Under the pieces are notes generated by a model. It did not search any database, had not been told where the DNA came from, and saw only the letters and a list, made by a program, of their open reading frames with translations. From assembly GCA_017465825.1 (NCBI GenBank), contig JAFTVI010000034.1, forward strand, positions 40,476 to 104,475: 64,000 bases of DNA, in the 5' to 3' direction. Made by a program: the position numbers and the translations under genes. Of this stretch, positions 1-64,000 are shown piece after piece (position 1 is the stretch's first letter; every line of letters starts with the position of its first letter). This DNA comes from Clostridia bacterium (GTDB lineage: Bacteria > Bacillota > Clostridia > Oscillospirales > Acutalibacteraceae).

Positions 1-1456
1 AGCATCTTTTTCCTCGCTTGATGAATGTGGGGAATTCACTTATGTTGGCAAGTATATCCTGCCACACAGGCAGTTTATCACTGTCAATTCCCAATTCCTT
101 TGACATATCAATGATACACTTAAAAACCATTCGGACAAGTCCCAAAGACAGGATATTGTTTTTAGCTTCAATCTGATTTTTGTGTGTAATATACCTGAAC
201 TTATCCCCTCTGTAATAAGGAATCTCGTGTACGGCATCGTTTTTTATAATGTATCTGCCTTTTTCCTTGACAAGATAGTCCTCCCAAAAAGCTGCCACTT
301 CTTTTATGTATGGATAAAGATTTTTGATAGCAAAGTCATTATCATAAGTAGCATACCAATGCATTACGGGGATAACTGCCGCATATGCCGCATTACTTTT
401 CTGTCCTAAAAAGAGAATTCCGTGTTCCTTGACATCCTTCTGGGTGTAATAGTCAACACCTTTCGGGCCTAAACTTACAGGAAAGTAAACGCCTTTACAA
501 TTTTCAAACCCTGCAAAGTATTTTCCCTTGTCAAGAGAATCGTATAACGGTTGCATATATGACGCCGTATATTCGGGATGATTGGAAGAAAACAGACAAT
601 AAAACGGTGCTTCATAATTATAATTAAGGTGATAATCACTTTTCCAGGGCATATCATCACAAGTGATAAAATTACCGAAAAGTCCCGGCGGAAAATGGGG
701 ATTTCCCATACAGCAACCAAGATAATAAAGTGATGAATTATAATATTTTTCAATTTCTTTATCTTCAAGCACCACACTTGATGCATTGAAATAGTTGCGC
801 CAGAATTTCTCAGTTGCAATTCTGTCTCTCTCAATATCGCTGTCAACAGAAAGCTGAATGCTTTTACTTATATAATCTTTGGTATCAAAATTTGCAGCAA
901 CACCAAGGCAGAATACAACCTTTTTGATGCCGTCCGATATTTCGGCAGTCATTCTGCGGCAACACACGGCAACAGCTGATTCTCTTTCAACTGATGAACC
1001 GTCAAATTTGCGCAGATACCACTTCATTCCTTTATCTGAATATTCAAAATTATTTGAATTACAGTCGGTGGGAATCTCAACATCAAAAGACGGATATTTA
1101 CCGTTATCGGGTGCAGACAGCGTAATATAAATAAGGTTGTCAACTGCAGTAAATATTTCTATATCCGCATTACCGAAACGGCAACTGACAAGCCCCTTCT
1201 TGAAATACTGCGTTACATTGTATGTATCGAGTCCGCAATTGCTGATTCTGACCTGACCGACAGCTTTTATGCCGCCGTCTTCCCTGGCACCCGGGGTAAA
1301 TTTCCAAAAATCGCTCTTGCCGATGTGTATAATCAGATCGTCATTTTCATCATCAAGAACAACAGCAAGATCACCGTTGCCGCAAATTGCGCCGCGAGGA
1401 ATCTTACTGTCAGTTTTTTCAGGTCTTTTATTTATTTTATTAACAAACGTATCCAT
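1..1456 (-). CDS. GH95-like (alpha/alpha)6-barrel glycosidase, 3' end cut by window edge
   Basis: I translated the minus strand from ATG at 1456 and found an open frame of about 485 codons running off the window at base 1. The N-terminal part (GNGDLAVVLDDEND about residues 26-39, then IGKSDFW) resembles the N-terminal beta-domain of GH95 alpha-L-fucosidases. Around residues 269-275 lies DYHLNYN, which keeps the N-x-N pair that in GH95 enzymes sits in the active site. It is therefore likely a cytosolic (no signal peptide) glycoside hydrolase acting on plant or host glycans; the substrate cannot be read from the sequence. The start is set by GGTGA six bases upstream. It lies 10 bp after pgsA and is probably co-transcribed. 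The catalytic acid region is largely outside the window, so family-level assignment is tentative. Confidence 0.6.
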   Translation of the reverse strand, partial: MDTFVNKINKRPEKTDSKIPRGAICGNGDLAVVLDDENDDLIIHIGKSDFWKFTPGAREDGGIKAVGQVRISNCGLDTYNVTQYFKKGLVSCRFGNADIEIFTAVDNLIYITLSAPDNGKYPSFDVEIPTDCNSNNFEYSDKGMKWYLRKFDGSSVERESAVAVCCRRMTAEISDGIKKVVFCLGVAANFDTKDYISKSIQLSVDSDIERDRIATEKFWRNYFNASSVVLEDKEIEKYYNSSLYYLGCCMGNPHFPPGLFGNFITCDDMPWKSDYHLNYNYEAPFYCLFSSNHPEYTASYMQPLYDSLDKGKYFAGFENCKGVYFPVSLGPKGVDYYTQKDVKEHGILFLGQKSNAAYAAVIPVMHWYATYDNDFAIKNLYPYIKEVAAFWEDYLVKEKGRYIIKNDAVHEIPYYRGDKFRYITHKNQIEAKNNILSLGLVRMVFKCIIDMSKELGIDSDKLPVWQDILANISEFPTFIKRGKRC

Positions 1457-1466
1457 TTTTTCACCG

Positions 1467-2030
1467 CTATTCAGAAAAATCAATTACCTTTAAGCTGTCT
1501 TTAACATAGACAATACCTGAAAATATTGTAATCAAAGCTGTTATCCAGAGAAGAATGTTTGAAATCAGGCTGAGATGCTCTACGATAAATATCCCCTCAC
1601 TGTCAAGCACCAAAGCAAGCATAATCAGTATTGAAAATACCATTTGCGTGACGGTTTTGATTTTTCCGTAAATGTTTGCAGGTATGACCGCACCTTGTGA
1701 CGCGGCTGTTATTCTTATTGCAGAAACTGTAAATTCCCTTGTAAGAATAATAAGAACTATCCATATACTGCACAGATTCTGTTGCAAAAAGCAAAGCAAC
1801 ACGGATGTAGTTAGGATTTTGTCCGCAATAGGGTCAGCAATTTTACCGAAATTGGTAACAATGTTATTATTCCTTGCGATTTTTCCGTCCATTGCATCGG
1901 TAACGGACGCAACGATAAACACTATCAATGCAAACAGATAATTATGGGGAATAAATTCTGCGCAGAACAAAAACAAAAATACAGGTGTAAGCACAATTCT
2001 GACAATTGTGAGTTTATTTGGTAAATTCAT
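1467..2030 (-). CDS. pgsA: CDP-diacylglycerol--glycerol-3-phosphate 3-phosphatidyltransferase
   Basis: This 187-residue polytopic membrane enzyme makes phosphatidylglycerol phosphate, the committed step to phosphatidylglycerol and cardiolipin. The complete CDP-alcohol phosphotransferase signature D-G-x2-A-R-x8-G-x3-D-x3-D is present (D48, G49, A52, R53, G62, D66, D70), preceded by the usual NLPNKLTIVRI start. Length is normal for PgsA. Its ATG overlaps the stop of rimO (ATGA), so translation is probably coupled in the recA-recX-rimO-pgsA operon. Confidence 0.93.
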   Translation of the reverse strand: MNLPNKLTIVRIVLTPVFLFLFCAEFIPHNYLFALIVFIVASVTDAMDGKIARNNNIVTNFGKIADPIADKILTTSVLLCFLQQNLCSIWIVLIILTREFTVSAIRITAASQGAVIPANIYGKIKTVTQMVFSILIMLALVLDSEGIFIVEHLSLISNILLWITALITIFSGIVYVKDSLKVIDFSE

Positions 2031-3355
2031 TCTACTATTTCACCTAACAGGTCATAATCGTTAATATCAAAAATTTCAACATCAACTATATCACCTTCAT
2101 TATACTCCTTTTTACCTGTAAAATATACAAAAGAATCAATTTCAGGTGCATCGCGCCAGGTTCTGCCGAAGTAGCTGTCTGTGTAAGGGTCGTATCCCTC
2201 AACGATACATTCAACTGTTTCACCGATGAGAAGCTTCTGTTTATATTGGAATATATCAAACTGCTGTTCCATTACAACATCAGCACGGTGCTTTTTGATT
2301 TCGTCATCAATCTGATTAGGTAATTCAGCGGCAGGGGTATCCTCCTCGGCTGAATAAGCAAAGCAACCAAGACGGTCAAACTGAATATCGTCGGCAAACT
2401 CGGCAAGGTTTGTAAATGCCTCTGCATCCTCACCGGGGAAGCCTGTTATAAAAGTAGTTCTTAAAACGATATCAGGCATTTTATCCCTTATTTTATCAAT
2501 CAATGCGGTAAGAGATTCCCTGTCACCCGTTCTGTTCATAGCCTTGAGAACATTGCCGTCAGCGTGCTGAAGAGGTAAATCAATATAATGAAGCACTTTT
2601 TTACACTCTGCCATAGTGTCAAGCAATTCGTCTGTGATTCTGTCCGGATAGCAATAAAGAAGTCTTATCCATTCTATACCGTCAATATCATTAAGCTGAC
2701 GGAGTAAGGCAGGCAATTTAAGCTCTCCGTACAAATCAAGACCGTAACGGGTTGTGTCCTGTGCGATAACGATAATCTCTTTGGTGCCGTCTGCCGCAAG
2801 CTGACGAGCCTCAGCAACGATATCCTCCATAGGTCTTGAACGGAATTCACCCCTTATTAGGGGAATTGCACAATAGGTACAGCAATTTGAACAACCGTCT
2901 GCAACCTTGAGATATGCCCAATGCTGAGGTGTGGTAAGCAATCTTTCTCCGCCTAAGGGCATTAATTTCTTATCGGGATAGTTTTCCACCTTTTCATCTG
3001 CCATAAGTGCGTTGATTGCATCAACAATGTCAGAATTAGCACCAAGTCCCATTACGCCGTCAACTTCGGGGAGTTCTGTAAAAATTTCGTCCTTATATCT
3101 CTCAGCAAGACAGCCTGTAACGAGGATTTTTTTGATTTCTCCGTCTTTTTTGAGTTCTGCCATTTCGAGGATATTTTCGATTGATTCCTTTTTTGCATCC
3201 TCAATAAATCCGCAGGTATTGACTACAACAACATCAGCCTCATATGCAACGTCAACAATGTTGAAGCCTGCATTCTGAAGCTTTGCAAGCATAAGCTCTG
3301 CATCAACCTGATTTTTTGGGCATCCGAGAGAAATAAACCCCACATTAATACTCAT
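2027..3355 (-). CDS. rimO: Ribosomal protein S12 (Asp) methylthiotransferase RimO
   Basis: Radical-SAM enzyme of 442 residues that adds a methylthio group to the conserved aspartate of ribosomal protein S12. Visible parts: N-terminal UPF0004 domain with the three auxiliary-cluster cysteines C12, C48 and C82, then the radical SAM motif CxxxCxxC (C155, C159, C162), then a C-terminal TRAM-like domain. I start at ATG 3355 (MSINVGF), because GGAGG lies 8 bases upstream; a longer in-frame reading from 3379 lacks a site. It overlaps the end of recX by 11 bases and the start of pgsA by 4, indicating one operon. MiaB is the main alternative, but the short N-terminus and GCPKN start favour RimO. Confidence 0.92.
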   Translation of the reverse strand: MSINVGFISLGCPKNQVDAELMLAKLQNAGFNIVDVAYEADVVVVNTCGFIEDAKKESIENILEMAELKKDGEIKKILVTGCLAERYKDEIFTELPEVDGVMGLGANSDIVDAINALMADEKVENYPDKKLMPLGGERLLTTPQHWAYLKVADGCSNCCTYCAIPLIRGEFRSRPMEDIVAEARQLAADGTKEIIVIAQDTTRYGLDLYGELKLPALLRQLNDIDGIEWIRLLYCYPDRITDELLDTMAECKKVLHYIDLPLQHADGNVLKAMNRTGDRESLTALIDKIRDKMPDIVLRTTFITGFPGEDAEAFTNLAEFADDIQFDRLGCFAYSAEEDTPAAELPNQIDDEIKKHRADVVMEQQFDIFQYKQKLLIGETVECIVEGYDPYTDSYFGRTWRDAPEIDSFVYFTGKKEYNEGDIVDVEIFDINDYDLLGEIVE

Positions 3356-3968
3356 TTTCACTGTCCTCCGGCAATTCATAATCTGAAAGGGCAGATTTTA
3401 TGTCACTGTAAGAAAACCCCAAGCGCATAAGTCCTGCTATCATTCGGCGTTTGCCTTTTTCGTCGTTAAGGCAATTGCTGTATTTTTTTTGTATAACATC
3501 AATAATACTGACAGAATAATCCACTTCAAGCGAATTTATGACATCATCAATAATTTCGCGGTCTATTCCTTTTAAATTAAGCTCCTGACGTATGCGTGTG
3601 GCACCGTACTTTTTTCGCTCAGCTAACTCTTTTGCATAACAGGATGCAAAATCCGCATCGTCAAGAAATCCCAGTTCTCTGCATTTTTCGATTGCATAAC
3701 GTGCTGAGATGTGACTGTGTTTTTTGAGGAGCTTATTATATAATTCTTTTTCGGAATGTGAGCGGAGCGTAAGAAAACGCAGAGCCTGGGAGTACGCTAA
3801 TCTTGCATTAACAAGGTCTTTGAGCGCGTCAAGCTCGTCGTTATCTATTTCGCATCCGTTGGTATAATCGAGTGAATACCATATATCGGCGTCGATTGAC
3901 ATTATGTATTCACCGTCGGCATACAATGCCAACCGTCCGCCCTTGGAAATTTCTGTTTTGATTATCAT
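3345..3968 (-). CDS. recX: Regulatory protein RecX
   Basis: A 207-residue protein directly downstream of recA, overlapping it by 4 bases (ATGA). RecX proteins bind RecA filaments and limit or modulate their activity. The sequence shows the three-helix repeats typical of RecX ([46 protein letters not shown]), and the basic spacing [15 protein letters not shown] is characteristic. Coupling to recA and shared LexA control would keep the two in proportion. Confidence 0.9.
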
Positions 3969-5047
3969 TCGTCGTCATCAACTGTAACATCAAGCCTTGC
4001 TTTTGCGTTAGAAGCTGATTTGGGTCTTGATGTTTCTTTTTTTGCAGAAGCGGAAGATGCGTTATCAGCCTGTGCGGCACGGATTTTTGCCTCGATTTCA
4101 GCGGCAAATTCGGGATTTTCATCAAAGTAAATCTTAACATTCTCTCTACCCTGACCAAGACGCATATCACCGTATGAGAACCAGGCGCCGCTCTTGTTTA
4201 TGATACCCAAATCTACGCCGATGTCTACCATTTCGCCTGTCTTTGATATACCGCAACCGTACATAATATCAAATTCTGCAGTTTTGAAAGGAGGTGCAAC
4301 CTTATTCTTAACAACCTTACATTTTGTTCTTGAGCCTAAGATTTCTGTACCTGAACCCTTGATCTGCTCGCTCTTTCTGACTTCAATACGGATTGTTGAA
4401 TAGAATTTGAGCGCTCTGCCGCCTGTTGTTACCTCGGGATTGCCGTAAATAACGCCGACCTTTTCACGAAGCTGATTGATAAAGATAACAAGTGTATTGG
4501 ATTTTGCTATTGCACCTGCGAGCTTACGCAGAGCCTGAGACATAAGTCTTGCGTGCAGACCGACGTGTGAATCACCCATATCACCTTCGATTTCAGCCTT
4601 CGGAACAAGAGCAGCAACAGAGTCAACAATAATAACATCAATAGCACCCGAGCGAGCAAGAGCCTCTGTAATTTCAAGAGCCTGTTCACCGTTGTCGGGC
4701 TGAGAAACAAGAAGCGAATCAACATCTACACCTAATTTCTCTGCATAAACAGGGTCAAGTGCGTGCTCAGCATCAACGAATGCCGCCTCTCCGCCCATTT
4801 TCTGAGCTTCTGCAACGCAGTGAAGTGCAAGAGTAGTTTTACCTGACGATTCAGGACCGTAAATCTCAACAATACGTCCTCTGGGTAAGCCGCCGATGCC
4901 TGTCGCGGCATCAAGAGTGATTGAACCTGTTGAAATTGCTTCAACGTTCATTGTATTTGCCTCGCCCAGACGCATAACTGCGCCTTTACCGTATTTTTTT
5001 TCAATCTGTGAAAGTGCGGTTTCAAGAGCTTTCTGCTTGTCTGCCAT
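3965..5047 (-). CDS. recA: Recombinase RecA
   Basis: RecA of 360 residues, normal length. It forms filaments on single-stranded DNA, drives strand exchange and triggers LexA self-cleavage. The Walker A motif GPESSGKT is at residues 64-71, and the L1/L2 DNA-binding region and MAW signature [16 protein letters not shown] are intact. The C-terminus is extended and charged (ends in a run of Asp plus Glu), as usual. First gene of recA-recX-rimO-pgsA. A consensus promoter and a LexA-type operator precede it (5080-5127), so it is expected to be SOS-inducible. Confidence 0.98.
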
Positions 5048-5079
5048 ATTAAATTACATCCTTTCGGGAAATAGATATT

Positions 5080-5092
5080 GTACAAATGTTCG
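5080..5092 (-). promoter_or_regulatory. LexA (SOS) box of recA
   Basis: On the minus strand CGAACATTTGTAC fits the Gram-positive LexA core GAAC-N4-GTTC with one mismatch. It begins 6 bases downstream of the -10 element and covers the predicted transcription start, a position where a repressor would block initiation. The comM box at 27088 has the same geometry. Confidence 0.75.
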
Positions 5093-5098
5093 ATAAAT

Positions 5099-5127
5099 AT
5101 TATATATTATTTTACTTTCTTTTGCAA
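5099..5127 (-). promoter_or_regulatory. recA sigma-A promoter
   Basis: Minus strand TTGCAA (5127-5122), 17-base spacer, TATAAT (5104-5099). The predicted start falls near 5092, inside the LexA-type box. Confidence 0.75.
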
Positions 5128-5206
5128 GCAATTTTTTTAAATTATATAAAAATTTTTATTAAGAAATAAAAAATGATGTTTTTTTCAAAATATTTATAAA
5201 AAGCAC

Positions 5207-5235
5207 TTGAAATTGCAGAACAAATCTGTTATTAT
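5207..5235 (+). promoter_or_regulatory. rpmB sigma-A promoter
   Basis: TTGAAA, 17-base spacer, TATTAT. It leaves a leader of about 85 bases before rpmB; I saw no clear fold in that leader. Confidence 0.7.
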
Positions 5236-5324
5236 ATAGTGCGTAAAATATGTTCAATTACAAGATGTGGTGTTGTACGGTTTGCTGTATGCCCACATAA
5301 TCAGCAAAAGGAGGTGCATTCCGC

Positions 5325-5513
5325 ATGGCAAAATGTGATATCTGCGGAAAAGATGTTGCTTTCGGTATCAAGGTATCTCACTCACACAGAAGATCCAACA
5401 GAACCTGGAAGCCCAATGTTATGAAAGTTAAAGCTGTTGTTAACGGCACACCTAAGAGAATCCACGTATGCAGCCGTTGCCTTCGTTCAGGCAAGGTTAC
5501 AAGAGCTGTTTAA
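5325..5513 (+). CDS. rpmB: 50S ribosomal protein L28
   Basis: A 62-residue L28 with the opening MAKCDICGKD and HVCSRC near the end; the four cysteines C4, C7, C49 and C52 mark it as the zinc-binding (C+) form. Start chosen at ATG 5325 after AAAGGAGG about 12 bases upstream. It stands alone between divergent and convergent neighbours, with its own promoter at 5207 and a strong terminator at 5541. Confidence 0.97.
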   Translation: MAKCDICGKDVAFGIKVSHSHRRSNRTWKPNVMKVKAVVNGTPKRIHVCSRCLRSGKVTRAV

Positions 5514-5540
5514 TTCAGTAGTTGATTTGCAAAAAATAAG

Positions 5541-5570
5541 CCACCGATTTTACTCGGTGGTTTTGTTTTT
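5541..5570. terminator. Bidirectional terminator between rpmB and rpiB
   Basis: CCACCGA / TCGGTGG stem with a short A/T loop followed by TTTTGTTTTT; read on the other strand the stem is also followed by a T-rich run, so it can end both rpmB and the tsaE-tsaB-rpiB transcript. Confidence 0.85.
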
Positions 5571-6009
5571 ATGCATTTTCAATTTCTGTTATAAGGTCTA
5601 CCCTTCTCTGATGTCTGCCGCCTTCAAAATCCGTTGTAAGGAACACATCAACAAGCTCCATTGCCGCACCTGCACCGATAACTCTTGCGCCCATACAGAG
5701 AACATTCGCATCGTTATGCAGTCTTGTATACTTTGCGCTGAAATAATCGGAACAGCAAGCCGCTCTGATGCCTTTGACCTTATTTGCCGCCATAGAAATT
5801 CCTATGCCTGTTCCGCAACAGAGAATACCTCTCTCACACTCACCTGATGTGATTTTTTCACAGGTTGCCTTTGCCTGCAAGGGATAATCGGCAGATGATG
5901 AATCATACACACCGCAGTCAACGTATTCAACACCGATTTCACCAAGATGTTTTCTGATTTCTTCTTTAAGAGGGAAACCAGCGTGATCTGAGCCTATTGC
6001 AATTTTCAT
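5569..6009 (-). CDS. rpiB: Ribose-5-phosphate isomerase B
   Basis: A 146-residue RpiB/LacAB-family isomerase interconverting ribose-5-phosphate and ribulose-5-phosphate. MKIAIGSDHAGFPLK supplies the phosphate/substrate-binding D8-H9, and CCGTGIGIS at 64-72 holds the catalytic-type cysteine (C65) and anion-hole loop. Length and motifs match RpiB rather than LacA/LacB, although single-sequence reading cannot exclude allose-6-phosphate activity. Overlaps the tsaB stop by 4 bases; last gene of tsaE-tsaB-rpiB. Confidence 0.92.
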   Translation of the reverse strand: MKIAIGSDHAGFPLKEEIRKHLGEIGVEYVDCGVYDSSSADYPLQAKATCEKITSGECERGILCCGTGIGISMAANKVKGIRAACCSDYFSAKYTRLHNDANVLCMGARVIGAGAAMELVDVFLTTDFEGGRHQRRVDLITEIENA

Positions 6010-6716
6010 TTTTTATTCTCCTTTTTAAGTTTCAATTCACGCTCCGCCTGAGGAAGTCTTAAATACGTGGGCGTAAGCTGAGAATATGAAAGTATATTTT
6101 CGTTTTTATTTATATTCTGTTCGGCGATAAATGCTACGGATGATGCGTGCTGATATCTGAGTGCAGGATTTGCAACCGAAACATTAAGATTCTTATCTTT
6201 CAGGTGTTCATAAGCAATATCTGCGCCGTCGCCTGCAAGAACAACTTTTTTTGTGAATGACGAAATTTTTTCTGCAAGAACTTCAAAAGAAAATGCATCG
6301 TCATCAGTAAGTCTAGTAATTTTACCGTTTTCTGCAAGGAAAAATGCGCCGTAGACCTGTCTGCACCTTGCATCCATTACCGATGCAACAATACAGTCGC
6401 TGTCGGAGAACGGATATGCTATAGCTTCGAGTGTAGACACGGGTATGCATTTTTTGTCTGCCGGCTGTGCAATGCCTTTTGCAAGTGAAACTCCGATTCT
6501 TACACCCGTAAACGACCCGGGACCGCTGTTTACTGCTACGGCATCAACATCATCAACCGAAAGTTCAGCCAGCTCCAATGCGTTTTTTACAAGCGGTAAA
6601 AGTGTTACGGAATGGGTAAGTCCCACATTCAGAAACATTTCTGACAACAGCTTACCGTCCTCTACAACAGCCGCCGAAGCTGAAGGCGCGGTGCTTTCAA
6701 GTGCAAGTATTACCAT
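6006..6716 (-). CDS. tsaB: tRNA threonylcarbamoyladenosine biosynthesis protein TsaB
   Basis: A 236-residue TsaB: ASKHA-fold partner that scaffolds TsaD in making t6A37 in ANN-decoding tRNAs. The N-terminus ILALESTAPSASAAV and the stretch GPGSFTGVRIG (about 67-77) are diagnostic. It overlaps tsaE by 7 bases and rpiB by 4, so the three are co-translated. tsaD is not in this window. Confidence 0.93.
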   Translation of the reverse strand: MVILALESTAPSASAAVVEDGKLLSEMFLNVGLTHSVTLLPLVKNALELAELSVDDVDAVAVNSGPGSFTGVRIGVSLAKGIAQPADKKCIPVSTLEAIAYPFSDSDCIVASVMDARCRQVYGAFFLAENGKITRLTDDDAFSFEVLAEKISSFTKKVVLAGDGADIAYEHLKDKNLNVSVANPALRYQHASSVAFIAEQNINKNENILSYSQLTPTYLRLPQAERELKLKKENKK

Positions 6717-7141
6717 CTTCCGTCACCTCCGCTGACAGTAATTTTTCTGCAATTATCGTCCTCTCCCCTTTCAAAATCAACGAAGATTGTATTATCGGGA
6801 AGTACGCTTTCTATATTTTCGCTCCATTCAATAAAGAGTATGGAGCTGTCATTCATATAATCAAAAAAGCCTGTGGAATAGAGTGAATCCCAGCTTTCAA
6901 CCCTGTACATATCAAAATGATACAGATTGATTTTGCCGCCGTAATCGTTAACAATTGCAAACGTGGGACTGCTGACATATGAATCGTTTCCGAGTGCCTT
7001 TACACACCCACGCGTAAACACGGTTTTCCCCATACCCATACCGCCGCGAAAGGCGACAACATCTCCGCCTTTGAGCAATGCGGCAAATTCACGGGCAATA
7101 TTCAAAGTATCGTTTTCACTGAAGGATTCAAAAATTTTCAT
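6710..7141 (-). CDS. tsaE: tRNA threonylcarbamoyladenosine biosynthesis ATPase TsaE
   Basis: P-loop ATPase of 143 residues that drives cycles of the TsaB-TsaD complex. Walker A GGMGMGKT lies at 33-40, followed by FTRGCVKALG and SSPTFAIVNDY, typical of TsaE. I start at ATG 7141 (MKIFESF) with AAGG about 9 bases upstream; an in-frame TTG at 7165 would overlap the divergent promoter. First gene of tsaE-tsaB-rpiB, divergent from the SEDS gene. Confidence 0.93.
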   Translation of the reverse strand: MKIFESFSENDTLNIAREFAALLKGGDVVAFRGGMGMGKTVFTRGCVKALGNDSYVSSPTFAIVNDYGGKINLYHFDMYRVESWDSLYSTGFFDYMNDSSILFIEWSENIESVLPDNTIFVDFERGEDDNCRKITVSGGDGRW

Positions 7142-7159
7142 ACAAAACAGCCTTTTTAC

Positions 7160-7188
7160 TTGCAAATAAACAATAATGATATTATAAT
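7160..7188 (+). promoter_or_regulatory. Promoter of the SEDS (rodA-like) gene
   Basis: TTGCAA, 17-base spacer, TATAAT; the gene starts 39 bases downstream of the -10 element. Confidence 0.7.
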
Positions 7189-7227
7189 ATTAGAAAATGA
7201 TAAATAATCTTAGGGAAGATACAATTT

Positions 7228-8403
7228 ATGGGTAGTATTATATCACAAACAAAACGCTTTATCAAGGAAACTGACAAAATTTTATTGTTTTTGTGCGTTG
7301 TAATTTCCGCGTTCGGTATACTGAACGTTTCAAGCGCAACACACACGGAAGAATCTCTCTTCTCCCGTAACGCAAAGGTTATGCTGATAGCTGTTGCGGC
7401 AGGTATAATTATGGCTTTGATCATATCAATAATCGACTACAATTTTATTGTTAAGCTATGGCCTGTTATAGGTGCTGTATGCGTTATATTTATGCTGTTG
7501 CTGTTTATTCCGAATGTTGGTGTCGGCCCCGAATCAAGACCTGATGTTAAAACCTGGATAAAGCTTGGCAGTTCGGGATTGTTCTTTCAGCCGTCCGAGA
7601 TTGTAAAGATCGGTTTTATAATAACATTCGGCGTACACATAGACACAGTGCACGACAATATAAATTCGTTAAAGAATATTCTTCTGCTGTGTATACACGG
7701 CGCAATACCCGTTGTGCTGGTTATGGTTACGGGCGATATGGGTTCTGCATTGATATTCCTTATAATATTTGTTGCTATGCTTTTTGCGGCAAACGTGCAT
7801 ATAAAATATTTTGCAATCGGTGCTGTTGCCGTTGCCGCCGCGATTCCTGTTATGTGGAATTTTGTTATGACGAGCATTCAGAAAGACAGAATACTTGCAC
7901 TATTCAATCCCGAAGAATATGCAGATATTATGTATCAGCAGGAACAGGGATTACAAGCAATCAAAAACGGCGGAATGTTCGGTATGGGCGCATTCAGCGG
8001 CAAATACACACAGGCAGGTCTGGTACCTGAAAACGAAAACGATATGGTGTTTTCTGTTATAGGCGAAGAATACGGTCTGGTCGGCTGTATTCTGACTCTT
8101 ATAGTTTTTGCATTGATCGTAATTAAGATATTATCCGTCGGCAAAAAGAGCAAGGACAGCACGGCTAACATCATCTGCAACGGTGTGGCGGCTATGATTG
8201 CGGCACAGGTTATAGTCAACATAGGAATGTGTGTTGAATTGCTCCCTGTTGTAGGTATTACACTTCCCTTTTTAAGTGCCGGTGGCTCGTCTAACCTTTG
8301 CATATACATCGCAATAGGTCTTATACTCAGCCTTCGCCGACACACTCTTGAAAGAGAAATTGTAAATTTCAGATACAGAAACATAAGCAAAACATTTAAT
8401 TAA
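7228..8403 (+). CDS. rodA: SEDS peptidoglycan glycosyltransferase, RodA/FtsW family
   Basis: A 391-residue integral membrane protein with about ten hydrophobic segments. SEDS proteins polymerise lipid II into glycan strands together with a class B PBP. Family marks: TWIKLGSSGLFFQPSEIVKIGFI, the GDMGSAL segment holding the likely catalytic aspartate, and ELLPVVGITLPFLSAGGSS near the C-terminus. The ELLPVVGITLPFLS wording and monocistronic setting fit RodA (elongation) at least as well as FtsW or SpoVE; the choice between them is inference. Own promoter and terminator. Confidence 0.85.
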   Translation: MGSIISQTKRFIKETDKILLFLCVVISAFGILNVSSATHTEESLFSRNAKVMLIAVAAGIIMALIISIIDYNFIVKLWPVIGAVCVIFMLLLFIPNVGVGPESRPDVKTWIKLGSSGLFFQPSEIVKIGFIITFGVHIDTVHDNINSLKNILLLCIHGAIPVVLVMVTGDMGSALIFLIIFVAMLFAANVHIKYFAIGAVAVAAAIPVMWNFVMTSIQKDRILALFNPEEYADIMYQQEQGLQAIKNGGMFGMGAFSGKYTQAGLVPENENDMVFSVIGEEYGLVGCILTLIVFALIVIKILSVGKKSKDSTANIICNGVAAMIAAQVIVNIGMCVELLPVVGITLPFLSAGGSSNLCIYIAIGLILSLRRHTLEREIVNFRYRNISKTFN

Positions 8404-8411
8404 ATATTTAA

Positions 8412-8450
8412 GCTCCGCATATCGTCTTTGGATATACGGAGCAATTTTTT
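8412..8450. terminator. Terminator after the SEDS gene, also usable on the minus strand
   Basis: GCTCCG(C)ATATC / GATAT(A)CGGAGC stem, 7-base loop, then AATTTTTT. It abuts the stop codon of the convergent hydrolase gene. Confidence 0.8.
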
Positions 8451-9399
8451 AAAGATATTTTTCAACAAAGCTGAACACTGCGGGATAATAAATCTCGGGA
8501 TGAACCTCGTTTGATTCGGCGTGGTATGCATCGGGAACGGGCAATTTCTGCTTATCTGACGTACAGGCATCGTATACCTTATCGAGCATATAAGGCGGTA
8601 CAAGCTTATCCTTTTCACCGTGAATGAACAAAGTGGGTGTTTTTGAGTTTGCAACAGCTTTAACGGGGGCTGACTTCCTGAAATCAAAATTACCTCTGAG
8701 CTTTGAAACGGTGTTCGCCGCATACATAAAGGGGAAAATCGGAGCCTTATAGGTATTTTTCATTTCATAACCCATTTCTTCCCACCAGCTGGTGTAGCCG
8801 CAGTCTGCAATTGCACACTTAACATTGGAGGGCAAATCAGATTCACCCGTAAGGAGCATTGTGGTTGCACTGCCCATTGAAACACCTAAAACGGCAATAC
8901 GCGCAGTTGAATCAAGATTTATGATATATGCAATCCATTCCTTTACATAATCCTTATCATAATAACCCATAGATGCGTATTTTTCCTCGTCAAGACCGAA
9001 TGAAACAAGGTGAGGCATAAGCACGTTAAAGCCATTTTTATAAAAATGATGTGCCTGGTCAGCAAGTGCTCTGGGACAGCTTGTGTACCCGTGAACAACC
9101 ACTGCCCATTTATCCGTATATTCCTTCTGCATAAAAATGTTTGCGTGCATTGTTTTACCGCGGGAGTTTACAAGCGTAGTATCTTCGGGACGCATTGCAA
9201 CAAACCAGGCATCGCCGTCAATCTGGTCTTCCGGCTTGCCGTAATAATCATAAAGTTCTTCATTTACCTCGCGGCGCAAATTCTTCATCTGCGTATATTT
9301 TTTGCCGAGTACAACCTCATATACCGCCTCGCCCACGGCAAGATAGGATGCTCCTGCAACAACGGCAAATTTCAGCAAAGATTTAACCCTTTTATTCAT
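8449..9399 (-). CDS. Membrane-anchored alpha/beta hydrolase
   Basis: A 316-residue alpha/beta-fold hydrolase with a single N-terminal hydrophobic segment (about residues 8-30), so probably tethered to the membrane. HGYTS near 103 forms the oxyanion-hole region; the nucleophile elbow is GVSMG (S174); HGEKDKLVPP supplies the acid and the late YHAESNEVHPE region the histidine. It resembles the Bem46/S9-like serine hydrolases; substrate unknown. Start at ATG 9399, preceded by a perfect AGGAGG. Monocistronic, convergent with the SEDS gene. Confidence 0.82.
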   Translation of the reverse strand: MNKRVKSLLKFAVVAGASYLAVGEAVYEVVLGKKYTQMKNLRREVNEELYDYYGKPEDQIDGDAWFVAMRPEDTTLVNSRGKTMHANIFMQKEYTDKWAVVVHGYTSCPRALADQAHHFYKNGFNVLMPHLVSFGLDEEKYASMGYYDKDYVKEWIAYIINLDSTARIAVLGVSMGSATTMLLTGESDLPSNVKCAIADCGYTSWWEEMGYEMKNTYKAPIFPFMYAANTVSKLRGNFDFRKSAPVKAVANSKTPTLFIHGEKDKLVPPYMLDKVYDACTSDKQKLPVPDAYHAESNEVHPEIYYPAVFSFVEKYL

Positions 9400-9482
9400 A
9401 ATATTACCTCCTGAGAAGAATACAGATAAATTATAACTCAGTATACGTAAAAAATCAAGGATTATCAATATATATTTTTTAC

Positions 9483-9511
9483 TTGAACTGAATGACCGAT
9501 AATGATATAAT
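9483..9511 (+). promoter_or_regulatory. Promoter of the DivIVA-like/pcrA operon
   Basis: TTGAAC, 17-base spacer, TATAAT, about 33 bases before the first start codon. Confidence 0.7.
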
Positions 9512-9544
9512 GTATTGAAATTAAAAAATTAAAGGAGAATTTAT

Positions 9545-10156
9545 ATGTCTTCCGATTATATTTTCAGAAATGCCGCATTCGGCGGATTCAATAAGAGCGA
9601 CGTTATGCAGTACATAGCAAGTCTTAAGGAAAAAGAGGCAAAAATCGAAGCTGAAAAGTCCGAAATGTTAAAAGAACTCAATCAGTTAAAAACAGAAAAT
9701 GCCGAGTATTCACAGAGAATTACCGCATTTGAACAGAGTGAAGCTGATAATATTGCAGAAATTGACAGCTTGAAAGCTGAGCTTGATGCATTACGCGCCG
9801 AGTACGAAGAAAAACTCAGCAATTGCATAGCTGACCGTTCAGTTGAAGAGGCTGTTGGCTCAGCTATGATTGATGTAAGACGGTATGCAGATATGCTTTT
9901 ACAGGAAACCTGCGACAAGATTGACACAATGTCCGAAAATGCTGATGATGCGGCGGCAAAAACACTTACAAGAGTGCTTGATATCACATCCGGAATACAG
10001 ACGTTCTCTGACAAATTAAACACAATTCTTGCGGATATTATCAATGAAAATGAAAAAATCTGCAGAGATCTTACAAGCTTCAAGGGGTCACTCAAGCTTC
10101 CCTTTGAAACAGCGGCAGGCAAGCTTGAAACAGAAATACTGTTAAAGGACAATTAA
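9545..10156 (+). CDS. DivIVA-like coiled-coil protein
   Basis: A 203-residue protein opening with FRNAAFGGFNKSDVMQYI, the short N-terminal segment shared by DivIVA/GpsB-like proteins (FxxxxxGYdxxeVdxFl pattern), followed by a long heptad coiled coil (about 24-95) and a second helical region. DivIVA family members bind curved membrane at poles and septa and recruit partners. Here the partner cannot be read. AAAGGAG lies 7 bases upstream of the start. Its stop is directly followed by the pcrA start with no gap. Confidence 0.65.
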   Translation: MSSDYIFRNAAFGGFNKSDVMQYIASLKEKEAKIEAEKSEMLKELNQLKTENAEYSQRITAFEQSEADNIAEIDSLKAELDALRAEYEEKLSNCIADRSVEEAVGSAMIDVRRYADMLLQETCDKIDTMSENADDAAAKTLTRVLDITSGIQTFSDKLNTILADIINENEKICRDLTSFKGSLKLPFETAAGKLETEILLKDN

Positions 10157-12553
10157 ATGATTACAGACGCAAAAACACTAAGAAATAAAATAATAGAAAA
10201 GCAATTTTCACGAATGAACGATATGCAGTTTGATGCTGTTACAACAGTAAAAGGTCCTCTGCTGATTCTTGCCGGTGCAGGCAGCGGTAAAACCACCGTG
10301 CTTGTTAACAGAATTGCATATCTTATAAACTACGGAAACGCATACAACAACAATAATTTCAGATTTCCTTTAAACAATGAGGACATTGAGCTTCTCAACA
10401 GATATTACGAGGGTGATACATCGCTCGAGAGAGAGGCAAAACAGCTTCTCGCCTACGGTGCGCCAAAGCCCTGGGAGATTCTTGCTATTACGTTCACAAA
10501 CAAAGCCGCAAATGAGCTTAAAGAGCGTCTTGCTAAGCTTTTGGGCGAGGATGACGGCAACAGCATCTGGGCAAGCACATTTCATTCCTGTTGTGTGCGT
10601 ATTTTAAGGCGTGACGGTGAAAAGCTCGGTTATTCATCTCATTTTACAATTTACGATACCGACGATTCAAAACGAGTAATCAAAGAATGTCAGCGACTTC
10701 TGAATTTTGACGACAAATACATTCAGGCTAAGACCATTCTGGGTGAAATAAGCAGGGCAAAGGATTCTCTTATGACGCCTGCTGAATATCTCGACGAAAA
10801 TCAGGCAGACCCGAGAAAAACAATAATCGGCAGAGCTTATGAAAAATATCAGGAACTGCTCAAAAGTGCCGATGCTATGGACTTTGACGATATAATCGTA
10901 AACACGGTTAAGCTTCTTACCGAGCATCCCGAAGTAAGAGAATATTATCAACACAAGTTCAAATATGTTATGGTTGACGAGTACCAGGATACAAACCACG
11001 CACAGTACAAGCTCACTTCACTGCTTGCAGGCGGCTATAAAAACATTTGTGTCGTTGGTGACGACGACCAGAGTATTTACAAATTCAGAGGCGCGACCAT
11101 TGAAAACATACTGAAATTTGAGTTTCAGTACGACAATGCAAAAACCATAAGACTTGAGCAGAATTACCGCTCAACACAGAACATTCTTGATGCCGCAAAC
11201 GCCGTTATTTCCAACAACTCCGAGCGTAAGGGCAAGACTCTGTGGACAGATAACGGTTCAGGCGAAAAATTGCTTATAAAAACATTATCCGATGATATAA
11301 CTGAGGGTACGTTTGTAGCATCAAGCATTATGGATTCATCCTCAAAAGGCAAAAACTGGAGTGACCACGCAGTTCTTTACAGAATGAATGCCCAGTCTGC
11401 TACAATAGAACGTGCACTCGTAAGGGCAGGTATTCCCTACCGCATTATCGGCGGTCACCGTTTCTACGAGCGTAAGGAAGTCAAGGATATAGTTGCTTAT
11501 CTTTCCGTCATATGCAACCCCAACGATACTGTAAGGCTCAGAAGAATTATCAATGAGCCGAAAAGAGGTATCGGCGAGAGCACGATGAACAATGCGGCAC
11601 GGATTGCGGATGCATTGGGCATAAGCCTTTACGAAGTTATAAGCCACGCAGACGAATATCCTGCGCTTGGCAGAGCGGCGGCTAAGCTGAATCAGTTTAC
11701 AATGATGATTGATGAACTGCATAGCCTGAGAGAAACATTATCTCCGACCGAGCTTTACGAGCTGCTTTTAAGCAAAATCGGATATATTGAATTCCTTGCA
11801 CTCGATAAGGACACATTCACGGACAGACTTGCAAACATCAACGAATTGGAGTCTAACATTCAGCGTTATATTGAGGAAAACCCCGACGAAGCAACGCTTG
11901 ACGCATTCCTTGAGGATGTTGCGCTTATGTCCGACATTGACAATTACAATACTGATTCCGATGCGGTTGTGCTTATGACGCTCCATTCCGCAAAAGGACT
12001 TGAATTCCCTGTTGTATTCATTCCCGGAATGGAAAACGGAATTTTCCCCGGTATGCAGTCGATGTACAGCACTGCCGATATGGAAGAGGAACGCAGACTT
12101 GCGTATGTAGGCATAACGAGAGCAAAGGAAAAGCTTATTCTTTCCAACGCAAAAACAAGAATGCTTCACGGACAGACATCCTACAATCCGCCCTCCTGTT
12201 TCCTTGAAGAAATTCCGCCCGAGCTGACGATTGTTGAAAAACCGGCAAATCACTCGTATTCATTCGGCAGTTCTTCTTCATATCAGAACAGCGGCTACTC
12301 TGCAAAAAGCAGCACTTCATCAACCGGTGCAACACAAAGAACAGGCTATTCAGCAAGTCTTTATTCACAGAAACCGAAAGCTGCACCCTCTGTTGATTAC
12401 AAAATCGGCGAAAAGGTCAGGCATAAAAAATTCGGCACAGGTATGATACTGTCCGTATCAAAAATGGGTAATGATATGCTGCTTGAAATAGCTTTTGACG
12501 AGGTTGGCACTAAAAAACTTATGGCAAAGGTTGCTCCGCTTGAAAAAATTTAA
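10157..12553 (+). CDS. pcrA: ATP-dependent DNA helicase PcrA/UvrD
   Basis: Superfamily 1A 3'-5' helicase of 798 residues used in excision repair, replication-fork maintenance and removal of RecA. Walker A GAGSGKTT at 40-47, TFTNKAANEL (motif Ia), VDEYQDTN (Walker B), GDDDQSIYKFRGA (III), TLHSAKGLEF (V) and GITRAKEKL (VI) are all present. The C-terminus carries the Tudor-like KIGEKVRHKKFGTG module that in PcrA contacts RNA polymerase. Odd feature: about 45 extra residues (about 60-105, Asn- and acid-rich) between motif I and motif Ia relative to textbook PcrA. Confidence 0.95.
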   Translation: MITDAKTLRNKIIEKQFSRMNDMQFDAVTTVKGPLLILAGAGSGKTTVLVNRIAYLINYGNAYNNNNFRFPLNNEDIELLNRYYEGDTSLEREAKQLLAYGAPKPWEILAITFTNKAANELKERLAKLLGEDDGNSIWASTFHSCCVRILRRDGEKLGYSSHFTIYDTDDSKRVIKECQRLLNFDDKYIQAKTILGEISRAKDSLMTPAEYLDENQADPRKTIIGRAYEKYQELLKSADAMDFDDIIVNTVKLLTEHPEVREYYQHKFKYVMVDEYQDTNHAQYKLTSLLAGGYKNICVVGDDDQSIYKFRGATIENILKFEFQYDNAKTIRLEQNYRSTQNILDAANAVISNNSERKGKTLWTDNGSGEKLLIKTLSDDITEGTFVASSIMDSSSKGKNWSDHAVLYRMNAQSATIERALVRAGIPYRIIGGHRFYERKEVKDIVAYLSVICNPNDTVRLRRIINEPKRGIGESTMNNAARIADALGISLYEVISHADEYPALGRAAAKLNQFTMMIDELHSLRETLSPTELYELLLSKIGYIEFLALDKDTFTDRLANINELESNIQRYIEENPDEATLDAFLEDVALMSDIDNYNTDSDAVVLMTLHSAKGLEFPVVFIPGMENGIFPGMQSMYSTADMEEERRLAYVGITRAKEKLILSNAKTRMLHGQTSYNPPSCFLEEIPPELTIVEKPANHSYSFGSSSSYQNSGYSAKSSTSSTGATQRTGYSASLYSQKPKAAPSVDYKIGEKVRHKKFGTGMILSVSKMGNDMLLEIAFDEVGTKKLMAKVAPLEKI

Positions 12554-12565
12554 CAAAAAAAATTT

Positions 12566-12590
12566 CCCTCTGATTTCAGAGGGATTTTTG
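12566..12590. terminator. Bidirectional terminator between pcrA and clpX
   Basis: CCCTCTGA / TCAGAGGG with a T/A loop, then ATTTTTG; on the other strand the same stem is followed by a long T run. Confidence 0.85.
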
Positions 12591-12597
12591 TTATTGA

Positions 12598-13893
12598 TTA
12601 TGCGCCAGCGACAGAGGGTTTCTGTCTGTTTTCGATTCTTGACATATCGTGCTCAATTTCGGGCTGTACGCCGTCTGTGATACACTCTTTAGTGATTACG
12701 ATACGGGAAACAGTCACATCTGACGGTACTGTATACATAATATCAAGAAGTGCTTTTTCCATAATGGCTCTCAGTCCGCGCGCGCCTGTTTTCTTTTCGA
12801 GTGCAAGCTCGGCAACTGCCTCAAGTGCATCATCATTGAACTCAATATCAACCTTATCCATTGCAAAAAGCTGTGTATACTGCTTGACAAGTGAGTTTTT
12901 AGGCTCTCTGAGTATGCGGACGAGTGATTCCTTATTGAGATTTTCAAGCGATGCCAGCACGGGAACACGACCGACAAGCTCTGGTATAAGACCGAATTTT
13001 ACAAGGTCCTGAGGAATAACCTGTGACATTACGTAATCGTAATCAAGCTCAGCCTTTGTTTTAACATCAGCCTCGAAGCCTAAAACTGAATTGCCGGTTC
13101 TCTTTTCAATAATCTTTTCAATTCCGTCAAACGCACCGCCGCAGATAAACAGGATATTGGTTGTATTGATCTGTATAAAATCCTGCTGAGGATGCTTTCT
13201 GCCGCCCTGAGGAGGAACATTTGCAACCGTTCCTTCAAGAATCTTAAGAAGTGCCTGCTGAACGCCCTCACCGCTTACATCCCTTGTGATAGAGGGATTT
13301 TCACTGCGACGTGAAATTTTGTCGATTTCATCAACATATATAATGCCTCTCTCGGCTCTTTCTATATCAAAATCAGCGGCCTGAATAAGGCGGAGAAGGA
13401 TATTTTCAACGTCCTCACCTACATAGCCTGCTTCGGTAAGAGTTGTAGCGTCTGCAATAGCAAAAGGTACATCGAGAATCTTTGCAAGAGTCTGGGCAAG
13501 CATAGTTTTACCCACACCTGTGGGACCGAGCATAAGAACGTTGCTCTTCTGTATATCAACATCACAGTTCTGTGAAAAATATATTCTCTTATAATGGTTA
13601 TATACTGCAACAGAAAGGGCAACCTTGGCGTTATCCTGACCGATTACATATTCGTCGAGCTTTGCCTTGATTTCGTGAGGTTTGGGAAGATTTCTTCTTG
13701 AAACTGTGCCGCTTTTCTTTTTCGGTGCATCATAGAATTCTTCTTCCTCAACGATGGCTGTGCAAAGCATTGTACACTCATCGCAGATATAAACATTTTT
13801 CGGGCCTGCTATCATTTTACGAACCATATCCTGAGTTTTGCCGCAAAACGAACAGCGAACCTCATTTTCTCTTGAATCATCATTTTTAGCCAA
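12598..13893 (-). CDS. clpX: ATP-dependent Clp protease ATP-binding subunit ClpX
   Basis: AAA+ unfoldase of 431 residues that feeds substrates to ClpP. N-terminal zinc-binding domain with C14, C17, C37 and C40; Walker A GPTGVGKT; Walker B VDEIDKI; the IGF-type ClpP loop appears as VLGF near [11 protein letters not shown] choose the TTG at 13893 (reading LAKNDDS) because AGGAG lies 10 bases upstream; the upstream in-frame ATG at 13935 would place that site inside the coding region and add a non-family extension. Downstream of clpP but separated by a hairpin at 13934-13964. Confidence 0.93.
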
Positions 13894-13933
13894 TGAAAAT
13901 CCAACTCCTAACAACAATATAATAATGCAAGTC

Positions 13934-13964
13934 AAAAGTCGGGTAAACGAGAAATCTACCCGAC
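13934..13964 (-). terminator. Terminator or attenuator between clpP and clpX
   Basis: On the minus strand GTCGGGTA / TACCCGAC (8 bp, 11-base loop) followed by TTTTGA. The T-run is short, so partial readthrough from tig-clpP into clpX is plausible. Confidence 0.55.
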
Positions 13965-13973
13965 CTGCTGATT

Positions 13974-14555
13974 TTATCTGTTTTTGATAACCTTATCTAT
14001 AAGGCCGTAATCGAGAGCTTCCTGCGCAGTCATATAATTGTCACGCTCAGTATCTCTGTAGATTTCCTCAATAGATCTGCCTGTATTTTCGGCAAGGATT
14101 CTGTTGAGGTTTTCTTTAGTTTTGAGTATCTGTTTTGCCATAATTTCAATTTCTGTAGCCTGACCCTGAGCACCGCCGAGAGGCTGGTGAATCATAATCA
14201 GACTGTTGGGAAGAGAAAACCTCTTGCCCTTAGCGCCGGAGGAGAGAAGGAATGCGCCCATTGAAGCGGCCATACCCATACAGATTGTTGAAACATCGCA
14301 CTTGATGTACTGCATTGTATCATAGATAGCCATACCTGCAGATACAGAGCCGCCGGGGCTGTTGATGTAAAGACTGATGTCCTTATCTGCATCCTGACCT
14401 TCAAGGAAAAGCAGCTGTGCAACAACAAGACTTGCAGTTGCGTCATTTACTTCGTCGGAAAGAACGATGATTCTGTCATTGAGCAAGCGGGAATAGATAT
14501 CGTACGCACGCTCGCCTCTGTTTGTCTGTTCAATAACGGTAGGTACTAATGCCAT
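13974..14555 (-). CDS. clpP: ATP-dependent Clp protease proteolytic subunit ClpP
   Basis: Serine peptidase of 193 residues that assembles into the double heptameric ring used by ClpX. The catalytic triad is visible: S98 in MAASMGAF, H123 in MIHQPLGG, D172 in RDTERDNYM. Length and spacing match the canonical enzyme. Start at ATG 14555 after GGAGG. It lies 57 bp after tig without an evident terminator, so tig and clpP are likely co-transcribed. Confidence 0.97.
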
Positions 14556-14612
14556 AATAAATTAACCTCCTATATCTCAGATTATAGCACTTAAACTCAA
14601 ATAATATTCAGA

Positions 14613-15986
14613 TTATTCAGCTGTTGCTTCAGAATTTTCCTCTGCGGGAGCTTCTGCCTTGTCAGCAGCCTTCTTTGTTGACTTCTTAGCAGCTGTCTTT
14701 CTGGGTTTTGTTGCCTTTGCGCTTGAAACGATAAGCTCAATAGCCTTCTGTGAAGTGATGTCGCCCTTAGCTGTCTTTTCAGGAATCATTGACTTGATCT
14801 GATCAAGCTCGATGCCGTAGCCGTCAGCAAACTTCTGGTAGTGAGCTTCGATTTCCTCTGCTGTAGCTTCGATACCTTCAAGAGCAACGATCTTCTCGAT
14901 AGCGAGAACAAGCTTAACGTCCTTTTCAGCCTGTGCCTTGTATGTTTCTCTTACAGCCTTTTCATCCATACCGATGTACTTGATGTATGTCTTGAAATCA
15001 AGACCCTGCATCTGAAGTCTGTAATCCATATCGTTAATCATATCGTCGATTGCTTTTTCAACCATACAATCGGGAATCTCGCCCTTAACTGATTCGCAAA
15101 CCATATCAAGAAGCTTTGATTCAAAAGCCTTGTCAGCAGAAGCCTGCTTGGATTCTGTCATTTTCTTTTCGATGTCTGCCTTGAGTTCATCAACTGTGTC
15201 GAACTCGCTTACATCCTTAACGAACTCGTCATCAAGCTCGGGGATTTCCTTAACCTTGATACCGTGAATCTTGATTTTGAATACTACGGGCTTGCCTGCA
15301 AGATCCTCTGCGTGATACTCCTCGGGGAATGTAACGTTAATGTCGAACTCTTCGCCGATATTGTGACCGATGATCTGTTCCTCAAAGCCGGGGATAAACT
15401 GACCGCCGCCGATCTCAAGGTCAAATTCTTCTGCCTTGCCGCCGTCGAATGCTACGCCGTCGTTGAAGCCTTCATAGTCGATTGTTGCGATGTCGCCGTT
15501 TTCAACAGCTCTGTCATCAACGTCAACAATTCTTGCGTTATCTTCAAGCTTCTTTGTGATTTCAGCCTGAACTTCTTCTGCTGTAACTGTAACAGACTCT
15601 TTCTCTGCCTTAAGACCTTTGTACTCGCCGATCTCAACCTCAGGCTTTACTGTAACCTTACAGGAGAGCTCAACGCCTTCTTTGCCTACAGACTTGATAT
15701 CAAAATCAAAGGGATTTGATACAGCGTCGATACCTGCTTCTTCTACTGCTGCTTCGTATGCATCGGGAAATGCAATTTCAAGCGCATCATCATAAAAAAC
15801 GCCTTCGCCGTAATACTTCTCAATAAAAGCTTTGGGAGCTTTACCCTTTCTGAAACCGGGAACTGCAATCTGACCCTTTACCTTATTGTAAGCCTTGGTG
15901 CAAGCAGAAGCAAATGCTTCGCCGTCGATAGAAAGCTCAATGGTAACTTCATTTGTACCGGTTTTTTCACAAGATTTTAAACTCAT
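14613..15986 (-). CDS. tig: Trigger factor (ribosome-associated chaperone)
   Basis: A 457-residue trigger factor. The ribosome-binding signature GFRKGKAP (44-51) is intact, followed by an FKBP-type prolyl isomerase domain (about 155-245) and the helical chaperone C-terminus. The last about 35 residues form a Lys/Ala-rich then Glu-rich low-complexity tail (KPRKTAAKKSTKKAADK, then acidic), longer than in many homologues. First gene of tig-clpP-(clpX). A palindrome sits between promoter region and start (16004-16020). Confidence 0.95.
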   Translation of the reverse strand: MSLKSCEKTGTNEVTIELSIDGEAFASACTKAYNKVKGQIAVPGFRKGKAPKAFIEKYYGEGVFYDDALEIAFPDAYEAAVEEAGIDAVSNPFDFDIKSVGKEGVELSCKVTVKPEVEIGEYKGLKAEKESVTVTAEEVQAEITKKLEDNARIVDVDDRAVENGDIATIDYEGFNDGVAFDGGKAEEFDLEIGGGQFIPGFEEQIIGHNIGEEFDINVTFPEEYHAEDLAGKPVVFKIKIHGIKVKEIPELDDEFVKDVSEFDTVDELKADIEKKMTESKQASADKAFESKLLDMVCESVKGEIPDCMVEKAIDDMINDMDYRLQMQGLDFKTYIKYIGMDEKAVRETYKAQAEKDVKLVLAIEKIVALEGIEATAEEIEAHYQKFADGYGIELDQIKSMIPEKTAKGDITSQKAIELIVSSAKATKPRKTAAKKSTKKAADKAEAPAEENSEATAE

Positions 15987-16003
15987 TTCTGATTTTCCTC
16001 CAT

Positions 16004-16020
16004 TCTCATATGATATGAGA
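16004..16020. promoter_or_regulatory. Perfect 8-1-8 palindrome in the tig leader
   Basis: TCTCATATGATATGAGA lies between a TATAAT-like -10 (near 16036-16041, minus strand) and the tig ribosome binding site. It could be a repressor operator or form a short mRNA hairpin. It is not a CIRCE or CtsR-type site. Confidence 0.5.
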
Positions 16021-16106
16021 GTTTTTAACTTGTATATTATAACAAATCCAATACCAAATTTCCACTATTTTTTTAAAAATAATAAAAAAAATATATTATT
16101 TATTTG

Positions 16107-16793
16107 TTACTTTTCTATTAACTTTGGACAAAATTTTAAATAATCTGCTGAAATCAATGAAAATTTTATACCGTCACGGACAAAATTTTCGAATCTGCCT
16201 GTTGTATCACCGTGAATGTGTCCGAAATAGCATCTTTTAATTTCATACTCTGTCAAGACGGAATAAATTTCTTCGCAAACTCTGTCATCAAACACCGGCG
16301 GATAGTGCAAAAATACTATGGGTTCTTTATCCTCTGCCAGACCGCCTTCAATGGAGCGTCTTAATCTTTCTCTTTCGCGAAGTATGACTTTTTTATCACT
16401 CTCGGGTGAATCGTAAAACCAGCCTCTTGTGCCGCAGATTGAATAATCACCGTATGTGTACGAATTATTAAACAGGAAGCTTATCGTATCAAAATTGTTA
16501 TCACGGATATAATTATTCATTTTGGTGAGCGATTCCCACCAGTAGTCGTGATTTCCTTTGAGAATTATCTTACTGCCGTTGAGCCTGTTTATAAAATCAA
16601 AATCCGAATAGCAATCTTTCAGATGCATTGCCCAGGAAATATCACCGTTTATCACAACGGTATCTTTTTCGCTGACAACAGCATTCCACTGCTTTTCAAG
16701 ACGTTCAACATAGTTGTCCCACCCACGGAATATATCCATCGGTTTATCTTCACCCAGAGATAAATGTGTGTCGCCGATTGCAAACAATGCCAT
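16107..16793 (-). CDS. Metallophosphoesterase (calcineurin-like)
   Basis: A 228-residue phosphoesterase with the two-metal motifs in order: GDTHL (7-11), GDISWAM, GNHDYWW, LHYPP and GHIHGDT. No signal peptide, so cytosolic. Proteins of this type hydrolyse phosphodiesters or phosphomonoesters; the substrate is not evident. Start at ATG 16793 with AGGAGG 8 bases upstream; a longer reading from 16811 would start within that site. Stands at the convergent end of the tig region, apparently monocistronic. Confidence 0.85.
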   Translation of the reverse strand: MALFAIGDTHLSLGEDKPMDIFRGWDNYVERLEKQWNAVVSEKDTVVINGDISWAMHLKDCYSDFDFINRLNGSKIILKGNHDYWWESLTKMNNYIRDNNFDTISFLFNNSYTYGDYSICGTRGWFYDSPESDKKVILRERERLRRSIEGGLAEDKEPIVFLHYPPVFDDRVCEEIYSVLTEYEIKRCYFGHIHGDTTGRFENFVRDGIKFSLISADYLKFCPKLIEK

Positions 16794-16911
16794 TACGAAG
16801 CCTCCTTTCAAAGGAAAAAATTAACAATAATATCTGCCTATGCAACAGTCATAATATGAACGAGAGATGTCTCTTTAATATACAGACCGAAGGGTCAAAA
16901 GGTGTTGCTTT

Positions 16912-17082
16912 ATGAATAAAAACGGTAACCAGATTAAATGCGAAGCTAAAAACTGCATTCATCACGAGGGCAAGGACACTTGCACAGCAAACTGCATTCA
17001 GGTAGGCACATACAATGCCTGCGCTTGCGGCGAAACAGTTTGTTCAACTTTTGAACTTAACCAGAATGCTGTAAACGGCTAA
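16912..17082 (+). CDS. DUF1540-type Cys-rich miniprotein
   Basis: A 56-residue protein with seven cysteines (C10, C15, C24, C28, C37, C39, C44). The order C-x4-C-IHH-x6-C-x3-C-x8-C-x-C-x4-C matches DUF1540 domain proteins, common in clostridia and of unknown role; the pattern suggests metal binding. Start at ATG 16912 after AAAGGTG; followed 12 bases later by a hairpin terminator, so monocistronic. Confidence 0.8.
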   Translation: MNKNGNQIKCEAKNCIHHEGKDTCTANCIQVGTYNACACGETVCSTFELNQNAVNG

Positions 17083-17093
17083 GCAAGCAACAA

Positions 17094-17125
17094 AGAGGGC
17101 GGCACAAACCGTCCTCTGAGTTTTT
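17094..17125 (+). terminator. Terminator of the DUF1540 gene
   Basis: AGAGGGCGG / CCGTCCTCT stem (one G.T pair), 6-base loop, GAG then TTTTT. It also lies just beyond the thrC stop on the other strand. Confidence 0.7.
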
Positions 17126-17134
17126 ACATAATAA

Positions 17135-18634
17135 TCATCCGATACCGAGCATATTGAAAACGACTTTTCTCATACTGTCGGAATCCTTATCGCAAACGTT
17201 GGTGAATCTTACTTCTTTATCTTTAAGACCGCTGAGCTGAGCAGGAGCGGAAACCTTTGTAAGCTCTTCAAGCTCTTTAACCATTTCAAACTCATCGCCG
17301 TCAGCTTTGCCTGTAAGAGCAGAAAGAACGCTTGCACCGAACTTGTAAGGACTTGCAGTTGATGCGATAACAACAGGTGTCATATCGCCTGTTTCATTAC
17401 GGTAGTCTTCACATACCTTGATTGCAACAGCAGTATGTGTATCGCTGAGATAATTGTACTTTTCGTATACATCGTGGATAGTCTGCTTTGTTTCTTCGTC
17501 GGAGCAACAGCCTGCAGAGTAAACTTCATTGATTTTTGCAAGAACATCAGCTGAAATTTCAAACGTGCCGTTTTCCTTAAGTGATGCATAAAGAGCATTT
17601 ACAGCGCCGTCGTCCTCATCGTGAAGCATAAACATAAGTCTTTCAAGGTTGGAAGAAATAAGGATATCCATTGAGGGAGATATTGTTGCATAAAAATCTC
17701 TGTTTTTATCGTATTTACCTGTTTTAATAAAGTCGGTAAGCACATTATTCGCATTGGATGCACAGATAAGCTTTTCAAGAGGAAGTCCCATTTTCATAGC
17801 GTAATTTGCGGCAAGGATATTGCCGAAGTTACCTGTGGGAACAACTACGTTGATTTTGTCACCAAGCTCGATCTTACCCTGCTTTAACATATCGCAGTAT
17901 GCAGAGAAGTAGTATACAATCTGGGGAACAAGTCTGCCCCAGTTGATTGAGTTTGCAGAGGAGAAAACAAGGTTATTTTCAGCAAAAACCTTTTTGATTT
18001 CATCATCAGTAAAGATAGCCTTAACACCCGACTGCGCATCGTCAAAGTTGCCGTTGATAGCGCAAACGCCTACGTTATTACCCTCCTGTGTGCACATCTG
18101 ACGCTTCTGCATAGGGCTTACACCGTCTTCGGGATAGAAAACGAGAATCTTTGTGGAGTCAACATCCTTGAAGCCTTCAAGAGCGGCTTTACCTGTATCG
18201 CCCGAAGTTGCAACGAGAATTACAATTTCCTTATCCTTGAGTGTCTTTTTGGATGAACCTATAAGCAGATGAGGAAGGAGCTGAAGAGCCATATCCTTGA
18301 ATGCACAGGTAGGACCGTGCCACAGCTCGAGAATATTGACATTGTCGTGAAGATTTACAACGGGAGCAACCTCTGCGGAGGAGAATTTACCCTCTTTGTA
18401 TGCGCCTTCAACAAATGCAGAAATTTCATCTTCAGAAAAATCTGTAAGGTAAAGAGCAAGAACCTTTTTTGCTCTTTCAATATAAGTCATATCCTTCATT
18501 GAAGCTATAAAATCAAGAGAAACCTGAGGAATTTCACAGGGCACGAAAAGACCGCCCTCAGCTGAAATACCTCTTGTGATTGCTTCGGCAGAAGTAACTT
18601 TAAGTGATTTGTCACGAGTTGATGTATAAATCAT
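17135..18634 (-). CDS. thrC: Threonine synthase
   Basis: PLP enzyme of 499 residues converting O-phosphohomoserine to threonine. HGPTCAFKDMALQ holds the PLP lysine K113; the N-terminal YTSTRD and EGGLFVP segments and the GNFGNILAA phosphate-binding loop are typical of the long (type II) form. Monocistronic, with its own promoter at 18681. The putative supplier of its substrate, an ApgM-like proposed homoserine kinase, is at 33641; no classical thrB is in this window. Confidence 0.95.
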   Translation of the reverse strand: MIYTSTRDKSLKVTSAEAITRGISAEGGLFVPCEIPQVSLDFIASMKDMTYIERAKKVLALYLTDFSEDEISAFVEGAYKEGKFSSAEVAPVVNLHDNVNILELWHGPTCAFKDMALQLLPHLLIGSSKKTLKDKEIVILVATSGDTGKAALEGFKDVDSTKILVFYPEDGVSPMQKRQMCTQEGNNVGVCAINGNFDDAQSGVKAIFTDDEIKKVFAENNLVFSSANSINWGRLVPQIVYYFSAYCDMLKQGKIELGDKINVVVPTGNFGNILAANYAMKMGLPLEKLICASNANNVLTDFIKTGKYDKNRDFYATISPSMDILISSNLERLMFMLHDEDDGAVNALYASLKENGTFEISADVLAKINEVYSAGCCSDEETKQTIHDVYEKYNYLSDTHTAVAIKVCEDYRNETGDMTPVVIASTASPYKFGASVLSALTGKADGDEFEMVKELEELTKVSAPAQLSGLKDKEVRFTNVCDKDSDSMRKVVFNMLGIG

Positions 18635-18680
18635 TGTTAATACATCCTTTCATTAAGTGTCATAAATTAAATCAAATGCA

Positions 18681-18709
18681 AGTATAGCAGAATTTTAATT
18701 ATTTGTAAA
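18681..18709 (-). promoter_or_regulatory. thrC promoter
   Basis: Minus strand TTTACA, 17-base spacer, TATACT, about 45 bases before the start. No T-box or other leader element fits in this short space. Confidence 0.65.
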
Positions 18710-18728
18710 TAGCTGTTTTATAAAAAAA

Positions 18729-19082
18729 TCAAAAAGCGTTTTCAATATGTCGGACCGCGTATTTATCATCCGTTAAAATGATTTCGATAATATCATAACG
18801 GACGAGCTTTACTATGTTGTATGCTGAAATAAAAGCCGCCGCCGCTGATTTGACATTTTCCTCTTTTTTATAATCTACAGCATCCGACGGAGGAAACATA
18901 CCGCCCTCTCTGCGTGTTTTGACCTCAATTATACAAAGCAAATTATCAAGCTCAGCAATAATATCAATTTCGCCCGTTTTGGTTTTGTAGTTTGCCGCTA
19001 CAATCGTATATCCCTTACGGCGGAGATACTGCGCCGCACGCATTTCTCCGATAAGACCTGTTTTTCTCGGTTCAGCTATCAT
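18729..19082 (-). CDS. yraN: YraN / UPF0102 family endonuclease-like protein
   Basis: A 117-residue UPF0102 protein with the GEIDII...CIIEVKTRR core (D and E-x-K of the PD-(D/E)XK nuclease fold) after the GLIGEMRAAQYLRRKGY opening. Function remains uncertain in the family; a nuclease role is inference from the fold. It overlaps rnhB by 4 bases and ends the rplS-lepB-rbgA-rnhB-yraN cluster, a common arrangement in Firmicutes. Confidence 0.9.
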   Translation of the reverse strand: MIAEPRKTGLIGEMRAAQYLRRKGYTIVAANYKTKTGEIDIIAELDNLLCIIEVKTRREGGMFPPSDAVDYKKEENVKSAAAAFISAYNIVKLVRYDIIEIILTDDKYAVRHIENAF

Positions 19083-19678
19083 TTATCAAGAATCTTTTTA
19101 AGAAATGATTTTCTGTGGTCGGGCAAAATGCCGTACTGTTCAATCTTTTCATAGTGAAGCTTCGTGCCGTAGCCTTTATGCTTTTCGAACTCATACTCGG
19201 GATGTCTTTCGGCTAATTCACGCATATATCTGTCCCTGCTGACTTTTGCAAGAATGGATGCTGCCGAAATTGAAATTGATTTCGCATCACCTTTGACTAT
19301 TGTGGTTTCTTCATATCCCGTGCACGGCTTTCTGTTGCCGTCAACAAGCACAAGGTCGGGTTCTACACCCATATTTTCAACCGCCCTCTTCATAGCAAGA
19401 AATGTGGCGTTGAGAATATTTATTTGGTCAATTTCCGTTTCGGTTGCAAAGCCTATACCGTATGCGACTGCGTTTTCAATGATCGTATCAAAAATCTGCT
19501 CACGCTTTTTTTCGCTGATTTTTTTTGAATCGTTGATGCCCATATTCTCAAGTCCGTCGGGAAGGATTACGGCAGCAGCGTAGACGGGTCCTGCAAGCGG
19601 ACCTCTGCCTGCTTCATCCACACCGCAGACGATTTTATATCCGTCAAGATGTGCCTGTTTTTCAAATTCGTATGTCAT
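19079..19678 (-). CDS. rnhB: Ribonuclease HII
   Basis: Cleaves RNA in RNA/DNA hybrids and removes misincorporated ribonucleotides. 199 residues. CGVDEAGRGPLAGPV (D21, E22) and later VDGN and ILAKVSRDR are the catalytic segments. I take ATG 19678, which forms an ATGA overlap with the rbgA stop and has GGAG 8 bases upstream; a GTG nine bases earlier is in frame but too close to that site. Confidence 0.95.
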   Translation of the reverse strand: MTYEFEKQAHLDGYKIVCGVDEAGRGPLAGPVYAAAVILPDGLENMGINDSKKISEKKREQIFDTIIENAVAYGIGFATETEIDQINILNATFLAMKRAVENMGVEPDLVLVDGNRKPCTGYEETTIVKGDAKSISISAASILAKVSRDRYMRELAERHPEYEFEKHKGYGTKLHYEKIEQYGILPDHRKSFLKKILDK

Positions 19679-20541
19679 TTTACCCACTCCAAAGTAAGTC
19701 TGCCGAGCTTGCCGCCTCTGTATTCATCAAGAACGGCAACGGATGCTCTCATTGTATCAATTTCGCCGCCGCGAATCATCATACCGCGTTTTTTGCCTAT
19801 CAATTCCAGAATTTCATAAGGCTCCATATCCTCGAAACCGCTGATTTTATAACGCTCTGTAAGCTTCTCAGGATAATTGTCACGCATAACGGTAAGAAAA
19901 CGGACAGCAAGAGTTTCAATATCGAGAATCTGGTCTTTGATGCCGCCTGTAAATGCAAGCTTATCGCCGACCTCGGGATCCTCAAATTTGGGCCACAGCA
20001 CGCCGGGGGTGTCGAGCATTTCAATTCCGCCGCCGATAACAAACCACTGATTATTTCTTGTTACGCCTGCTCTGTCCTCAACCTTTGCTTTACCGCTTGC
20101 TCCCATCTTATTGATAAATGAGGATTTGCCCGTATTGGGTATACCGATAACCATAATTCTCAGAGGCTTACCGGGCATACCTCTTTCTTCATTTTTGCTG
20201 ATAACATCAGCTAATACTTCCCTTACAAGAGGGCGGAATTTATTAAGTCCTTTGCCGCTTCTGCAGTCAATCTCCAGTGCCGCCGCTCCCCTGCTTTCGT
20301 AATATTCAATCCATTGCTTTGTAGCTCGCGGGTCAGCAAGGTCAGACTTATTGAAAAGAATTATTTTCGGTTTGCCTTCGGTAAGCGAATCAATTTCGGG
20401 ATTCTTACTGCTTTCGGGAATTCTTGCATCAAGAAGCATTGTAACAGCATCAACCTGTCTGAGCTGTTCTTTTATAAGACGGCGTGTTTTCGCCATATGA
20501 CCGGGAAACCACTGCACCTGCTGTTTAATTGAATCTGCCAT
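19675..20541 (-). CDS. rbgA: Ribosome biogenesis GTPase YlqF/RbgA
   Basis: Circularly permuted GTPase of 288 residues for late assembly of the 50S subunit. The order of motifs is the permuted one: G4 (NKSD) first, then G1 (GIPNTGKSS), then G3 (DTPG). The opening VQWFPGHMAKTRR is diagnostic. Start at ATG 20541 after GGTGAT. Placed downstream of rplS and the signal peptidases and upstream of rnhB, as in many Firmicutes. Confidence 0.95.
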   Translation of the reverse strand: MADSIKQQVQWFPGHMAKTRRLIKEQLRQVDAVTMLLDARIPESSKNPEIDSLTEGKPKIILFNKSDLADPRATKQWIEYYESRGAAALEIDCRSGKGLNKFRPLVREVLADVISKNEERGMPGKPLRIMVIGIPNTGKSSFINKMGASGKAKVEDRAGVTRNNQWFVIGGGIEMLDTPGVLWPKFEDPEVGDKLAFTGGIKDQILDIETLAVRFLTVMRDNYPEKLTERYKISGFEDMEPYEILELIGKKRGMMIRGGEIDTMRASVAVLDEYRGGKLGRLTLEWVK

Positions 20542-20596
20542 AAATATCACCTAAAAACGGGACTGAAACATCCAGCCCCGAAAATTATCATAAATT

Positions 20597-21166
20597 TCAA
20601 AACGAAGTAAACTCAAAGCCTGTTTCCTGTGAGTAAACTCTGTAAAAAGCTTTGCCGAGTACGTAATCTTCGTCGATAAAACCAACCATATACGAACGGC
20701 TGTCCGTTGAATTGTTGCGGTTATCGCCCATTACAAAGAGCATTCCTTCGGGTACTTGTACGGGATACTCATTTGCATCATCAAAATTGCGATCCGAAGC
20801 CGGTTCAAGTATATAATCCTCATTGAGTGCAATCATTGAATCGGGAGAATCACCGACATAAACAAGGCCGTTATCATAATCAACATTCACCCATTGACCG
20901 CCTGTTGCGACAACGCGCTTTACAAGGGGTTCATTGAGTACGCCCGGCTGAACGATTATTACAATATCCTCATATTCATAATCGGACTGCGATGCTGATA
21001 CCACAAGTTTATCACCGTCGGTGAGCGTAGGATTCATTGAATCACCGCTTACACCTGTGATTCTGAAAAGGAACACAAACACAAGTGTTATACAGACAAT
21101 CGCGGCGGCTACAACCGAAAACAGTTCAAAAAGCAACTCAACTGCTTTGTTATATAATTTGCGCAT
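20597..21166 (-). CDS. lepB: Signal peptidase I (third of three tandem paralogues)
   Basis: Type I signal peptidase of 189 residues: short N-terminal cytosolic part, one transmembrane segment (about 15-36), then the external catalytic domain. Catalytic serine S43 in SGDSMNPT, lysine K83 in PLVKRVV, and the box E signature GDNRNNSTDSR are intact. It removes signal peptides from exported proteins at the outer membrane face. ATG 21166 follows the stop of the preceding paralogue by 2 bases. Confidence 0.95.
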   Translation of the reverse strand: MRKLYNKAVELLFELFSVVAAAIVCITLVFVFLFRITGVSGDSMNPTLTDGDKLVVSASQSDYEYEDIVIIVQPGVLNEPLVKRVVATGGQWVNVDYDNGLVYVGDSPDSMIALNEDYILEPASDRNFDDANEYPVQVPEGMLFVMGDNRNNSTDSRSYMVGFIDEDYVLGKAFYRVYSQETGFEFTSF

Positions 21167-21168
21167 AA

Positions 21169-21714
21169 TCAATAAATACTGCCGAAGGGTGAAAGACGGA
21201 ATATTGCCTTGCCGAGAATATAGCTTTCGTCAACAAAACCGACGTAGTATGCGCGGCTGTCCGTTGAATTATTACGGTTATCGCCCATACAGAAGTAGCT
21301 GTTTTCGGGAACCTGAATGGGATATTCGTTTGTATCAAACCAAGGTTTTTCGTTTGTAAGTGAGGCGGTATAATCCTCATCAAGAGCATTCATCGTATCA
21401 ACGGTATCGCCTACATAAACAAGACCTGAATCATAATCAACCGTTACCCATTGACCTTCAGTTGCAATAACACGCTTTACGAGAGGCTCATAGAGCTCTT
21501 CATTAGGCTCTACAACAATAACTATATCCTTATATTCGTATGTGTCGGAGTATGCGGTAGTGATAAGCTTGTCCTCGTGATACAAGGTAGGCTGCATTGA
21601 TTTGCCGCTTACGGTAGTCAATCTGAAAAAGAGTGTAAAGATAACTGCAATAGCGACAACTGCGCTTGTGACTACAGACATAAATTCAAACAAGCCTTCT
21701 GTAAGCTTTTTCAT
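21169..21714 (-). CDS. lepB: Signal peptidase I (second of three tandem paralogues)
   Basis: A 181-residue type I signal peptidase, closest to the copy at 20597: the regions after the transmembrane segment align almost without gaps. Serine S39 (SGKSMQPT), lysine K80 (PLVKRVI) and GDNRNNSTDSR are intact. Lies 15 bases after the first paralogue and 2 bases before the third, so the set is one operon. Confidence 0.95.
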   Translation of the reverse strand: MKKLTEGLFEFMSVVTSAVVAIAVIFTLFFRLTTVSGKSMQPTLYHEDKLITTAYSDTYEYKDIVIVVEPNEELYEPLVKRVIATEGQWVTVDYDSGLVYVGDTVDTMNALDEDYTASLTNEKPWFDTNEYPIQVPENSYFCMGDNRNNSTDSRAYYVGFVDESYILGKAIFRLSPFGSIY

Positions 21715-21729
21715 AATCTTCCCCGTCCT

Positions 21730-22320
21730 TTAGTAAATTTTATAATCGGATGAAATGCGAAAAACAACCTTTCCGAGTACGTAATCGGCATCAATGTCAC
21801 CGATTGCCGTGCTTCTGCTGTCTTTGGATGAATTACGGTTATCACCCATTAAAAACAGGCATCCGTCCTGAACTGTGTGCGGATATTCAATTTCATCATC
21901 GTGAGGTTCAATATCCTCACTGTAAAGATATGCTTCATTCAATGCAGAGGAATCAACATACACAGTATCATTGTCATAATCAACAGCAACTGTTTGTCCG
22001 TCCTTCGCGATAACGCGCTTTACAAGAACAGTACCGTCTGCATAATCACTTTCGGCAACGATAATGTCACCCGCCTCGGGAGTGTAATTGAAAGTGTAAA
22101 CAATAACCTTATCTCCGTCCTCAAGAGTCGGCAGCATTGAACCGCCGTCAACCTCAATTACGCGGAAAAACATACTCCACAGCAGAATGATGACTGCTAA
22201 CAAGCCCACTATAACCGCAAGCCAGTTAAAAACCGACTTCCAGGCTGTTTCTATAATTTCTTCTTTTTCGGTTTTTTTATGAAAATCATAGTAAATATAA
22301 CCGTTTGCTTTATCACGCAT
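21730..22320 (-). CDS. lepB: Signal peptidase I (first of three tandem paralogues)
   Basis: A 196-residue type I signal peptidase with a longer cytosolic N-terminus (about 30 residues) and one transmembrane segment (about 33-52). Catalytic S61 (GGSMLPT), K101 (VLVKRVI) and GDNRNSSKDSR are present. It is more diverged than the other two. ATG 22320 follows GGTG; a longer frame from 22356 overlaps the terminator of rplS. Whether it is read through from rplS depends on that terminator. Confidence 0.93.
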   Translation of the reverse strand: MRDKANGYIYYDFHKKTEKEEIIETAWKSVFNWLAVIVGLLAVIILLWSMFFRVIEVDGGSMLPTLEDGDKVIVYTFNYTPEAGDIIVAESDYADGTVLVKRVIAKDGQTVAVDYDNDTVYVDSSALNEAYLYSEDIEPHDDEIEYPHTVQDGCLFLMGDNRNSSKDSRSTAIGDIDADYVLGKVVFRISSDYKIY

Positions 22321-22358
22321 AAAAAACACCGACCAAATGCATTTTTTTTGTATCAATG

Positions 22359-22384
22359 CAAAAAAGGGACATTACTGCCCCTTT
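22359..22384 (-). terminator. Terminator between rplS and the first lepB
   Basis: Minus strand AAAGGGGCAGTAATGTCCCTTTTTT: a short G/C stem with A/T flanks ending in six T. It may be leaky, letting the downstream genes share the rplS promoter. Confidence 0.6.
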
Positions 22385-22398
22385 CGCTGATTGAATAC

Positions 22399-22743
22399 TT
22401 ATCTGATCTGCTCTTTAACCTTGGCTGCCTTACCAACTCTGCCGCGAAGATAATAGAGCTTAGCTCTGCGAACTTTACCGCTTCTGATTACATCAACCTT
22501 AGCAACATTGGGGGAATGAACAGGGAAAACTCTTTCAACACCAACACCGTAAGAAACACGTCTTACTGTGAATGTTTCAGCAACGCCGCTGCCCTTGCGA
22601 GCAATAACTGTGCCTTCGAATACCTGAATTCTTTCCTTTTCGCCCTCACGGATCTTTACGTGAACCTTAACGGTGTCACCAACCTTGAACTGAGGTGCTT
22701 CAGCCTTTAAGCTGTCCTGAGCAATAAGCTTTAATGCGTCCAT
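22399..22743 (-). CDS. rplS: 50S ribosomal protein L19
   Basis: A 114-residue L19 with [19 protein letters not shown] and [20 protein letters not shown], both diagnostic. It sits at the 30S/50S interface near bridge B6/B8. ATG 22743 follows AGGAGG. Upstream is a consensus promoter and a structured leader of about 110 bases (22761-22869). Confidence 0.97.
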
Positions 22744-22760
22744 AATTTAACCTCCTGATA

Positions 22761-22869
22761 ATTTTCAGCCGTTCTTAACAAAACTGACAGAGGACCGACC
22801 GCTTTAATGTACGCTGTGTGCATTAATCGCCATTTACGCGCAAAAACGCCGTAAACGCAAAAGAACGCC
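22761..22869 (-). promoter_or_regulatory. Structured rplS (L19) mRNA leader
   Basis: Three stems can be drawn on the transcript: a closing stem of 22861-22869 with 22768-22776 (8 pairs, one mismatch), an inner stem GUUUACG / CGUAAAU (seven pairs, one G.U), and UUAAUG / CAUUAA (six pairs, 22804-22826). Together they make a junction that ends just before the ribosome binding site. Ribosomal-protein leaders that bind their own product are known for L19 in Firmicutes; whether this is the same fold is inference. Confidence 0.6.
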
Positions 22870-22874
22870 TATAC

Positions 22875-22903
22875 ATAATATCACAATGAAATTGAATTTG
22901 CAA
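22875..22903 (-). promoter_or_regulatory. rplS promoter
   Basis: Minus strand TTGCAA (22903-22898), 17-base spacer, TATTAT (22880-22875). Predicted start immediately precedes the structured leader. Confidence 0.75.
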
Positions 22904-22969
22904 GTGTTTTTTTAAATTTTTCAAAAATATTATTCCGATTAACAGCAGTGTGCAGAAACCATAATAATT

Positions 22970-23290
22970 TCAGATCAAATCAATCAGATTTATTATCGCT
23001 TGTTTCTTATTTTCAGGCAAGACCGCTATTTTTTCGTAAAGAGAATCATTCAGATTAATTTCAGTTTTTGAGCCAAACATTAGTTCGGATTCATCAATAC
23101 AAAATATATCACTAATCTTTTCTATAAGAGTTATACTGGGGCGAAACGAACCGTTCTCTATACGGCTAAGATGTTCAATTGAGATATCGAGCATTTCAGC
23201 AAGCTTTTCCTGCGTCAAGGATTTATCTTTTCGCAGATTTTTGATTCGCATTCCGATTGCCTTAAAATTTATCATTCTATAATCACTCAC
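22970..23290 (-). CDS. XRE-family transcriptional regulator
   Basis: A 106-residue protein with a Cro/CI-type helix-turn-helix at about 11-66 (RIKNLRKDKSLTQEKLAEML...HLSRIENG) and a short helical C-terminus. The start is a GTG at 23290 with AAAGGA just upstream; an ATG at 23275 lacks a site. Divergent from the orphan gene at 23427, whose promoter contains a palindrome that is the natural candidate operator. Confidence 0.85.
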   Translation of the reverse strand: MSDYRMINFKAIGMRIKNLRKDKSLTQEKLAEMLDISIEHLSRIENGSFRPSITLIEKISDIFCIDESELMFGSKTEINLNDSLYEKIAVLPENKKQAIINLIDLI

Positions 23291-23299
23291 ATTTTCCTT

Positions 23300-23316
23300 T
23301 TGATTAAATATATCAA
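23300..23316. promoter_or_regulatory. TTGAT-N7-ATCAA inverted repeat upstream of the XRE gene
   Basis: Inverted repeat 10 bases upstream of the XRE start codon, sharing the ATCA/TGAT half-site with the palindrome at 23365. Possible autoregulatory operator. Confidence 0.4.
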
Positions 23317-23353
23317 GTTTTAAGGAAGTAATTAATGATGTATAAAATTAATA

Positions 23354-23382
23354 TTGACATTTAATATCAATTATGATACTAT
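23354..23382 (+). promoter_or_regulatory. Promoter of the orphan gene with internal operator palindrome
   Basis: TTGACA, 17-base spacer, TACTAT. The spacer-to--10 region holds the perfect palindrome TATCA-ATTA-TGATA (23365-23378), so a protein bound there would directly block RNA polymerase. The divergent XRE protein is the likely ligand. Confidence 0.65.
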
Positions 23383-23426
23383 AAATTCAGTTGCTAACAA
23401 CAAATTTCTGAAAAAGAGGTATGGGT

Positions 23427-23918
23427 ATGAATTCAGCAATGCGGAAAACAATCAAGGAAATCAAGAAAAGAGAAAAGGTAAAACAGAATGCTTTGGAAAA
23501 AGGTTGGAGGTCAAGATGGACACTGCTTTTTAAAGCGTGGGCAGGTGCGGACAGAGGCAGTCATCTTGAGTGGTTAGGCTTTTATGAAGAAGCAGATGAA
23601 ATAAGAGCAAAATACAAATTTTCAGCAAAAGATATGTTAAAAATGTCAGCAGAAGTTACTGCCGGAATGATGACCGGACTTGCAAACTCAGAGCTTTCGG
23701 CAGGCGGAATTTATGATTCATCAAAAAACACTCTATATTACGGACACATCAATAACAATATAGGTTATAATTCATCATTTAAATTTCTCGCCGGTATGTT
23801 TTACACGGTAGTTGCTCAAATACAAATCATATTCGGTAAATATAAAACAGATGCATTCGGTCTGCCGGTTCGTTGGTTCAAACCTGCAAAAATCCACAAA
23901 GAATCAAACATAATCTGA
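23427..23918 (+). CDS. Uncharacterised protein controlled with the XRE gene
   Basis: A 163-residue protein I do not recognise. The N-terminus is very basic (IKEIKKREKVKQ), followed by GWRSRWTLLFKAWAGADRGSHLEWLGFYEEADEI and a helical KYKFSAKDMLKMSAEVTAGMMTGLANSEL, then an aromatic/Asn-rich stretch and a basic end (VRWFKPAKIHK). No signal peptide. A moderately hydrophobic segment (FKFLAGMFYTVVAQIQIIFG, about 120-139) could be membrane-associated. The ATG at 23427 has GAGGT 6 bases upstream; one two codons earlier abuts that site. Own promoter and terminator, so a single-gene unit under likely XRE repression. No partner that would make it a classic toxin-antitoxin pair is evident. Confidence 0.7.
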   Translation: MNSAMRKTIKEIKKREKVKQNALEKGWRSRWTLLFKAWAGADRGSHLEWLGFYEEADEIRAKYKFSAKDMLKMSAEVTAGMMTGLANSELSAGGIYDSSKNTLYYGHINNNIGYNSSFKFLAGMFYTVVAQIQIIFGKYKTDAFGLPVRWFKPAKIHKESNII

Positions 23919-23930
23919 ATAATAAATTAC

Positions 23931-23960
23931 GGAGTTCAATAGTTACTGAACTCCATTTCT
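23931..23960. terminator. Terminator between the orphan gene and the M50 gene
   Basis: GGAGTTCA / TGAACTCC 8-bp stem, 8-base loop, then ATTTCT. The T-run is interrupted; it can also work from the minus strand. Confidence 0.65.
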
Positions 23961-24561
23961 ATTTCTTTGCAAGAATATTAACAACAACTACACAAATAAA
24001 GAAAATCACAAAAAAAATGAACGATGTGTTGATTATATCTAAACAAAGAGTACATATAAGAACAATTATCAATTCAATTGACACAAGCATTTCAACAAAA
24101 TTCGATATTGCATTTACTTTATCTTCATCATAAAAGCTCAAAAGCAAATAATTTAAAAATCTGCCGCCGTCGAGCATTCTTACGGGCAGCATATTGATAA
24201 TAAACAGACCGACATTTATGTTAAAAGGCAAAATGAACATATCACTTGAATTTTTCAGAAAGAAAAAAACAATAATAAATATTGCGTTTACGGCAGGACC
24301 GCACAATGCGGCAACACATTCATTTTTATAAGACAGTGAGCAATTGCTTTTGCCGATACGGATTCCCATTGCGCCCAAAGATATATCGTTTATGTCACAA
24401 CCCATAATCATCAGCGGTATAAGATGTCCGATTTCGTGAAGTGATGAAAAAATCATACAGCATATGTAGTTGCGGTGCATACCTGCGGCAAAAAAGAAAG
24501 CCGCCGAGGCAAAAAACGGAAAACCTACAGAAAAGCGGATTTTGCCGATATTAATTTTCAT
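23959..24561 (-). CDS. M50 intramembrane metalloprotease, SpoIVFB-like
   Basis: A 200-residue polytopic protease. HExxH is at 42-46 (LHEIGHL) in a membrane segment, and the second motif MLPVRMLDGGRF carries the metal-ligand aspartate D131. This is the SpoIVFB layout (no PDZ, no CBS). In Bacillus SpoIVFB clips pro-sigma-K in the mother cell, held in check by SpoIVFA. Here the gene overlaps an M23 gene by 4 bases, the same order as spoIVFA-spoIVFB. Sigma-K itself is not in the window, so the substrate is inference. Confidence 0.82.
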   Translation of the reverse strand: MKINIGKIRFSVGFPFFASAAFFFAAGMHRNYICCMIFSSLHEIGHLIPLMIMGCDINDISLGAMGIRIGKSNCSLSYKNECVAALCGPAVNAIFIIVFFFLKNSSDMFILPFNINVGLFIINMLPVRMLDGGRFLNYLLLSFYDEDKVNAISNFVEMLVSIELIIVLICTLCLDIINTSFIFFVIFFICVVVVNILAKK

Positions 24562-25319
24562 AAATCAGTCAGGGCATATTCGGGATTGATTCGGATATTA
24601 TCCTTACGCATCTCAAAATGTAAATGATTGCCCGTAGATGCGCCTGTAGAGCCGACCTTTGCTATAACATCTCCCTGTCTGACCTCATCCCCCTCGTCAA
24701 CACAAAGCGATGAGCAGTGAGCATAGATAGTGACAACATTATCGGGGTGCTGTAATTTAATGTAGTAGCCGTAGCTGTTGTCGTAAGCAGAATCGAGCAC
24801 TACACCGTCAGCGGCGGCATATATTTTTTCGCCGTAGTCGGTTGCAAGGTCAATCCCCGTATGCAAGCCTGCTTTACCTGTAATGGGACTTATTCTGTAA
24901 CCGAAACCTGATGTGATTTCATAATTTTTTAACGGAACGGCAATATCAAAATTTACTGTATATTTTTCAAAGCATATCCCCTCAAGGGCATCAAGAGAAG
25001 AAAACTGCAAGTCCTCACCGCCGCCGATTTTAACGGATTCAGGTTCGAACTCAAACACGTCGATATCATCTGCGCTGTCAGCGGAAGAAAAAACAGATGC
25101 CTGATTTTTTACGGTTTTGAACGCCTGTTCAATATCGTCAGCGGTGATATCGTCTGTCATAAGTCTTGCATACTCCGAACGCATCAGGGATGCAAAACTC
25201 CCCTCATTGGATGCGGACACAAATAACCAGACAACGAGTATAAGACACACGACTGACTGTGCAATCATTATGTTTGTGAACCAATCCTTTTTGTTATTTT
25301 CCTTACTTGTTTTTATCAT
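24558..25319 (-). CDS. M23 (LytM) protein, SpoIVFA/SpoIIQ-like
   Basis: A 253-residue protein with one N-terminal transmembrane segment (about 18-36), a linker, and a LytM domain at about 130-245. Unlike Bacillus SpoIVFA, all metal and catalytic residues are present: H153 and D157 (HTGID), H201 (YAHC), H232 and H234 (HLH). It may therefore cut peptidoglycan peptides, or act as a scaffold. Translationally coupled to the M50 protease gene. A sigma-E-like promoter precedes it (25341-25369). Confidence 0.8.
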   Translation of the reverse strand: MIKTSKENNKKDWFTNIMIAQSVVCLILVVWLFVSASNEGSFASLMRSEYARLMTDDITADDIEQAFKTVKNQASVFSSADSADDIDVFEFEPESVKIGGGEDLQFSSLDALEGICFEKYTVNFDIAVPLKNYEITSGFGYRISPITGKAGLHTGIDLATDYGEKIYAAADGVVLDSAYDNSYGYYIKLQHPDNVVTIYAHCSSLCVDEGDEVRQGDVIAKVGSTGASTGNHLHFEMRKDNIRINPEYALTDL

Positions 25320-25340
25320 AAGCTATACACCTCTTATACA

Positions 25341-25369
25341 AGTGTATGCTCACGGGAAATATTTTAGAC
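25341..25369 (-). promoter_or_regulatory. Candidate sigma-E-type promoter of the M23/M50 pair
   Basis: Minus strand CATACACT matches the sigma-E -10 consensus; GTCTAAAA lies 13 bases upstream as a weaker -35. No good sigma-A promoter is placed as well. The leader would be about 15 bases and includes AGAGGTG. Confidence 0.4.
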
Positions 25370-25386
25370 TTTTTTTAATTTTGCTA

Positions 25387-25415
25387 TTGACAAACATATT
25401 TTTATAGCTTATAAT
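25387..25415 (+). promoter_or_regulatory. Consensus sigma-A promoter of a candidate small RNA
   Basis: Perfect TTGACA, 17-base spacer, perfect TATAAT. It points into a 110-base interval that contains no coding sequence and ends in a strong terminator. Confidence 0.8.
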
Positions 25416-25421
25416 GTGCCT

Positions 25422-25532
25422 ATGGATTAGCTAAAATACTATATGTAGTTACTCAGATTTCATCTTCTTATCATATAAAACAATCCTTGAGAAACAACAG
25501 GCGGAAGGTAACTTCCGCCTGTTGTTTTTTTT
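25422..25532 (+). ncRNA. Candidate intergenic small RNA, about 105-110 nt
   Basis: Between the perfect promoter at 25387 and the hairpin at 25493-25526 there is no open frame longer than two codons with a ribosome binding site. The 5' GGATT (25424-25428) can pair with AATCC (around 25482-25486), enclosing a region with a further weak ATATG/CATAT stem; the 3' end is the terminator. It is convergent with comM, whose stop codon lies 4 bases past the terminator region. It does not look like 6S, tmRNA, SRP or RNase P RNA. Targets unknown. Confidence 0.6.
25493..25532. terminator. Strong terminator of the small RNA, facing comM
   Basis: AACAACAGGCGGAA / TTCCGCCTGTTGTT, 14-bp perfect stem, then TTTTTT. 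Likely also used on the minus strand to end comM. Confidence 0.9.
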
Positions 25533-25535
25533 GCA

Positions 25536-27071
25536 TCAATTCTCATTATTCCAGAATTTTCTGTCAAGACTTCTGTACTGTATTGCCTCAGCTATGTGTT
25601 TTACATCTATATTTTCACTGCCGTCAAGGTCTGCGATTGTTCTTGCAACACGAAGCACCTTATCATACGCTCTTGCAGAAAGTCCAAGCTTTTCAAAGGA
25701 ATTTTTGAGCATCTGTGATGCACCGTCGGTAAGAATACAGAATTTACGTGTCATTTCAGCAGTCATATGAGCGTTTGATTTTATATCCGTGCCTTCAAAT
25801 CTTTTAAGCTGAATACGTCTTGCAGTATTCACACGTTCTTTAATCTGCTTTGATGTTTCACTCTTTTCAGTATCGGAAAGCTCGGAAAAGCTCACCTGCG
25901 GAACCTCTATATGTATATCAAGCCTGTCAAGCAACGGACCGGAGACTTTAGCAAGGTACCTTGCCGCCGCACCGCCGGGACAGGTGCACTTTTTTGTGGG
26001 ATGCCCGTAATATCCGCAGGGGCAGGGATTCATAGCACAGACGAGCATAACGGAACAAGGATATGTCAGCGTACCGGCAACACGGGAAATGGAAACCTTG
26101 CCGTCCTCTATAGGCTGACGGAGCGCCTCCATAGCATTACGGGAAAATTCGGGCAATTCATCGAGAAACAGAACACCGTTATGAGCGAGAGAAATCTCGC
26201 CGGGCTTGGGAACTGAGCCGCCGCCCGAAAGTCCCGGTGCGGAAACCGTGTGATGTGGCGATCTGAAAGGTCTTTGACGGATTATTGAAACATCCTTGGG
26301 GAGCTGACCTGCTACGGAGAATATTTTTGTAGTTTCAAGTGATTCGTCAAATGTCATATCAGGCAGAATTGACGGAATACGCTTTGCGAGCATACTTTTG
26401 CCCGAACCGGGAGGCCCGATCATCATAACGTTGTGGGAACCTGCGGCGGCAATCTCCAATGCTCTTTTTGCCTGATACTGACCTTTTACATCAGCAAAAT
26501 CTGCCGTAAATGGCATATCGGTTTCATCCTCAAAGCCGTCAAACTCGGCTTTTTCTATAAGCGTTTCACCTTTCAGATGTGCAATGAGTTCTTTAACATT
26601 TTTTACGGGATAGACGTTGATTCCGTCAACAACGGATGCCTCTGCCTGATTGTCGACGGGAACAAAAATATTTTCATATCCTTTGTTTCTCGCTTCAATC
26701 GTCATCGGTAACACACCGTTGACGTGATGAAGCTCACCGCCCAAAGAAAGCTCACCGATAAATGCACATTTGCTCACGTCGCAATTAAGCTGTTTTGATG
26801 CCGACATCAGCGCAATGAGAATAGGCAAATCGTAAATAGGGCCTTCCTTGCGTATATCCGCCGGTGCAAGATTGACTGTTATATGTATTGTCGGAAAATC
26901 GTAACCGCTGTTTTTCATAGCGGCGCGCACACGCTCTTTTGACTCGGAAACAGCCGCATCGGGCAGCCCTACGATATCGAACTTTGCCTTACCCATAGCG
27001 ATATCGGCTTCAATATTTACTATGTAAGAGTGCATACCGAATACACCAACACTTGACACCGTTGCAAACAT
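25536..27071 (-). CDS. comM: ComM/YifB family AAA+ ATPase (Mg-chelatase-like)
   Basis: A 511-residue hexameric AAA+ protein. N-terminal ChlI-like domain with GLPDAAVSESKERVRAA, Walker A GPPGSGKS in the middle, LDELPEF Walker B, and a C-terminal Mg-chelatase-like domain with the CPCGYYGH...C cysteine motif. In naturally transformable bacteria ComM is a branch-migration helicase that widens the RecA-made joint during DNA integration. The start is ATG 27071 after GAGGTG. Its promoter overlaps a LexA-type box (27088), tying it to the SOS response together with recA. Confidence 0.92.
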   Translation of the reverse strand: MFATVSSVGVFGMHSYIVNIEADIAMGKAKFDIVGLPDAAVSESKERVRAAMKNSGYDFPTIHITVNLAPADIRKEGPIYDLPILIALMSASKQLNCDVSKCAFIGELSLGGELHHVNGVLPMTIEARNKGYENIFVPVDNQAEASVVDGINVYPVKNVKELIAHLKGETLIEKAEFDGFEDETDMPFTADFADVKGQYQAKRALEIAAAGSHNVMMIGPPGSGKSMLAKRIPSILPDMTFDESLETTKIFSVAGQLPKDVSIIRQRPFRSPHHTVSAPGLSGGGSVPKPGEISLAHNGVLFLDELPEFSRNAMEALRQPIEDGKVSISRVAGTLTYPCSVMLVCAMNPCPCGYYGHPTKKCTCPGGAAARYLAKVSGPLLDRLDIHIEVPQVSFSELSDTEKSETSKQIKERVNTARRIQLKRFEGTDIKSNAHMTAEMTRKFCILTDGASQMLKNSFEKLGLSARAYDKVLRVARTIADLDGSENIDVKHIAEAIQYRSLDRKFWNNEN

Positions 27072-27087
27072 CTTTTTCACCTCATAA

Positions 27088-27101
27088 TGAACATTTGTTC
27101 A
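27088..27101. promoter_or_regulatory. LexA (SOS) box of comM
   Basis: TGAACATTTGTTCA is a perfect GAAC-N4-GTTC palindrome. It begins 6 bases beyond the comM -10 element, the same relative place as at recA, and shares the ten bases GAACATTTGT with that site. Confidence 0.75.
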
Positions 27102-27106
27102 AAGAA

Positions 27107-27135
27107 ATATTACAATATATTTTGCTTTTTGTCAA
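27107..27135 (-). promoter_or_regulatory. comM promoter
   Basis: Minus strand TTGACA (27135-27130), 17-base spacer, TAATAT (27112-27107). Confidence 0.7.
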
Positions 27136-27166
27136 CAAAAACATTTAACAAATTAACAAAAAATCA

Positions 27167-27195
27167 TTTACATTCATATTAAAATGGTATATACT
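27167..27195 (+). promoter_or_regulatory. pgcA promoter
   Basis: TTTACA, 17-base spacer, TATACT; the start codon lies 36 bases downstream. Confidence 0.65.
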
Positions 27196-27230
27196 ATAAT
27201 TTATAAAATTGTGTAAAGGAATGATTCTTT

Positions 27231-28955
27231 ATGGCAGATTATAATTTAATGTATGAATATTGGCTTAAAAATGCAACCAAAGACCCCGATCTGATTGCTG
27301 AACTTGAGTCTGTCAGAGGCAATAACGATGAAATTGCCGACAGATTTTACAGAAGCCTTGAATTCGGCACAGGCGGTTTAAGAGGAGTTATAGGAGCAGG
27401 CACAAACAGAATGAACATCTATACGGTTGCTCAGGCTACACAAGGTCTTGCAAACTACCTTAACGAGGCATTCGAAGAGCCTACCGTTGCGATTGCTTAC
27501 GATTCAAGAATCAAATCTGACCTTTTTGCAAAGGCGGCGGCAGGTGTTCTTGCGGCAAACGGCATCAAGGTTTATATATACGACGAGCTTATGCCCACAC
27601 CTATGCTTTCATACGCTGTAAGAAAGCTTCATTGCAGTTCGGGTATTGTTATAACAGCGAGTCACAACCCCTCAAAATACAACGGCTACAAGTGCTATGA
27701 TTCAATGGGTTACCAGATGACTGACGAAGCCGCAAAGAGAACATACGAATACATCTGCAACGTTGACATTTTCAATGATGTTAAAATGATGGATTTTGAT
27801 GATGCTCTTGCTGAGGATATGATTGATTTTATTGAGGACTGGCTCATTGATGATTTCTATGCTGACGTTCTTTCAAGACAGATTGAAAAAGGCATCTGCA
27901 AAAAAGCTGACCTTAAAGTTATATACTCCCCTCTTAACGGCACAGGCAACAAGCCCGTTAAAACCATACTCAAGAAGATCGGCGTAAAGGATCTGAAGAT
28001 AGTTCTCGCACAGGAAAAGCCTGACGGCAACTTCCCCACCTGTCCTTTCCCAAACCCCGAAATCAAGCAGGTATTTGAAGAAGGTATGAAGCTTACCGAG
28101 GATTTCTCTGCAGATATTATGCTTGCAACAGACCCCGACTGTGACCGTGTCGGTATAGCAGTACGTCACAACGGCGATTATCAGCTTATGTCTGGTAATG
28201 AAGTGGGATGTATGCTCACTGAATATATCCTTTCAAGAAAACAGGCAAAGGGCGAGCTTTGTGAAAATCCCGTAGTTGTTAAAACTATTGTTACATCCGA
28301 GCTTATCAGAGCTATTTCTAAAGATTACAACGCAGAGATGTACGACCTGCTTACAGGCTTCAAATACATCGGTGAGCTTATTGAACAGCTCAAAGACAAG
28401 GGTGAAGAAAGCCGTTTTGAAATCGGTATGGAAGAAAGTTACGGCTATCTTACAGGCACTCACGTAAGAGAAAAGGACGCAGTTAACGCTTCAATGATTA
28501 TAATTGAAATGGCAGCTTACTACAAAACACAGGGCAAAACTCTCGTTGACGTTATGAATTCTCTCTACGAGAAATACGGTATGTATCTCAACACACTTCT
28601 CAACTTCGGTTTTGAAGGTGCTGACGGTATGAAGAAAATGAGCGATATGATGACATCTATGCGTTCAAATCCCCCCAAGGAAATCGGCGGCGCTCAGGTT
28701 ATTACCGTTGCTGACTATCTTGAAAGTGTATCCACCGATACTGCAACAGGTACAAAGACGGAAATTACCCTTCCCAAGTCAAACGTACTTTCCTACTCAC
28801 TTCCCGATGACAACAAGGTTATTATAAGACCTTCGGGAACTGAGCCTAAAATTAAAATTTATATCACATCCCACGCTGACACAAGAGCTGCCGCAGAGAA
28901 GAACACAGAGGTCATAGCTGACAGCATCAAGTCGCTTATGGGAATTGAGGACTGA
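27231..28955 (+). CDS. pgcA: Phosphoglucomutase/phosphomannomutase
   Basis: A 574-residue alpha-D-phosphohexomutase interconverting glucose-1- and glucose-6-phosphate (and possibly mannose forms), feeding cell-wall glycolipid and UDP-glucose synthesis. Active-site serine S144 in TASHNPSKYNG, metal loop DPDCDRVG, sugar loop GMEESYGYL and the phosphate-binding RPSGTEPKIKIY near the end are intact. Long-form (PgcA/PGM2-type) length. Followed closely by a 35-codon membrane peptide and a U32 peptidase. Confidence 0.95.
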   Translation: MADYNLMYEYWLKNATKDPDLIAELESVRGNNDEIADRFYRSLEFGTGGLRGVIGAGTNRMNIYTVAQATQGLANYLNEAFEEPTVAIAYDSRIKSDLFAKAAAGVLAANGIKVYIYDELMPTPMLSYAVRKLHCSSGIVITASHNPSKYNGYKCYDSMGYQMTDEAAKRTYEYICNVDIFNDVKMMDFDDALAEDMIDFIEDWLIDDFYADVLSRQIEKGICKKADLKVIYSPLNGTGNKPVKTILKKIGVKDLKIVLAQEKPDGNFPTCPFPNPEIKQVFEEGMKLTEDFSADIMLATDPDCDRVGIAVRHNGDYQLMSGNEVGCMLTEYILSRKQAKGELCENPVVVKTIVTSELIRAISKDYNAEMYDLLTGFKYIGELIEQLKDKGEESRFEIGMEESYGYLTGTHVREKDAVNASMIIIEMAAYYKTQGKTLVDVMNSLYEKYGMYLNTLLNFGFEGADGMKKMSDMMTSMRSNPPKEIGGAQVITVADYLESVSTDTATGTKTEITLPKSNVLSYSLPDDNKVIIRPSGTEPKIKIYITSHADTRAAAEKNTEVIADSIKSLMGIED

Positions 28956-28964
28956 GATAACTGA

Positions 28965-29072
28965 ATGAACAAGAAATTTTCTAAAGTAGTAGCAATAATT
29001 ATGGCGGCACTTATGGCGTTGAGTGTTGTATCAATTATGATTTACTCATTGGCAGGAGCTTTGTATGTCTGA
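28965..29072 (+). CDS. 35-residue single-pass membrane peptide
   Basis: ATG at 28965 opens MNKKFSKVVA followed by a hydrophobic stretch (about residues 8-34) and ends in TGA at 29072. The basic N-terminus plus one membrane helix recalls the Prli42-type small proteins of Firmicutes, but that is only a resemblance. It overlaps the U32 peptidase start by 8 bases, so ribosomes finishing it can restart on that gene. No strong Shine-Dalgarno of its own. It could be a real miniprotein or a coupling leader. Confidence 0.55.
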   Translation: MNKKFSKVVAIIMAALMALSVVSIMIYSLAGALYV

Positions 29073-30270
29073 CATTTTTAACGGATGCGAGCTTCTCTGT
29101 CCCGCAGGCAGTTTTGAAAGCCTGAAAACAGCTCTGCACTTCGGTGCGGATGCTGTATATGCAGGCGGTCCGCTTATGCAGCTGCGCTCGGACAATGCTG
29201 CATTTACCGAAGAAGATATTTTGTCTGCCGTTGAGCTTGCGCACGGCAAAGGCAAAAAAATTTACATAACCGTTAACTGCTTCGCTACCAACAGCGAGAT
29301 TGACAGACTGTCGGATTATGCAAAATTCCTGTACTCAGCAGGTGTTGATGCCGTAATCGTGTCGGACCTCGGCTCTGTGGTAACAATAAAAAATGCCGCC
29401 CCCGATCTGCCTGTACATATAAGCACACAGGCAAATATTCAGAACTACAAAACTGCTGAAGTTTATTATAATATGGGAGCAGAGAGAGTTGTCCTCGGCA
29501 GAGAAATGACACTCCAAGAAATTGCAGAGCTTCACCAAAGAACGCCGAAAGAGCTTGAAATTGAAGCTTTCGTTCACGGAGCTATGTGTATGTCCTATTC
29601 GGGCAGATGCCTTATAAGCTCATATCTTACAGGCAAAAGCGGCAATCACGGCGACTGCACACAGCCTTGCAGATGGATGTACAACATAGTTGAAGAAAAG
29701 CGTCCCGAACAGCATTTTACAGTTATTGAGGAGAACGGAACATCTGCAATATTGAGCTCTCACGACCTTTGCTGTATTGATTTTCTTGATGAAATTGCAA
29801 AAGCAGGCGTAACGTCATTCAAAATTGAAGGCAGAATGAAATCACCTTATTACGTTGCAACCGTTACAAATGCTTACAGGCAGAGAATCAACGGTACTGC
29901 TGATATTGATACCATTCACAATGAGCTTGAATGTGCTAGTCACAGACCCTATTCCACAGGATTCTATTACGGCGCACTCAGATACGACCATAACAATGAC
30001 GGTCTTTACAGGCAAAGCTGCAAATTTATTGGAATTGTACTTGGTGAAGAGGATAACGGCAGATATCTTGTGCAGATGCGTAACAGATTTGCAGTCGGAG
30101 ATAAACTGGAAATCCTCTCCCCCAATTCATCTGGCAAGAGCTTTACGGTAACAAGTATTAAAGATAAAGACGGCAATGACCGTGAGGTTGCCCACATACC
30201 GCAGGAAATTCTGAGCATAAGCTGTACAGAAAAGCTGTATGAGGGAGATTTCCTCAGAGCGAAAATTTAA
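29065..30270 (+). CDS. Peptidase U32 family protein (tRNA hydroxylation TrhP-like)
   Basis: A 401-residue U32-family protein with opening ELLCPAGSFESLKTALHFGADAVY and the family signature EAFVHGAMCMSYSGRC followed by CTQPCRW, containing the iron-sulfur cysteines. Characterised relatives (TrhP in E. coli and B. subtilis) use prephenate to make 5-hydroxyuridine at tRNA position 34; collagenase activity claimed for older members is doubtful. TrhP function here is inference. Downstream of pgcA and the small membrane ORF, then a terminator. Confidence 0.85.
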   Translation: MSDIFNGCELLCPAGSFESLKTALHFGADAVYAGGPLMQLRSDNAAFTEEDILSAVELAHGKGKKIYITVNCFATNSEIDRLSDYAKFLYSAGVDAVIVSDLGSVVTIKNAAPDLPVHISTQANIQNYKTAEVYYNMGAERVVLGREMTLQEIAELHQRTPKELEIEAFVHGAMCMSYSGRCLISSYLTGKSGNHGDCTQPCRWMYNIVEEKRPEQHFTVIEENGTSAILSSHDLCCIDFLDEIAKAGVTSFKIEGRMKSPYYVATVTNAYRQRINGTADIDTIHNELECASHRPYSTGFYYGALRYDHNNDGLYRQSCKFIGIVLGEEDNGRYLVQMRNRFAVGDKLEILSPNSSGKSFTVTSIKDKDGNDREVAHIPQEILSISCTEKLYEGDFLRAKI

Positions 30271-30276
30271 AAATAA

Positions 30277-30304
30277 GCACCCGATTTTCGGGTGCAATTT
30301 TTTT
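30277..30304. terminator. Bidirectional terminator between the U32 gene and the LRR-dockerin gene
   Basis: GCACCCGA / (T)CGGGTGC stem, short T loop, AATTTTTTT; reversed, it is followed by TTATTTTT. Confidence 0.88.
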
Positions 30305-30305
30305 A

Positions 30306-32333
30306 TTATAATGATTCAAGCTGGCTTGATACTCTGAGAATTTTTCTTGCATCTGCGGCAGTAACCTCACCGTTGTTATCAACATCAGCCGCCGTTGCGA
30401 GAATATCGTTAAACGTTTCAAGATCAGCTGAATTTCTCAGCGCCAATCTTGCATCAGCGGCAGTAATATCACCGTCACCATTTACATCGCCTTTTGCTAC
30501 GACATAAATCATATCGATAGGATCATATTTCTGCGTTTCATCATTATATCTCAGAAGAATAAGGAATCCGCCTGTACAGATATAATCATCACCGCTGAGC
30601 TGATTTGTAAGTGTAGAATCAGCCGCAATAATATGACCGGGATATTCAAACTGAAGCAAAACATCCGTAACGGTTGTACAGCCATTAATACCTAATAAAC
30701 AGGTTTCATTTTCATTAAAATATATTTTGGCATCTGGTTTTAATGTCAAGTCAGTTATATTATCGGGTAATTCTTCCGTTAAAACATCAATATCCGCAGT
30801 AAAGGTTTCACCGCAGACTGTGCAAACACCCTCTTTAATACCGACTGTAATTGTTGTAGGGTCCTTTATAACAGTCCATTCTTCAGCCTTATGACCGAGT
30901 GCGGGAACATCTGCGTCCTCAGTGCCTGAGCAGATTTCACAGGTTCTTGTTTTTCCACCGACCTCGGCACAAACAGGCTCATGTGTTACAATCCAGCCTT
31001 CACTGTCAGTGGTGTCATCAATAATCCAACTGTGACCGAGAGCTTCAATTGCCTGAGTTTCGACCTCACCGCATACCGTACATTCGTGTGTCTGCTCACC
31101 TGCAGTCGAACAATCCGGTTCGGTAACGACGGTCCATTCACTCCAGACGTGACCGGATGTAAGCTTGACGGAATCTTCTTTTTCGCCGCAGACCGTACAG
31201 GTTCGCTGTTTTACTTCGTCAGTAGTGCAGGACATTTCGCTGAATGTCATCCAACCGCTCCAGCTATGTCCCAAAGGTACAATGCTTTCAGTATGCACAT
31301 TATTACATTTTATACATCTTTTATACTGTTCACCGCTATCAATGCAATTCGGCTTTAAAGTAACTACCCAATCGGAATAAGAATGAGTACAGCTGTCAAT
31401 CAATTCAACTGTGATTGAATTGCCGTCTGCCCAGCTTTTAGCAGTTGAGCCGTCATTGCAGTAAATTACAAAGTCCTCAATTCTGCCTGTTTCGCCATAG
31501 CCGATTGCGCTTGTGCCGATGCTTATTACGGATTCTGGTACAGATAAATAACTGAGCTCCGGACAGCGATAGAATGCATAAAGACCAATATAATAAAGTC
31601 CTTCGGGAATGACAACATTGCTGACAGCAGTATTACTGAAAGCGTAATCAGCAATACAAAGCATACCGTCGGGAATGACAACATCTGTTTCCGTACCCGT
31701 ATAAGAGTAAACGACCTTACCTACGGTAAGAAGTCCTGCAGGCTGACTTTTGTACCAGGCTGTGCCGTCAAAAGCATATCTGCCGACAGAAAGAACGGAA
31801 TCGAGAAGATTTATTGATTCAAGTGCTGTACAGTTACGGAATGCTGCATATCCGATTTTTGATGAGGGAACGGTGATACTTTTAAGTGCCGTGCATCCCT
31901 CGAACGCATAATATCCGATTGCTGTTGATGCGGAAGATATTGTTACGCTCGTAAGAGATACACAATTTGCAAAGGCAGAATCACCTATTGATGTAACAGA
32001 TGCAGGAATTATAACAGATTCAAGTGAAGAGCAGTTACTGAATGCTTCCTTTAAAATTTTTGTTACGTTAGAAGAAACATTTACGCTTTTAATTATGCTG
32101 TTACCGGAAAAAGCAGATGCGCTGATTTCAACTACTGCTCTGCCGTTAATAATATCGGGAATAGTGACGATTTCAGCTGAACCTTTATAGCCTGTAATTC
32201 TTACGCTTGTGCTATTGCTGATGATTTCATACTCAAAGCCGTTACTCTCAGCAGAATACGCAGGAGCGCATAATGTAAACAGCATCACAACGGTAAGAAT
32301 GAGCGATAAAGCTCTTTTACCGATTCCTTTCAT
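30306..32333 (-). CDS. Secreted BspA-like LRR protein with Cys repeats and type I dockerin
   Basis: A 675-residue exported protein: signal peptide 1-28 (ends AYSA), BspA/LRR_5 repeats of about 23 residues (about 60-280; pattern AFxxCxxLxxVxIPxSVTxIG), then a Cys-rich region (about 300-505) with repeated GHSWSxW and CxxC units, a beta-rich segment (about 520-605), and a C-terminal dockerin with two calcium loops (GDVNGDGDITAADARLAL and ADVDNNGEVTAADARKIL). The dockerin should bind a cohesin on a scaffoldin or cell-surface anchor; no enzyme domain is evident. Last gene before the terminator at 30277, downstream of metY by 20 bp. Confidence 0.9.
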   Translation of the reverse strand: MKGIGKRALSLILTVVMLFTLCAPAYSAESNGFEYEIISNSTSVRITGYKGSAEIVTIPDIINGRAVVEISASAFSGNSIIKSVNVSSNVTKILKEAFSNCSSLESVIIPASVTSIGDSAFANCVSLTSVTISSASTAIGYYAFEGCTALKSITVPSSKIGYAAFRNCTALESINLLDSVLSVGRYAFDGTAWYKSQPAGLLTVGKVVYSYTGTETDVVIPDGMLCIADYAFSNTAVSNVVIPEGLYYIGLYAFYRCPELSYLSVPESVISIGTSAIGYGETGRIEDFVIYCNDGSTAKSWADGNSITVELIDSCTHSYSDWVVTLKPNCIDSGEQYKRCIKCNNVHTESIVPLGHSWSGWMTFSEMSCTTDEVKQRTCTVCGEKEDSVKLTSGHVWSEWTVVTEPDCSTAGEQTHECTVCGEVETQAIEALGHSWIIDDTTDSEGWIVTHEPVCAEVGGKTRTCEICSGTEDADVPALGHKAEEWTVIKDPTTITVGIKEGVCTVCGETFTADIDVLTEELPDNITDLTLKPDAKIYFNENETCLLGINGCTTVTDVLLQFEYPGHIIAADSTLTNQLSGDDYICTGGFLILLRYNDETQKYDPIDMIYVVAKGDVNGDGDITAADARLALRNSADLETFNDILATAADVDNNGEVTAADARKILRVSSQLESL

Positions 32334-32353
32334 TTATTTTCAGCCCCTTTAAA

Positions 32354-33628
32354 TTAAATCTTATCAAGTGCCTGCTGAATATCAGCTATGATATCTTCGG
32401 CATTTTCAATACCTACCGAGAATCTTATAAGGTCGGGAGAAACTCCGCATTCAACAAGCTCCGAATCACTTAACTGTCTGTGAGTTGATGATGCAGGGTG
32501 AAGAACGCAGGTTCTTGCATCTGCAACGTGAGTAACAATAGCCGCAAGCTCAAGAGAATTCATAAACTTCTCTGCCGCTGCTCTTCCGCCCTTTACGCCG
32601 AATGAAACAACGCCGCAAGTGCCGTTGGGCATATATTTTTTAGCTAAATCATAATATTTGCTGCCGGGCAAGCCGGGGTAATTTACCCATTCGATTTTAT
32701 CGTTTTTATCAAGGTACTCTGCAACTTTCTGTGCATTGGAGCAATGTCTTTCCATACGCAGAGCAAGTGTTTCAAGCCCGAGATTGAGATAAAATGAATT
32801 CTGCGGAGAGGGTGTTGAACCGTAATCACGAAGAAGCTGTGCAACGATTTTTGTAACATAGCCTGCTTTGCCGAAATCACGGGTATATACGGCACCGTGA
32901 TAGCTCTCATCGGGTGTTGTAAGACCGGGGAATTTGTCATTCTGTTCCCAATCAAAATTACCGCTGTCGATAACTGCACCGCCGATTGTGGATGCGTGAC
33001 CTTCCATATATTTTGTAGTTGAATGAGTTACTATATCAGCACCGAATTCAAAAGGTCTGCAATTGATAGGTGTGGGGAATGTATTATCAATGATAAGAGG
33101 TACACCGTGCTCGTGAGCAATCTTTGCAAACTTTTCGATATCAAGAATATCAAGTGAGGGGTTTGCAATTGTTTCACCGAAAACAGCCTTGGTGTTGGGT
33201 CTGAACGCAGCATTGATTTCTTCCTCAGATGCATTGGGGTCAACAAATGTTACGTCAATACCGATTTTTCTCATTGTAACATTGAAAAGGTTAAACGTTC
33301 CGCCGTAAATGGTTGCGGAGCTGATAAAGTGATCGCCTGCGCCCATAATATTTATAAGCGAGAAGAAGTTTGCCGCCTGACCTGACGATGTAAGCACGCC
33401 TGCAACGCCGCCCTCAAGAGCTGTGATCTTCTGTGCAACAACATCACTTGTGGGGTTTGCAAGACGGGTATACATATAACCGGGTTCAAGGTCAAAAAGC
33501 TTGGCCATTGCTTCGCTTGTGTCGTACTTGTATGTTGTGCTCTGGTATATGGGCAGAACTCTGGGTTCGCCGTTTTTAGGCTGCCAGCCTGCCTGTACGC
33601 ATTTTGTATCTATTTTGTAATCTGCCAT
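32354..33628 (-). CDS. metY: O-acetylhomoserine sulfhydrylase (homocysteine synthase)
   Basis: PLP enzyme of 424 residues in the Cys/Met metabolism family, making homocysteine from O-acetylhomoserine and sulfide (some also make cysteine). PLP lysine K206 in HSTTKYMEGH, the YTRLANPT phosphate loop, SSGQAA and the long length (over 420, with a family-specific insertion about 220-265) separate MetY from MetB/MetC. It starts 12 bases after the ApgM-like gene, so both are probably one transcript using homoserine. Confidence 0.93.
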   Translation of the reverse strand: MADYKIDTKCVQAGWQPKNGEPRVLPIYQSTTYKYDTSEAMAKLFDLEPGYMYTRLANPTSDVVAQKITALEGGVAGVLTSSGQAANFFSLINIMGAGDHFISSATIYGGTFNLFNVTMRKIGIDVTFVDPNASEEEINAAFRPNTKAVFGETIANPSLDILDIEKFAKIAHEHGVPLIIDNTFPTPINCRPFEFGADIVTHSTTKYMEGHASTIGGAVIDSGNFDWEQNDKFPGLTTPDESYHGAVYTRDFGKAGYVTKIVAQLLRDYGSTPSPQNSFYLNLGLETLALRMERHCSNAQKVAEYLDKNDKIEWVNYPGLPGSKYYDLAKKYMPNGTCGVVSFGVKGGRAAAEKFMNSLELAAIVTHVADARTCVLHPASSTHRQLSDSELVECGVSPDLIRFSVGIENAEDIIADIQQALDKI

Positions 33629-33640
33629 TGGTAAAACTCC

Positions 33641-34849
33641 TTATTTGTCAAGAAAATATTTCATAAGCTCAACACCGGAATCAAAGTACACGCCGGTGCT
33701 TTTTGCTGTTGCTTCGGTTACCGTTTCCACGCCCTGCTTTTCGCCGTTCTTGTGGTAAATCATAAACGGAACGGGGTCTCTTGCGTGTGTCATTGTAACA
33801 ATTGGGGTGGGATGGTCGGGAAGAATCATAATCTTGTAATCATCGAACTTTTCAAGCTCTTCAAGCACTACGGGAAGAACCTCACGGTCAATAATCTCAA
33901 TAGCCTTGACTTTGTTTTCAGGTTCGTGTCTGTGACCGCATTCATCGGTTGCTTCAATATGGATATATACGAAATCCTGACCGTTACGGAATTCATCAAC
34001 AGCCGCCTGTGCTTTGCCTGCGAAGTTTGTGTCGATATATCCCGTTGCGCCCTCAACCTCGGGTGTGTTCATCTTTGCACAGCCGCCGATACCTTTAAGC
34101 AGGTCAACGGCAGAGATAATACTGCCCTTAAGACCGAATTTTGTTTCAAAAGCTTCAAGAGCGGGCTTTGTGCCCTCGCCCCAGAGCCAGATTGAGTTTG
34201 CAGGCTTTTTGCCCTCTGCGATTCTTTTAAGATTAACAGGATGATTTTTAAGGAGCCCGTAGCTTTCCTTCATCATAGCAATAAGCTCTTTTGCATTTTC
34301 CGATTGAGAAAGATATTCGCCTATCACTCTGCCCGAAATGTCGTGAGGAGGTGTCATATCACCCAAATCGGTAGTGCCGCAGTGCCATACAAGACAGTGA
34401 CGGTAAGAAACGCCGTTGTAGAACTTATAAATATCGTTACCGAAGTGCTCTTCAACAGTTTTGATAATTTCAGCCGCCTCTTCGGAAGAAATATCACCTG
34501 CGGAATAGTCAACCATAGTTTTGTCTTCGTAATTTTCCTCGTCGGAAAGAGTAACAACATTGCATCTCATTGTAACATCGTCATCATTAAGCTCAACACC
34601 GATGCTGACAGCCTCAAGGGGTGATCTGCCTGTATAGCATTTTTCCGCATCGTAACCCAATGCGCTCAGATTTGCAACGTCACTGCCGGGCTTCAATGAA
34701 TCGGCAACAGTTTTAACGATACCGACTGTACCCTTTTTGCCCAGAGCGTCAAAATTGGGTTTATTGGCAACCTCCATAGGTGTTTTTCCGTTAAGCTCGG
34801 GAACGGGATAGTCTGCCATTCCGTCGTAAAGAACAACCAGATATTTCAA
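33641..34849 (-). CDS. ApgM-family protein, proposed homoserine kinase
   Basis: A 402-residue member of the alkaline-phosphatase superfamily of the archaeal cofactor-independent phosphoglycerate mutase type. D9 (VVLYDGMADY), the serine S56 in PGSDVANLSALGYD, IEATDECGHRHEP and LPDHPTP are the metal and nucleophile segments. A bacterial subgroup of this family is proposed to be a non-orthologous homoserine kinase because it clusters with threonine and methionine genes. Here it precedes metY, and thrC in the same window needs O-phosphohomoserine, which agrees with that proposal. Phosphoglycerate mutase remains possible. Confidence 0.8.
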   Translation of the reverse strand: MKYLVVLYDGMADYPVPELNGKTPMEVANKPNFDALGKKGTVGIVKTVADSLKPGSDVANLSALGYDAEKCYTGRSPLEAVSIGVELNDDDVTMRCNVVTLSDEENYEDKTMVDYSAGDISSEEAAEIIKTVEEHFGNDIYKFYNGVSYRHCLVWHCGTTDLGDMTPPHDISGRVIGEYLSQSENAKELIAMMKESYGLLKNHPVNLKRIAEGKKPANSIWLWGEGTKPALEAFETKFGLKGSIISAVDLLKGIGGCAKMNTPEVEGATGYIDTNFAGKAQAAVDEFRNGQDFVYIHIEATDECGHRHEPENKVKAIEIIDREVLPVVLEELEKFDDYKIMILPDHPTPIVTMTHARDPVPFMIYHKNGEKQGVETVTEATAKSTGVYFDSGVELMKYFLDK

Positions 34850-34919
34850 AAATATTCATCTCCATAAAAATAAAATATATTAAATTATATCATAATACAA
34901 TATTATAATCAAGGGACTT

Positions 34920-35630
34920 TTACCAATTATCTATACCTTTTCTTTGCATTGCGCCTATAATTTTTTCCCTCAGCTGAGGATATTCCCTGTTAAGAGATGC
35001 TACAAGCTCTTTTGTTTTTTGTCTTTCGCTTGTTTTATCCATAGGACACTTACTTTTCACAACAGGCAGATTACTGTGTTTCACTGCTCCTGCGACCAAT
35101 GCTTCCGATGCAAGCACCATAGGTCTTATAACATAGATATCCTTTCTTGAAAGATATGTAACGGGGCAAAAGCTACCCACATTACCGCCTTTGAGAAGAT
35201 TCATAAAAAAAGTTTCAACAGCATCATCCATATGATGACCGAGTGCGATCTTATTGCATCCGTTTTCGATTGCAATATCGTGCAGGATTCCTCTGCGCAT
35301 TTTTGCGCACAGGGAGCAGGGATTGCTCTCTTTACGGATATTGAAAATTATATCTGCAAGTTCGGTTCGCTTTATCACGTAAGGAACGTCTATACTTTTA
35401 CAGAAGTTTTCCAGCACAGAATAGTCCGCATCTTCACCGTTGAAGCGCATATCAGCCGTAATTGCAACAAGCTCATATTTTTTCGGATAAAAACGGCGCA
35501 TTTCAGCGAGTGCCGCAAGCAGTGCAACTGAATCCTTACCGCCCGAAAGACCGACTGCTATTCTATCGCCGTCCTGTATCATATCGTATTTTTCCATAGC
35601 CGCACGCATACGGCTCATAAGTTTCTGCAT
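34920..35630 (-). CDS. ttcA: TtcA/TilS-superfamily tRNA thiolation protein (TtcA-like)
   Basis: A 236-residue PP-loop ATPase. SGGKDS lies at 29-34 and a CxxC pair at C105/C108 (NPCSLCAKMRRG), with GHHMDDAVETFFMN following, the TtcA layout. TtcA thiolates cytidine 32 of certain tRNAs using an iron-sulfur cluster. Start at ATG 35630 after AGAGATGG. Monocistronic in appearance, 70 bp upstream of the ApgM-like gene on the same strand. Confidence 0.85.
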   Translation of the reverse strand: MQKLMSRMRAAMEKYDMIQDGDRIAVGLSGGKDSVALLAALAEMRRFYPKKYELVAITADMRFNGEDADYSVLENFCKSIDVPYVIKRTELADIIFNIRKESNPCSLCAKMRRGILHDIAIENGCNKIALGHHMDDAVETFFMNLLKGGNVGSFCPVTYLSRKDIYVIRPMVLASEALVAGAVKHSNLPVVKSKCPMDKTSERQKTKELVASLNREYPQLREKIIGAMQRKGIDNW

Positions 35631-35750
35631 ATAACCATCTCTTTCTGCTGATATTATATAGTAAAACGTGGATTTTGTAAATAGGTACCCAACAACAAAT
35701 TATCGGCAAAATATACAATAGAACATAATTCAATTTTGCTGTTTTGTTCA

Positions 35751-35779
35751 TTGACAATTTAATATGTTTATGGTATTAT
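35751..35779 (+). promoter_or_regulatory. Promoter of the riboswitch-ATPase transcript
   Basis: TTGACA, 17-base spacer, TATTAT, about 20 bases before the riboswitch. The interval 35631-35975 holds only this promoter, the riboswitch and its terminator. Confidence 0.75.
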
Positions 35780-35800
35780 TTTTATTGTAAAATTTAATAT

Positions 35801-35900
35801 CCGATCATGAGGGAGTAGTTTGCGCTTCAAATGCGTTTCTATGCCAACATCATAGTCTTAAGGACTTGGCTCTGAATTAAAAAACCAGACTCGTGTACAG
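35801..35900 (+). promoter_or_regulatory. yybP-ykoY-type (Mn2+) riboswitch
   Basis: The leader holds GAGGGAGTAG, the hallmark box of yybP-ykoY RNAs, a TGCGC(TT)..ATGCGT-type arm, then GCCAA ... TTGGC enclosing AGTC/GACT. It stands directly before a P-type cation ATPase, the classical downstream gene of this class, and runs into a hairpin terminator. In characterised members Mn2+ binding favours readthrough. I cannot fold it computationally; Rfam RF00080 would be the test. Confidence 0.72.
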
Positions 35901-35936
35901 TTTTTTCATTTGGATTCTGTACAGGGGTTTTCTTTT
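35894..35936 (+). terminator. Riboswitch expression-platform terminator
   Basis: TGTACAG / CTGTACA (7 bp, 16-base loop) followed by GGGGTTTTCTTTT, upstream of the ATPase start. The left arm lies next to the riboswitch 3' side, so it could be withheld when ligand binds. Confidence 0.65.
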
Positions 35937-35975
35937 ATGGTCGGATAAAAAATTCCTTTGAAAGGGGAAACTTTT

Positions 35976-38672
35976 ATGAATTTCTACAGAGAAGAAGTGA
36001 GCACCGTACTCAATGAAGTAAAGAGCTCACAGGACGGTCTTACCTCTGCCGAAGCCGCAAAAAGGCTTGAAGCAAACGGTAAGAACAAGCTCAAGCAAGC
36101 TGAAAAAGATTCTCTCCTCAAGAGATTTTTCGCTCAGCTTACTGACCCGATGATCATCATTCTCCTTGCAGCAGCCGCAATTTCTGCCGTTCTTGCAATT
36201 TTTGAGAGTGAATTCCCGTCCGACGTTATCATTATCCTTGCTGTTGTGCTTATCAATGCCGTTCTCGGTGTTTATCAGGAGAGCAAAGCTGAAAAAGCCA
36301 TTGAAGCCTTGCAGGAAATGAGCGCCGCAACGACCAAAACTCTGCGTGACGGCAACGTTGTAGCCGTTAAGAGTGAGGACCTTGTTGTGGGTGATGTAAT
36401 CGTGCTTGAAGCAGGTGACGCTATCCCTGCTGACTGCCGTATCATCGAATGCGCAAGTATGAAGATTGAAGAAGCCGCACTTACAGGTGAATCCGTGCCC
36501 GTTACAAAGATGCTTGAAGTCATCAACGGCAAAAAAGAGGACGCTGTTCCCCTCGGTGACCGTAAAAATATGGCTTATATGGGCAGTACGCTCGTTTACG
36601 GACGCGGTAAAGCAGTAGTTGTTGCAACAGGTATGGACACCGAAATGGGTAAGATTGCCGACGCTATTGCAACAGCAGAAGAGGGTGAAACTCCCCTTCA
36701 GAAAAAGCTTTCACAGCTCAGTAAAATACTCACTTACCTCGTTATCGGTATCTGTGTATTTATTTTCGGTTTCCAGATCGTTAAAAACATTGTTTCAGGT
36801 GAAGCAGTAGATTTCAACCTTGTACTTGAATTCTTTATGGTTGCCGTTTCTCTTGCCGTTGCCGCTATTCCCGAAGGCCTTGCGGCTGTTGTTACAATCG
36901 TTCTTTCAATGGGCGTTACAACGATGTCAAAGAAAAACGCTATCATCAGAAAGCTTACAGCAGTTGAAACTCTCGGCTGTGCACAGATCATCTGCTCCGA
37001 CAAGACAGGTACTCTTACACAGAATGTTATGACGGTTGTTGACTCATTCTGCACTGATGAAAAGAATCTTGCAACAATGATGTCACTTTGTACTGATGTT
37101 TCAGTAAACTCCGACGGCACTGTTACAGGCGAGCCCACAGAGGCTGCACTCGTTAACTTTGCGCTCAAGCTCGGTCTCAACAAAAACGACCTTATGGCTA
37201 AAATGCCCCGTATAGGCGAAGCTCCCTTTGATTCAGGCAGAAAGATGATGTCAACAGTTCATCAGACAGCAAACGGTATTGTTCAGTTCACAAAGGGCGG
37301 TCCCGATATCGTAGTTGGCAGATGTAAATATGCTGAAATCGACGGCAAAATCGTACCTATGACTGACGAAGTAAGAGCAAAAATCTCCGCAGAAAACAAG
37401 CGTATGGCTGACAAGGCTCTTCGTGTTCTTGCCTGCGCAATGAAGAAATACCCCGAAGCTCCCGAATCATACGAGCCTTCATTCCTTGAACAAGATATGG
37501 TATTTGTTGGTCTTACAGGTATGATCGACCCTGTCCGTCCCGAAGTAAAGGATGCTATTGACGAATGTCGCGGCGCAGGTATCACCGCTATTATGATTAC
37601 AGGCGACCACAAGGATACAGCTGTTGCTATTGCAAAAGAGCTTGGTATCCTTAACGATGAAAAGAATGCTATGACAGGTGCGGATCTCGAAAAGCTTTCT
37701 GACGAAGAATTTGAAAAGATTGTTACAAACATTTTTGTATATGCCCGTGTGCAGCCTGAGCACAAAACAAGAATTGTTAACGCATGGAAGAAAAAGGGTT
37801 ATGTTACCGCTATGACAGGCGACGGTGTTAACGACGCTCCCTCAATCAAGAGTGCTGATATCGGCGTTGGTATGGGTATTACAGGTACTGACGTTACAAA
37901 GAACGTTGCAGATATGGTTCTTGCAGACGATAACTTTGCCACAATCGTTTCCGCTGTTGGCGAAGGCAGAAGAATTTACGATAACATCCGTAAAGCAATT
38001 CAGTTCCTTCTCGGTTCAAACCTTTCAGAGGTTCTTTCAATCTTCACCGCAACACTTTTAGGCTTCACTATTCTTGAGGCTCCCCATCTTCTCTGGATAA
38101 ACCTTGTTACAGACTGTTTCCCTGCACTTGCCCTCGGCATAGAAAAGCCCGAAAGTGATATTATGAGAAGAAAGCCCAGAAGTGCAAAAGCAGGCGTATT
38201 CTCAGGCGGTCTCGGCGTAGACGTTCTTTATCAGGGTGCCCTTGTTACGGTTCTTACTCTTTGTGCATACTTTATCGGTGTTAACTGGGGACTTCCCTTC
38301 TCAGAGTGGATATTCACAAATATCAGCCTTTCTAACCCCGCAACACACGATATGGCACTCACAGGTACGACAATGGCATTCCTTACAATGTCAATGTGTG
38401 AGATATTCCATTCACTCAATATGCGCTCACAGAGAGGCTCTGTTGTCAAGATGCTCTTCAAGGGCAGCGTAAACCTTCCTCTCTTTGCATCAATGGCTGC
38501 AGCTCTTGTTCTTACAACAGTTGTTATCGAAGTTCCCTTCCTTGCTGCAGCATTTGACTTTGCACATCTTGACCTTGCACACTACGGAGTAGCACTCGGT
38601 ATTGCATTCTGCATTATCCCTGTTGTTGAAATCGTTAAAGCAATTCAAAGACTTGCAAGCAAGAATAAATAA
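35976..38672 (+). CDS. P-type cation ATPase (Ca2+ or Mn2+ exporter, P2A-like)
   Basis: An 898-residue P-type ATPase. N-terminal cation ATPase domain, TGES loop (LTGESVPV), membrane motif AAIPEGLAAVV (M4), phosphorylation site D342 in SDKTGTLT, nucleotide-domain KGGPD, hinge GDGVNDAPS, and LWINLVTDCFPALALG (M6 NxxTD) before the C-terminal membrane domain. The PEGL and NLVTD motifs match SERCA/PMR1-type pumps for Ca2+ or Mn2+. A yybP-ykoY-type riboswitch upstream favours Mn2+ export. Start at ATG 35976 after GAAAGGGG. Confidence 0.93.
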   Translation: MNFYREEVSTVLNEVKSSQDGLTSAEAAKRLEANGKNKLKQAEKDSLLKRFFAQLTDPMIIILLAAAAISAVLAIFESEFPSDVIIILAVVLINAVLGVYQESKAEKAIEALQEMSAATTKTLRDGNVVAVKSEDLVVGDVIVLEAGDAIPADCRIIECASMKIEEAALTGESVPVTKMLEVINGKKEDAVPLGDRKNMAYMGSTLVYGRGKAVVVATGMDTEMGKIADAIATAEEGETPLQKKLSQLSKILTYLVIGICVFIFGFQIVKNIVSGEAVDFNLVLEFFMVAVSLAVAAIPEGLAAVVTIVLSMGVTTMSKKNAIIRKLTAVETLGCAQIICSDKTGTLTQNVMTVVDSFCTDEKNLATMMSLCTDVSVNSDGTVTGEPTEAALVNFALKLGLNKNDLMAKMPRIGEAPFDSGRKMMSTVHQTANGIVQFTKGGPDIVVGRCKYAEIDGKIVPMTDEVRAKISAENKRMADKALRVLACAMKKYPEAPESYEPSFLEQDMVFVGLTGMIDPVRPEVKDAIDECRGAGITAIMITGDHKDTAVAIAKELGILNDEKNAMTGADLEKLSDEEFEKIVTNIFVYARVQPEHKTRIVNAWKKKGYVTAMTGDGVNDAPSIKSADIGVGMGITGTDVTKNVADMVLADDNFATIVSAVGEGRRIYDNIRKAIQFLLGSNLSEVLSIFTATLLGFTILEAPHLLWINLVTDCFPALALGIEKPESDIMRRKPRSAKAGVFSGGLGVDVLYQGALVTVLTLCAYFIGVNWGLPFSEWIFTNISLSNPATHDMALTGTTMAFLTMSMCEIFHSLNMRSQRGSVVKMLFKGSVNLPLFASMAAALVLTTVVIEVPFLAAAFDFAHLDLAHYGVALGIAFCIIPVVEIVKAIQRLASKNK

Positions 38673-38688
38673 TAAACAATATAAATTT

Positions 38689-38718
38689 GAGGTACAGCGA
38701 AAACTGTACCTCTTTTTT
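38689..38718. terminator. Terminator of the ATPase gene
   Basis: GAGGTACAG / CTGTACCTC 9-bp stem, 6-base loop, TTTTTT. It abuts the convergent gene at 38722. Confidence 0.88.
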
Positions 38719-38721
38719 GCA

Positions 38722-39651
38722 TTATTTTAAATTCAAATCAGCATAAACAGGGAAATGGTCGGATACATATTTACCGTCAAATCCTGCTGTCACAACTTTG
38801 TAAACCTCGGCATCGAATTCATCGTTAATCATAACATAATCAAGAATTTTGGTTTCATTTTCGGACGGTGTGAGATTGTGGAATGTAAGATAATCCATTG
38901 TTTCCTCTGCCGTATATTTTGCGTCTGTCAGCGTTCCGTCAGCGAGCATACGGGTATATGCTTCTGTTCCCTCTTCGATATTCATATCAGCAGTAAAAAC
39001 TACAGGGATATCGCCGTATTCACTGATTTTTGAAAGAATAAGGTCAACACTGTTCTTTCTTGCTTCAACGCCCTTATGGTCAAAATGGGCATTAAAATGA
39101 GCGTATCTTTCACCTGTTGCTTTATTTTCAAGCACTGCCCAGGTGCATATTCTTTTAAAGCTTGCATCCCAGCCTTTTGAGGGTTCATCGGGTGTTTCCG
39201 ACAGCCAGAATGTACCGCTGTCAATCAGTTCATATTTATCCTTAAGATAGAATATTGCTGAATATTCTCCTGAATTTTTGCCGTTGTTTCTGCCGACACC
39301 AACATAACCGTATTTATCTTCAAGCGCATCTGAAAGATAGTTCATCCAGGAAGGTGTAGCCTCCTGCACACCGAATGAATCTGCCTCGCTGTTGATTATT
39401 GTTTCTTCAACAAGGGAATGTCTTGCAATTTTAGGTATCGGTCCAAGATTTGTGCAACGGATATTGAAAGACATTATACGTATCGTATCATCTGCTTTAT
39501 CTTCAAAATCTGCAACCTGAGCAGGCGGGTCCTCTGCGCTGATATTCACATATATATAATCAAGACATACAGCAAAAACAGCAAGACCTGCAATAACAAC
39601 AGCTACAATCGCAACAGATGCAATAATTATTATTTTCCTGTTTTTAGACAT
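38722..39651 (-). CDS. Exported endonuclease/exonuclease/phosphatase-family protein (copy 2)
   Basis: A 309-residue protein with an N-terminal membrane anchor or signal (about 7-33) and an EEP (DNase I-like) fold: IMSFNIR, GVQEATPSWM, NAHFDH, TADMN and SDHFPVYADL are the metal and catalytic motifs in order. Extracellular placement is likely. Such proteins cut nucleic acids, phospholipid head groups or sugar phosphates; no specificity is visible. Downstream of its close paralogue by 16 bp. ATG 39651 follows AGGAG. Confidence 0.85.
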   Translation of the reverse strand: MSKNRKIIIIASVAIVAVVIAGLAVFAVCLDYIYVNISAEDPPAQVADFEDKADDTIRIMSFNIRCTNLGPIPKIARHSLVEETIINSEADSFGVQEATPSWMNYLSDALEDKYGYVGVGRNNGKNSGEYSAIFYLKDKYELIDSGTFWLSETPDEPSKGWDASFKRICTWAVLENKATGERYAHFNAHFDHKGVEARKNSVDLILSKISEYGDIPVVFTADMNIEEGTEAYTRMLADGTLTDAKYTAEETMDYLTFHNLTPSENETKILDYVMINDEFDAEVYKVVTAGFDGKYVSDHFPVYADLNLK

Positions 39652-39667
39652 AACATCACAGCTCCTA

Positions 39668-40597
39668 TCAATCTGCAAATTTTATATCAGCATACAGCGG
39701 GAAGTGATCGGACACATATTTGCCGTCAATACCGTCAGTAACAACCCTGAAAACTTTTGCATCGAATTTATCGTTTATAAGGATATAGTCAATTTTGCTG
39801 TCCTCGTGCTCTTTTGGATTTCTGTCGTGATATGTAAGATAATCCATCGTATCTTCTGCATCCTCTTTTGCATCGATGAAATATCCGTCATCTTTCATAT
39901 GCAGATAGTATTCGCTTGTTTCCGAGAAATTCATATCGGCGGTGTATACAACAGGTATATCACCGAACTCCTTTGCCTTTTCAAGTATAAGGTCGGCACT
40001 GTTGTATCTTACTTCATCATTTGCATAGTCAAAATGAGCGTTCATATGAACATATCGTTCACCTGTGATTTTGTTTTCAAGGATTGCCCAGGTGCAGATT
40101 CTGTAGCAATCAGCACCCCAGCCCTTTGACACAACATCGGGAGTATCCGACAGCCAGAATGTGCCGCTATCAACAACATTATATTTATCTTCAAGATAGA
40201 AAATTGCGGCATACTCGCCCTGATTATCACCGTCATCTCTGCCAACACCTACGTAAGCGTAACCGTCCAGTGCTGTTTTAAGGTAATCCATCCATTCGGG
40301 GGTTGCCTCCTGCAGACCTATTGAATCGGGGAAGCCTTTTTTTATAACGTTTTTAACAGCGTCATATCTGTCTTCAGCGGTGAGTACACCTAAATCACCG
40401 TAACGTATATTGAAAGACATAATACGGATAGTATCGTCGGGCATCACTTCAAAATCCGCTTCTACGGCAGGCGCATTGAATGAATCGTGAATATAGGCAA
40501 TTGCACTCTTGATATTGCCGTAAAATATGACTACAAGCAAAGCCGCAACCAATAAACAGGCAACAACAGAGATAATTATTTTTACACTTTTGGACAT
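39668..40597 (-). CDS. Exported endonuclease/exonuclease/phosphatase-family protein (copy 1)
   Basis: A 309-residue paralogue of the next gene, with the same N-terminal membrane segment (about 5-28) and the same motifs (IMSFNIR, GLQEATPEWM, NAHFDY, TADMN, SDHFPLYADI). The two align end to end without large gaps, indicating a tandem duplication. In the NAHFDx motif, H is followed by D-Y instead of D-H. AGGAGG precedes ATG 40597. Divergent from prfC. Confidence 0.85.
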   Translation of the reverse strand: MSKSVKIIISVVACLLVAALLVVIFYGNIKSAIAYIHDSFNAPAVEADFEVMPDDTIRIMSFNIRYGDLGVLTAEDRYDAVKNVIKKGFPDSIGLQEATPEWMDYLKTALDGYAYVGVGRDDGDNQGEYAAIFYLEDKYNVVDSGTFWLSDTPDVVSKGWGADCYRICTWAILENKITGERYVHMNAHFDYANDEVRYNSADLILEKAKEFGDIPVVYTADMNFSETSEYYLHMKDDGYFIDAKEDAEDTMDYLTYHDRNPKEHEDSKIDYILINDKFDAKVFRVVTDGIDGKYVSDHFPLYADIKFAD

Positions 40598-40677
40598 ATA
40601 AATTCCTCCTTTTTCCATATAATACATTAAAAAAATCAAAGATTCAAGATTTATTTTCAAACAAGCAATTATTGATA

Positions 40678-40706
40678 TTGATTTTTTTATTGCTTTATGT
40701 TAAAAT
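40678..40706 (+). promoter_or_regulatory. prfC promoter
   Basis: TTGATT, 17-base spacer, TAAAAT, about 36 bases before the start codon. Confidence 0.6.
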
Positions 40707-40742
40707 ATAGGATTGTATTATGAGATTTTGAGAGGTTTAAAT

Positions 40743-42344
40743 ATGGCTGATTTAAGAAACGAAATCAACAGGCGCAGAACATTTGCTATAATTTCCCACC
40801 CTGATGCAGGTAAAACTACTCTTACCGAAAAATTTCTTCTTTACGGCGGAGCTATACAGTCAGCCGGCTCTGTTAAGGGCAAGGCAAGCGACAAGCACGC
40901 TGTTTCCGACTGGATGGATATTGAGAAGCAGAGAGGTATTTCAATAACTTCATCAGTGCTTCAGTTTGAATACGACGGTTTCTGCATAAATATTCTTGAC
41001 ACCCCCGGACATCAGGACTTCTCCGAGGACACTTACCGCACACTTATGGCGGCTGACAGCGCAGTTATGGTTATTGACGCCGCTAAGGGTATCGAGCCGC
41101 AGACAAGAAAGCTTTTCAAAGTCTGTGCTATGAGAAACATACCGATTTTTACATTCATCAACAAGATGGACCGTGAAGCAAGAGACCCTTACGAGCTGCT
41201 TGACGAGCTTGAAACGGAATTCGGCATCGGAACATACGCAATGAACTGGCCTATCAGCTGCGGCAGTAATTTCAGAGGCGTTTACGACAGAGAAAAAAGG
41301 CACATTCTGGCATTCAATGAGTTTCACGCAGGCAGACGCAGGATTGAAGGTATTGAATGTGATATCACAGATACGGCAAAGCTTGATGAGCTTATCGGCG
41401 AGGATCTGAGGACAACTCTTGTTGACAACATTGAACTGCTCGACATTGCAAGCAACGATTTTGACATAGAAAAGGTCAGAAACGGCAAGCTCACTCCCGT
41501 TTTCTTCGGCTCAGCTCTTAACAACTTCGGTGTAGAGCCTTTCCTGCAGAGCTTTTTACAGCTCACATCCGCTCCCCTTTCACACAAAACTGAAGAATGT
41601 GTTGTTGACCCATTTGACGAGCATTTTTCAGCATTTGTATTTAAAATTCAGGCAAATATGAACAAGGCTCACCGCGACAGAATTGCATTTATGCGAATCT
41701 GTTCGGGTAAATTCGAGAGAAACAAAGAATATCTTCACGTGCAGGAAAATAAAATGATAAAGCTCTCTCAGCCTCAGCAGATGATGGCACAGGAGCGCGA
41801 AATTATTGATGAAGCCTATGCAGGCGACATAATTGGTGTGTTTGACCCCGGTATATTCTCTATCGGTGACACTATCTGCGACAAAGATATGAAGGTCAGA
41901 TATAAAGGTATTATGACATTCGCTCCCGAGCATTTTGCAGAGGTTGAACAGGTAGATTCAATGAAGCGTAAGCAATTTGCAAAGGGTATGAACCAGATTG
42001 CACAGGAAGGTGCAATACAGATTTTCTTCCTGCCCGAAACAGGTATGGAGCGTGTTATAGTAGGCGTTGTCGGTATGCTCCAGTATGAGGTTCTTGAACA
42101 CAGAATGGAGTCCGAATACGGTGTAAAATTCCGCAGACGCAACCTTAACTATCAAGTTATCAAGAGAATTGTATCATCACCTGTTGAGCCAAAAGAGCTC
42201 GATCTCACCAACTCAATATGGGTACAGGACGTAAGAGGCAGAGATTTACTCATTTTTGCAGGTCAGTGGTGTGTTGACTGGGCACTTTCCCACAACAAGG
42301 GACTTGAGCTTGACGATTTTGAAGATCTTGAAGTTCTTGAATAA
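40743..42344 (+). CDS. prfC: Peptide chain release factor 3
   Basis: A 533-residue translational GTPase that releases RF1/RF2 from the ribosome after termination. G1 motif HPDAGKTT (19-26), G3 DTPGHQDF, G4 NKMD, and a full-length RF3 C-terminal domain. The class signature AIISHPDAGKTTLTEKFLL and no EF-G-like domain IV make this RF3. Start at ATG 40743 after GAGAGG. Confidence 0.96.
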   Translation: MADLRNEINRRRTFAIISHPDAGKTTLTEKFLLYGGAIQSAGSVKGKASDKHAVSDWMDIEKQRGISITSSVLQFEYDGFCINILDTPGHQDFSEDTYRTLMAADSAVMVIDAAKGIEPQTRKLFKVCAMRNIPIFTFINKMDREARDPYELLDELETEFGIGTYAMNWPISCGSNFRGVYDREKRHILAFNEFHAGRRRIEGIECDITDTAKLDELIGEDLRTTLVDNIELLDIASNDFDIEKVRNGKLTPVFFGSALNNFGVEPFLQSFLQLTSAPLSHKTEECVVDPFDEHFSAFVFKIQANMNKAHRDRIAFMRICSGKFERNKEYLHVQENKMIKLSQPQQMMAQEREIIDEAYAGDIIGVFDPGIFSIGDTICDKDMKVRYKGIMTFAPEHFAEVEQVDSMKRKQFAKGMNQIAQEGAIQIFFLPETGMERVIVGVVGMLQYEVLEHRMESEYGVKFRRRNLNYQVIKRIVSSPVEPKELDLTNSIWVQDVRGRDLLIFAGQWCVDWALSHNKGLELDDFEDLEVLE

Positions 42345-42354
42345 CAATAATTTT

Positions 42355-42385
42355 AACCGGGCTGATATTCAGTTCGGTTATTTTA
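42355..42385 (+). terminator. prfC terminator
   Basis: AACCGGGCTGA / TCAGTTCGGTT: 11 pairs with two G.U, 3-base loop, then ATTTTA. The T-run is short. Confidence 0.6.
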
Positions 42386-42397
42386 CACAATTATATA

Positions 42398-42426
42398 TTG
42401 ACACTAATGGTTTAAAATGTTAAAAT
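42398..42426 (+). promoter_or_regulatory. Promoter of the GPH-type transporter gene
   Basis: TTGACA, 17-base spacer, TAAAAT, about 22 bases before the start codon. Confidence 0.65.
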
Positions 42427-42448
42427 TTATTAGAATGTGAGGGATGTT

Positions 42449-43936
42449 ATGAGTAATATTGAAGAGAAAATTCAGGATAAAACGCCTGAAAACAAAGAGC
42501 TTGAAAATTTCATATACGAGGACAGACGGTATGTCGGAAACAGAGAAACATTTGCGTATCTTCTGAACGACATATCAAACGTTTTCAACATAAACGGATA
42601 TAAAGACAGATTTATATGGGACGTTGTTAAGATTGATTTTAAAATCAACGCAATAGTAAACATTTTTACAGGTGCGTGGGATATTATCAACGACCCGCTT
42701 ATCGGCACACTTGTTGACAGAACAAGAACGCGTTGGGGCAAGTTCAGACCCTATATGCTGTTTTTCCAGATTCCCCTTACGCTTATCGGCACGCTTTATT
42801 GGTTTATGCCCTACATTTTCCCTGCATCGGCAGGCACTTACATACCCAAACTGATATTCTACTTTGCATTCAATGTTATAACGGAAACGGCAGGTACATT
42901 CACGAGCATTGCCAAAACGGGCTATATGACGACCATAACGCCACACCCGAATGACCGTGCGCGGCTTATTACTATGGCTGAACTGCTGACGGGATATATG
43001 GGTGAAGATTTACCCGGCATAATTATGGGTGTACTCATTGACCTTATCAACAACGGTGTTCTGCCGATAAAACTGAGGTCAGCATTCCTCGGAATGGGTC
43101 TTTTTACAAACATTGCATCCTGTATGTTTACTTTCTACTTCTTTATAGTATCAAAGGAGCGCGTTCCGCAGACACTTGAAAAACCCGACCTCCGACAAGG
43201 TTTCAAAGCTATATTCAACAACTACCCTATTCTGCTTATAACGCTGTCAAACTTCCTTGGCGGTTTCAGCATAAGCACAAGCACGACCAACTACTTTATT
43301 GATGTTCACGGCTCTGCTACTCTCCTTACAATTCTTAACTTACCGTCGAGTATGATAGGCAGTATCAGTTATGCATTCGTTAAGCCTATGCGGGAAAGGT
43401 TCTCATCAAAGGCTTTATGGGTCGGTGAAGATTTATACACCCGTTTCTGGTGGCTGTTGCTGTTTGCAGTAGGTTCAATCAACGGCAACTACAAGCGTAA
43501 GCTGTTTATGTGTGTCGCATTCGGCATTCAGGCATTCTTTGATAAATGGGCGTTCGGTATAAGAAAGGTTGTAAATGCGGAGCTTTACAACGAATCAATG
43601 GACTACTGCGAATGGAAAAACGGCTACAGAATGGAAGCAACTATTGGTGTTGCAAAAGACCTGTTACAAAAAATACAGTCAATATTGCAGACATCTATTC
43701 AGAGCATTATGCTCGAAAGCATAGGCTACGTACAGGGAAAAACCATAGGCACACAGACTGATTCTACCAAATGGTGGCTGTTTGCTATGTGTACAGGGAT
43801 CCCCCAGTTGACGGGTATTCTTGCAGTTATCCCTAAATTCCTTTATCCTCTCTCCAAGGAAAAAAGAGAGCTTATGTACAATGAGCTTCTTGAAAGACGC
43901 AAGCAAAAATATGCTGAAATCGGCAAAGCTGATTGA
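42449..43936 (+). CDS. Glycoside-pentoside-hexuronide (GPH/MFS_2) type transporter
   Basis: A 495-residue membrane protein with about 11-12 hydrophobic segments. The GPH family signature is visible: NDPLIGTLVDRTRTRWGKFR (81-100, with D90-R91-T92), in the loop between the second and third segments. The family moves sugars, glycosides or glucuronides with H+ or Na+. Substrate is not evident; no glycosidase gene is adjacent, so it may also carry non-sugar compounds. The start ATG 42449 follows GAGGGA. Confidence 0.8.
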   Translation: MSNIEEKIQDKTPENKELENFIYEDRRYVGNRETFAYLLNDISNVFNINGYKDRFIWDVVKIDFKINAIVNIFTGAWDIINDPLIGTLVDRTRTRWGKFRPYMLFFQIPLTLIGTLYWFMPYIFPASAGTYIPKLIFYFAFNVITETAGTFTSIAKTGYMTTITPHPNDRARLITMAELLTGYMGEDLPGIIMGVLIDLINNGVLPIKLRSAFLGMGLFTNIASCMFTFYFFIVSKERVPQTLEKPDLRQGFKAIFNNYPILLITLSNFLGGFSISTSTTNYFIDVHGSATLLTILNLPSSMIGSISYAFVKPMRERFSSKALWVGEDLYTRFWWLLLFAVGSINGNYKRKLFMCVAFGIQAFFDKWAFGIRKVVNAELYNESMDYCEWKNGYRMEATIGVAKDLLQKIQSILQTSIQSIMLESIGYVQGKTIGTQTDSTKWWLFAMCTGIPQLTGILAVIPKFLYPLSKEKRELMYNELLERRKQKYAEIGKAD

Positions 43937-43955
43937 TTATTGGCAAATATTAACT

Positions 43956-43985
43956 GATTAAATTTTAATAAATGCGGCTACAATA
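43956..43985 (+). promoter_or_regulatory. Candidate sigma-F-type promoter of sigG
   Basis: GATTA, 15-base spacer, GGCTACAATA. The -10 matches the sigma-F pattern GGNRANAMTR at nine of ten positions; the -35 differs by one base from GYWTA. The predicted start (about 43992) falls at the first base of the leader hairpin. Confidence 0.4.
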
Positions 43986-43992
43986 AAAATGT

Positions 43993-44021
43993 CCTCTGTA
44001 TACATATCTTGTATACGGAGG
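43993..44021 (+). promoter_or_regulatory. Hairpin masking the sigG ribosome binding site
   Basis: CCTCTGTATAC / GTATACGGAGG pairs over 11 bp (one U.G) with a 7-base loop. The right arm contains the whole GGAGG Shine-Dalgarno of sigG, 9 bases before its ATG. It could throttle translation; a leader hairpin that lowers sigG translation has been described in Bacillus subtilis. The following ATTTTATTT also makes it a possible weak terminator of the upstream gene. Confidence 0.6.
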
Positions 44022-44030
44022 ATTTTATTT

Positions 44031-44798
44031 ATGCAGTGGGGAAAAGTTGAGATTACGGGTATAAACACATCGGAATTGAAGGTGCTCAAAGAACAGGAAA
44101 AAATAGAGCTGTTAAAAAAAATCAAGGACGGTGACAAAAAAGCGAGAGAACAGCTCATTGAGGGAAATTTAAGGCTTGTGCTGTCCGTTATACAGCGTTT
44201 TACCAACAGAGGTGAAAATCTTGACGATCTGTTTCAGGTGGGCTGTATCGGGCTTATAAAGGCAATTGATAACTTTGATATTACTCTTAACGTTCGTTTT
44301 TCGACTTACGCGGTGCCTATGATAATAGGCGAAATCAGGCGCTATCTGCGTGATAACAACAGCATAAGAGTAAGCCGTTCAATGCGTGACACGGCATACC
44401 ACGCTATGCAGATGCGTGAAGAAATACAGAACGAGCTCAACCGCGAAGCCACAATAGAGGAAATTGCAGAGAGATTAAATTTGCCCGTATCGCAGGTTGT
44501 AATTGCGATTGAAGCCATTGTTGAGCCGATTTCACTCTACGAGCCCGTATATGCAGACGGCGGCGACACAATATACGTTATGGACCAGATAAGTGACCGC
44601 TCGACGGAGAGTGACTGGATTGATGAATTGCTTATGAAAGAGGCAATAAAAAATTTGAGTCCGAGAGAGAAAAGAATACTCAATATGCGCTTTATGCAGG
44701 GTAAAACACAAATGGAGGTTGCAAATGAAGTGGGAATTTCACAGGCACAGGTGTCAAGACTTGAAAAAGGTGCAATAAAAAAAATAAAAGACCATTAA
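44031..44798 (+). CDS. sigG: RNA polymerase sporulation sigma factor sigma-G
   Basis: A 255-residue sigma-70 family factor with the sigma-G opening KVEITGINTSELKVLK, region 2 (about 45-115: GNLRLVLSVIQRF, DDLFQVGCIGLIKAI, RFSTYAVPMIIGEIRRYLRD), and region 4 HTH (MRFMQGKTQMEVANEVGISQAQVSRLEKGA). Sigma-G drives late forespore genes. The N-terminal signature distinguishes it from sigma-F. Start ATG 44031; GGAGG is 9 bases upstream and hidden in a hairpin. A strong terminator follows. Confidence 0.92.
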   Translation: MQWGKVEITGINTSELKVLKEQEKIELLKKIKDGDKKAREQLIEGNLRLVLSVIQRFTNRGENLDDLFQVGCIGLIKAIDNFDITLNVRFSTYAVPMIIGEIRRYLRDNNSIRVSRSMRDTAYHAMQMREEIQNELNREATIEEIAERLNLPVSQVVIAIEAIVEPISLYEPVYADGGDTIYVMDQISDRSTESDWIDELLMKEAIKNLSPREKRILNMRFMQGKTQMEVANEVGISQAQVSRLEKGAIKKIKDH

Positions 44799-44802
44799 AA
44801 AA

Positions 44803-44830
44803 AGCACTCCGCGCGGAGTGCTGATTTTTT
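44803..44830. terminator. Terminator between sigG and the DAHP synthase gene
   Basis: AGCACTCCGC / GCGGAGTGCT, a perfect 10-bp palindrome, then GATTTTTT; preceded by an A-run, so it can work on the other strand too. Confidence 0.85.
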
Positions 44831-45857
44831 AAAGTAAGTCTGCAATATCAAGAACAAGACGTTCTGTTTTTGCCCAGCCGATACAGGGGTCGGTGATTGA
44901 TTTACCGTAAACACCTTCGCCGATTTTCTGTGTGCCGTCCTCAATATAGCTTTCAATCATAAGACCTTTTACAAGCTTATTTATATGGTCATTATGGCGC
45001 ATTGAATGAAGAATTTCCTTTGAAATTCTTATCTGTTCAAGATATTTTTTACCCGAGTTGGAGTGGTTTGTATCAACGATAACAGCCATATTCTCAAGAC
45101 CCTTTTCCTGATACATATCATAAACGCGGTTAAGATCTTCGTAATGGTAGTTGGGAACAGATCTGCCAAACTCGTCTACATATCCTCTGAGAATTGCGTG
45201 AGCAAGAGGATTGCCGCTTGTGGTAACGTCCCATCCTCTGAAAATAAAGTTATGGGAATGCTGTGCGGCGGTAATTGAATTGAGCATAACGGAAAGGTCG
45301 CCGCCTGTGGGGTTTTTCATACCTACGGGGACGTCAATACCGCTGGCGGTAAGTCTGTGCTGCTGGTTTTCGACACTTCTTGCACCGACTGCGATATATG
45401 AAATCAAATCCGAAAGATAACGGTGATTTTCGGGGTAAAGCATTTCATCAGCACATACAAGACCCGATTCTGCAATAGCTCGTGTATGAAGCCTTCTGAT
45501 AGCAAGGATACCCTCGTAAAGGTCAGATTCCTTTTCGGGGTCGGGCTGATGCACGAGCCCCTTATAGCCGTCGCCTGTTGTTCTGGGCTTATTGGTGTAA
45601 ATTCTGGGAATAATGAAAACCTTATCCTTTACCTTTTCCTGCAAATCGGAAAGACGTGTAACATAATCAAGCACGGAATCCTCATTATCAGCAGAACAGG
45701 GACCGATGATGAGTGCGAAACGGTTGTCCTTACCCGTGAAAATATCACGGATGACGGCATCTCTTTCTTCTTTTACTGCAATAATTTCTTTTGTAAGCGG
45801 ATACTGCTCCTTAACCTCTTTGGGAATGGGAAGCTTTCGCTTAAAATCCATAGACAT
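44829..45857 (-). CDS. aroF: 3-deoxy-7-phosphoheptulonate synthase (class I)
   Basis: A 342-residue class I alpha DAHP synthase, first enzyme of the shikimate pathway, joining PEP and erythrose-4-phosphate. IIGPCSADN holds the metal-binding cysteine; IYTNKPRTTGDGYKG, GARSVENQQHR, GMKNPTGGDL and DTNHSNSGK are diagnostic. The paralogue type (aroF, G or H) and feedback specificity cannot be told by eye, so the symbol is generic. Start after AGGAG. A promoter lies at 45887. Confidence 0.93.
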   Translation of the reverse strand: MSMDFKRKLPIPKEVKEQYPLTKEIIAVKEERDAVIRDIFTGKDNRFALIIGPCSADNEDSVLDYVTRLSDLQEKVKDKVFIIPRIYTNKPRTTGDGYKGLVHQPDPEKESDLYEGILAIRRLHTRAIAESGLVCADEMLYPENHRYLSDLISYIAVGARSVENQQHRLTASGIDVPVGMKNPTGGDLSVMLNSITAAQHSHNFIFRGWDVTTSGNPLAHAILRGYVDEFGRSVPNYHYEDLNRVYDMYQEKGLENMAVIVDTNHSNSGKKYLEQIRISKEILHSMRHNDHINKLVKGLMIESYIEDGTQKIGEGVYGKSITDPCIGWAKTERLVLDIADLL

Positions 45858-45886
45858 AATAATTACTCCTTAACAATATTGAACGA

Positions 45887-45916
45887 ATTATATCATATAT
45901 TTAAAAACTTTGTCAA
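45887..45916 (-). promoter_or_regulatory. DAHP synthase gene promoter
   Basis: Minus strand TTGACA, 18-base spacer, TATAAT. The -35 overlaps the stop of the upstream oxidoreductase gene by a few bases. Confidence 0.65.
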
Positions 45917-46905
45917 ATTTTTCTTGCGTAGCTGTAAAGGCTGTCGACAATTTTAACTGCTTTTATGCCCGACCTGCCGTCAACTTCAAAATGAGTTTTA
46001 TTGATTATACTGTCATAAAACTCAGCTATAAGCTTGCCGTGGCTGTTGCCCCAGTAACCTTTCTCGCCTTTACCGTGCTCAAAGGTTACGGTATGCTTAT
46101 CTTCGCCTTTTTTGATGATTGCAAGGTCGTCATACATTACGATTTTACCTTTTTCACAAAGCAATTCTATAAAAACGGGCGAATTGCCGTTATAACAGAG
46201 CGTTGCATAAAAGAGAGCCTGCACGCCGTTTTCAAAAGTAATAAGAGCATCTGCAGTGTCTTCTGTTTCGACCTTACCTGCGAGGCGTTTCTGTGAAATA
46301 CTGCTCCTGATATCAACCATATCGGAGCCGATAAGCCATTGAAGCAAATCAAGCGTATGTATAGACTGATTGATTACAACTCCGCCGCCCTCTTTAGCCA
46401 ATGTGCCGTGCCAGTCGTCGGAATAATATTCCTCATCCCTGTCCCAGGTGACCATACCTTTTGCACCTGTGACTGCACCCATTTCACCGGATGAAAGAAG
46501 ATTTTTTATATATACAGATGCGTCGTTGTATCTGTTCTGAAAGCAAGTGCCGAGATAAACGTTATTCTTTTCGGCACATTCGCACATCTTCAATGCATCA
46601 GCATAAAAGATTGCAAGAGGCTTTTCACAAAGCACGTTTATGCCCTTATTCATAGCCTTGATTGCCATTTCAGCGTGCAGATAATGTGGTGTGCAGATGT
46701 GAAGAACATCAAACTGTGCCTTTTCAAGCATTTCATCAAAATCATAAAATGCTGTTGCGCCGTATTCAGCGGCTTTTTTGTCTGCCTTTTCGGGAATTAT
46801 ATCACAGACAGCAACAAGCTCGCTCTTTTCGTTTTTATCAATTGTATTAAAATGCTGTGAGCTGACACTTCCGCAGCCTACAACTGCTGACTTAAGTTTA
46901 TCCAT
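45913..46905 (-). CDS. Gfo/Idh/MocA family NAD(P)-dependent oxidoreductase
   Basis: A 330-residue dinucleotide-binding oxidoreductase. The N-terminal Rossmann fold has VGCGSVSSQH, and CEKPLA (about 93-98) supplies the family lysine; the C-terminal alpha/beta domain follows, with GGGVVINQSIHTLDLLQWL holding the D/H of the catalytic triad. Acts on sugars or inositol-like compounds; substrate unknown. Start ATG 46905 after AAGTGAT. Its product and the next gene are not functionally linked in any way I can see. Confidence 0.88.
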   Translation of the reverse strand: MDKLKSAVVGCGSVSSQHFNTIDKNEKSELVAVCDIIPEKADKKAAEYGATAFYDFDEMLEKAQFDVLHICTPHYLHAEMAIKAMNKGINVLCEKPLAIFYADALKMCECAEKNNVYLGTCFQNRYNDASVYIKNLLSSGEMGAVTGAKGMVTWDRDEEYYSDDWHGTLAKEGGGVVINQSIHTLDLLQWLIGSDMVDIRSSISQKRLAGKVETEDTADALITFENGVQALFYATLCYNGNSPVFIELLCEKGKIVMYDDLAIIKKGEDKHTVTFEHGKGEKGYWGNSHGKLIAEFYDSIINKTHFEVDGRSGIKAVKIVDSLYSYARKI

Positions 46906-47007
46906 AGGTATCACTTCTTTCCAGGATATTATATACTATGGCGGACTATATTGCAAGATTTTTTAATATTTTTTTGAAGTTATCAAACACTAAAAACGGT
47001 GATTTTT

Positions 47008-47715
47008 ATGGATATAACTTATGTAATCTTATTAAGCCTGTTTTCACTCCTCATACTGTTTATACTGACTAAAATAATGGGTAACAAGCAGATATCGCAG
47101 ATGACTACATTTGACTACATCACAGGTATTACGATAGGCTCAATTGCGGCTGAAATGGCAACGGAGCTTGAGGAGGGATTTCACAAACCTCTTACTGCAA
47201 TGATTGTTTATGGTCTTGTTGCCGCATTATTATCAGTTATAACCAACAAATCCGTTAAGGCAAGGCGACTGATAGACGGTACAAGCCTTATACTGTATGA
47301 TAACGGCAGACTTTTCAAAAAAAATCTGCGAAAAGCAAATCTGAACGTCAGTGAATTTTTAACGGAATGCCGAATATCGGGCTATCCCAATATTGCCGAT
47401 ATACAAACAGCAGTTCTTGAACCGAACGGACGAATTTCCGTTCTGCCTAAATCCGAGGCAAGACCTGCAACCAACAGAGATATGAATATATTTCCCAAAG
47501 AAGAAAAATTGCCCGTTACGGTAATTCTTGACGGCATAGTATTAAAAGAAAATCTTAAATACACGGGTAATAACGATGTATGGCTGAAAAAACAGCTCGA
47601 TGAACAGGGCATAAAAAGCGTAAAAGACGTATTTTATGCCTCCTGCGACAGTAATAACAATTTAAGCGTGTATACCTGCGTAAAAGAAAAACCGGACAGG
47701 GATATATTTGGGTAA
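47008..47715 (+). CDS. DUF421 (YetF-like) membrane protein
   Basis: A 235-residue protein with three N-terminal membrane segments (about 1-85) and a soluble C-terminal DUF421 domain (LIDGTSLILYDNGRL, ECRISGYPNIADIQTAVLEPNGRISVLPK). The topology and the ILTKIMGNKQISQMTTFDYITGI motif are typical of the family. Function is largely unknown; relatives are reported in Bacillus spore membranes, and this genome has several sporulation genes. ATG 47008 follows GGTGAT. Confidence 0.85.
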   Translation: MDITYVILLSLFSLLILFILTKIMGNKQISQMTTFDYITGITIGSIAAEMATELEEGFHKPLTAMIVYGLVAALLSVITNKSVKARRLIDGTSLILYDNGRLFKKNLRKANLNVSEFLTECRISGYPNIADIQTAVLEPNGRISVLPKSEARPATNRDMNIFPKEEKLPVTVILDGIVLKENLKYTGNNDVWLKKQLDEQGIKSVKDVFYASCDSNNNLSVYTCVKEKPDRDIFG

Positions 47716-47720
47716 AAAAT

Positions 47721-47757
47721 GGGGCAGACAGCGCAGATGCCTGTATGCCCCTGTTTA
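47721..47757 (+). terminator. Terminator of the DUF421 gene
   Basis: GGGGCA(G)ACAG / CTGT(A)TGCCCC stem with a short bulge, 9-base loop, TGTTTA. Weak T-tail; it lies close to the convergent LRR gene. Confidence 0.6.
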
Positions 47758-47778
47758 TCAATCAAAGAATTAAATTAT

Positions 47779-49818
47779 TTATACATAAGAACAATCACAA
47801 TATCTGCAATACTTCAGTCCAAAAAGCATTCTTATAAATCTTATTATTTTATAGAAAAAGCTTATAAACGGATTATTGCTGTGACAAGCACAGAAGCAAG
47901 AAGGTCCGTTATTATTTGATGATTCATCATTATTTGAATTATCACCACTTGAAGTAACATCTTCGGAAGAATCGGAAATATTGTCTTTACAATTGTCACA
48001 AAGCCTGTCATTGTCAGTGTCGTCGTGTTCTTTTATTGCGGTTTCTCTTGTTTCATAGTAATCACAACGGGAGCAATCTGACCTTTCTTCACCGACAGTT
48101 GTACAGGTAGCAGGAGTTGTTACAGTCCAATCACTCATATCGTGACCGAGCTTTGATATTGTTTCTGTTTTTGTTGCATTACATATTGAACATGTGTAAG
48201 TTTTTACACCCGTTGTTGTACATGTTGCTGCTGTTGTAATAACACCGGAGTTCCATGTATGTGCTGATGTTTCGCTTTCACCACATCCGCTTCTTGTACA
48301 TGTTCTCTTGTGGTTTGTATCATCAACTTTTGTCCATGATCCATATGAGTGACCAAGCTTTGATATTGTTTCTGTTTTTGTTGCGTTACATATTGAACAT
48401 GTGTAAGTTTTTACACCCGTTGTTGTACATGTTGCTGCTGTTGTAATAACACCGGAGTTCCATGTATGTGCAGATGTTTCGCTTATTCCGCATCCGCTTC
48501 TTGTACATATTCTCTTATGGTTTGTATCATCAACTTTTGTCCATGAGCCATATGAGTGACCTTTAGCTGCAACCACGGTTTGTTCAACAAGAATTTCACC
48601 GCAACTTGAGCATTTTGTTCCCGCCGTTAAACCTGTTTGTGTACAAGTTGGTGCAACCGAAGAAATTGTCGTTGTTTCGGTATGCGGACAATAATTATAA
48701 TGAATCGTTGCACTAGTAAGATAGTTGTTATTACTTTTAATTGTTATGGCTGACCATTCTGTTTCACTACCATAATAATAAACATCTGTCAATTTTGTTG
48801 TAGAATTAAAAGCATAAGAATCTATTGTTCTTATACTCTTTGGCAGAGTAATACTCGTAAGTTTAGAACAACCTGAAAATGCACCATCGCCAATTGTTGT
48901 TACACTAGAAGAAATCGTTATGGATGACAAACCTAAACAATACGAAAATGCAGATTCACCAATACTCGTAACAGAATCAGGAATTTTAATATTCGTGAGC
49001 TTGCTACAGTTGTAAAATGCATAATCAGCAATATTTATAACACCATCCGGAATATCGTATGAACTTATTGTTGAATTACAACAAGTTTCAATAGCAGTTT
49101 TATCTTTATTAAATATCGCACAGCCATCACTTGAATAACGCTGATTACTTGAACTTATAGTTACTTTTGAAAGGCTAGAACAACCAGAAAATGGCCAAGT
49201 GCCTATAGAAGTAACAGAAGCAGGAATACTAATACTTGTAAGATTAGTACAGTCTCTAAATGCCCCGTTACCTATAGTAGTTAAGTTTGAAGGCAATGTT
49301 ATACTTGAGAATGCACAACCATTGAATGCACCATTATCTATGGTAGTTATTCCATCATGAAGAGTAACATTTGCAAGACTATTGCAATAGCGGAATACAC
49401 CAGTTGCTATATATGTTATTCCTTCAGGAATTTCAACACTTTTTAGACTACTGCAACTTTCAAAAGCCCAGTATCCAATAGCTGTTAAACCAGTACCCAA
49501 AGAAATCGATTCAAGATTCCTACACTCTGAAAACGCTTCTTGACCGATAGATGTAACATTATTTGGAACAGTCAGACTTGTAATTGAACAAGTCCAAAAT
49601 GCAGAAGCACCAATTTTAGATACAGGATACCCATCAATGGTATTGGGTATATTAGCTGGGCCACTATACGAAGTATCACAATTTGTAATTGTTACTTCTC
49701 CATTTGATATTTCATATGTCAAATAATTCAAAATATCGTCTTCTGCAAATATCGAAACAGGTGTTACTGAAATAAGCATTACTACCACGAGCAGCATACT
49801 TATAATTTTTTTCTTCAT
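47779..49818 (-). CDS. Secreted BspA-like LRR protein with duplicated Cys repeats and odd Cys-rich tail
   Basis: A 679-residue exported protein: signal peptide 1-25 (ends IFAED), about 12 BspA/LRR_5 repeats (about 55-360), then a Cys-rich region with two near-identical 69-residue units (about 419-556), a Ser/Asn/Asp linker, and an unusual tail: CFCACH, a hydrophobic amphipathic FFYKIIRFIRMLFG, then KYCRYCDC. ATG 49818 has AAGGAG upstream. No dockerin, LPXTG or SLH; surface retention may rely on the tail. Function otherwise unknown, probably adhesion or surface display. Confidence 0.88.
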   Translation of the reverse strand: MKKKIISMLLVVVMLISVTPVSIFAEDDILNYLTYEISNGEVTITNCDTSYSGPANIPNTIDGYPVSKIGASAFWTCSITSLTVPNNVTSIGQEAFSECRNLESISLGTGLTAIGYWAFESCSSLKSVEIPEGITYIATGVFRYCNSLANVTLHDGITTIDNGAFNGCAFSSITLPSNLTTIGNGAFRDCTNLTSISIPASVTSIGTWPFSGCSSLSKVTISSSNQRYSSDGCAIFNKDKTAIETCCNSTISSYDIPDGVINIADYAFYNCSKLTNIKIPDSVTSIGESAFSYCLGLSSITISSSVTTIGDGAFSGCSKLTSITLPKSIRTIDSYAFNSTTKLTDVYYYGSETEWSAITIKSNNNYLTSATIHYNYCPHTETTTISSVAPTCTQTGLTAGTKCSSCGEILVEQTVVAAKGHSYGSWTKVDDTNHKRICTRSGCGISETSAHTWNSGVITTAATCTTTGVKTYTCSICNATKTETISKLGHSYGSWTKVDDTNHKRTCTRSGCGESETSAHTWNSGVITTAATCTTTGVKTYTCSICNATKTETISKLGHDMSDWTVTTPATCTTVGEERSDCSRCDYYETRETAIKEHDDTDNDRLCDNCKDNISDSSEDVTSSGDNSNNDESSNNNGPSCFCACHSNNPFISFFYKIIRFIRMLFGLKYCRYCDCSYV
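48151..48564 (-). repeat. Two 207-bp tandem repeats inside the LRR gene
   Basis: Copy A 48151-48357 and copy B 48358-48564 match with about nine differences by eye. Each codes a 69-residue unit with GHSYGSWTKVDD, HKR(T/I)CTRSGCG, HTWNSGVITTAATC and TYTCSICNATKTE. In-frame length (207 = 3 x 69) allows gain or loss by recombination. Confidence 0.9.
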
Positions 49819-49835
49819 ATAGATTTCTCCTTTTG

Positions 49836-49871
49836 AAAAAGAGGTCATTTACACATGAGTACCCGACCTCT
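49836..49871 (-). terminator. Terminator between the two secreted LRR genes
   Basis: Minus strand AGAGGTC / GACCTCT stem with an 18-base loop, then TTTTT. It ends the 49908 transcript before the next gene. Confidence 0.65.
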
Positions 49872-49907
49872 CTTAAATCTATTTAATACTAATTAATTAT
49901 TATATTA

Positions 49908-50744
49908 TCAGAAAGAAGTAAGCATTGTGAAAATTTTTAAAATTATAGCAACAATTTTTGAGAGGTTGAAAGAGCTGAACAATTCACTTAATGCTTCACC
50001 TATACCGCTGAAATCAACGTTGAGTGGAGAATCTGTTGTTGTGTTGTCTGCGTCCGTATCAACTTCAGTATCAGGATTTGCAGAAGGTACTTCCGGTGTG
50101 GGATCCTCATTTACAAGTTCATAAAATGCAAATCCGTTGTCAGCTGCATATGCTTCTGCTGTACTGCCGTCAAAACCGAAAATTGCAAAATCTTCAACAG
50201 CAACATATTCTTCATTTTCTTCTGCATAATTGAGCATTTCAATATAGGCAGCATATACATCTGCTTCATAATCAACATCATACCCTGATTCTTCATAAAT
50301 CATGAAGGCATCAAGATAGTCAAAGTATGCAGCAACAAACTGTTCTTTCATGCCGTCATATACATCATAGCAAGAATAACCGAGAAGGCTTGAAGTAAGG
50401 TCAGCAGTTTTTGTCAACACATCAACATAAGCAAGACTGACACAAGAATCAAATGCACCTTCGCCGATAGTTTCAACTGTTTCAGGGATTGAAATTGCAT
50501 CAAGTGCCACACAGCCTGCAAATGCATATTCACCAATTGCATTAACGGTATAACCGCCAATAGTTTCGGGAATAACAAGAGTACCGTCAACTGTCAAGGC
50601 ACAGCCTGTGATTGTTGCTTTACCATCAATTACTTCATAAGTGAGGTCATCAGCTGATGCTGCAAAGGCAGAAGCACCAAGTATGCTTACCATAGAAGCG
50701 ACCATAAGAACAGAAAGTAAGATTGAAATAATTTTTTTGGACAT
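49908..50744 (-). CDS. Secreted LRR/acidic-repeat protein
   Basis: A 278-residue exported protein: signal peptide about 1-30, one or two LRR_5 units (about 33-108: IGEYAFAGCVALDAISIPETVETIGEGAFDSC), an Asp/Glu/Tyr-rich middle (about 125-200), a Thr/Asp/Pro linker, and a hydrophobic C-terminus ending SKIVAIILKIFTMLTSF. AGGAGG precedes ATG 50744. Divergent from an XRE regulator. Function unknown; surface role likely. Confidence 0.82.
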   Translation of the reverse strand: MSKKIISILLSVLMVASMVSILGASAFAASADDLTYEVIDGKATITGCALTVDGTLVIPETIGGYTVNAIGEYAFAGCVALDAISIPETVETIGEGAFDSCVSLAYVDVLTKTADLTSSLLGYSCYDVYDGMKEQFVAAYFDYLDAFMIYEESGYDVDYEADVYAAYIEMLNYAEENEEYVAVEDFAIFGFDGSTAEAYAADNGFAFYELVNEDPTPEVPSANPDTEVDTDADNTTTDSPLNVDFSGIGEALSELFSSFNLSKIVAIILKIFTMLTSF

Positions 50745-50776
50745 AATAAATCCTCCTTTAAAAATTTGCAGTTAGA

Positions 50777-50805
50777 TAATAACACATTTGTGTTCAATTG
50801 TCAAC
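50777..50805 (-). promoter_or_regulatory. Promoter of the secreted LRR gene with a palindromic operator
   Basis: Minus strand TTGACA (50805-50800), 17-base spacer, TATTAT (50782-50777). The spacer contains the perfect palindrome AACACA-TT-TGTGTT (50782-50795), beside a divergent XRE gene: likely repressor site. Confidence 0.65.
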
Positions 50806-50871
50806 ATATGTATTCATTGTTTCCTTTTTTCTTATCTATACTTAATTTATGATTATAAAGGAGAGATAAGA

Positions 50872-51093
50872 ATGCTTGATTCAGTAATTGTTGGAAAAGT
50901 TATTCAGGAATTCAGAGAAAACAAAGGATTGTCACAGGAGGTTGTAAGCGGTCTTGCTGATATCGGAAGGACACATCTGAGTGCAATTGAGCGAGGTGTA
51001 AGAAAACCTACACTTGAAACATTCTTCCGTATATGTGATGCTATGAGTGTCAAACCCAGTGAACTGATAAAAATAATTGAAGAAAGAGTATAA
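50872..51093 (+). CDS. Small XRE-family regulator
   Basis: A 73-residue stand-alone helix-turn-helix protein (IQEFRENKGLSQEVVSGLADI...HLSAIERGVRKPTLETFFRI). No other domain. ATG 50872 follows AAAGGAGAG. It is divergent from the secreted LRR gene at 49908, and the palindrome within that gene's promoter is the likely operator. A hairpin terminator follows at once. Confidence 0.88.
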   Translation: MLDSVIVGKVIQEFRENKGLSQEVVSGLADIGRTHLSAIERGVRKPTLETFFRICDAMSVKPSELIKIIEERV

Positions 51094-51098
51094 AAAAG

Positions 51099-51128
51099 GC
51101 TCACAGCGGCAAACTGTGAGCTTTTAAT
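51099..51128. terminator. Terminator of the small XRE gene
   Basis: GCTCACAG / CTGTGAGC 8-bp stem, 7-base loop, then TTTT. Usable on the other strand for the DUF218 gene. Confidence 0.75.
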
Positions 51129-51850
51129 TATGCATATATATTTTCATCCACCTTATCATTAGTGACATTTCCGTTACCGCTGATAGGTACGGTTTCTCCC
51201 AGATAGGTCGGCTCGGGATTGAATCTTACATAGAGGAAGTCCTTATTTCTGGCAAGGAATTCTCTTATAGTGTTGTATATATTGGTATCTGCGGCATAGG
51301 GGCGGAGCTGACTGTCCACGCCGTATGCATCAAGTCCCAAATAACGGGCAATATAAATTGCTCTGTACAAGTGATACTCCTGTGAAATAATTATGATTTT
51401 TTCAGCGCAGAAAATATCCCTTGCTCTGTACATAGATTCATAAGTAGAAAAGCCTGCGTGGTCCATAAATATATCTTCTGACGGCACACCGTAATCTGTG
51501 GCATAGGATTTCATTGCGTTAACTTCGTCGTACTCTTCCCTGCCGTGGTCACCGCTCATAAGAATTTTTGGTGCCGCACCGTTCTCATAAAGTGTTATGC
51601 CTGTTTTTACTCTGTCCTCAAGCATATGGCTAAGAGTGTCACCGTCAACACCTGCTCCAAGAACAAGAATACAGTCAACATCTTCAAGTGCAGACGCATC
51701 ATCAACAGATAAAATATAATCATCTGTTGAATTGATTACGTGAGCATTCACGCAAACGGCATAAATACCAATAATCACACCGATTGACAAACAAGCACAG
51801 AATACAATAAAGAGCATTCTTCTGAACCTGTTATTTTGAAATTTCATCAT
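51128..51850 (-). CDS. DUF218 (SanA/YdcF-like) membrane protein
   Basis: A 240-residue protein with an N-terminal membrane segment (about 10-32) and a DUF218 domain: CILVLGAGVDGD, ALxRxxTGITLYENG, LMSGDHG, EVNAMKSYATDYGVP and STYESMYRARDIF. Family members (SanA, YdcF, ElyC) affect envelope integrity, with unknown chemistry. The start is ATG 51850 with AAGG 6 bases upstream; it overlaps the previous gene by 20 bases. Confidence 0.85.
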   Translation of the reverse strand: MMKFQNNRFRRMLFIVFCACLSIGVIIGIYAVCVNAHVINSTDDYILSVDDASALEDVDCILVLGAGVDGDTLSHMLEDRVKTGITLYENGAAPKILMSGDHGREEYDEVNAMKSYATDYGVPSEDIFMDHAGFSTYESMYRARDIFCAEKIIIISQEYHLYRAIYIARYLGLDAYGVDSQLRPYAADTNIYNTIREFLARNKDFLYVRFNPEPTYLGETVPISGNGNVTNDKVDENIYA

Positions 51851-53006
51851 AAGTAACCTTTCTGCCTGTAACGAGCTTTGTGAAACCTCGGCATACATTT
51901 TCAAAGATTTTGCGTAAGAAGCCTTTGTACGTAACATCTTTTGCTGTTTCAACGCCGAAATCGTCACCGCTTGCCTTAAGAGATGAGATATCTTCACGGG
52001 TGAACATATCATACCAATGCTCTACACGGGATGTGTATTCAGAGGTGTTATTTTCATCGACCTCAAGAATTCTGTAGCCGTACTGGGTTGAGAACTTATC
52101 TCCGTTGTAGCGTGTACTGAGCGAATTTACAATATCTATGCCTTTATACTGAACTCCGAATGCATTCGTATGGTCGTGCCCTGTGAAAATGCCGAGAACA
52201 TCACCCTTTTCAACCATAGCGTCAAACTGACCGTGATTGTAATAACCGCAACAGGGTGTTTCATTAAATGTACCATAATTTTTCACGTTCGGGTCAAACA
52301 TATAATAATCGGATTTATTATACATATGCGGAAAAGAAAACAGCTTTTGCTTGTTAACCTTTTTAAGAGCTTCGTAAACTTCCGGAACGATAGTGTGCTG
52401 AAAAGCAAAAGAATACACGGGTTTGCCGCCGTTCAATTCTTTTAACACATCGGACTTAGCCTTGTACCATTCGACCTTATCTTCAAGCACATTGGCATAG
52501 TGACCTTCATTATCATAGGAGCCGGAGTCAAACATCCAGAGATTGAATTTAACATCATCCGTATTGCTTGCAAGAACGGGAATGTTATATGTACCGCAAC
52601 CTGAAAGAAGTTCTCCGTCATCAACTGATATTGAGCAAGAGAAAGTATTGTAATAATCCATAAGCTCCTCTCTTGTCATACCTGTTTCACACTCGGAATC
52701 GTGGTTGCCAAAGGTAACTGCAACTGTAAGTTTTCTGCTTTCAAAAACAGACATAAGTTTGTCAATATACCCCTTAGTAGCGGAAATATCACCGTGATTG
52801 CCCACATTATCGCCCGTAATAATTACGATATCGGGCATTTCCTTATCGCAGGCTTTGCCGATAAGCCACACGGACGCATCTATATTACTGTCATCAAGAT
52901 GTGTGTCAGTAATGTGCATAATTTTGAGTTTACCGTTTTTATTAAAACGGATGGATTTGGCTGTTGTAATATCATCAGCTAAATCAATATTTGAAAATAA
53001 AGCCAT
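51831..53006 (-). CDS. Metallophosphoesterase, larger calcineurin-like type
   Basis: A 391-residue protein with the metal motifs IMHITDTHLDD, ITGDNVGNHG, TFGNHDSE, FAFQHT and TGHDHTNAFG, in the order of calcineurin-like phosphatases. The length, the GHDHT end and the lack of a clear signal peptide suggest a cytosolic enzyme of the purple-acid-phosphatase-related group; substrate unknown. ATG 53006 follows GGTGAT. Its 3' end overlaps the DUF218 gene, so they are co-expressed. Confidence 0.85.
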   Translation of the reverse strand: MALFSNIDLADDITTAKSIRFNKNGKLKIMHITDTHLDDSNIDASVWLIGKACDKEMPDIVIITGDNVGNHGDISATKGYIDKLMSVFESRKLTVAVTFGNHDSECETGMTREELMDYYNTFSCSISVDDGELLSGCGTYNIPVLASNTDDVKFNLWMFDSGSYDNEGHYANVLEDKVEWYKAKSDVLKELNGGKPVYSFAFQHTIVPEVYEALKKVNKQKLFSFPHMYNKSDYYMFDPNVKNYGTFNETPCCGYYNHGQFDAMVEKGDVLGIFTGHDHTNAFGVQYKGIDIVNSLSTRYNGDKFSTQYGYRILEVDENNTSEYTSRVEHWYDMFTREDISSLKASGDDFGVETAKDVTYKGFLRKIFENVCRGFTKLVTGRKVTYDEISK

Positions 53007-53097
53007 AAAAATCACCGATAATTTAAGATTGTTTGTTATTAAAAATATTTATGTGTTCTTTACATTTTTACGCGCGGCAAGAATAACTGAGCAAATC

Positions 53098-54237
53098 TCA
53101 CTTCTGTATTGAATTTTCGTGCTTTGGTGAGGAATTGAAAATATGAATGATTCCTTCATCATTAAGCAATTTGACTATGATTACGATAAAAGGAAGAATA
53201 AAAATACCGATTGCGCCGAAAACCTTTATACCGATATACATAGCCATAATCGTTACAACGGGAGAAATACCTACCTGACCTGCAACGAGCTTGGGCTCCA
53301 TAAACTGACGGATAACCGTAACAACAGCATAAATCACAAGCAAGCCTATACCCATACCGATTCTGCCCGAGATAAAGCTGATAATGCTCCAGGGCACAAG
53401 AACGGTACCGGTACCGAGAACAGGTACGATATCAATAAGAGCAATAAGAAAGCTGATAAGCAGAATATGGGATGTATCGGTGAAACCGATAAGCTTAAGC
53501 AGGGACAAACCTATAAACAATTCAAAGGTAGTGATACAGATGATAATGGAATACGCCTTTATCATTTTGCCGACTGAGCTTACGAGAATCTGTTTTGCTC
53601 TTTTTGCTTTTTCCATATCGCTGAACTGCCTTAAAACAAAATCTTTTATATCATCAAACGTTGCGGTCATAAAGCAGGTTGCAACAACGGATATCAAAAG
53701 ACTTGCAAGGAAAGAAGGAACTGTAGTGATAACACTGCTCAGGGGGGAAATAATTTTGGAAATATTGTCTGTTATAGTAGTTACGATCTGACCGCTCAGG
53801 AAGTAATCCCTTATTGTGTCTATACCGTTTGTTACATAGTCGTTTACAACAGAGGGCAACTGATTTGCAATATCAAGCGACAGATAAGCATTTTTTATAA
53901 CATCAAATACATCTGCAAAGCTTGTGCATCTGTCTGTAAAGTATGTTACAAAATCCATAACACCTGAAACAATCTTTGCGCCGCCCAAAGCAACGACACC
54001 GATAATCGCACCGAAAACAAGCAACGACAGTAATGCGCTGATAAGTCCCTTGGGAGATTTTTTATGCTTAGTAAGAAGCTTCAGAGGCTTCTGCAGAAGT
54101 GCCGCTATACAAAGTGCAAAAATAAAGGGAAATACCATCCAGAATGCATACTTCATAAACAGCACGAATGCCGTAACAAATATAAGCAGATATAATACGT
54201 TAACTATAAACGACCATCGTTTTTGAGTTTTATCCAT
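53098..54237 (-). CDS. AI-2E family transporter, YtvI-like
   Basis: A 379-residue polytopic protein with 7-8 hydrophobic segments, KIVSGVMDFVTYF and a late GTGTVLVPW / PKLVAGQVGISPVVTIMAMYIGIKVFG region typical of the PerM/AI-2E superfamily. The arrangement fits the sporulation protein YtvI, consistent with sigG and the M23/M50 pair nearby, but transported substance and true role are unknown. Monocistronic in appearance. Confidence 0.8.
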   Translation of the reverse strand: MDKTQKRWSFIVNVLYLLIFVTAFVLFMKYAFWMVFPFIFALCIAALLQKPLKLLTKHKKSPKGLISALLSLLVFGAIIGVVALGGAKIVSGVMDFVTYFTDRCTSFADVFDVIKNAYLSLDIANQLPSVVNDYVTNGIDTIRDYFLSGQIVTTITDNISKIISPLSSVITTVPSFLASLLISVVATCFMTATFDDIKDFVLRQFSDMEKAKRAKQILVSSVGKMIKAYSIIICITTFELFIGLSLLKLIGFTDTSHILLISFLIALIDIVPVLGTGTVLVPWSIISFISGRIGMGIGLLVIYAVVTVIRQFMEPKLVAGQVGISPVVTIMAMYIGIKVFGAIGIFILPFIVIIVKLLNDEGIIHIFNSSPKHENSIQK

Positions 54238-54354
54238 ATATGTTCACCCGTTTAAATGCAAATTAAAATTTGATTTCATTATACATCAATATTATTTATA
54301 AATACAATAGTTATATTTAAAATTAATTTATTTTTAACCAAAATTTAATAAAAA

Positions 54355-54391
54355 TTCAAACCACAATCACTTAAACGCAGACTGTGGTTCA
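54355..54391 (-). terminator. Terminator of the citrate synthase gene
   Basis: Minus strand AACCACA / TGTGGTT stem with a 17-base loop, then TGAATTTTTA. Confidence 0.6.
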
Positions 54392-54399
54392 TAATTTTA

Positions 54400-55767
54400 T
54401 TATCTTTTCTTCATTTCGACATACTCCCGTCTTTCCTGCACGTTCATATATGCGGGACGGATGATTTTGCCTGAATTGATGATTTCTTCAAGACGGTGAG
54501 CGCTCCAGCCTGCAATTCTTGCATCTGCAAAAATGGGAGTGTAAAGCTCCTCGGGAATACCGAGCATATCGTACACGAAGCCTGAATAGAAGTCAACGTT
54601 TGCGCTGACACCCTTATACATTTTACGTTTCTGTGCAATCACATCGGGTGCAAGGCGTTCAATGTTTGCATAAAGCTTATATTCCGCATCAAGACCTTTT
54701 TCACCTGCAAGCTTTTCAACAAAGCCTTTAAAGACTTCTGCTCTCGGGTCGGAAAGAGAATAGACTGCGTGACCGATACCGTAGATAAGTCCGCTGTTAT
54801 CAAACGCCTCTTTATTGAGGATTTTCAAAAGATATGACTTTATTTCTTCCTCATCATTCCAATTATGAACATTCTCTTTGATATCCATAAGCATATGACG
54901 GACTTTTATATTGGCGCCGCCGTGACGGGGTCCTTTAAGGGAACCGAGAGCTGCAGCTACGGCAGAATATGTGTCAGTACCCGAGGACGTAACAACGTGT
55001 GTCGTGAACGAGGAATTATTGCCGCCACCGTGCTCTGCGTGAAGCACAAGTGCCATATCAAGCAGCTGAGCTTCAAGAGGAGTGAATTTACCGTCCAGAC
55101 GGAGCATATAGAGTATGTTTTCAGCTATGGAATATTCAGGCTTGGGCTCGTGAATAAAAAAGCTCTCATTGCCCTTTACATAGTAGTTGTATGCCTGATA
55201 ACCGTAAACGGAAAGCATAGGAAACAGAGAAATAAGTCTTATGCTCTGCCTTAAAACATTATCGATGCTTGTGTCATCGGGCTTTTCGTCGTAGGAATAG
55301 AGTGCAAGCACACTTCTTGCAAGAGAGTTCATAATATCACCCGACGGTGCTTTCATTATAAAATCCCTTACAAAGGATACGGGCAGTTCCCTGTAATTCA
55401 CAAGCACGTTTTTGAATTCGTCCAGCTCTGCCTCATTTGGTAATCTGCCGAAAAGAAGGATGTACACGGTTTCTTCAAAGCAGTATCTGCCTCTTTTGGA
55501 AAAATCCGCAATTATGTCTTTGATATTGTAGCCTCTGTAAAAGAGCATTCCCTCACAGGGGACTTCAACACCGTCAACAGTCTTTTTGGACTGAATTTCA
55601 CTTATTTCTGTAAGCCCCGTAAGGACGCCCTTACCGTTAAGGTCGCGCAATCCCCTGTTAACCTTGAATCTAGTGTAAAGCTCAGGCTCAATTGCTCCGT
55701 CTTCCCTGCAGAGCGTTGCGTACCTTTCAAGCTCAGGTGCGTTACCCGAATAAAATCTTTTAATCAT
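54400..55767 (-). CDS. gltA: Citrate synthase (type I/II citrate or 2-methylcitrate synthase family)
   Basis: A 455-residue citrate synthase joining acetyl-CoA and oxaloacetate. Active-site histidines and aspartate are present: HAEHGGGNNSSFTT, KGPRHGGANIK, YGIGHAVY and NVDFYSGF. About 40 residues longer than compact bacterial enzymes, mostly at the N-terminus. 2-Methylcitrate or other C-C activity cannot be excluded. Separated from tatD by about 60 bp on the same strand; probably its own promoter. Confidence 0.9.
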   Translation of the reverse strand: MIKRFYSGNAPELERYATLCREDGAIEPELYTRFKVNRGLRDLNGKGVLTGLTEISEIQSKKTVDGVEVPCEGMLFYRGYNIKDIIADFSKRGRYCFEETVYILLFGRLPNEAELDEFKNVLVNYRELPVSFVRDFIMKAPSGDIMNSLARSVLALYSYDEKPDDTSIDNVLRQSIRLISLFPMLSVYGYQAYNYYVKGNESFFIHEPKPEYSIAENILYMLRLDGKFTPLEAQLLDMALVLHAEHGGGNNSSFTTHVVTSSGTDTYSAVAAALGSLKGPRHGGANIKVRHMLMDIKENVHNWNDEEEIKSYLLKILNKEAFDNSGLIYGIGHAVYSLSDPRAEVFKGFVEKLAGEKGLDAEYKLYANIERLAPDVIAQKRKMYKGVSANVDFYSGFVYDMLGIPEELYTPIFADARIAGWSAHRLEEIINSGKIIRPAYMNVQERREYVEMKKR

Positions 55768-55827
55768 TTTATTACTCCTTTCTCATTTTATTTCTTAATA
55801 TTTTACAATACAATTTTTAAGTATATT

Positions 55828-56592
55828 TTAACAAATATTGAATAATCTGCGTGCGTTCTCAGCAGTTACGTCAAGAATATGCTCAGCAGTACAGCTTCTT
55901 ATCTCAGCAAGCTTTTCAGCAATATAAACGATGTATGATGAATCGTTACGCTTGCCTCTTTTCGGTACGGGAGCCATATAAGGACAGTCTGTTTCAACAA
56001 GCAATCTGTCTTCAGGTAAAAAAGCCGCAACCTCAACAGGCTTTACTGCATTTTTAAACGTAACGGCACCGCCTAAGCCTATATACATACCAAGATTGAG
56101 TATTTCCCTTGCAGTTTCAACACTGCCTGAAAAACAGTGCAGAACCCCCTTCGGACGATACTTTTTAAGAAGGTCGAGGGTATCAGCGTGGGCTTCCCTG
56201 TCGTGCACGATAACGGGAATGTCGTTTTTAACGGCAATTTCAAGCTGACGCTCAAAAACTGTGAGCTGAATATCCTTGGGCACGAAGTCGTAATGATAAT
56301 CAAGCCCGATTTCACCTAATGCAACGCATTTTTCGTGTGAGAGCATTTTTTCAATTTTATCAAAATCGCCCTCTTTTACATCGTTTGCCGATTCGGGATG
56401 AAAACCGCAGGCGGCATAGAAATACTGATACTTTTCAGCATACTTTATTGATTCCAAGGATGATTGGATATCAGTTCCGCAGTTTATGATACCGACAATG
56501 CCCGCTTCGGGTAAGGAAGCGAGCAAGGAATCACGGTCGATATCAAATTGCTCATCATTATAATGGGCGTGAGAATCGAATATATTATACAT
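55828..56592 (-). CDS. tatD: TatD family deoxyribonuclease
   Basis: A 254-residue TIM-barrel metal-dependent hydrolase with DSHAHYND, GLDYHYD, IVHDREAHADT, HCFSGS and ETDCPYMAP, the TatD metal-ligand motifs. It acts as a 3'-5' DNase or D-aminoacyl-tRNA-type hydrolase in the family. Its ATG overlaps the metG stop (TAATG), the usual metG-tatD pair in Firmicutes. Confidence 0.93.
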   Translation of the reverse strand: MYNIFDSHAHYNDEQFDIDRDSLLASLPEAGIVGIINCGTDIQSSLESIKYAEKYQYFYAACGFHPESANDVKEGDFDKIEKMLSHEKCVALGEIGLDYHYDFVPKDIQLTVFERQLEIAVKNDIPVIVHDREAHADTLDLLKKYRPKGVLHCFSGSVETAREILNLGMYIGLGGAVTFKNAVKPVEVAAFLPEDRLLVETDCPYMAPVPKRGKRNDSSYIVYIAEKLAEIRSCTAEHILDVTAENARRLFNIC

Positions 56593-58529
56593 TATCTTAT
56601 CTTAGCTCCAGCGGGAAGGTCATCAACGAAGATAACCTTAACATCGTTTTCTGCACAGTCAGCGGCGAGAATCATTCCGCAGCTTTCAACTCCGCACAGT
56701 ACGGCAGGCTTGAGATTGGACACTACAATGACCTTTCTGCCGATAAGCTCCTCGGGCTTGTACCAGAGAGCTATACCGGATGCAACGGTTCTTGGTTTGT
56801 CCGTTCCGTCATTGAGTGTGAGCTGTAATAATTTTTTTGCACGCTTTACGGGTACGCAATCGGTAATTTCGGCAACACGCAAATCAACCTTTGCGAAGTC
56901 GTCAATACCGATTTTTGCGACACCTTCTATTTCAGCCGCATTTTTGGCATTCTGTGCCTTTGCAGCCATTTCAGCCTGTATCTCGGCTGTGATTTTTTCA
57001 ACGTCAATTCTTGCAAAGAGAGGTGTGGCTGTGCCGACCTTTAAGCCTGTGGGAATTGCACCGAAGGACTTAATGCTCTCATAAGTATCAATATCGGTGT
57101 TTATCTGTGCAAGAATTGCTTTGGAAGTATCGGGCATAAATGATGAAAGCTCCACTGCTATTATTCTTATGCTTTCAACAAGGTTATAAAGAACTGTTGC
57201 AAGTCTGTTTTTCTTTGTTTCATCCTTTGCAAGTGCCCAGGGAGCAGTTTCGTCAATATACTTATTGCTTCTCTTTGCGATTGCAAGAACAGCATCAACT
57301 GCATCTGAAATTCTGAAATCGTCAAATGCTTTTTCCACCTTGGGCAGAGCGGAAAGAATATCCGCCTTAAAGCCATCGTCAAGCTCTTCTGCATCCGTAT
57401 TGCAGATAAGCTCGCCGTCAAAATATTTATTTACCATTGCTACCGTTCTGTTAACAAGGTTACCTATTGTATTTGCAAGGTCGGAATTATAACGCTCAAT
57501 CATAGTATCGTAAGAGATAGAGCCGTCCTGTGCGTGGGGCATTTCGGAGAGAAGATAATATCTTACCGCGTCAACACCGAAACGGTTTACAAGTTCATCA
57601 GCGTAGATAACGTTACCCTTTGACTTGCTCATTTTGTCCTCACCGAAAAGGAGCCAGGGATGACCGTATACCTGCTCGGGAAGAGGCTCACCGAGAGCCA
57701 TAAGCATAATGGGCCAGTAGATGGTGTGGAATCGGATGATATCCTTACCGATGATATGCACGTTTGCAGGCCAATACTTTTTGTAAAGGTCTGATGAACC
57801 GTCGGGATCATATCCGAGAGCTGTAATATAGTTTGAAAGTGCATCGATCCATACATAAATAACGTGCTTGTCGTCAAATGTAACGGGAATACCCCATTTG
57901 AAAGATGTTCTTGATACACAAAGATCCTGAAGTCCGGGCTTGATGAAGTTGTTGAGCATCTCTTTTTTGCGGCTTTCGGGATATATAAAATTGGGATGAT
58001 TTTCTATATGCTCCTCAAGCTGTTTCTGATACTTTGAGAGCTTAAGGAAGTATGCCTCTTCCTTTGCAGGCTTTACTTCTCTGCCGCAATCAGGACATTT
58101 GCCGTCTGCAAGCTGTGATTCAGTCCAGAAAGACTCACAGGGAGTGCAGTAAAGACCTTCGTATTCACTCTTGTAAATATCGCCCTGCTCGTAGAGCTTT
58201 TTAAATATTTTCTGAACAGTCTTTTCGTGATAACCGTCAGTCGTTCTTATAAACTTATCATACGTAGTATTGAGCAAATCGCAGATGCCCTTGATTTCAC
58301 CTGCAACCTTATCTACGTATTCCTTGGGTGTTACGCCTGCATTCTTTGCATATTCCTCAATTTTCTGTCCGTGTTCATCTGTTCCCGTAAGGAAAAATAC
58401 GTCATAGCCCTGCAATCTTCTGAAACGGGCAATTGCGTCTGTAAGAACAATTTCATATGAATTGCCGATATGGGGCTTTCTTGAAGTATAAGCAATGGCT
58501 GTAGTTATATAATATTTCTGTTTATCCAT
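56592..58529 (-). CDS. metG: Methionyl-tRNA synthetase
   Basis: A 645-residue class I synthetase. HIGN at 20-23 (form of HIGH), two zinc knuckle halves (CTPCESFW and CPDCGRE), KMSKS near residue 300, anticodon-binding helical domain, and a C-terminal tRNA-binding (OB) domain FAKVDLRVAEI joined at the end. ATG 58529 follows GGAGG 8 bases upstream. Overlaps tatD by one base. Confidence 0.97.
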   Translation of the reverse strand: MDKQKYYITTAIAYTSRKPHIGNSYEIVLTDAIARFRRLQGYDVFFLTGTDEHGQKIEEYAKNAGVTPKEYVDKVAGEIKGICDLLNTTYDKFIRTTDGYHEKTVQKIFKKLYEQGDIYKSEYEGLYCTPCESFWTESQLADGKCPDCGREVKPAKEEAYFLKLSKYQKQLEEHIENHPNFIYPESRKKEMLNNFIKPGLQDLCVSRTSFKWGIPVTFDDKHVIYVWIDALSNYITALGYDPDGSSDLYKKYWPANVHIIGKDIIRFHTIYWPIMLMALGEPLPEQVYGHPWLLFGEDKMSKSKGNVIYADELVNRFGVDAVRYYLLSEMPHAQDGSISYDTMIERYNSDLANTIGNLVNRTVAMVNKYFDGELICNTDAEELDDGFKADILSALPKVEKAFDDFRISDAVDAVLAIAKRSNKYIDETAPWALAKDETKKNRLATVLYNLVESIRIIAVELSSFMPDTSKAILAQINTDIDTYESIKSFGAIPTGLKVGTATPLFARIDVEKITAEIQAEMAAKAQNAKNAAEIEGVAKIGIDDFAKVDLRVAEITDCVPVKRAKKLLQLTLNDGTDKPRTVASGIALWYKPEELIGRKVIVVSNLKPAVLCGVESCGMILAADCAENDVKVIFVDDLPAGAKIR

Positions 58530-58559
58530 TTTCTGTGCCTCCGTAAAATTATACAATTA

Positions 58560-58587
58560 ATTATACACTTTTTTTAATTTATTGCAA
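58560..58587 (-). promoter_or_regulatory. metG promoter
   Basis: Minus strand TTGCAA, 16-base spacer, TATAAT. The leader is only about 25 bases, leaving no room for a T-box or S-box. Confidence 0.65.
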
Positions 58588-58607
58588 GCAAATTTTTCTT
58601 TTATATA

Positions 58608-58635
58608 TTGAAATTTGAAAAAATAATGATATAAT
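58608..58635 (+). promoter_or_regulatory. Promoter of the secreted lipase-like gene
   Basis: TTGAAA, 16-base spacer, TATAAT, 34 bases before the start codon. Confidence 0.6.
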
Positions 58636-58669
58636 TGACCTGTATTATCCTATAAAGGAGATTTCAGGT

Positions 58670-60220
58670 ATGAAAAAATCATTCAAAAAATCAGTTTGCA
58701 TCGTTTTATCGGTATTAATGATGCTCTCTGCTCTCTCTTCAGTTGCATTTGCGGCTGATGAGGAAAAGCTTACACCCGTTGTTTTTGTTGACGGCATTAT
58801 GTCCTCTGACATTGTCTATGCAGAAACAGGTGAAAATGCATTTGTTCCGTCTACAGACGATATTGTAAATGCAGTAAAAGACCTTATTGTTCCTCTCGGC
58901 AAGTCAATCGGCAACGGTGACTACTCGGAGCTCGGTGAGCCTCTGAGCGAAGCACTTGTCAAAATTTTTGACGGTATTGCCTGTGATGAAAACGGCAAGC
59001 CTGTGTACAATACAGTTTCAAACTACTCAATTCCCACAGAAGAAGAAATTCTTTCCGGCAAAATTGCAAAAGAATGTAAGAATCTCGGTTTTGATGCGGA
59101 AGAGGTTGTACATTTCAGCTACGACTGGCGTCTTGATATGGTTACAATCGCATCACTGCTTCACGACTGCATTGAGGCTGTTCTTGAAGCAACAGGCGCA
59201 GAGAAAGTAAATATTGTAGGTTTCAGTATGGGTACCTGTGTTGTGACTACATACCTTCACGAACACGGCTATGAATATGTTGACGGTGTTGTTATGCTGT
59301 CGGGCGGCTTTAACGGCGTCAGCACCTGCGGCGAGCCTTTCAGCGGTCAGATTATGTTTGACGAAACAGGTCTTGTAACATATCTTAAAACAATGCTCGG
59401 TGACGATGTATCCGCATCTATGATAAATGTTCTGTTTGATGCGCTTTCAAAAGCCGGTGTTCTCGGCAATATTCTCAGCATTGCGGAAGAAATGAACTAT
59501 GCAATTCTTGACGATGTATTTGAGCTCGGTCTCGGCACCACATTTGCAAGAATGGCAGGTATATGGGCGCTTATCGGTCAGGATGATTATGAAAAAGCAA
59601 AAGAGCTTCTTATCGGTGATAATGTAAGCGATGAATTCATTGCAAAAATAGATTACTACCACTATGAGATTCAGGCAAACAACGAAGAGATCCTTGACGG
59701 CGTTATCGAAAACGGCGGAAATCTTGCAATTATTGCAAAGTACGGCAGTACAATTCCGCCCGTATGTGAAAGTCAGCTGAATATTGGTGACAGCGTTATT
59801 GATACAGTAAATACATCCTTTGGCGCAACCTGTGCAACTGCGGACACTACTCTGGGCGAAGATTATGTTCAGGCTGTTGACTGCGGACACGATCACATTT
59901 CAGCTGACAATATGATTGATGCGTCCACCTGCGTATATCCCGAATACACATGGTTTATCAAAGACCTTATGCATTCCGACCACACTCAGGCACAGTGGGA
60001 GCTTATAAGCTTCATTTTCGAAAGTGAAACACAGCCTACCGTATGTGACAATGAAAACTATTCACAGTTTCTTATAAATGTTGATGAGGAAATTGTACCT
60101 CTTACAGAACATAACAATTCCGATATATACGCATCAGCACAGAAGACATTTTTTGAGAAGATATACGATTTCCTTCGTACATTCTGGGAAATCCTTATGT
60201 CATTCATCAACGTATTTTAA
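58670..60220 (+). CDS. Secreted lipase/acyltransferase-like alpha/beta hydrolase
   Basis: A 516-residue exported protein: signal peptide 1-28 (ends AFA), then an alpha/beta hydrolase domain with FVDGIMSS, HFSYDWRLD (as in LCAT/PDAT-like hydrolases), nucleophile S186 in GFSMG, and DCGHDHISADNMIDAS providing the late histidine. The C-terminus ends in an amphipathic stretch FFEKIYDFLRTFWEILMSF. Esterase or lipase on host or dietary lipids is likely; specificity unknown. AAAGGAG precedes the start. Followed 12 bases later by an epimerase-like gene. Confidence 0.8.
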   Translation: MKKSFKKSVCIVLSVLMMLSALSSVAFAADEEKLTPVVFVDGIMSSDIVYAETGENAFVPSTDDIVNAVKDLIVPLGKSIGNGDYSELGEPLSEALVKIFDGIACDENGKPVYNTVSNYSIPTEEEILSGKIAKECKNLGFDAEEVVHFSYDWRLDMVTIASLLHDCIEAVLEATGAEKVNIVGFSMGTCVVTTYLHEHGYEYVDGVVMLSGGFNGVSTCGEPFSGQIMFDETGLVTYLKTMLGDDVSASMINVLFDALSKAGVLGNILSIAEEMNYAILDDVFELGLGTTFARMAGIWALIGQDDYEKAKELLIGDNVSDEFIAKIDYYHYEIQANNEEILDGVIENGGNLAIIAKYGSTIPPVCESQLNIGDSVIDTVNTSFGATCATADTTLGEDYVQAVDCGHDHISADNMIDASTCVYPEYTWFIKDLMHSDHTQAQWELISFIFESETQPTVCDNENYSQFLINVDEEIVPLTEHNNSDIYASAQKTFFEKIYDFLRTFWEILMSFINVF

Positions 60221-60232
60221 GGAGGAACAACA

Positions 60233-61003
60233 ATGAGCAACATCAAATGCGGAATTCAGCTTTTTACATTGAGAGATTACTGCAAGACCATTGAAGATAT
60301 TGAAGCCACTCTCAAGAAGCTTCACGAGCACGGAGTAAGAAATATCCAGATTTCGGGCATAGGCAAGGTTGACTGGAACGAGCTTGCAGAAATCGTAAAA
60401 AAATACGAAATGGACGTATGCGTTACACACACATCCTTTGAAAGAATGATGAGTGAAACCGACGCTGTTATTGACGAGCATTTAAAGCTTGGCTGTGACT
60501 GTTTAGGTATAGGTTGTATGCCCGGTGAATACGAGAGAACCGAAGAAGGCGTTGACAAGTTCATTGCAGACCTTATTCCCGTTGCAAAGCGTATGAGAGA
60601 AAGAGGTGTGCATCTTGCATACCACAACCACGATTTTGACTTAAAGCTCTACGGCGGAAAGTCAATTCTTGACAGAATGCTTGAGCTTGACAAAGACCTT
60701 CTGTGGTTTGTTCCCGACGTTGCGTGGATTCAGATTGCAGGCGAAAATCCTGCTGAATATCTTAAAAAGATGCAGGACAGAGTTAAGGTACTTCATTTCA
60801 AGGACTATAACCCCGTTGAAGACGGAGAGCATCCCTGGGCGTTCACAGAGCTCGGCAAGGGTGTGGTTGACCTTAAAGCCTGCTACGAAACAGCAAAAGA
60901 AATGGGAATTCCCTACATAATGTTTGAGCAGGATAACAACTGGACTGTAAATGCTATGGAATCAAGCAAGGAAAGCTTTGAATTTATGACAAAGCTCAGC
61001 TAA
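60233..61003 (+). CDS. Sugar phosphate isomerase/epimerase-like TIM-barrel protein
   Basis: A 256-residue xylose-isomerase-like TIM barrel (AP endonuclease 2 superfamily): MSNIKCGIQLFTLRDY, YHNHDFDLKLYGGK, WFVPDVAWIQIAGENP, HFKDYNP and MFEQDNNW contain the metal-binding H/E/D positions. Could act on inositol-derived or other sugars; substrate unknown. GGAGG precedes the start, 12 bases after the lipase stop; the pair looks like one operon. Confidence 0.85.
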   Translation: MSNIKCGIQLFTLRDYCKTIEDIEATLKKLHEHGVRNIQISGIGKVDWNELAEIVKKYEMDVCVTHTSFERMMSETDAVIDEHLKLGCDCLGIGCMPGEYERTEEGVDKFIADLIPVAKRMRERGVHLAYHNHDFDLKLYGGKSILDRMLELDKDLLWFVPDVAWIQIAGENPAEYLKKMQDRVKVLHFKDYNPVEDGEHPWAFTELGKGVVDLKACYETAKEMGIPYIMFEQDNNWTVNAMESSKESFEFMTKLS

Positions 61004-61010
61004 TTATTTG

Positions 61011-61039
61011 TTGACATTTATAAAAATCTGTGTTACTAT
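61011..61039 (+). promoter_or_regulatory. Promoter of SGNH hydrolase copy 1
   Basis: TTGACA, 17-base spacer, TACTAT. The spacer end and downstream bases (TGTGTTAC, AATTTACA) are shared with the promoter at 62463. Confidence 0.7.
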
Positions 61040-61079
61040 AAATTTACAATTTATTAATATTTTTGTGGAGGCAAAAAAT

Positions 61080-62405
61080 ATGAAAACTTTGAAAAGAACA
61101 ATTGCTGTTCTGCTCGCACTCATACTTGTTTCAGGTTCACTCGTATGCTTTGCTGCAGATGGCGAAAAACAGTACCACGAGTACAAAACATCCGTACTTC
61201 TCGGCGACAGTCTTTGCAGCGGATTCACCGATTACGGCGACGAAATGAGTGAATTCGCTTACATTGAGGATTCTTATGGAGCTTACCTTGCTAAGGATCT
61301 GGGCATTGAGGATTATCGTGCTATGGCTTGCCCCGGTTTCAGAACAATTGAAATGCGTACAATGCTTGAAGACGACTACGTTTCAAACGATCCCTATCTT
61401 TTCGAGGCTGTTCCTCATCATTCAGCTGAACAAATCCTTGAAAAGATTCCCGAGTACCGCAAGGCAATCGAAGATGCTGACCTTATCACAATCCAGATAG
61501 GCGGTAACGACTGGGGTGCATATCTCGGTTGGGTTATGGAAGACTTCCTTGAAGAAAATCCCCTTCCCGAAGAATTTGAAACTGCATTGAGAGAATACCT
61601 TACTGAAGCAAATGTTGTTGAAGACAACATGGTCAAGGTTATGGTTGAGCTTGCTCAGACATTCAATGCTGTTGACGAATTCCTTGCAATTATGCCCAAA
61701 GCTATTGAATATGCATTTTCTACTCTTAATGAGAACTGGCCCATCATCGTAGAAGATATATATGCACTCAATCCCGATGTTACTCTCGTTGCTGTAGGTA
61801 TGTTCAACACAACACTTTCTACTCCCGAAGGTGAGCCCGATAACGTTGCTGAACCCGATCCTCTTGCTGTTATGGTTGAACAGATGATCATTGACTACGG
61901 TAACAAGCCTATGATTGAGAATCAGGAGAAATACGGTTATATTTATGTTGACACAACAGGTACAATCGTTGAAACGTCACATCCCACACCTGCAGGTCAC
62001 AGACATATTGCTGACAGAATACTTGAAGCTCTTCCCGATGCAAGATTTGACCTTACTGACGTTAAGGTTTCCGATTCAGAATACAAGGCTGTTGAATATA
62101 TGTATATAAACGGATATATGACAGCTTCCGCAAACAAGACATTTAACGGTGATGCTAAAATCACTAAGGATGAATATTCTGCAACATTAAAAGCTCTTGG
62201 CTCAGCTATACCCGCAATAGGCATTAATAACAGAGTATCAGTGTTTGAACTGAAGCTTGCAACATTCCTTCTTACACAGGACAAGAGTATGACTGATGTT
62301 CTCGAATTCATTTATGAAATCGGTCAGTTATTCAGCACTCGTACAGCTTTCGACACAGTAACAAAGACTCAGGTTGCAGTTGAGCTTTACAACGCAGTAA
62401 AGTAA
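61080..62405 (+). CDS. Secreted SGNH hydrolase with SLH-like C-terminus (copy 1)
   Basis: A 441-residue exported GDSL-type esterase: signal peptide 1-26 (ends CFAAD), catalytic S44 in LGDSLCSG, GGNDWGAY (block III), and the catalytic H in SHPTPAGH (about 300-307). Residues about 318-365 (VEYMYINGYMTASANKTFNG then ITKDEYSATL) fit the SLH repeat pattern, suggesting binding to cell-wall polymer. ATG 61080 follows GGAGG. Paralogue of the next gene. Confidence 0.85.
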   Translation: MKTLKRTIAVLLALILVSGSLVCFAADGEKQYHEYKTSVLLGDSLCSGFTDYGDEMSEFAYIEDSYGAYLAKDLGIEDYRAMACPGFRTIEMRTMLEDDYVSNDPYLFEAVPHHSAEQILEKIPEYRKAIEDADLITIQIGGNDWGAYLGWVMEDFLEENPLPEEFETALREYLTEANVVEDNMVKVMVELAQTFNAVDEFLAIMPKAIEYAFSTLNENWPIIVEDIYALNPDVTLVAVGMFNTTLSTPEGEPDNVAEPDPLAVMVEQMIIDYGNKPMIENQEKYGYIYVDTTGTIVETSHPTPAGHRHIADRILEALPDARFDLTDVKVSDSEYKAVEYMYINGYMTASANKTFNGDAKITKDEYSATLKALGSAIPAIGINNRVSVFELKLATFLLTQDKSMTDVLEFIYEIGQLFSTRTAFDTVTKTQVAVELYNAVK

Positions 62406-62414
62406 TTTAATCTT

Positions 62415-62443
62415 ACACCCATATGTTCACCGCATATGGGTGT
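62415..62443 (+). terminator. Terminator of SGNH copy 1
   Basis: ACACCCATATG / CATATGGGTGT, 11-bp perfect stem, 7-base loop, then only TTCATTATT. Strong stem, weak T-tail. Confidence 0.6.
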
Positions 62444-62462
62444 TTCATTATTAAAATTAATA

Positions 62463-62491
62463 TTGACATTTAAATTTTGATGTGTTACCAT
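62463..62491 (+). promoter_or_regulatory. Promoter of SGNH hydrolase copy 2
   Basis: TTGACA, 17-base spacer, TACCAT; largely conserved with the copy 1 promoter, showing the promoter was duplicated with the gene. Confidence 0.65.
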
Positions 62492-62530
62492 TAATTTACA
62501 TAATATTAATATTTGACGGAGGCAAAAAAT

Positions 62531-63850
62531 ATGAAAACTATCAAAAGAACAATAGCTGTTCTGCTTGCGCTTATGCTCCTTTCAGCTTCACTCGTATGCT
62601 TTGCGGCAGACGGTGAAAAAGAGTATTACAATTACGAAAAGGTTCTTCTCCTTGGCGACAGTGAAGCCAGCGGCTTTACCGATTACGGCGATGAAATGAG
62701 CGAATTCACTCGTGTTGATGATTCATATGCAGCTTATGTTGCAGATGATCTCGGTGCAGAACTTCTTCCTATGGCTTGTCCCGGATTCAGAACAATTGAA
62801 CTTCGTACAATGCTCGATGACAGCTACATTGTAGATGACCCCTACCTTTTCACTGAAGTACCCCGCACATCTGAAGCAGAAATCAGAGCCAAGATTCCTG
62901 AAATGCGTCAGAATATTAAAGATGCGGATATGATTGTAATCGGTATCGGCGGTAACGACTGGGGTGCATATCTCGGTTGGACTCTGGCAGATGTTCAGCT
63001 TGAAAACGAACTTCCCGAAGAGTACAAAACAGCTTTGAGAGAATATCTTGTAAATGCATCTTTTGAAGACGATATCATCGGTCAGATTATCTATCTTGCT
63101 GACTATCTGAACGCTGTTGATGAAATTATCGAAGTTCTTCCCGAAGCCGCTGCTTATGCATTCGGCAATCTTGAAACAAACTGGAAATACATTGTAGAGT
63201 ATATCTACGAAAACAATCCCGATGTTACTCTCGTTGCAGTAGGTATGTTCCCCACTTACCTCAAAACAGAGGAAGGTGCTCCCGATGTTGTTATTGAGCC
63301 CGATGCCATATCTGCAGCTGTTGAAGATATGATGATTGAATTCGGCAACAGAACAATGGTTAACAATCAGGAAAAGTACGGTTATATCTATGTTGACACA
63401 GCAGGAACAGTTGTTGAAACCTGTCATCCCACAAAAGCAGGTCACAGACACATTGCAGACAGAATCCTTGAAGCTCTGCCCGATGCAAGATTTAACCTTA
63501 CCGATGTCAAGATGACAGATGCTGAATACAAGGCCGTTGAATATATGTATGTAAACGGTTATATGACAGCTTCCGCTGATAAGAAATTCAACGGTGATAC
63601 TAAAATCACAAAGGATGAATATTCCGCAACATTAAAAGCTCTCGGCTCAGCTATACCCGCAATCGGTATCAATAACAGAGTGTCAGTATTTGAACTGAAA
63701 CTTGCATCATTCCTTCTTGCACAGGACAAGAGTATGACTGATGTTCTCGAATTCATTTATGAGCTCGGTCAGTTATTCAGCACTCGCACAGCTTTCGATA
63801 CGGTTACAAAGACTCAGGTTGCAGTTGAGCTGTACAACGCAGTAAAATAA
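62531..63850 (+). CDS. Secreted SGNH hydrolase with SLH-like C-terminus (copy 2)
   Basis: A 439-residue paralogue of copy 1. Signal peptide 1-26, S44 in LGDSEASG, GGNDWGAY and CHPTKAGH are intact, as is the SLH-like C-terminus. The C-terminal 120 residues are nearly identical to copy 1, while the middle (about 150-250) diverges more, suggesting different substrate pockets. ATG 62531 follows the same GGAGGCAAAAAAT leader as copy 1. Confidence 0.85.
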   Translation: MKTIKRTIAVLLALMLLSASLVCFAADGEKEYYNYEKVLLLGDSEASGFTDYGDEMSEFTRVDDSYAAYVADDLGAELLPMACPGFRTIELRTMLDDSYIVDDPYLFTEVPRTSEAEIRAKIPEMRQNIKDADMIVIGIGGNDWGAYLGWTLADVQLENELPEEYKTALREYLVNASFEDDIIGQIIYLADYLNAVDEIIEVLPEAAAYAFGNLETNWKYIVEYIYENNPDVTLVAVGMFPTYLKTEEGAPDVVIEPDAISAAVEDMMIEFGNRTMVNNQEKYGYIYVDTAGTVVETCHPTKAGHRHIADRILEALPDARFNLTDVKMTDAEYKAVEYMYVNGYMTASADKKFNGDTKITKDEYSATLKALGSAIPAIGINNRVSVFELKLASFLLAQDKSMTDVLEFIYELGQLFSTRTAFDTVTKTQVAVELYNAVK

Positions 63851-63886
63851 CATAATATATGGGGCTGTAAAAAAACGCCCTAAAAA

Positions 63887-63927
63887 ATCCGAGATTCGTG
63901 AAAAAGCGAGTCTCGGATAATTTTTTT
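63887..63927 (+). terminator. Terminator of SGNH copy 2
   Basis: ATCCGAGA(T)TCG / CGA(G)TCTCGGAT stem with an 8-base loop, then AATTTTTTT. The last 70 bases of the window show no gene. Confidence 0.8.
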
Positions 63928-64000
63928 GTTGAAAACTGATTGTTATGTGGAAAATTGTGCTAATCGGAACACACCAACAAAACCGACGAGTTTTTTCGTC

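What the first reader, a model, noticed from the sequence alone, without database searches (positions are those of the whole stretch)
27088..27135. comM is under a LexA-type box built like that of recA
TGAACATTTGTTCA (27088-27101) is a perfect GAAC-N4-GTTC palindrome just downstream of the comM -10. The recA site (5080-5092, one mismatch) has the same distance from its -10 and shares GAACATTTGT. In known transformable bacteria comM belongs to the competence regulon; here branch migration and RecA loading may be induced together by DNA damage. This is an unusual regulatory link.
Basis: partly seen in the sequence, partly recalled or inferred. Interest (0 to 1): 0.7.

Follow-up and report, generated by a model that had tools for sequence, protein, structure and literature searches.

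The report
DNA-damage switch on comM gene
In a bacterium related to gut Clostridia, the gene for a DNA-recombination motor (comM) carries the same repressor-binding site as the DNA-damage (SOS) genes lexA, recA and dinB, so it is most likely switched on by DNA damage; this link was already known in another bacterial class.

Summary
GAACAAATGTTC (27089-27100) lies 6 nt after a TTGACA-17-TAATAT promoter and 17 nt before the comM ATG. Loose forms of the pattern are not enriched in window or genome. The exact core is: 7 copies against about 0.7 expected. The genome has one lexA, and the motif stands before lexA, recA and dinB. The strongest evidence is conservation. The comM box is intact in 7 of 10 same-genus upstream regions (own included) and in two further relatives. 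Its pairwise identity is 0.90-0.95 against 0.33-0.52 in the flanks. It stays with comM when the neighbouring gene changes. It was not found near comM outside this clade; one upstream site there serves a divergent dinB-type gene. Best reading: LexA represses comM and DNA damage derepresses it. Precedent exists: comM is reported as an SOS gene in Alphaproteobacteria. New here is the Clostridia case, with the Gram-positive LexA box and limited to one clade, in a phylum where ComM was called absent.

The parts
27089..27100 (-). LexA-type operator (SOS box) GAACAAATGTTC of comM
   Evidence: sequence; the same word at 6 other places of the genome, promoters by eye; conserved in 9 species
27130..27135 (-). 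-35 hexamer TTGACA of the comM promoter
   Evidence: TTGAC kept in the genus alignment
27107..27112 (-). -10 hexamer TAATAT of the comM promoter, spacer 17
25536..27071 (-). comM / yifB (Mg chelatase-like AAA+ ATPase), probable ATG at 27071 (the listed ORF begins with GTG at 27080)
   Evidence: TIGR00368 623 bits against a cut-off of 362; PF01078, PF13541, PF13335; best solved-structure hit ComM 8rxd, 391 bits
5080..5091 (-). recA operator GAACATTTGTAC (one half-site weakened)
   Evidence: the same word before recA in 11 of 49 genomes examined, GAACATTTGTGC in 4 more
5099..5104 (-). -10 TATAAT of recA (-35 TTGCAA at 5122-5127)
   Evidence: read
3965..5047 (-). recA
   Evidence: TIGR02012 557 bits

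Best explanation
The site is a LexA operator laid over the start region of the comM promoter. In undamaged cells a LexA dimer bound at about +1 blocks RNA polymerase. When DNA is damaged, RecA filaments trigger LexA self-cleavage, and comM is derepressed together with lexA, recA and dinB. ComM, a hexameric branch-migration helicase, would then help RecA-made joint molecules to extend during recombinational repair, or during uptake of DNA by damaged cells. Shown here: the site, the promoter sequence, the LexA gene with cleavage and catalytic residues in the aligned positions, the shared motif, and conservation with comM. Inferred: binding, repression, induction and the role of ComM.
For: (1) One lexA is found, over the curated cut-off (209 bits). 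Its alignment to solved LexA proteins keeps the Ala-Gly site and the Ser and Lys positions. (2) The lexA promoter has AAACAAATGTTT and GAACAAAAGTTT, the dinB promoter has two boxes, and the recA box is at 5080-5091. (3) The lexA promoter holds an exact RAACAWWTGTTY-type site in 29 of 40 genomes examined, 21 of 32 outside the genus; the same scan before comM outside the genus gives 1 of 46, so this is the LexA motif of the group. (4) The comM box is intact in 7 of 10 same-genus upstream regions, own included, and in L049 and L050. Pairwise identity is 0.90-0.95 in the box against 0.33-0.52 in flanking blocks. (5) In 80 named comM loci (707 kb) RAACAWWTGTTY occurs 10 times, 8 of them at comM promoters; the other two are L044:8532 and L064:1450. 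(6) The box stays in G006/L048, where the upstream neighbour is a sigma-factor gene instead of the divergent sugar mutase.
Against: No binding or expression data exist. Of the three same-genus genomes without the box, G003 keeps the lexA and recA boxes but has a degraded comM site (AAACAAATACTT), so the link can be lost. G002 and G010 have no box at recA either. Outside the genus 0 of 46 relatives have a site within 60 nt of the comM start. Loose forms of the motif are not enriched over backwards controls. The transcription start was not mapped.
Confidence: 0.9

Rival explanations
1. The palindrome is a chance occurrence of a short, AT-rich word.
For: Bare GAACN4GTTC and loose forms of the core are not enriched in window or genome.
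Against: The exact core is about 10-fold over a Markov expectation. It has nearly the same placement, 12-21 nt before the comM start, in 9 species whose flanks have diverged.
Confidence: 0.02
2. The box regulates the divergent sugar-phosphate mutase gene (27231+), not comM.
For: The two genes share the intergenic region, 130 nt from box to mutase ATG; promoter-like hexamers also face the mutase gene.
Against: The box sits 12-21 nt before comM in all 9 species that have it. It is kept where the mutase is not the neighbour (L048/G006). It is missing in several relatives that keep the comM-mutase pair, such as L052, L107, L112 and L117.
Confidence: 0.02
3. Another repressor with the same half-sites (a LexA-like phage or element repressor) binds the site.
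For: Several relatives hold second, partial LexA-like proteins, and some boxes of this genome lie at mobile-element or toxin-like genes.
Against: The genome shows a single hit to the lexA model, and its own promoter carries the motif twice. The motif at lexA is widely conserved in the order (29 of 40).
Confidence: 0.05
4. Same LexA control, but its purpose is transformation: DNA damage raises ComM so that imported DNA is integrated.
For: ComEC and DprA family genes are present. ComM is called the canonical transformation-specific helicase of Gram-negative bacteria (abstract of PMC11612176).
Against: No exact or one-mismatch core site is listed within 10 kb of the comEC or dprA hits. The pilus/ComG apparatus was not tested. 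The comM family is over its cut-off in 57 of 60 genomes of the order, own included, which fits housekeeping recombination as well.
Confidence: 0.2

Closest known systems
LexA/DinR operator of Gram-positive bacteria (GAACN4GTTC; Bacillus subtilis, Clostridioides difficile)
   Same: Same half-sites and spacing; lexA and recA carry it too. Motif and C. difficile gene table as given in passages of PMC4234289.
   Different: Here the centre is AAAT/ATTT. comM and chelatase are not named in the C. difficile regulon paper's main text by a term search.
SOS-regulated comM of Alphaproteobacteria (Caulobacter crescentus; by one paper also Sinorhizobium meliloti)
   Same: comM under LexA control, reported in passages of PMC3323433 and PMC6473078; the latter cites Erill et al. 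2004, which I did not read (one search found no copy under the DOI that I tried).
   Different: In Dinoroseobacter shibae the same paper assigns comM to CtrA and only dprA and recA to LexA. From recall only: alphaproteobacterial LexA uses a direct repeat (GTTC-N7-GTTC), so the operator here is of another type and the link probably arose separately.
ComM branch-migration helicase (PDB 8rxd)
   Same: Sequence relative over almost the full length, 391 bits, residues 13-503.
   Different: ComM is described as transformation-specific in Gram-negative bacteria and absent in Firmicutes (PMC11612176); here it is in a Clostridia genome under an SOS-type promoter.

Membership tests
LexA operator (SOS box), Gram-positive type | palindrome GAACN4GTTC in a promoter | tested here: met
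   27089-27100 exact, 6 nt after the -10
LexA operator (SOS box), Gram-positive type | lexA present in the genome and carrying the same operator (autoregulation) | tested here: met
LexA operator (SOS box), Gram-positive type | same motif at recA and other SOS genes | tested here: met
   recA; dinB with two boxes; uvr and ruv genes were not looked at
LexA operator (SOS box), Gram-positive type | evolutionary conservation of the site beyond its flanks | tested here: met
   box 0.90-0.95 against flanks 0.33-0.52 in 10 (9 without G003) upstream regions
LexA operator (SOS box), Gram-positive type | LexA binding and DNA-damage induction | not testable with these tools
   needs purified protein or a cultured relative
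LexA repressor | winged-helix N-domain plus S24 domain with Ala-Gly cleavage site and Ser/Lys dyad | tested here: met
   TIGR00498 209 bits; residues aligned to solved LexA
ComM / YifB family | full-length match to the YifB Mg chelatase-like model | tested here: met
   TIGR00368 623 bits against a cut-off of 362; the narrower model NF007365 is 463 bits, below its cut-off of 530
ComM / YifB family | branch-migration activity | not testable with these tools
   biochemical assay needed
competence regulon member | shared control with competence genes | tested here: inconclusive
   no exact or one-mismatch core site near the comEC and dprA hits (C14:56962, C16:71462); other competence control and other com genes were not looked for

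The most novel reading that the evidence does not exclude
In this Clostridia clade ComM works as a general SOS-induced recombinational-repair branch-migration motor, recruited to the LexA regulon independently of the alphaproteobacterial case. That would make 'transformation-specific' too narrow a description of ComM.
Probability: 0.4. Interest if true: 0.55.

Novelty: new member of a known kind. Interest (0 to 1): 0.4.

Why it matters
ComM is near-universal in this order of Clostridia (57 of 60 genomes, own included), yet its role outside natural transformation is unclear. Placement under the DNA-damage repressor in two distant bacterial classes points to a role in repair, or in recombination under damage. 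The clade gives a natural contrast (box present, degraded or absent) in which to test it.

Tried and rejected
Idea that ComM replaces RadA/Sms: the RadA model finds nothing over the cut-off in this genome. However, RadA is over the cut-off in 9 of 10 same-genus relatives, all six other box-bearing ones included, so the gap is probably due to an 87%-complete assembly. Rejected.

Out-of-genus support from G035: its perfect box upstream of comM (L131 3119-3130) lies before a divergent Y-family polymerase gene (L131 3197-4411, IMS domain). It was therefore not counted as a comM box.

Frequency of GAACN4GTTC or of loose core forms as evidence: dropped, since they do not exceed expectation or backwards controls.

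Rows dropped before counts. comM: of 60 genomes (own included) three had no match over the cut-off (G023, G029, G040) and G008's contig is cut at the gene, leaving 56. Of 80 named loci, L046 and L097 had no usable upstream DNA, leaving 78; six of the eight named loci with a box are the same genomes as G handles. lexA: of 44 genomes over the cut-off, 40 were counted. G054 and G057 were not fetched, two G010 loci gave no N-terminal match, and the G001 hit (fetched as L269, matching only positions 78-196 of the model) was left out. recA: of 58 genomes with a match, 49 were examined; nine were not fetched. Some lexA and recA starts were placed by alignment and may be off.

Literature: comM+LexA (the 40 listed of 70 were seen as titles and abstract starts), magnesium chelatase+LexA+SOS, YifB+LexA, and other mixes showed no paper on comM under LexA in Clostridia or other Firmicutes. 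This covers open-licence PMC text and only the listed papers. Four papers on Caulobacter searched for the word comM had none.

Full report
The observation. On the minus strand, comM (yifB; TIGR00368 623 bits) is preceded by TTGACA-17-TAATAT, 6 nt, GAACAAATGTTC, then GAGGTG and an ATG at 27071. The recA gene has TTGCAA-17-TATAAT, 7 nt, GAACATTTGTAC.

Chance. The loose pattern GAACN4GTTC is not enriched in the window (19 with up to one mismatch, 21.4 expected) or the genome (23, against 84 for the backwards control; 28-30 expected from a Markov model of the window). Loose forms of the core also stay below their backwards controls. The exact core GAACAAATGTTC, or its reverse complement, occurs 7 times against 0.72-0.75 expected. 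By my reading all 7 lie outside the likely genes, inside or just after TTGACA/TATAAT-like promoters. Frequency is thus weak evidence; conservation, below, is the strong evidence.

Who binds it. The genome has one lexA over the curated cut-off. Its protein matches the LexA model at 209 bits and aligns to solved LexA proteins with the Ala-Gly cleavage site and the Ser and Lys positions kept. Its promoter has AAACAAATGTTT and GAACAAAAGTTT. A dinB-type polymerase has two boxes. Across the genomes examined the lexA upstream region holds an exact RAACAWWTGTTY-type site in 29 of 40 cases. The recA upstream region holds one within one mismatch in 24 of 49 cases, most often GAACATTTGTAC (11). The same scan before comM outside the genus finds 1 of 46. 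The mismatch in the recA box is thus itself conserved, perhaps a weaker operator (inference).

Conservation at comM. Upstream DNA of comM was compared in 56 of 60 genomes (own included) and 78 of 80 named loci. In the same genus 7 of 10 (own included) have the intact box 12-21 nt before the start. G003 has a degraded one, and G002 and G010 lack it at recA too. Two further named relatives (L049, L050) have it; the other six named hits are the same genomes as G handles. Pairwise identity is 0.90 (0.95 without G003) in the box and 0.33-0.52 in the flanking blocks, promoter hexamers included. In 707 kb of named comM loci the motif occurs 10 times, 8 at comM promoters. Outside the genus 0 of 46 have it within 60 nt of comM; the one exact upstream site (G035) lies before a divergent dinB-type gene. 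So the link was gained in, or kept only by, one clade; which of the two was not tested.

Which gene it serves. The divergent sugar mutase stands next to comM in many relatives that lack the box, and the box persists in G006/L048, where comM follows a sigma-factor gene. The site belongs to comM. A strong hairpin follows the comM stop codon; its long T run is on the opposite strand, so that comM is transcribed alone is only a guess.

What it does. LexA repression with release on damage is the established mechanism for such sites (general knowledge); binding and induction were not tested. ComM is a branch-migration helicase, and one paper calls it transformation-specific in Gram-negative bacteria and absent from Firmicutes (PMC11612176, abstract and passages). 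Here the family model is over its cut-off in 57 of 60 genomes of the order, own included. The genomes are called Clostridia by the record titles of matching contigs. comEC and dprA family genes are present but have no exact or one-mismatch core site listed nearby. A repair role therefore seems at least as likely as a transformation role.

Known or new. LexA control of comM has been reported in Alphaproteobacteria (passages of PMC3323433 and PMC6473078), though the latter assigns comM to CtrA in Dinoroseobacter shibae. I found no paper on it in Clostridia or other Firmicutes in the searches named under Tried and rejected. It is an ordinary SOS box with a second, apparently independent, recruitment of comM: real, well supported, moderately interesting.

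Noticed in passing
L021:1604-1880 and L023:2742-3015 (own genome, contigs C35 and C1): Two copies (mean column identity 92%) of a ~270-nt element: LexA-like box inside a TTGACA/TATAAT spacer, then a noncoding, RNA-like leader with a long terminator-like stem; in L021 upstream of a MobV-relaxase-like gene (66 bits, below the cut-off of 100). No Rfam match at gathering threshold and no match in the plasmid or phage collections.
   Followed up: partly
L012:3073-4033 and L002:532-1210 (own genome): Two genes with Phage_Mu_F and ribonuclease (barnase-like) domains, each with a perfect LexA-like box at the promoter; L012 is followed by a barstar-family gene.
   Followed up: partly
L006:1886-3220, L278, L274: Run of about four small same-strand ORFs starting with a sigma70 region-4-like protein, with SOS boxes before it, in three species of the genus; function unknown.
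   Followed up: partly
L014:2669-3019 and L286:1046-1541: DUF6291 gene with SOS boxes at the promoter (by eye) in two species.
   Followed up: no
window 25387-25533 (+): Perfect TTGACA-17-TATAAT promoter followed by ~113 nt ending in a strong hairpin with a T run (z -5.8), convergent with the comM 3' end; a possible small RNA. Rfam gives only hits below gathering score. Of eight relatives examined one (L049) has an antisense promoter-like match downstream of comM, apparently of a tRNA gene by eye.
   Followed up: partly
L276:25-1512 (G007): A GAACATTTGTTC site with a promoter-like sequence (by eye) lies before a glucuronate isomerase (uxaC) gene, an odd candidate SOS target.
   Followed up: no
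G010:C103 (L268): In one same-genus genome comM follows recA and recX-, rimO- and pgsA-like ORFs (named by eye) on one strand, and neither recA nor comM has the box.
   Followed up: no
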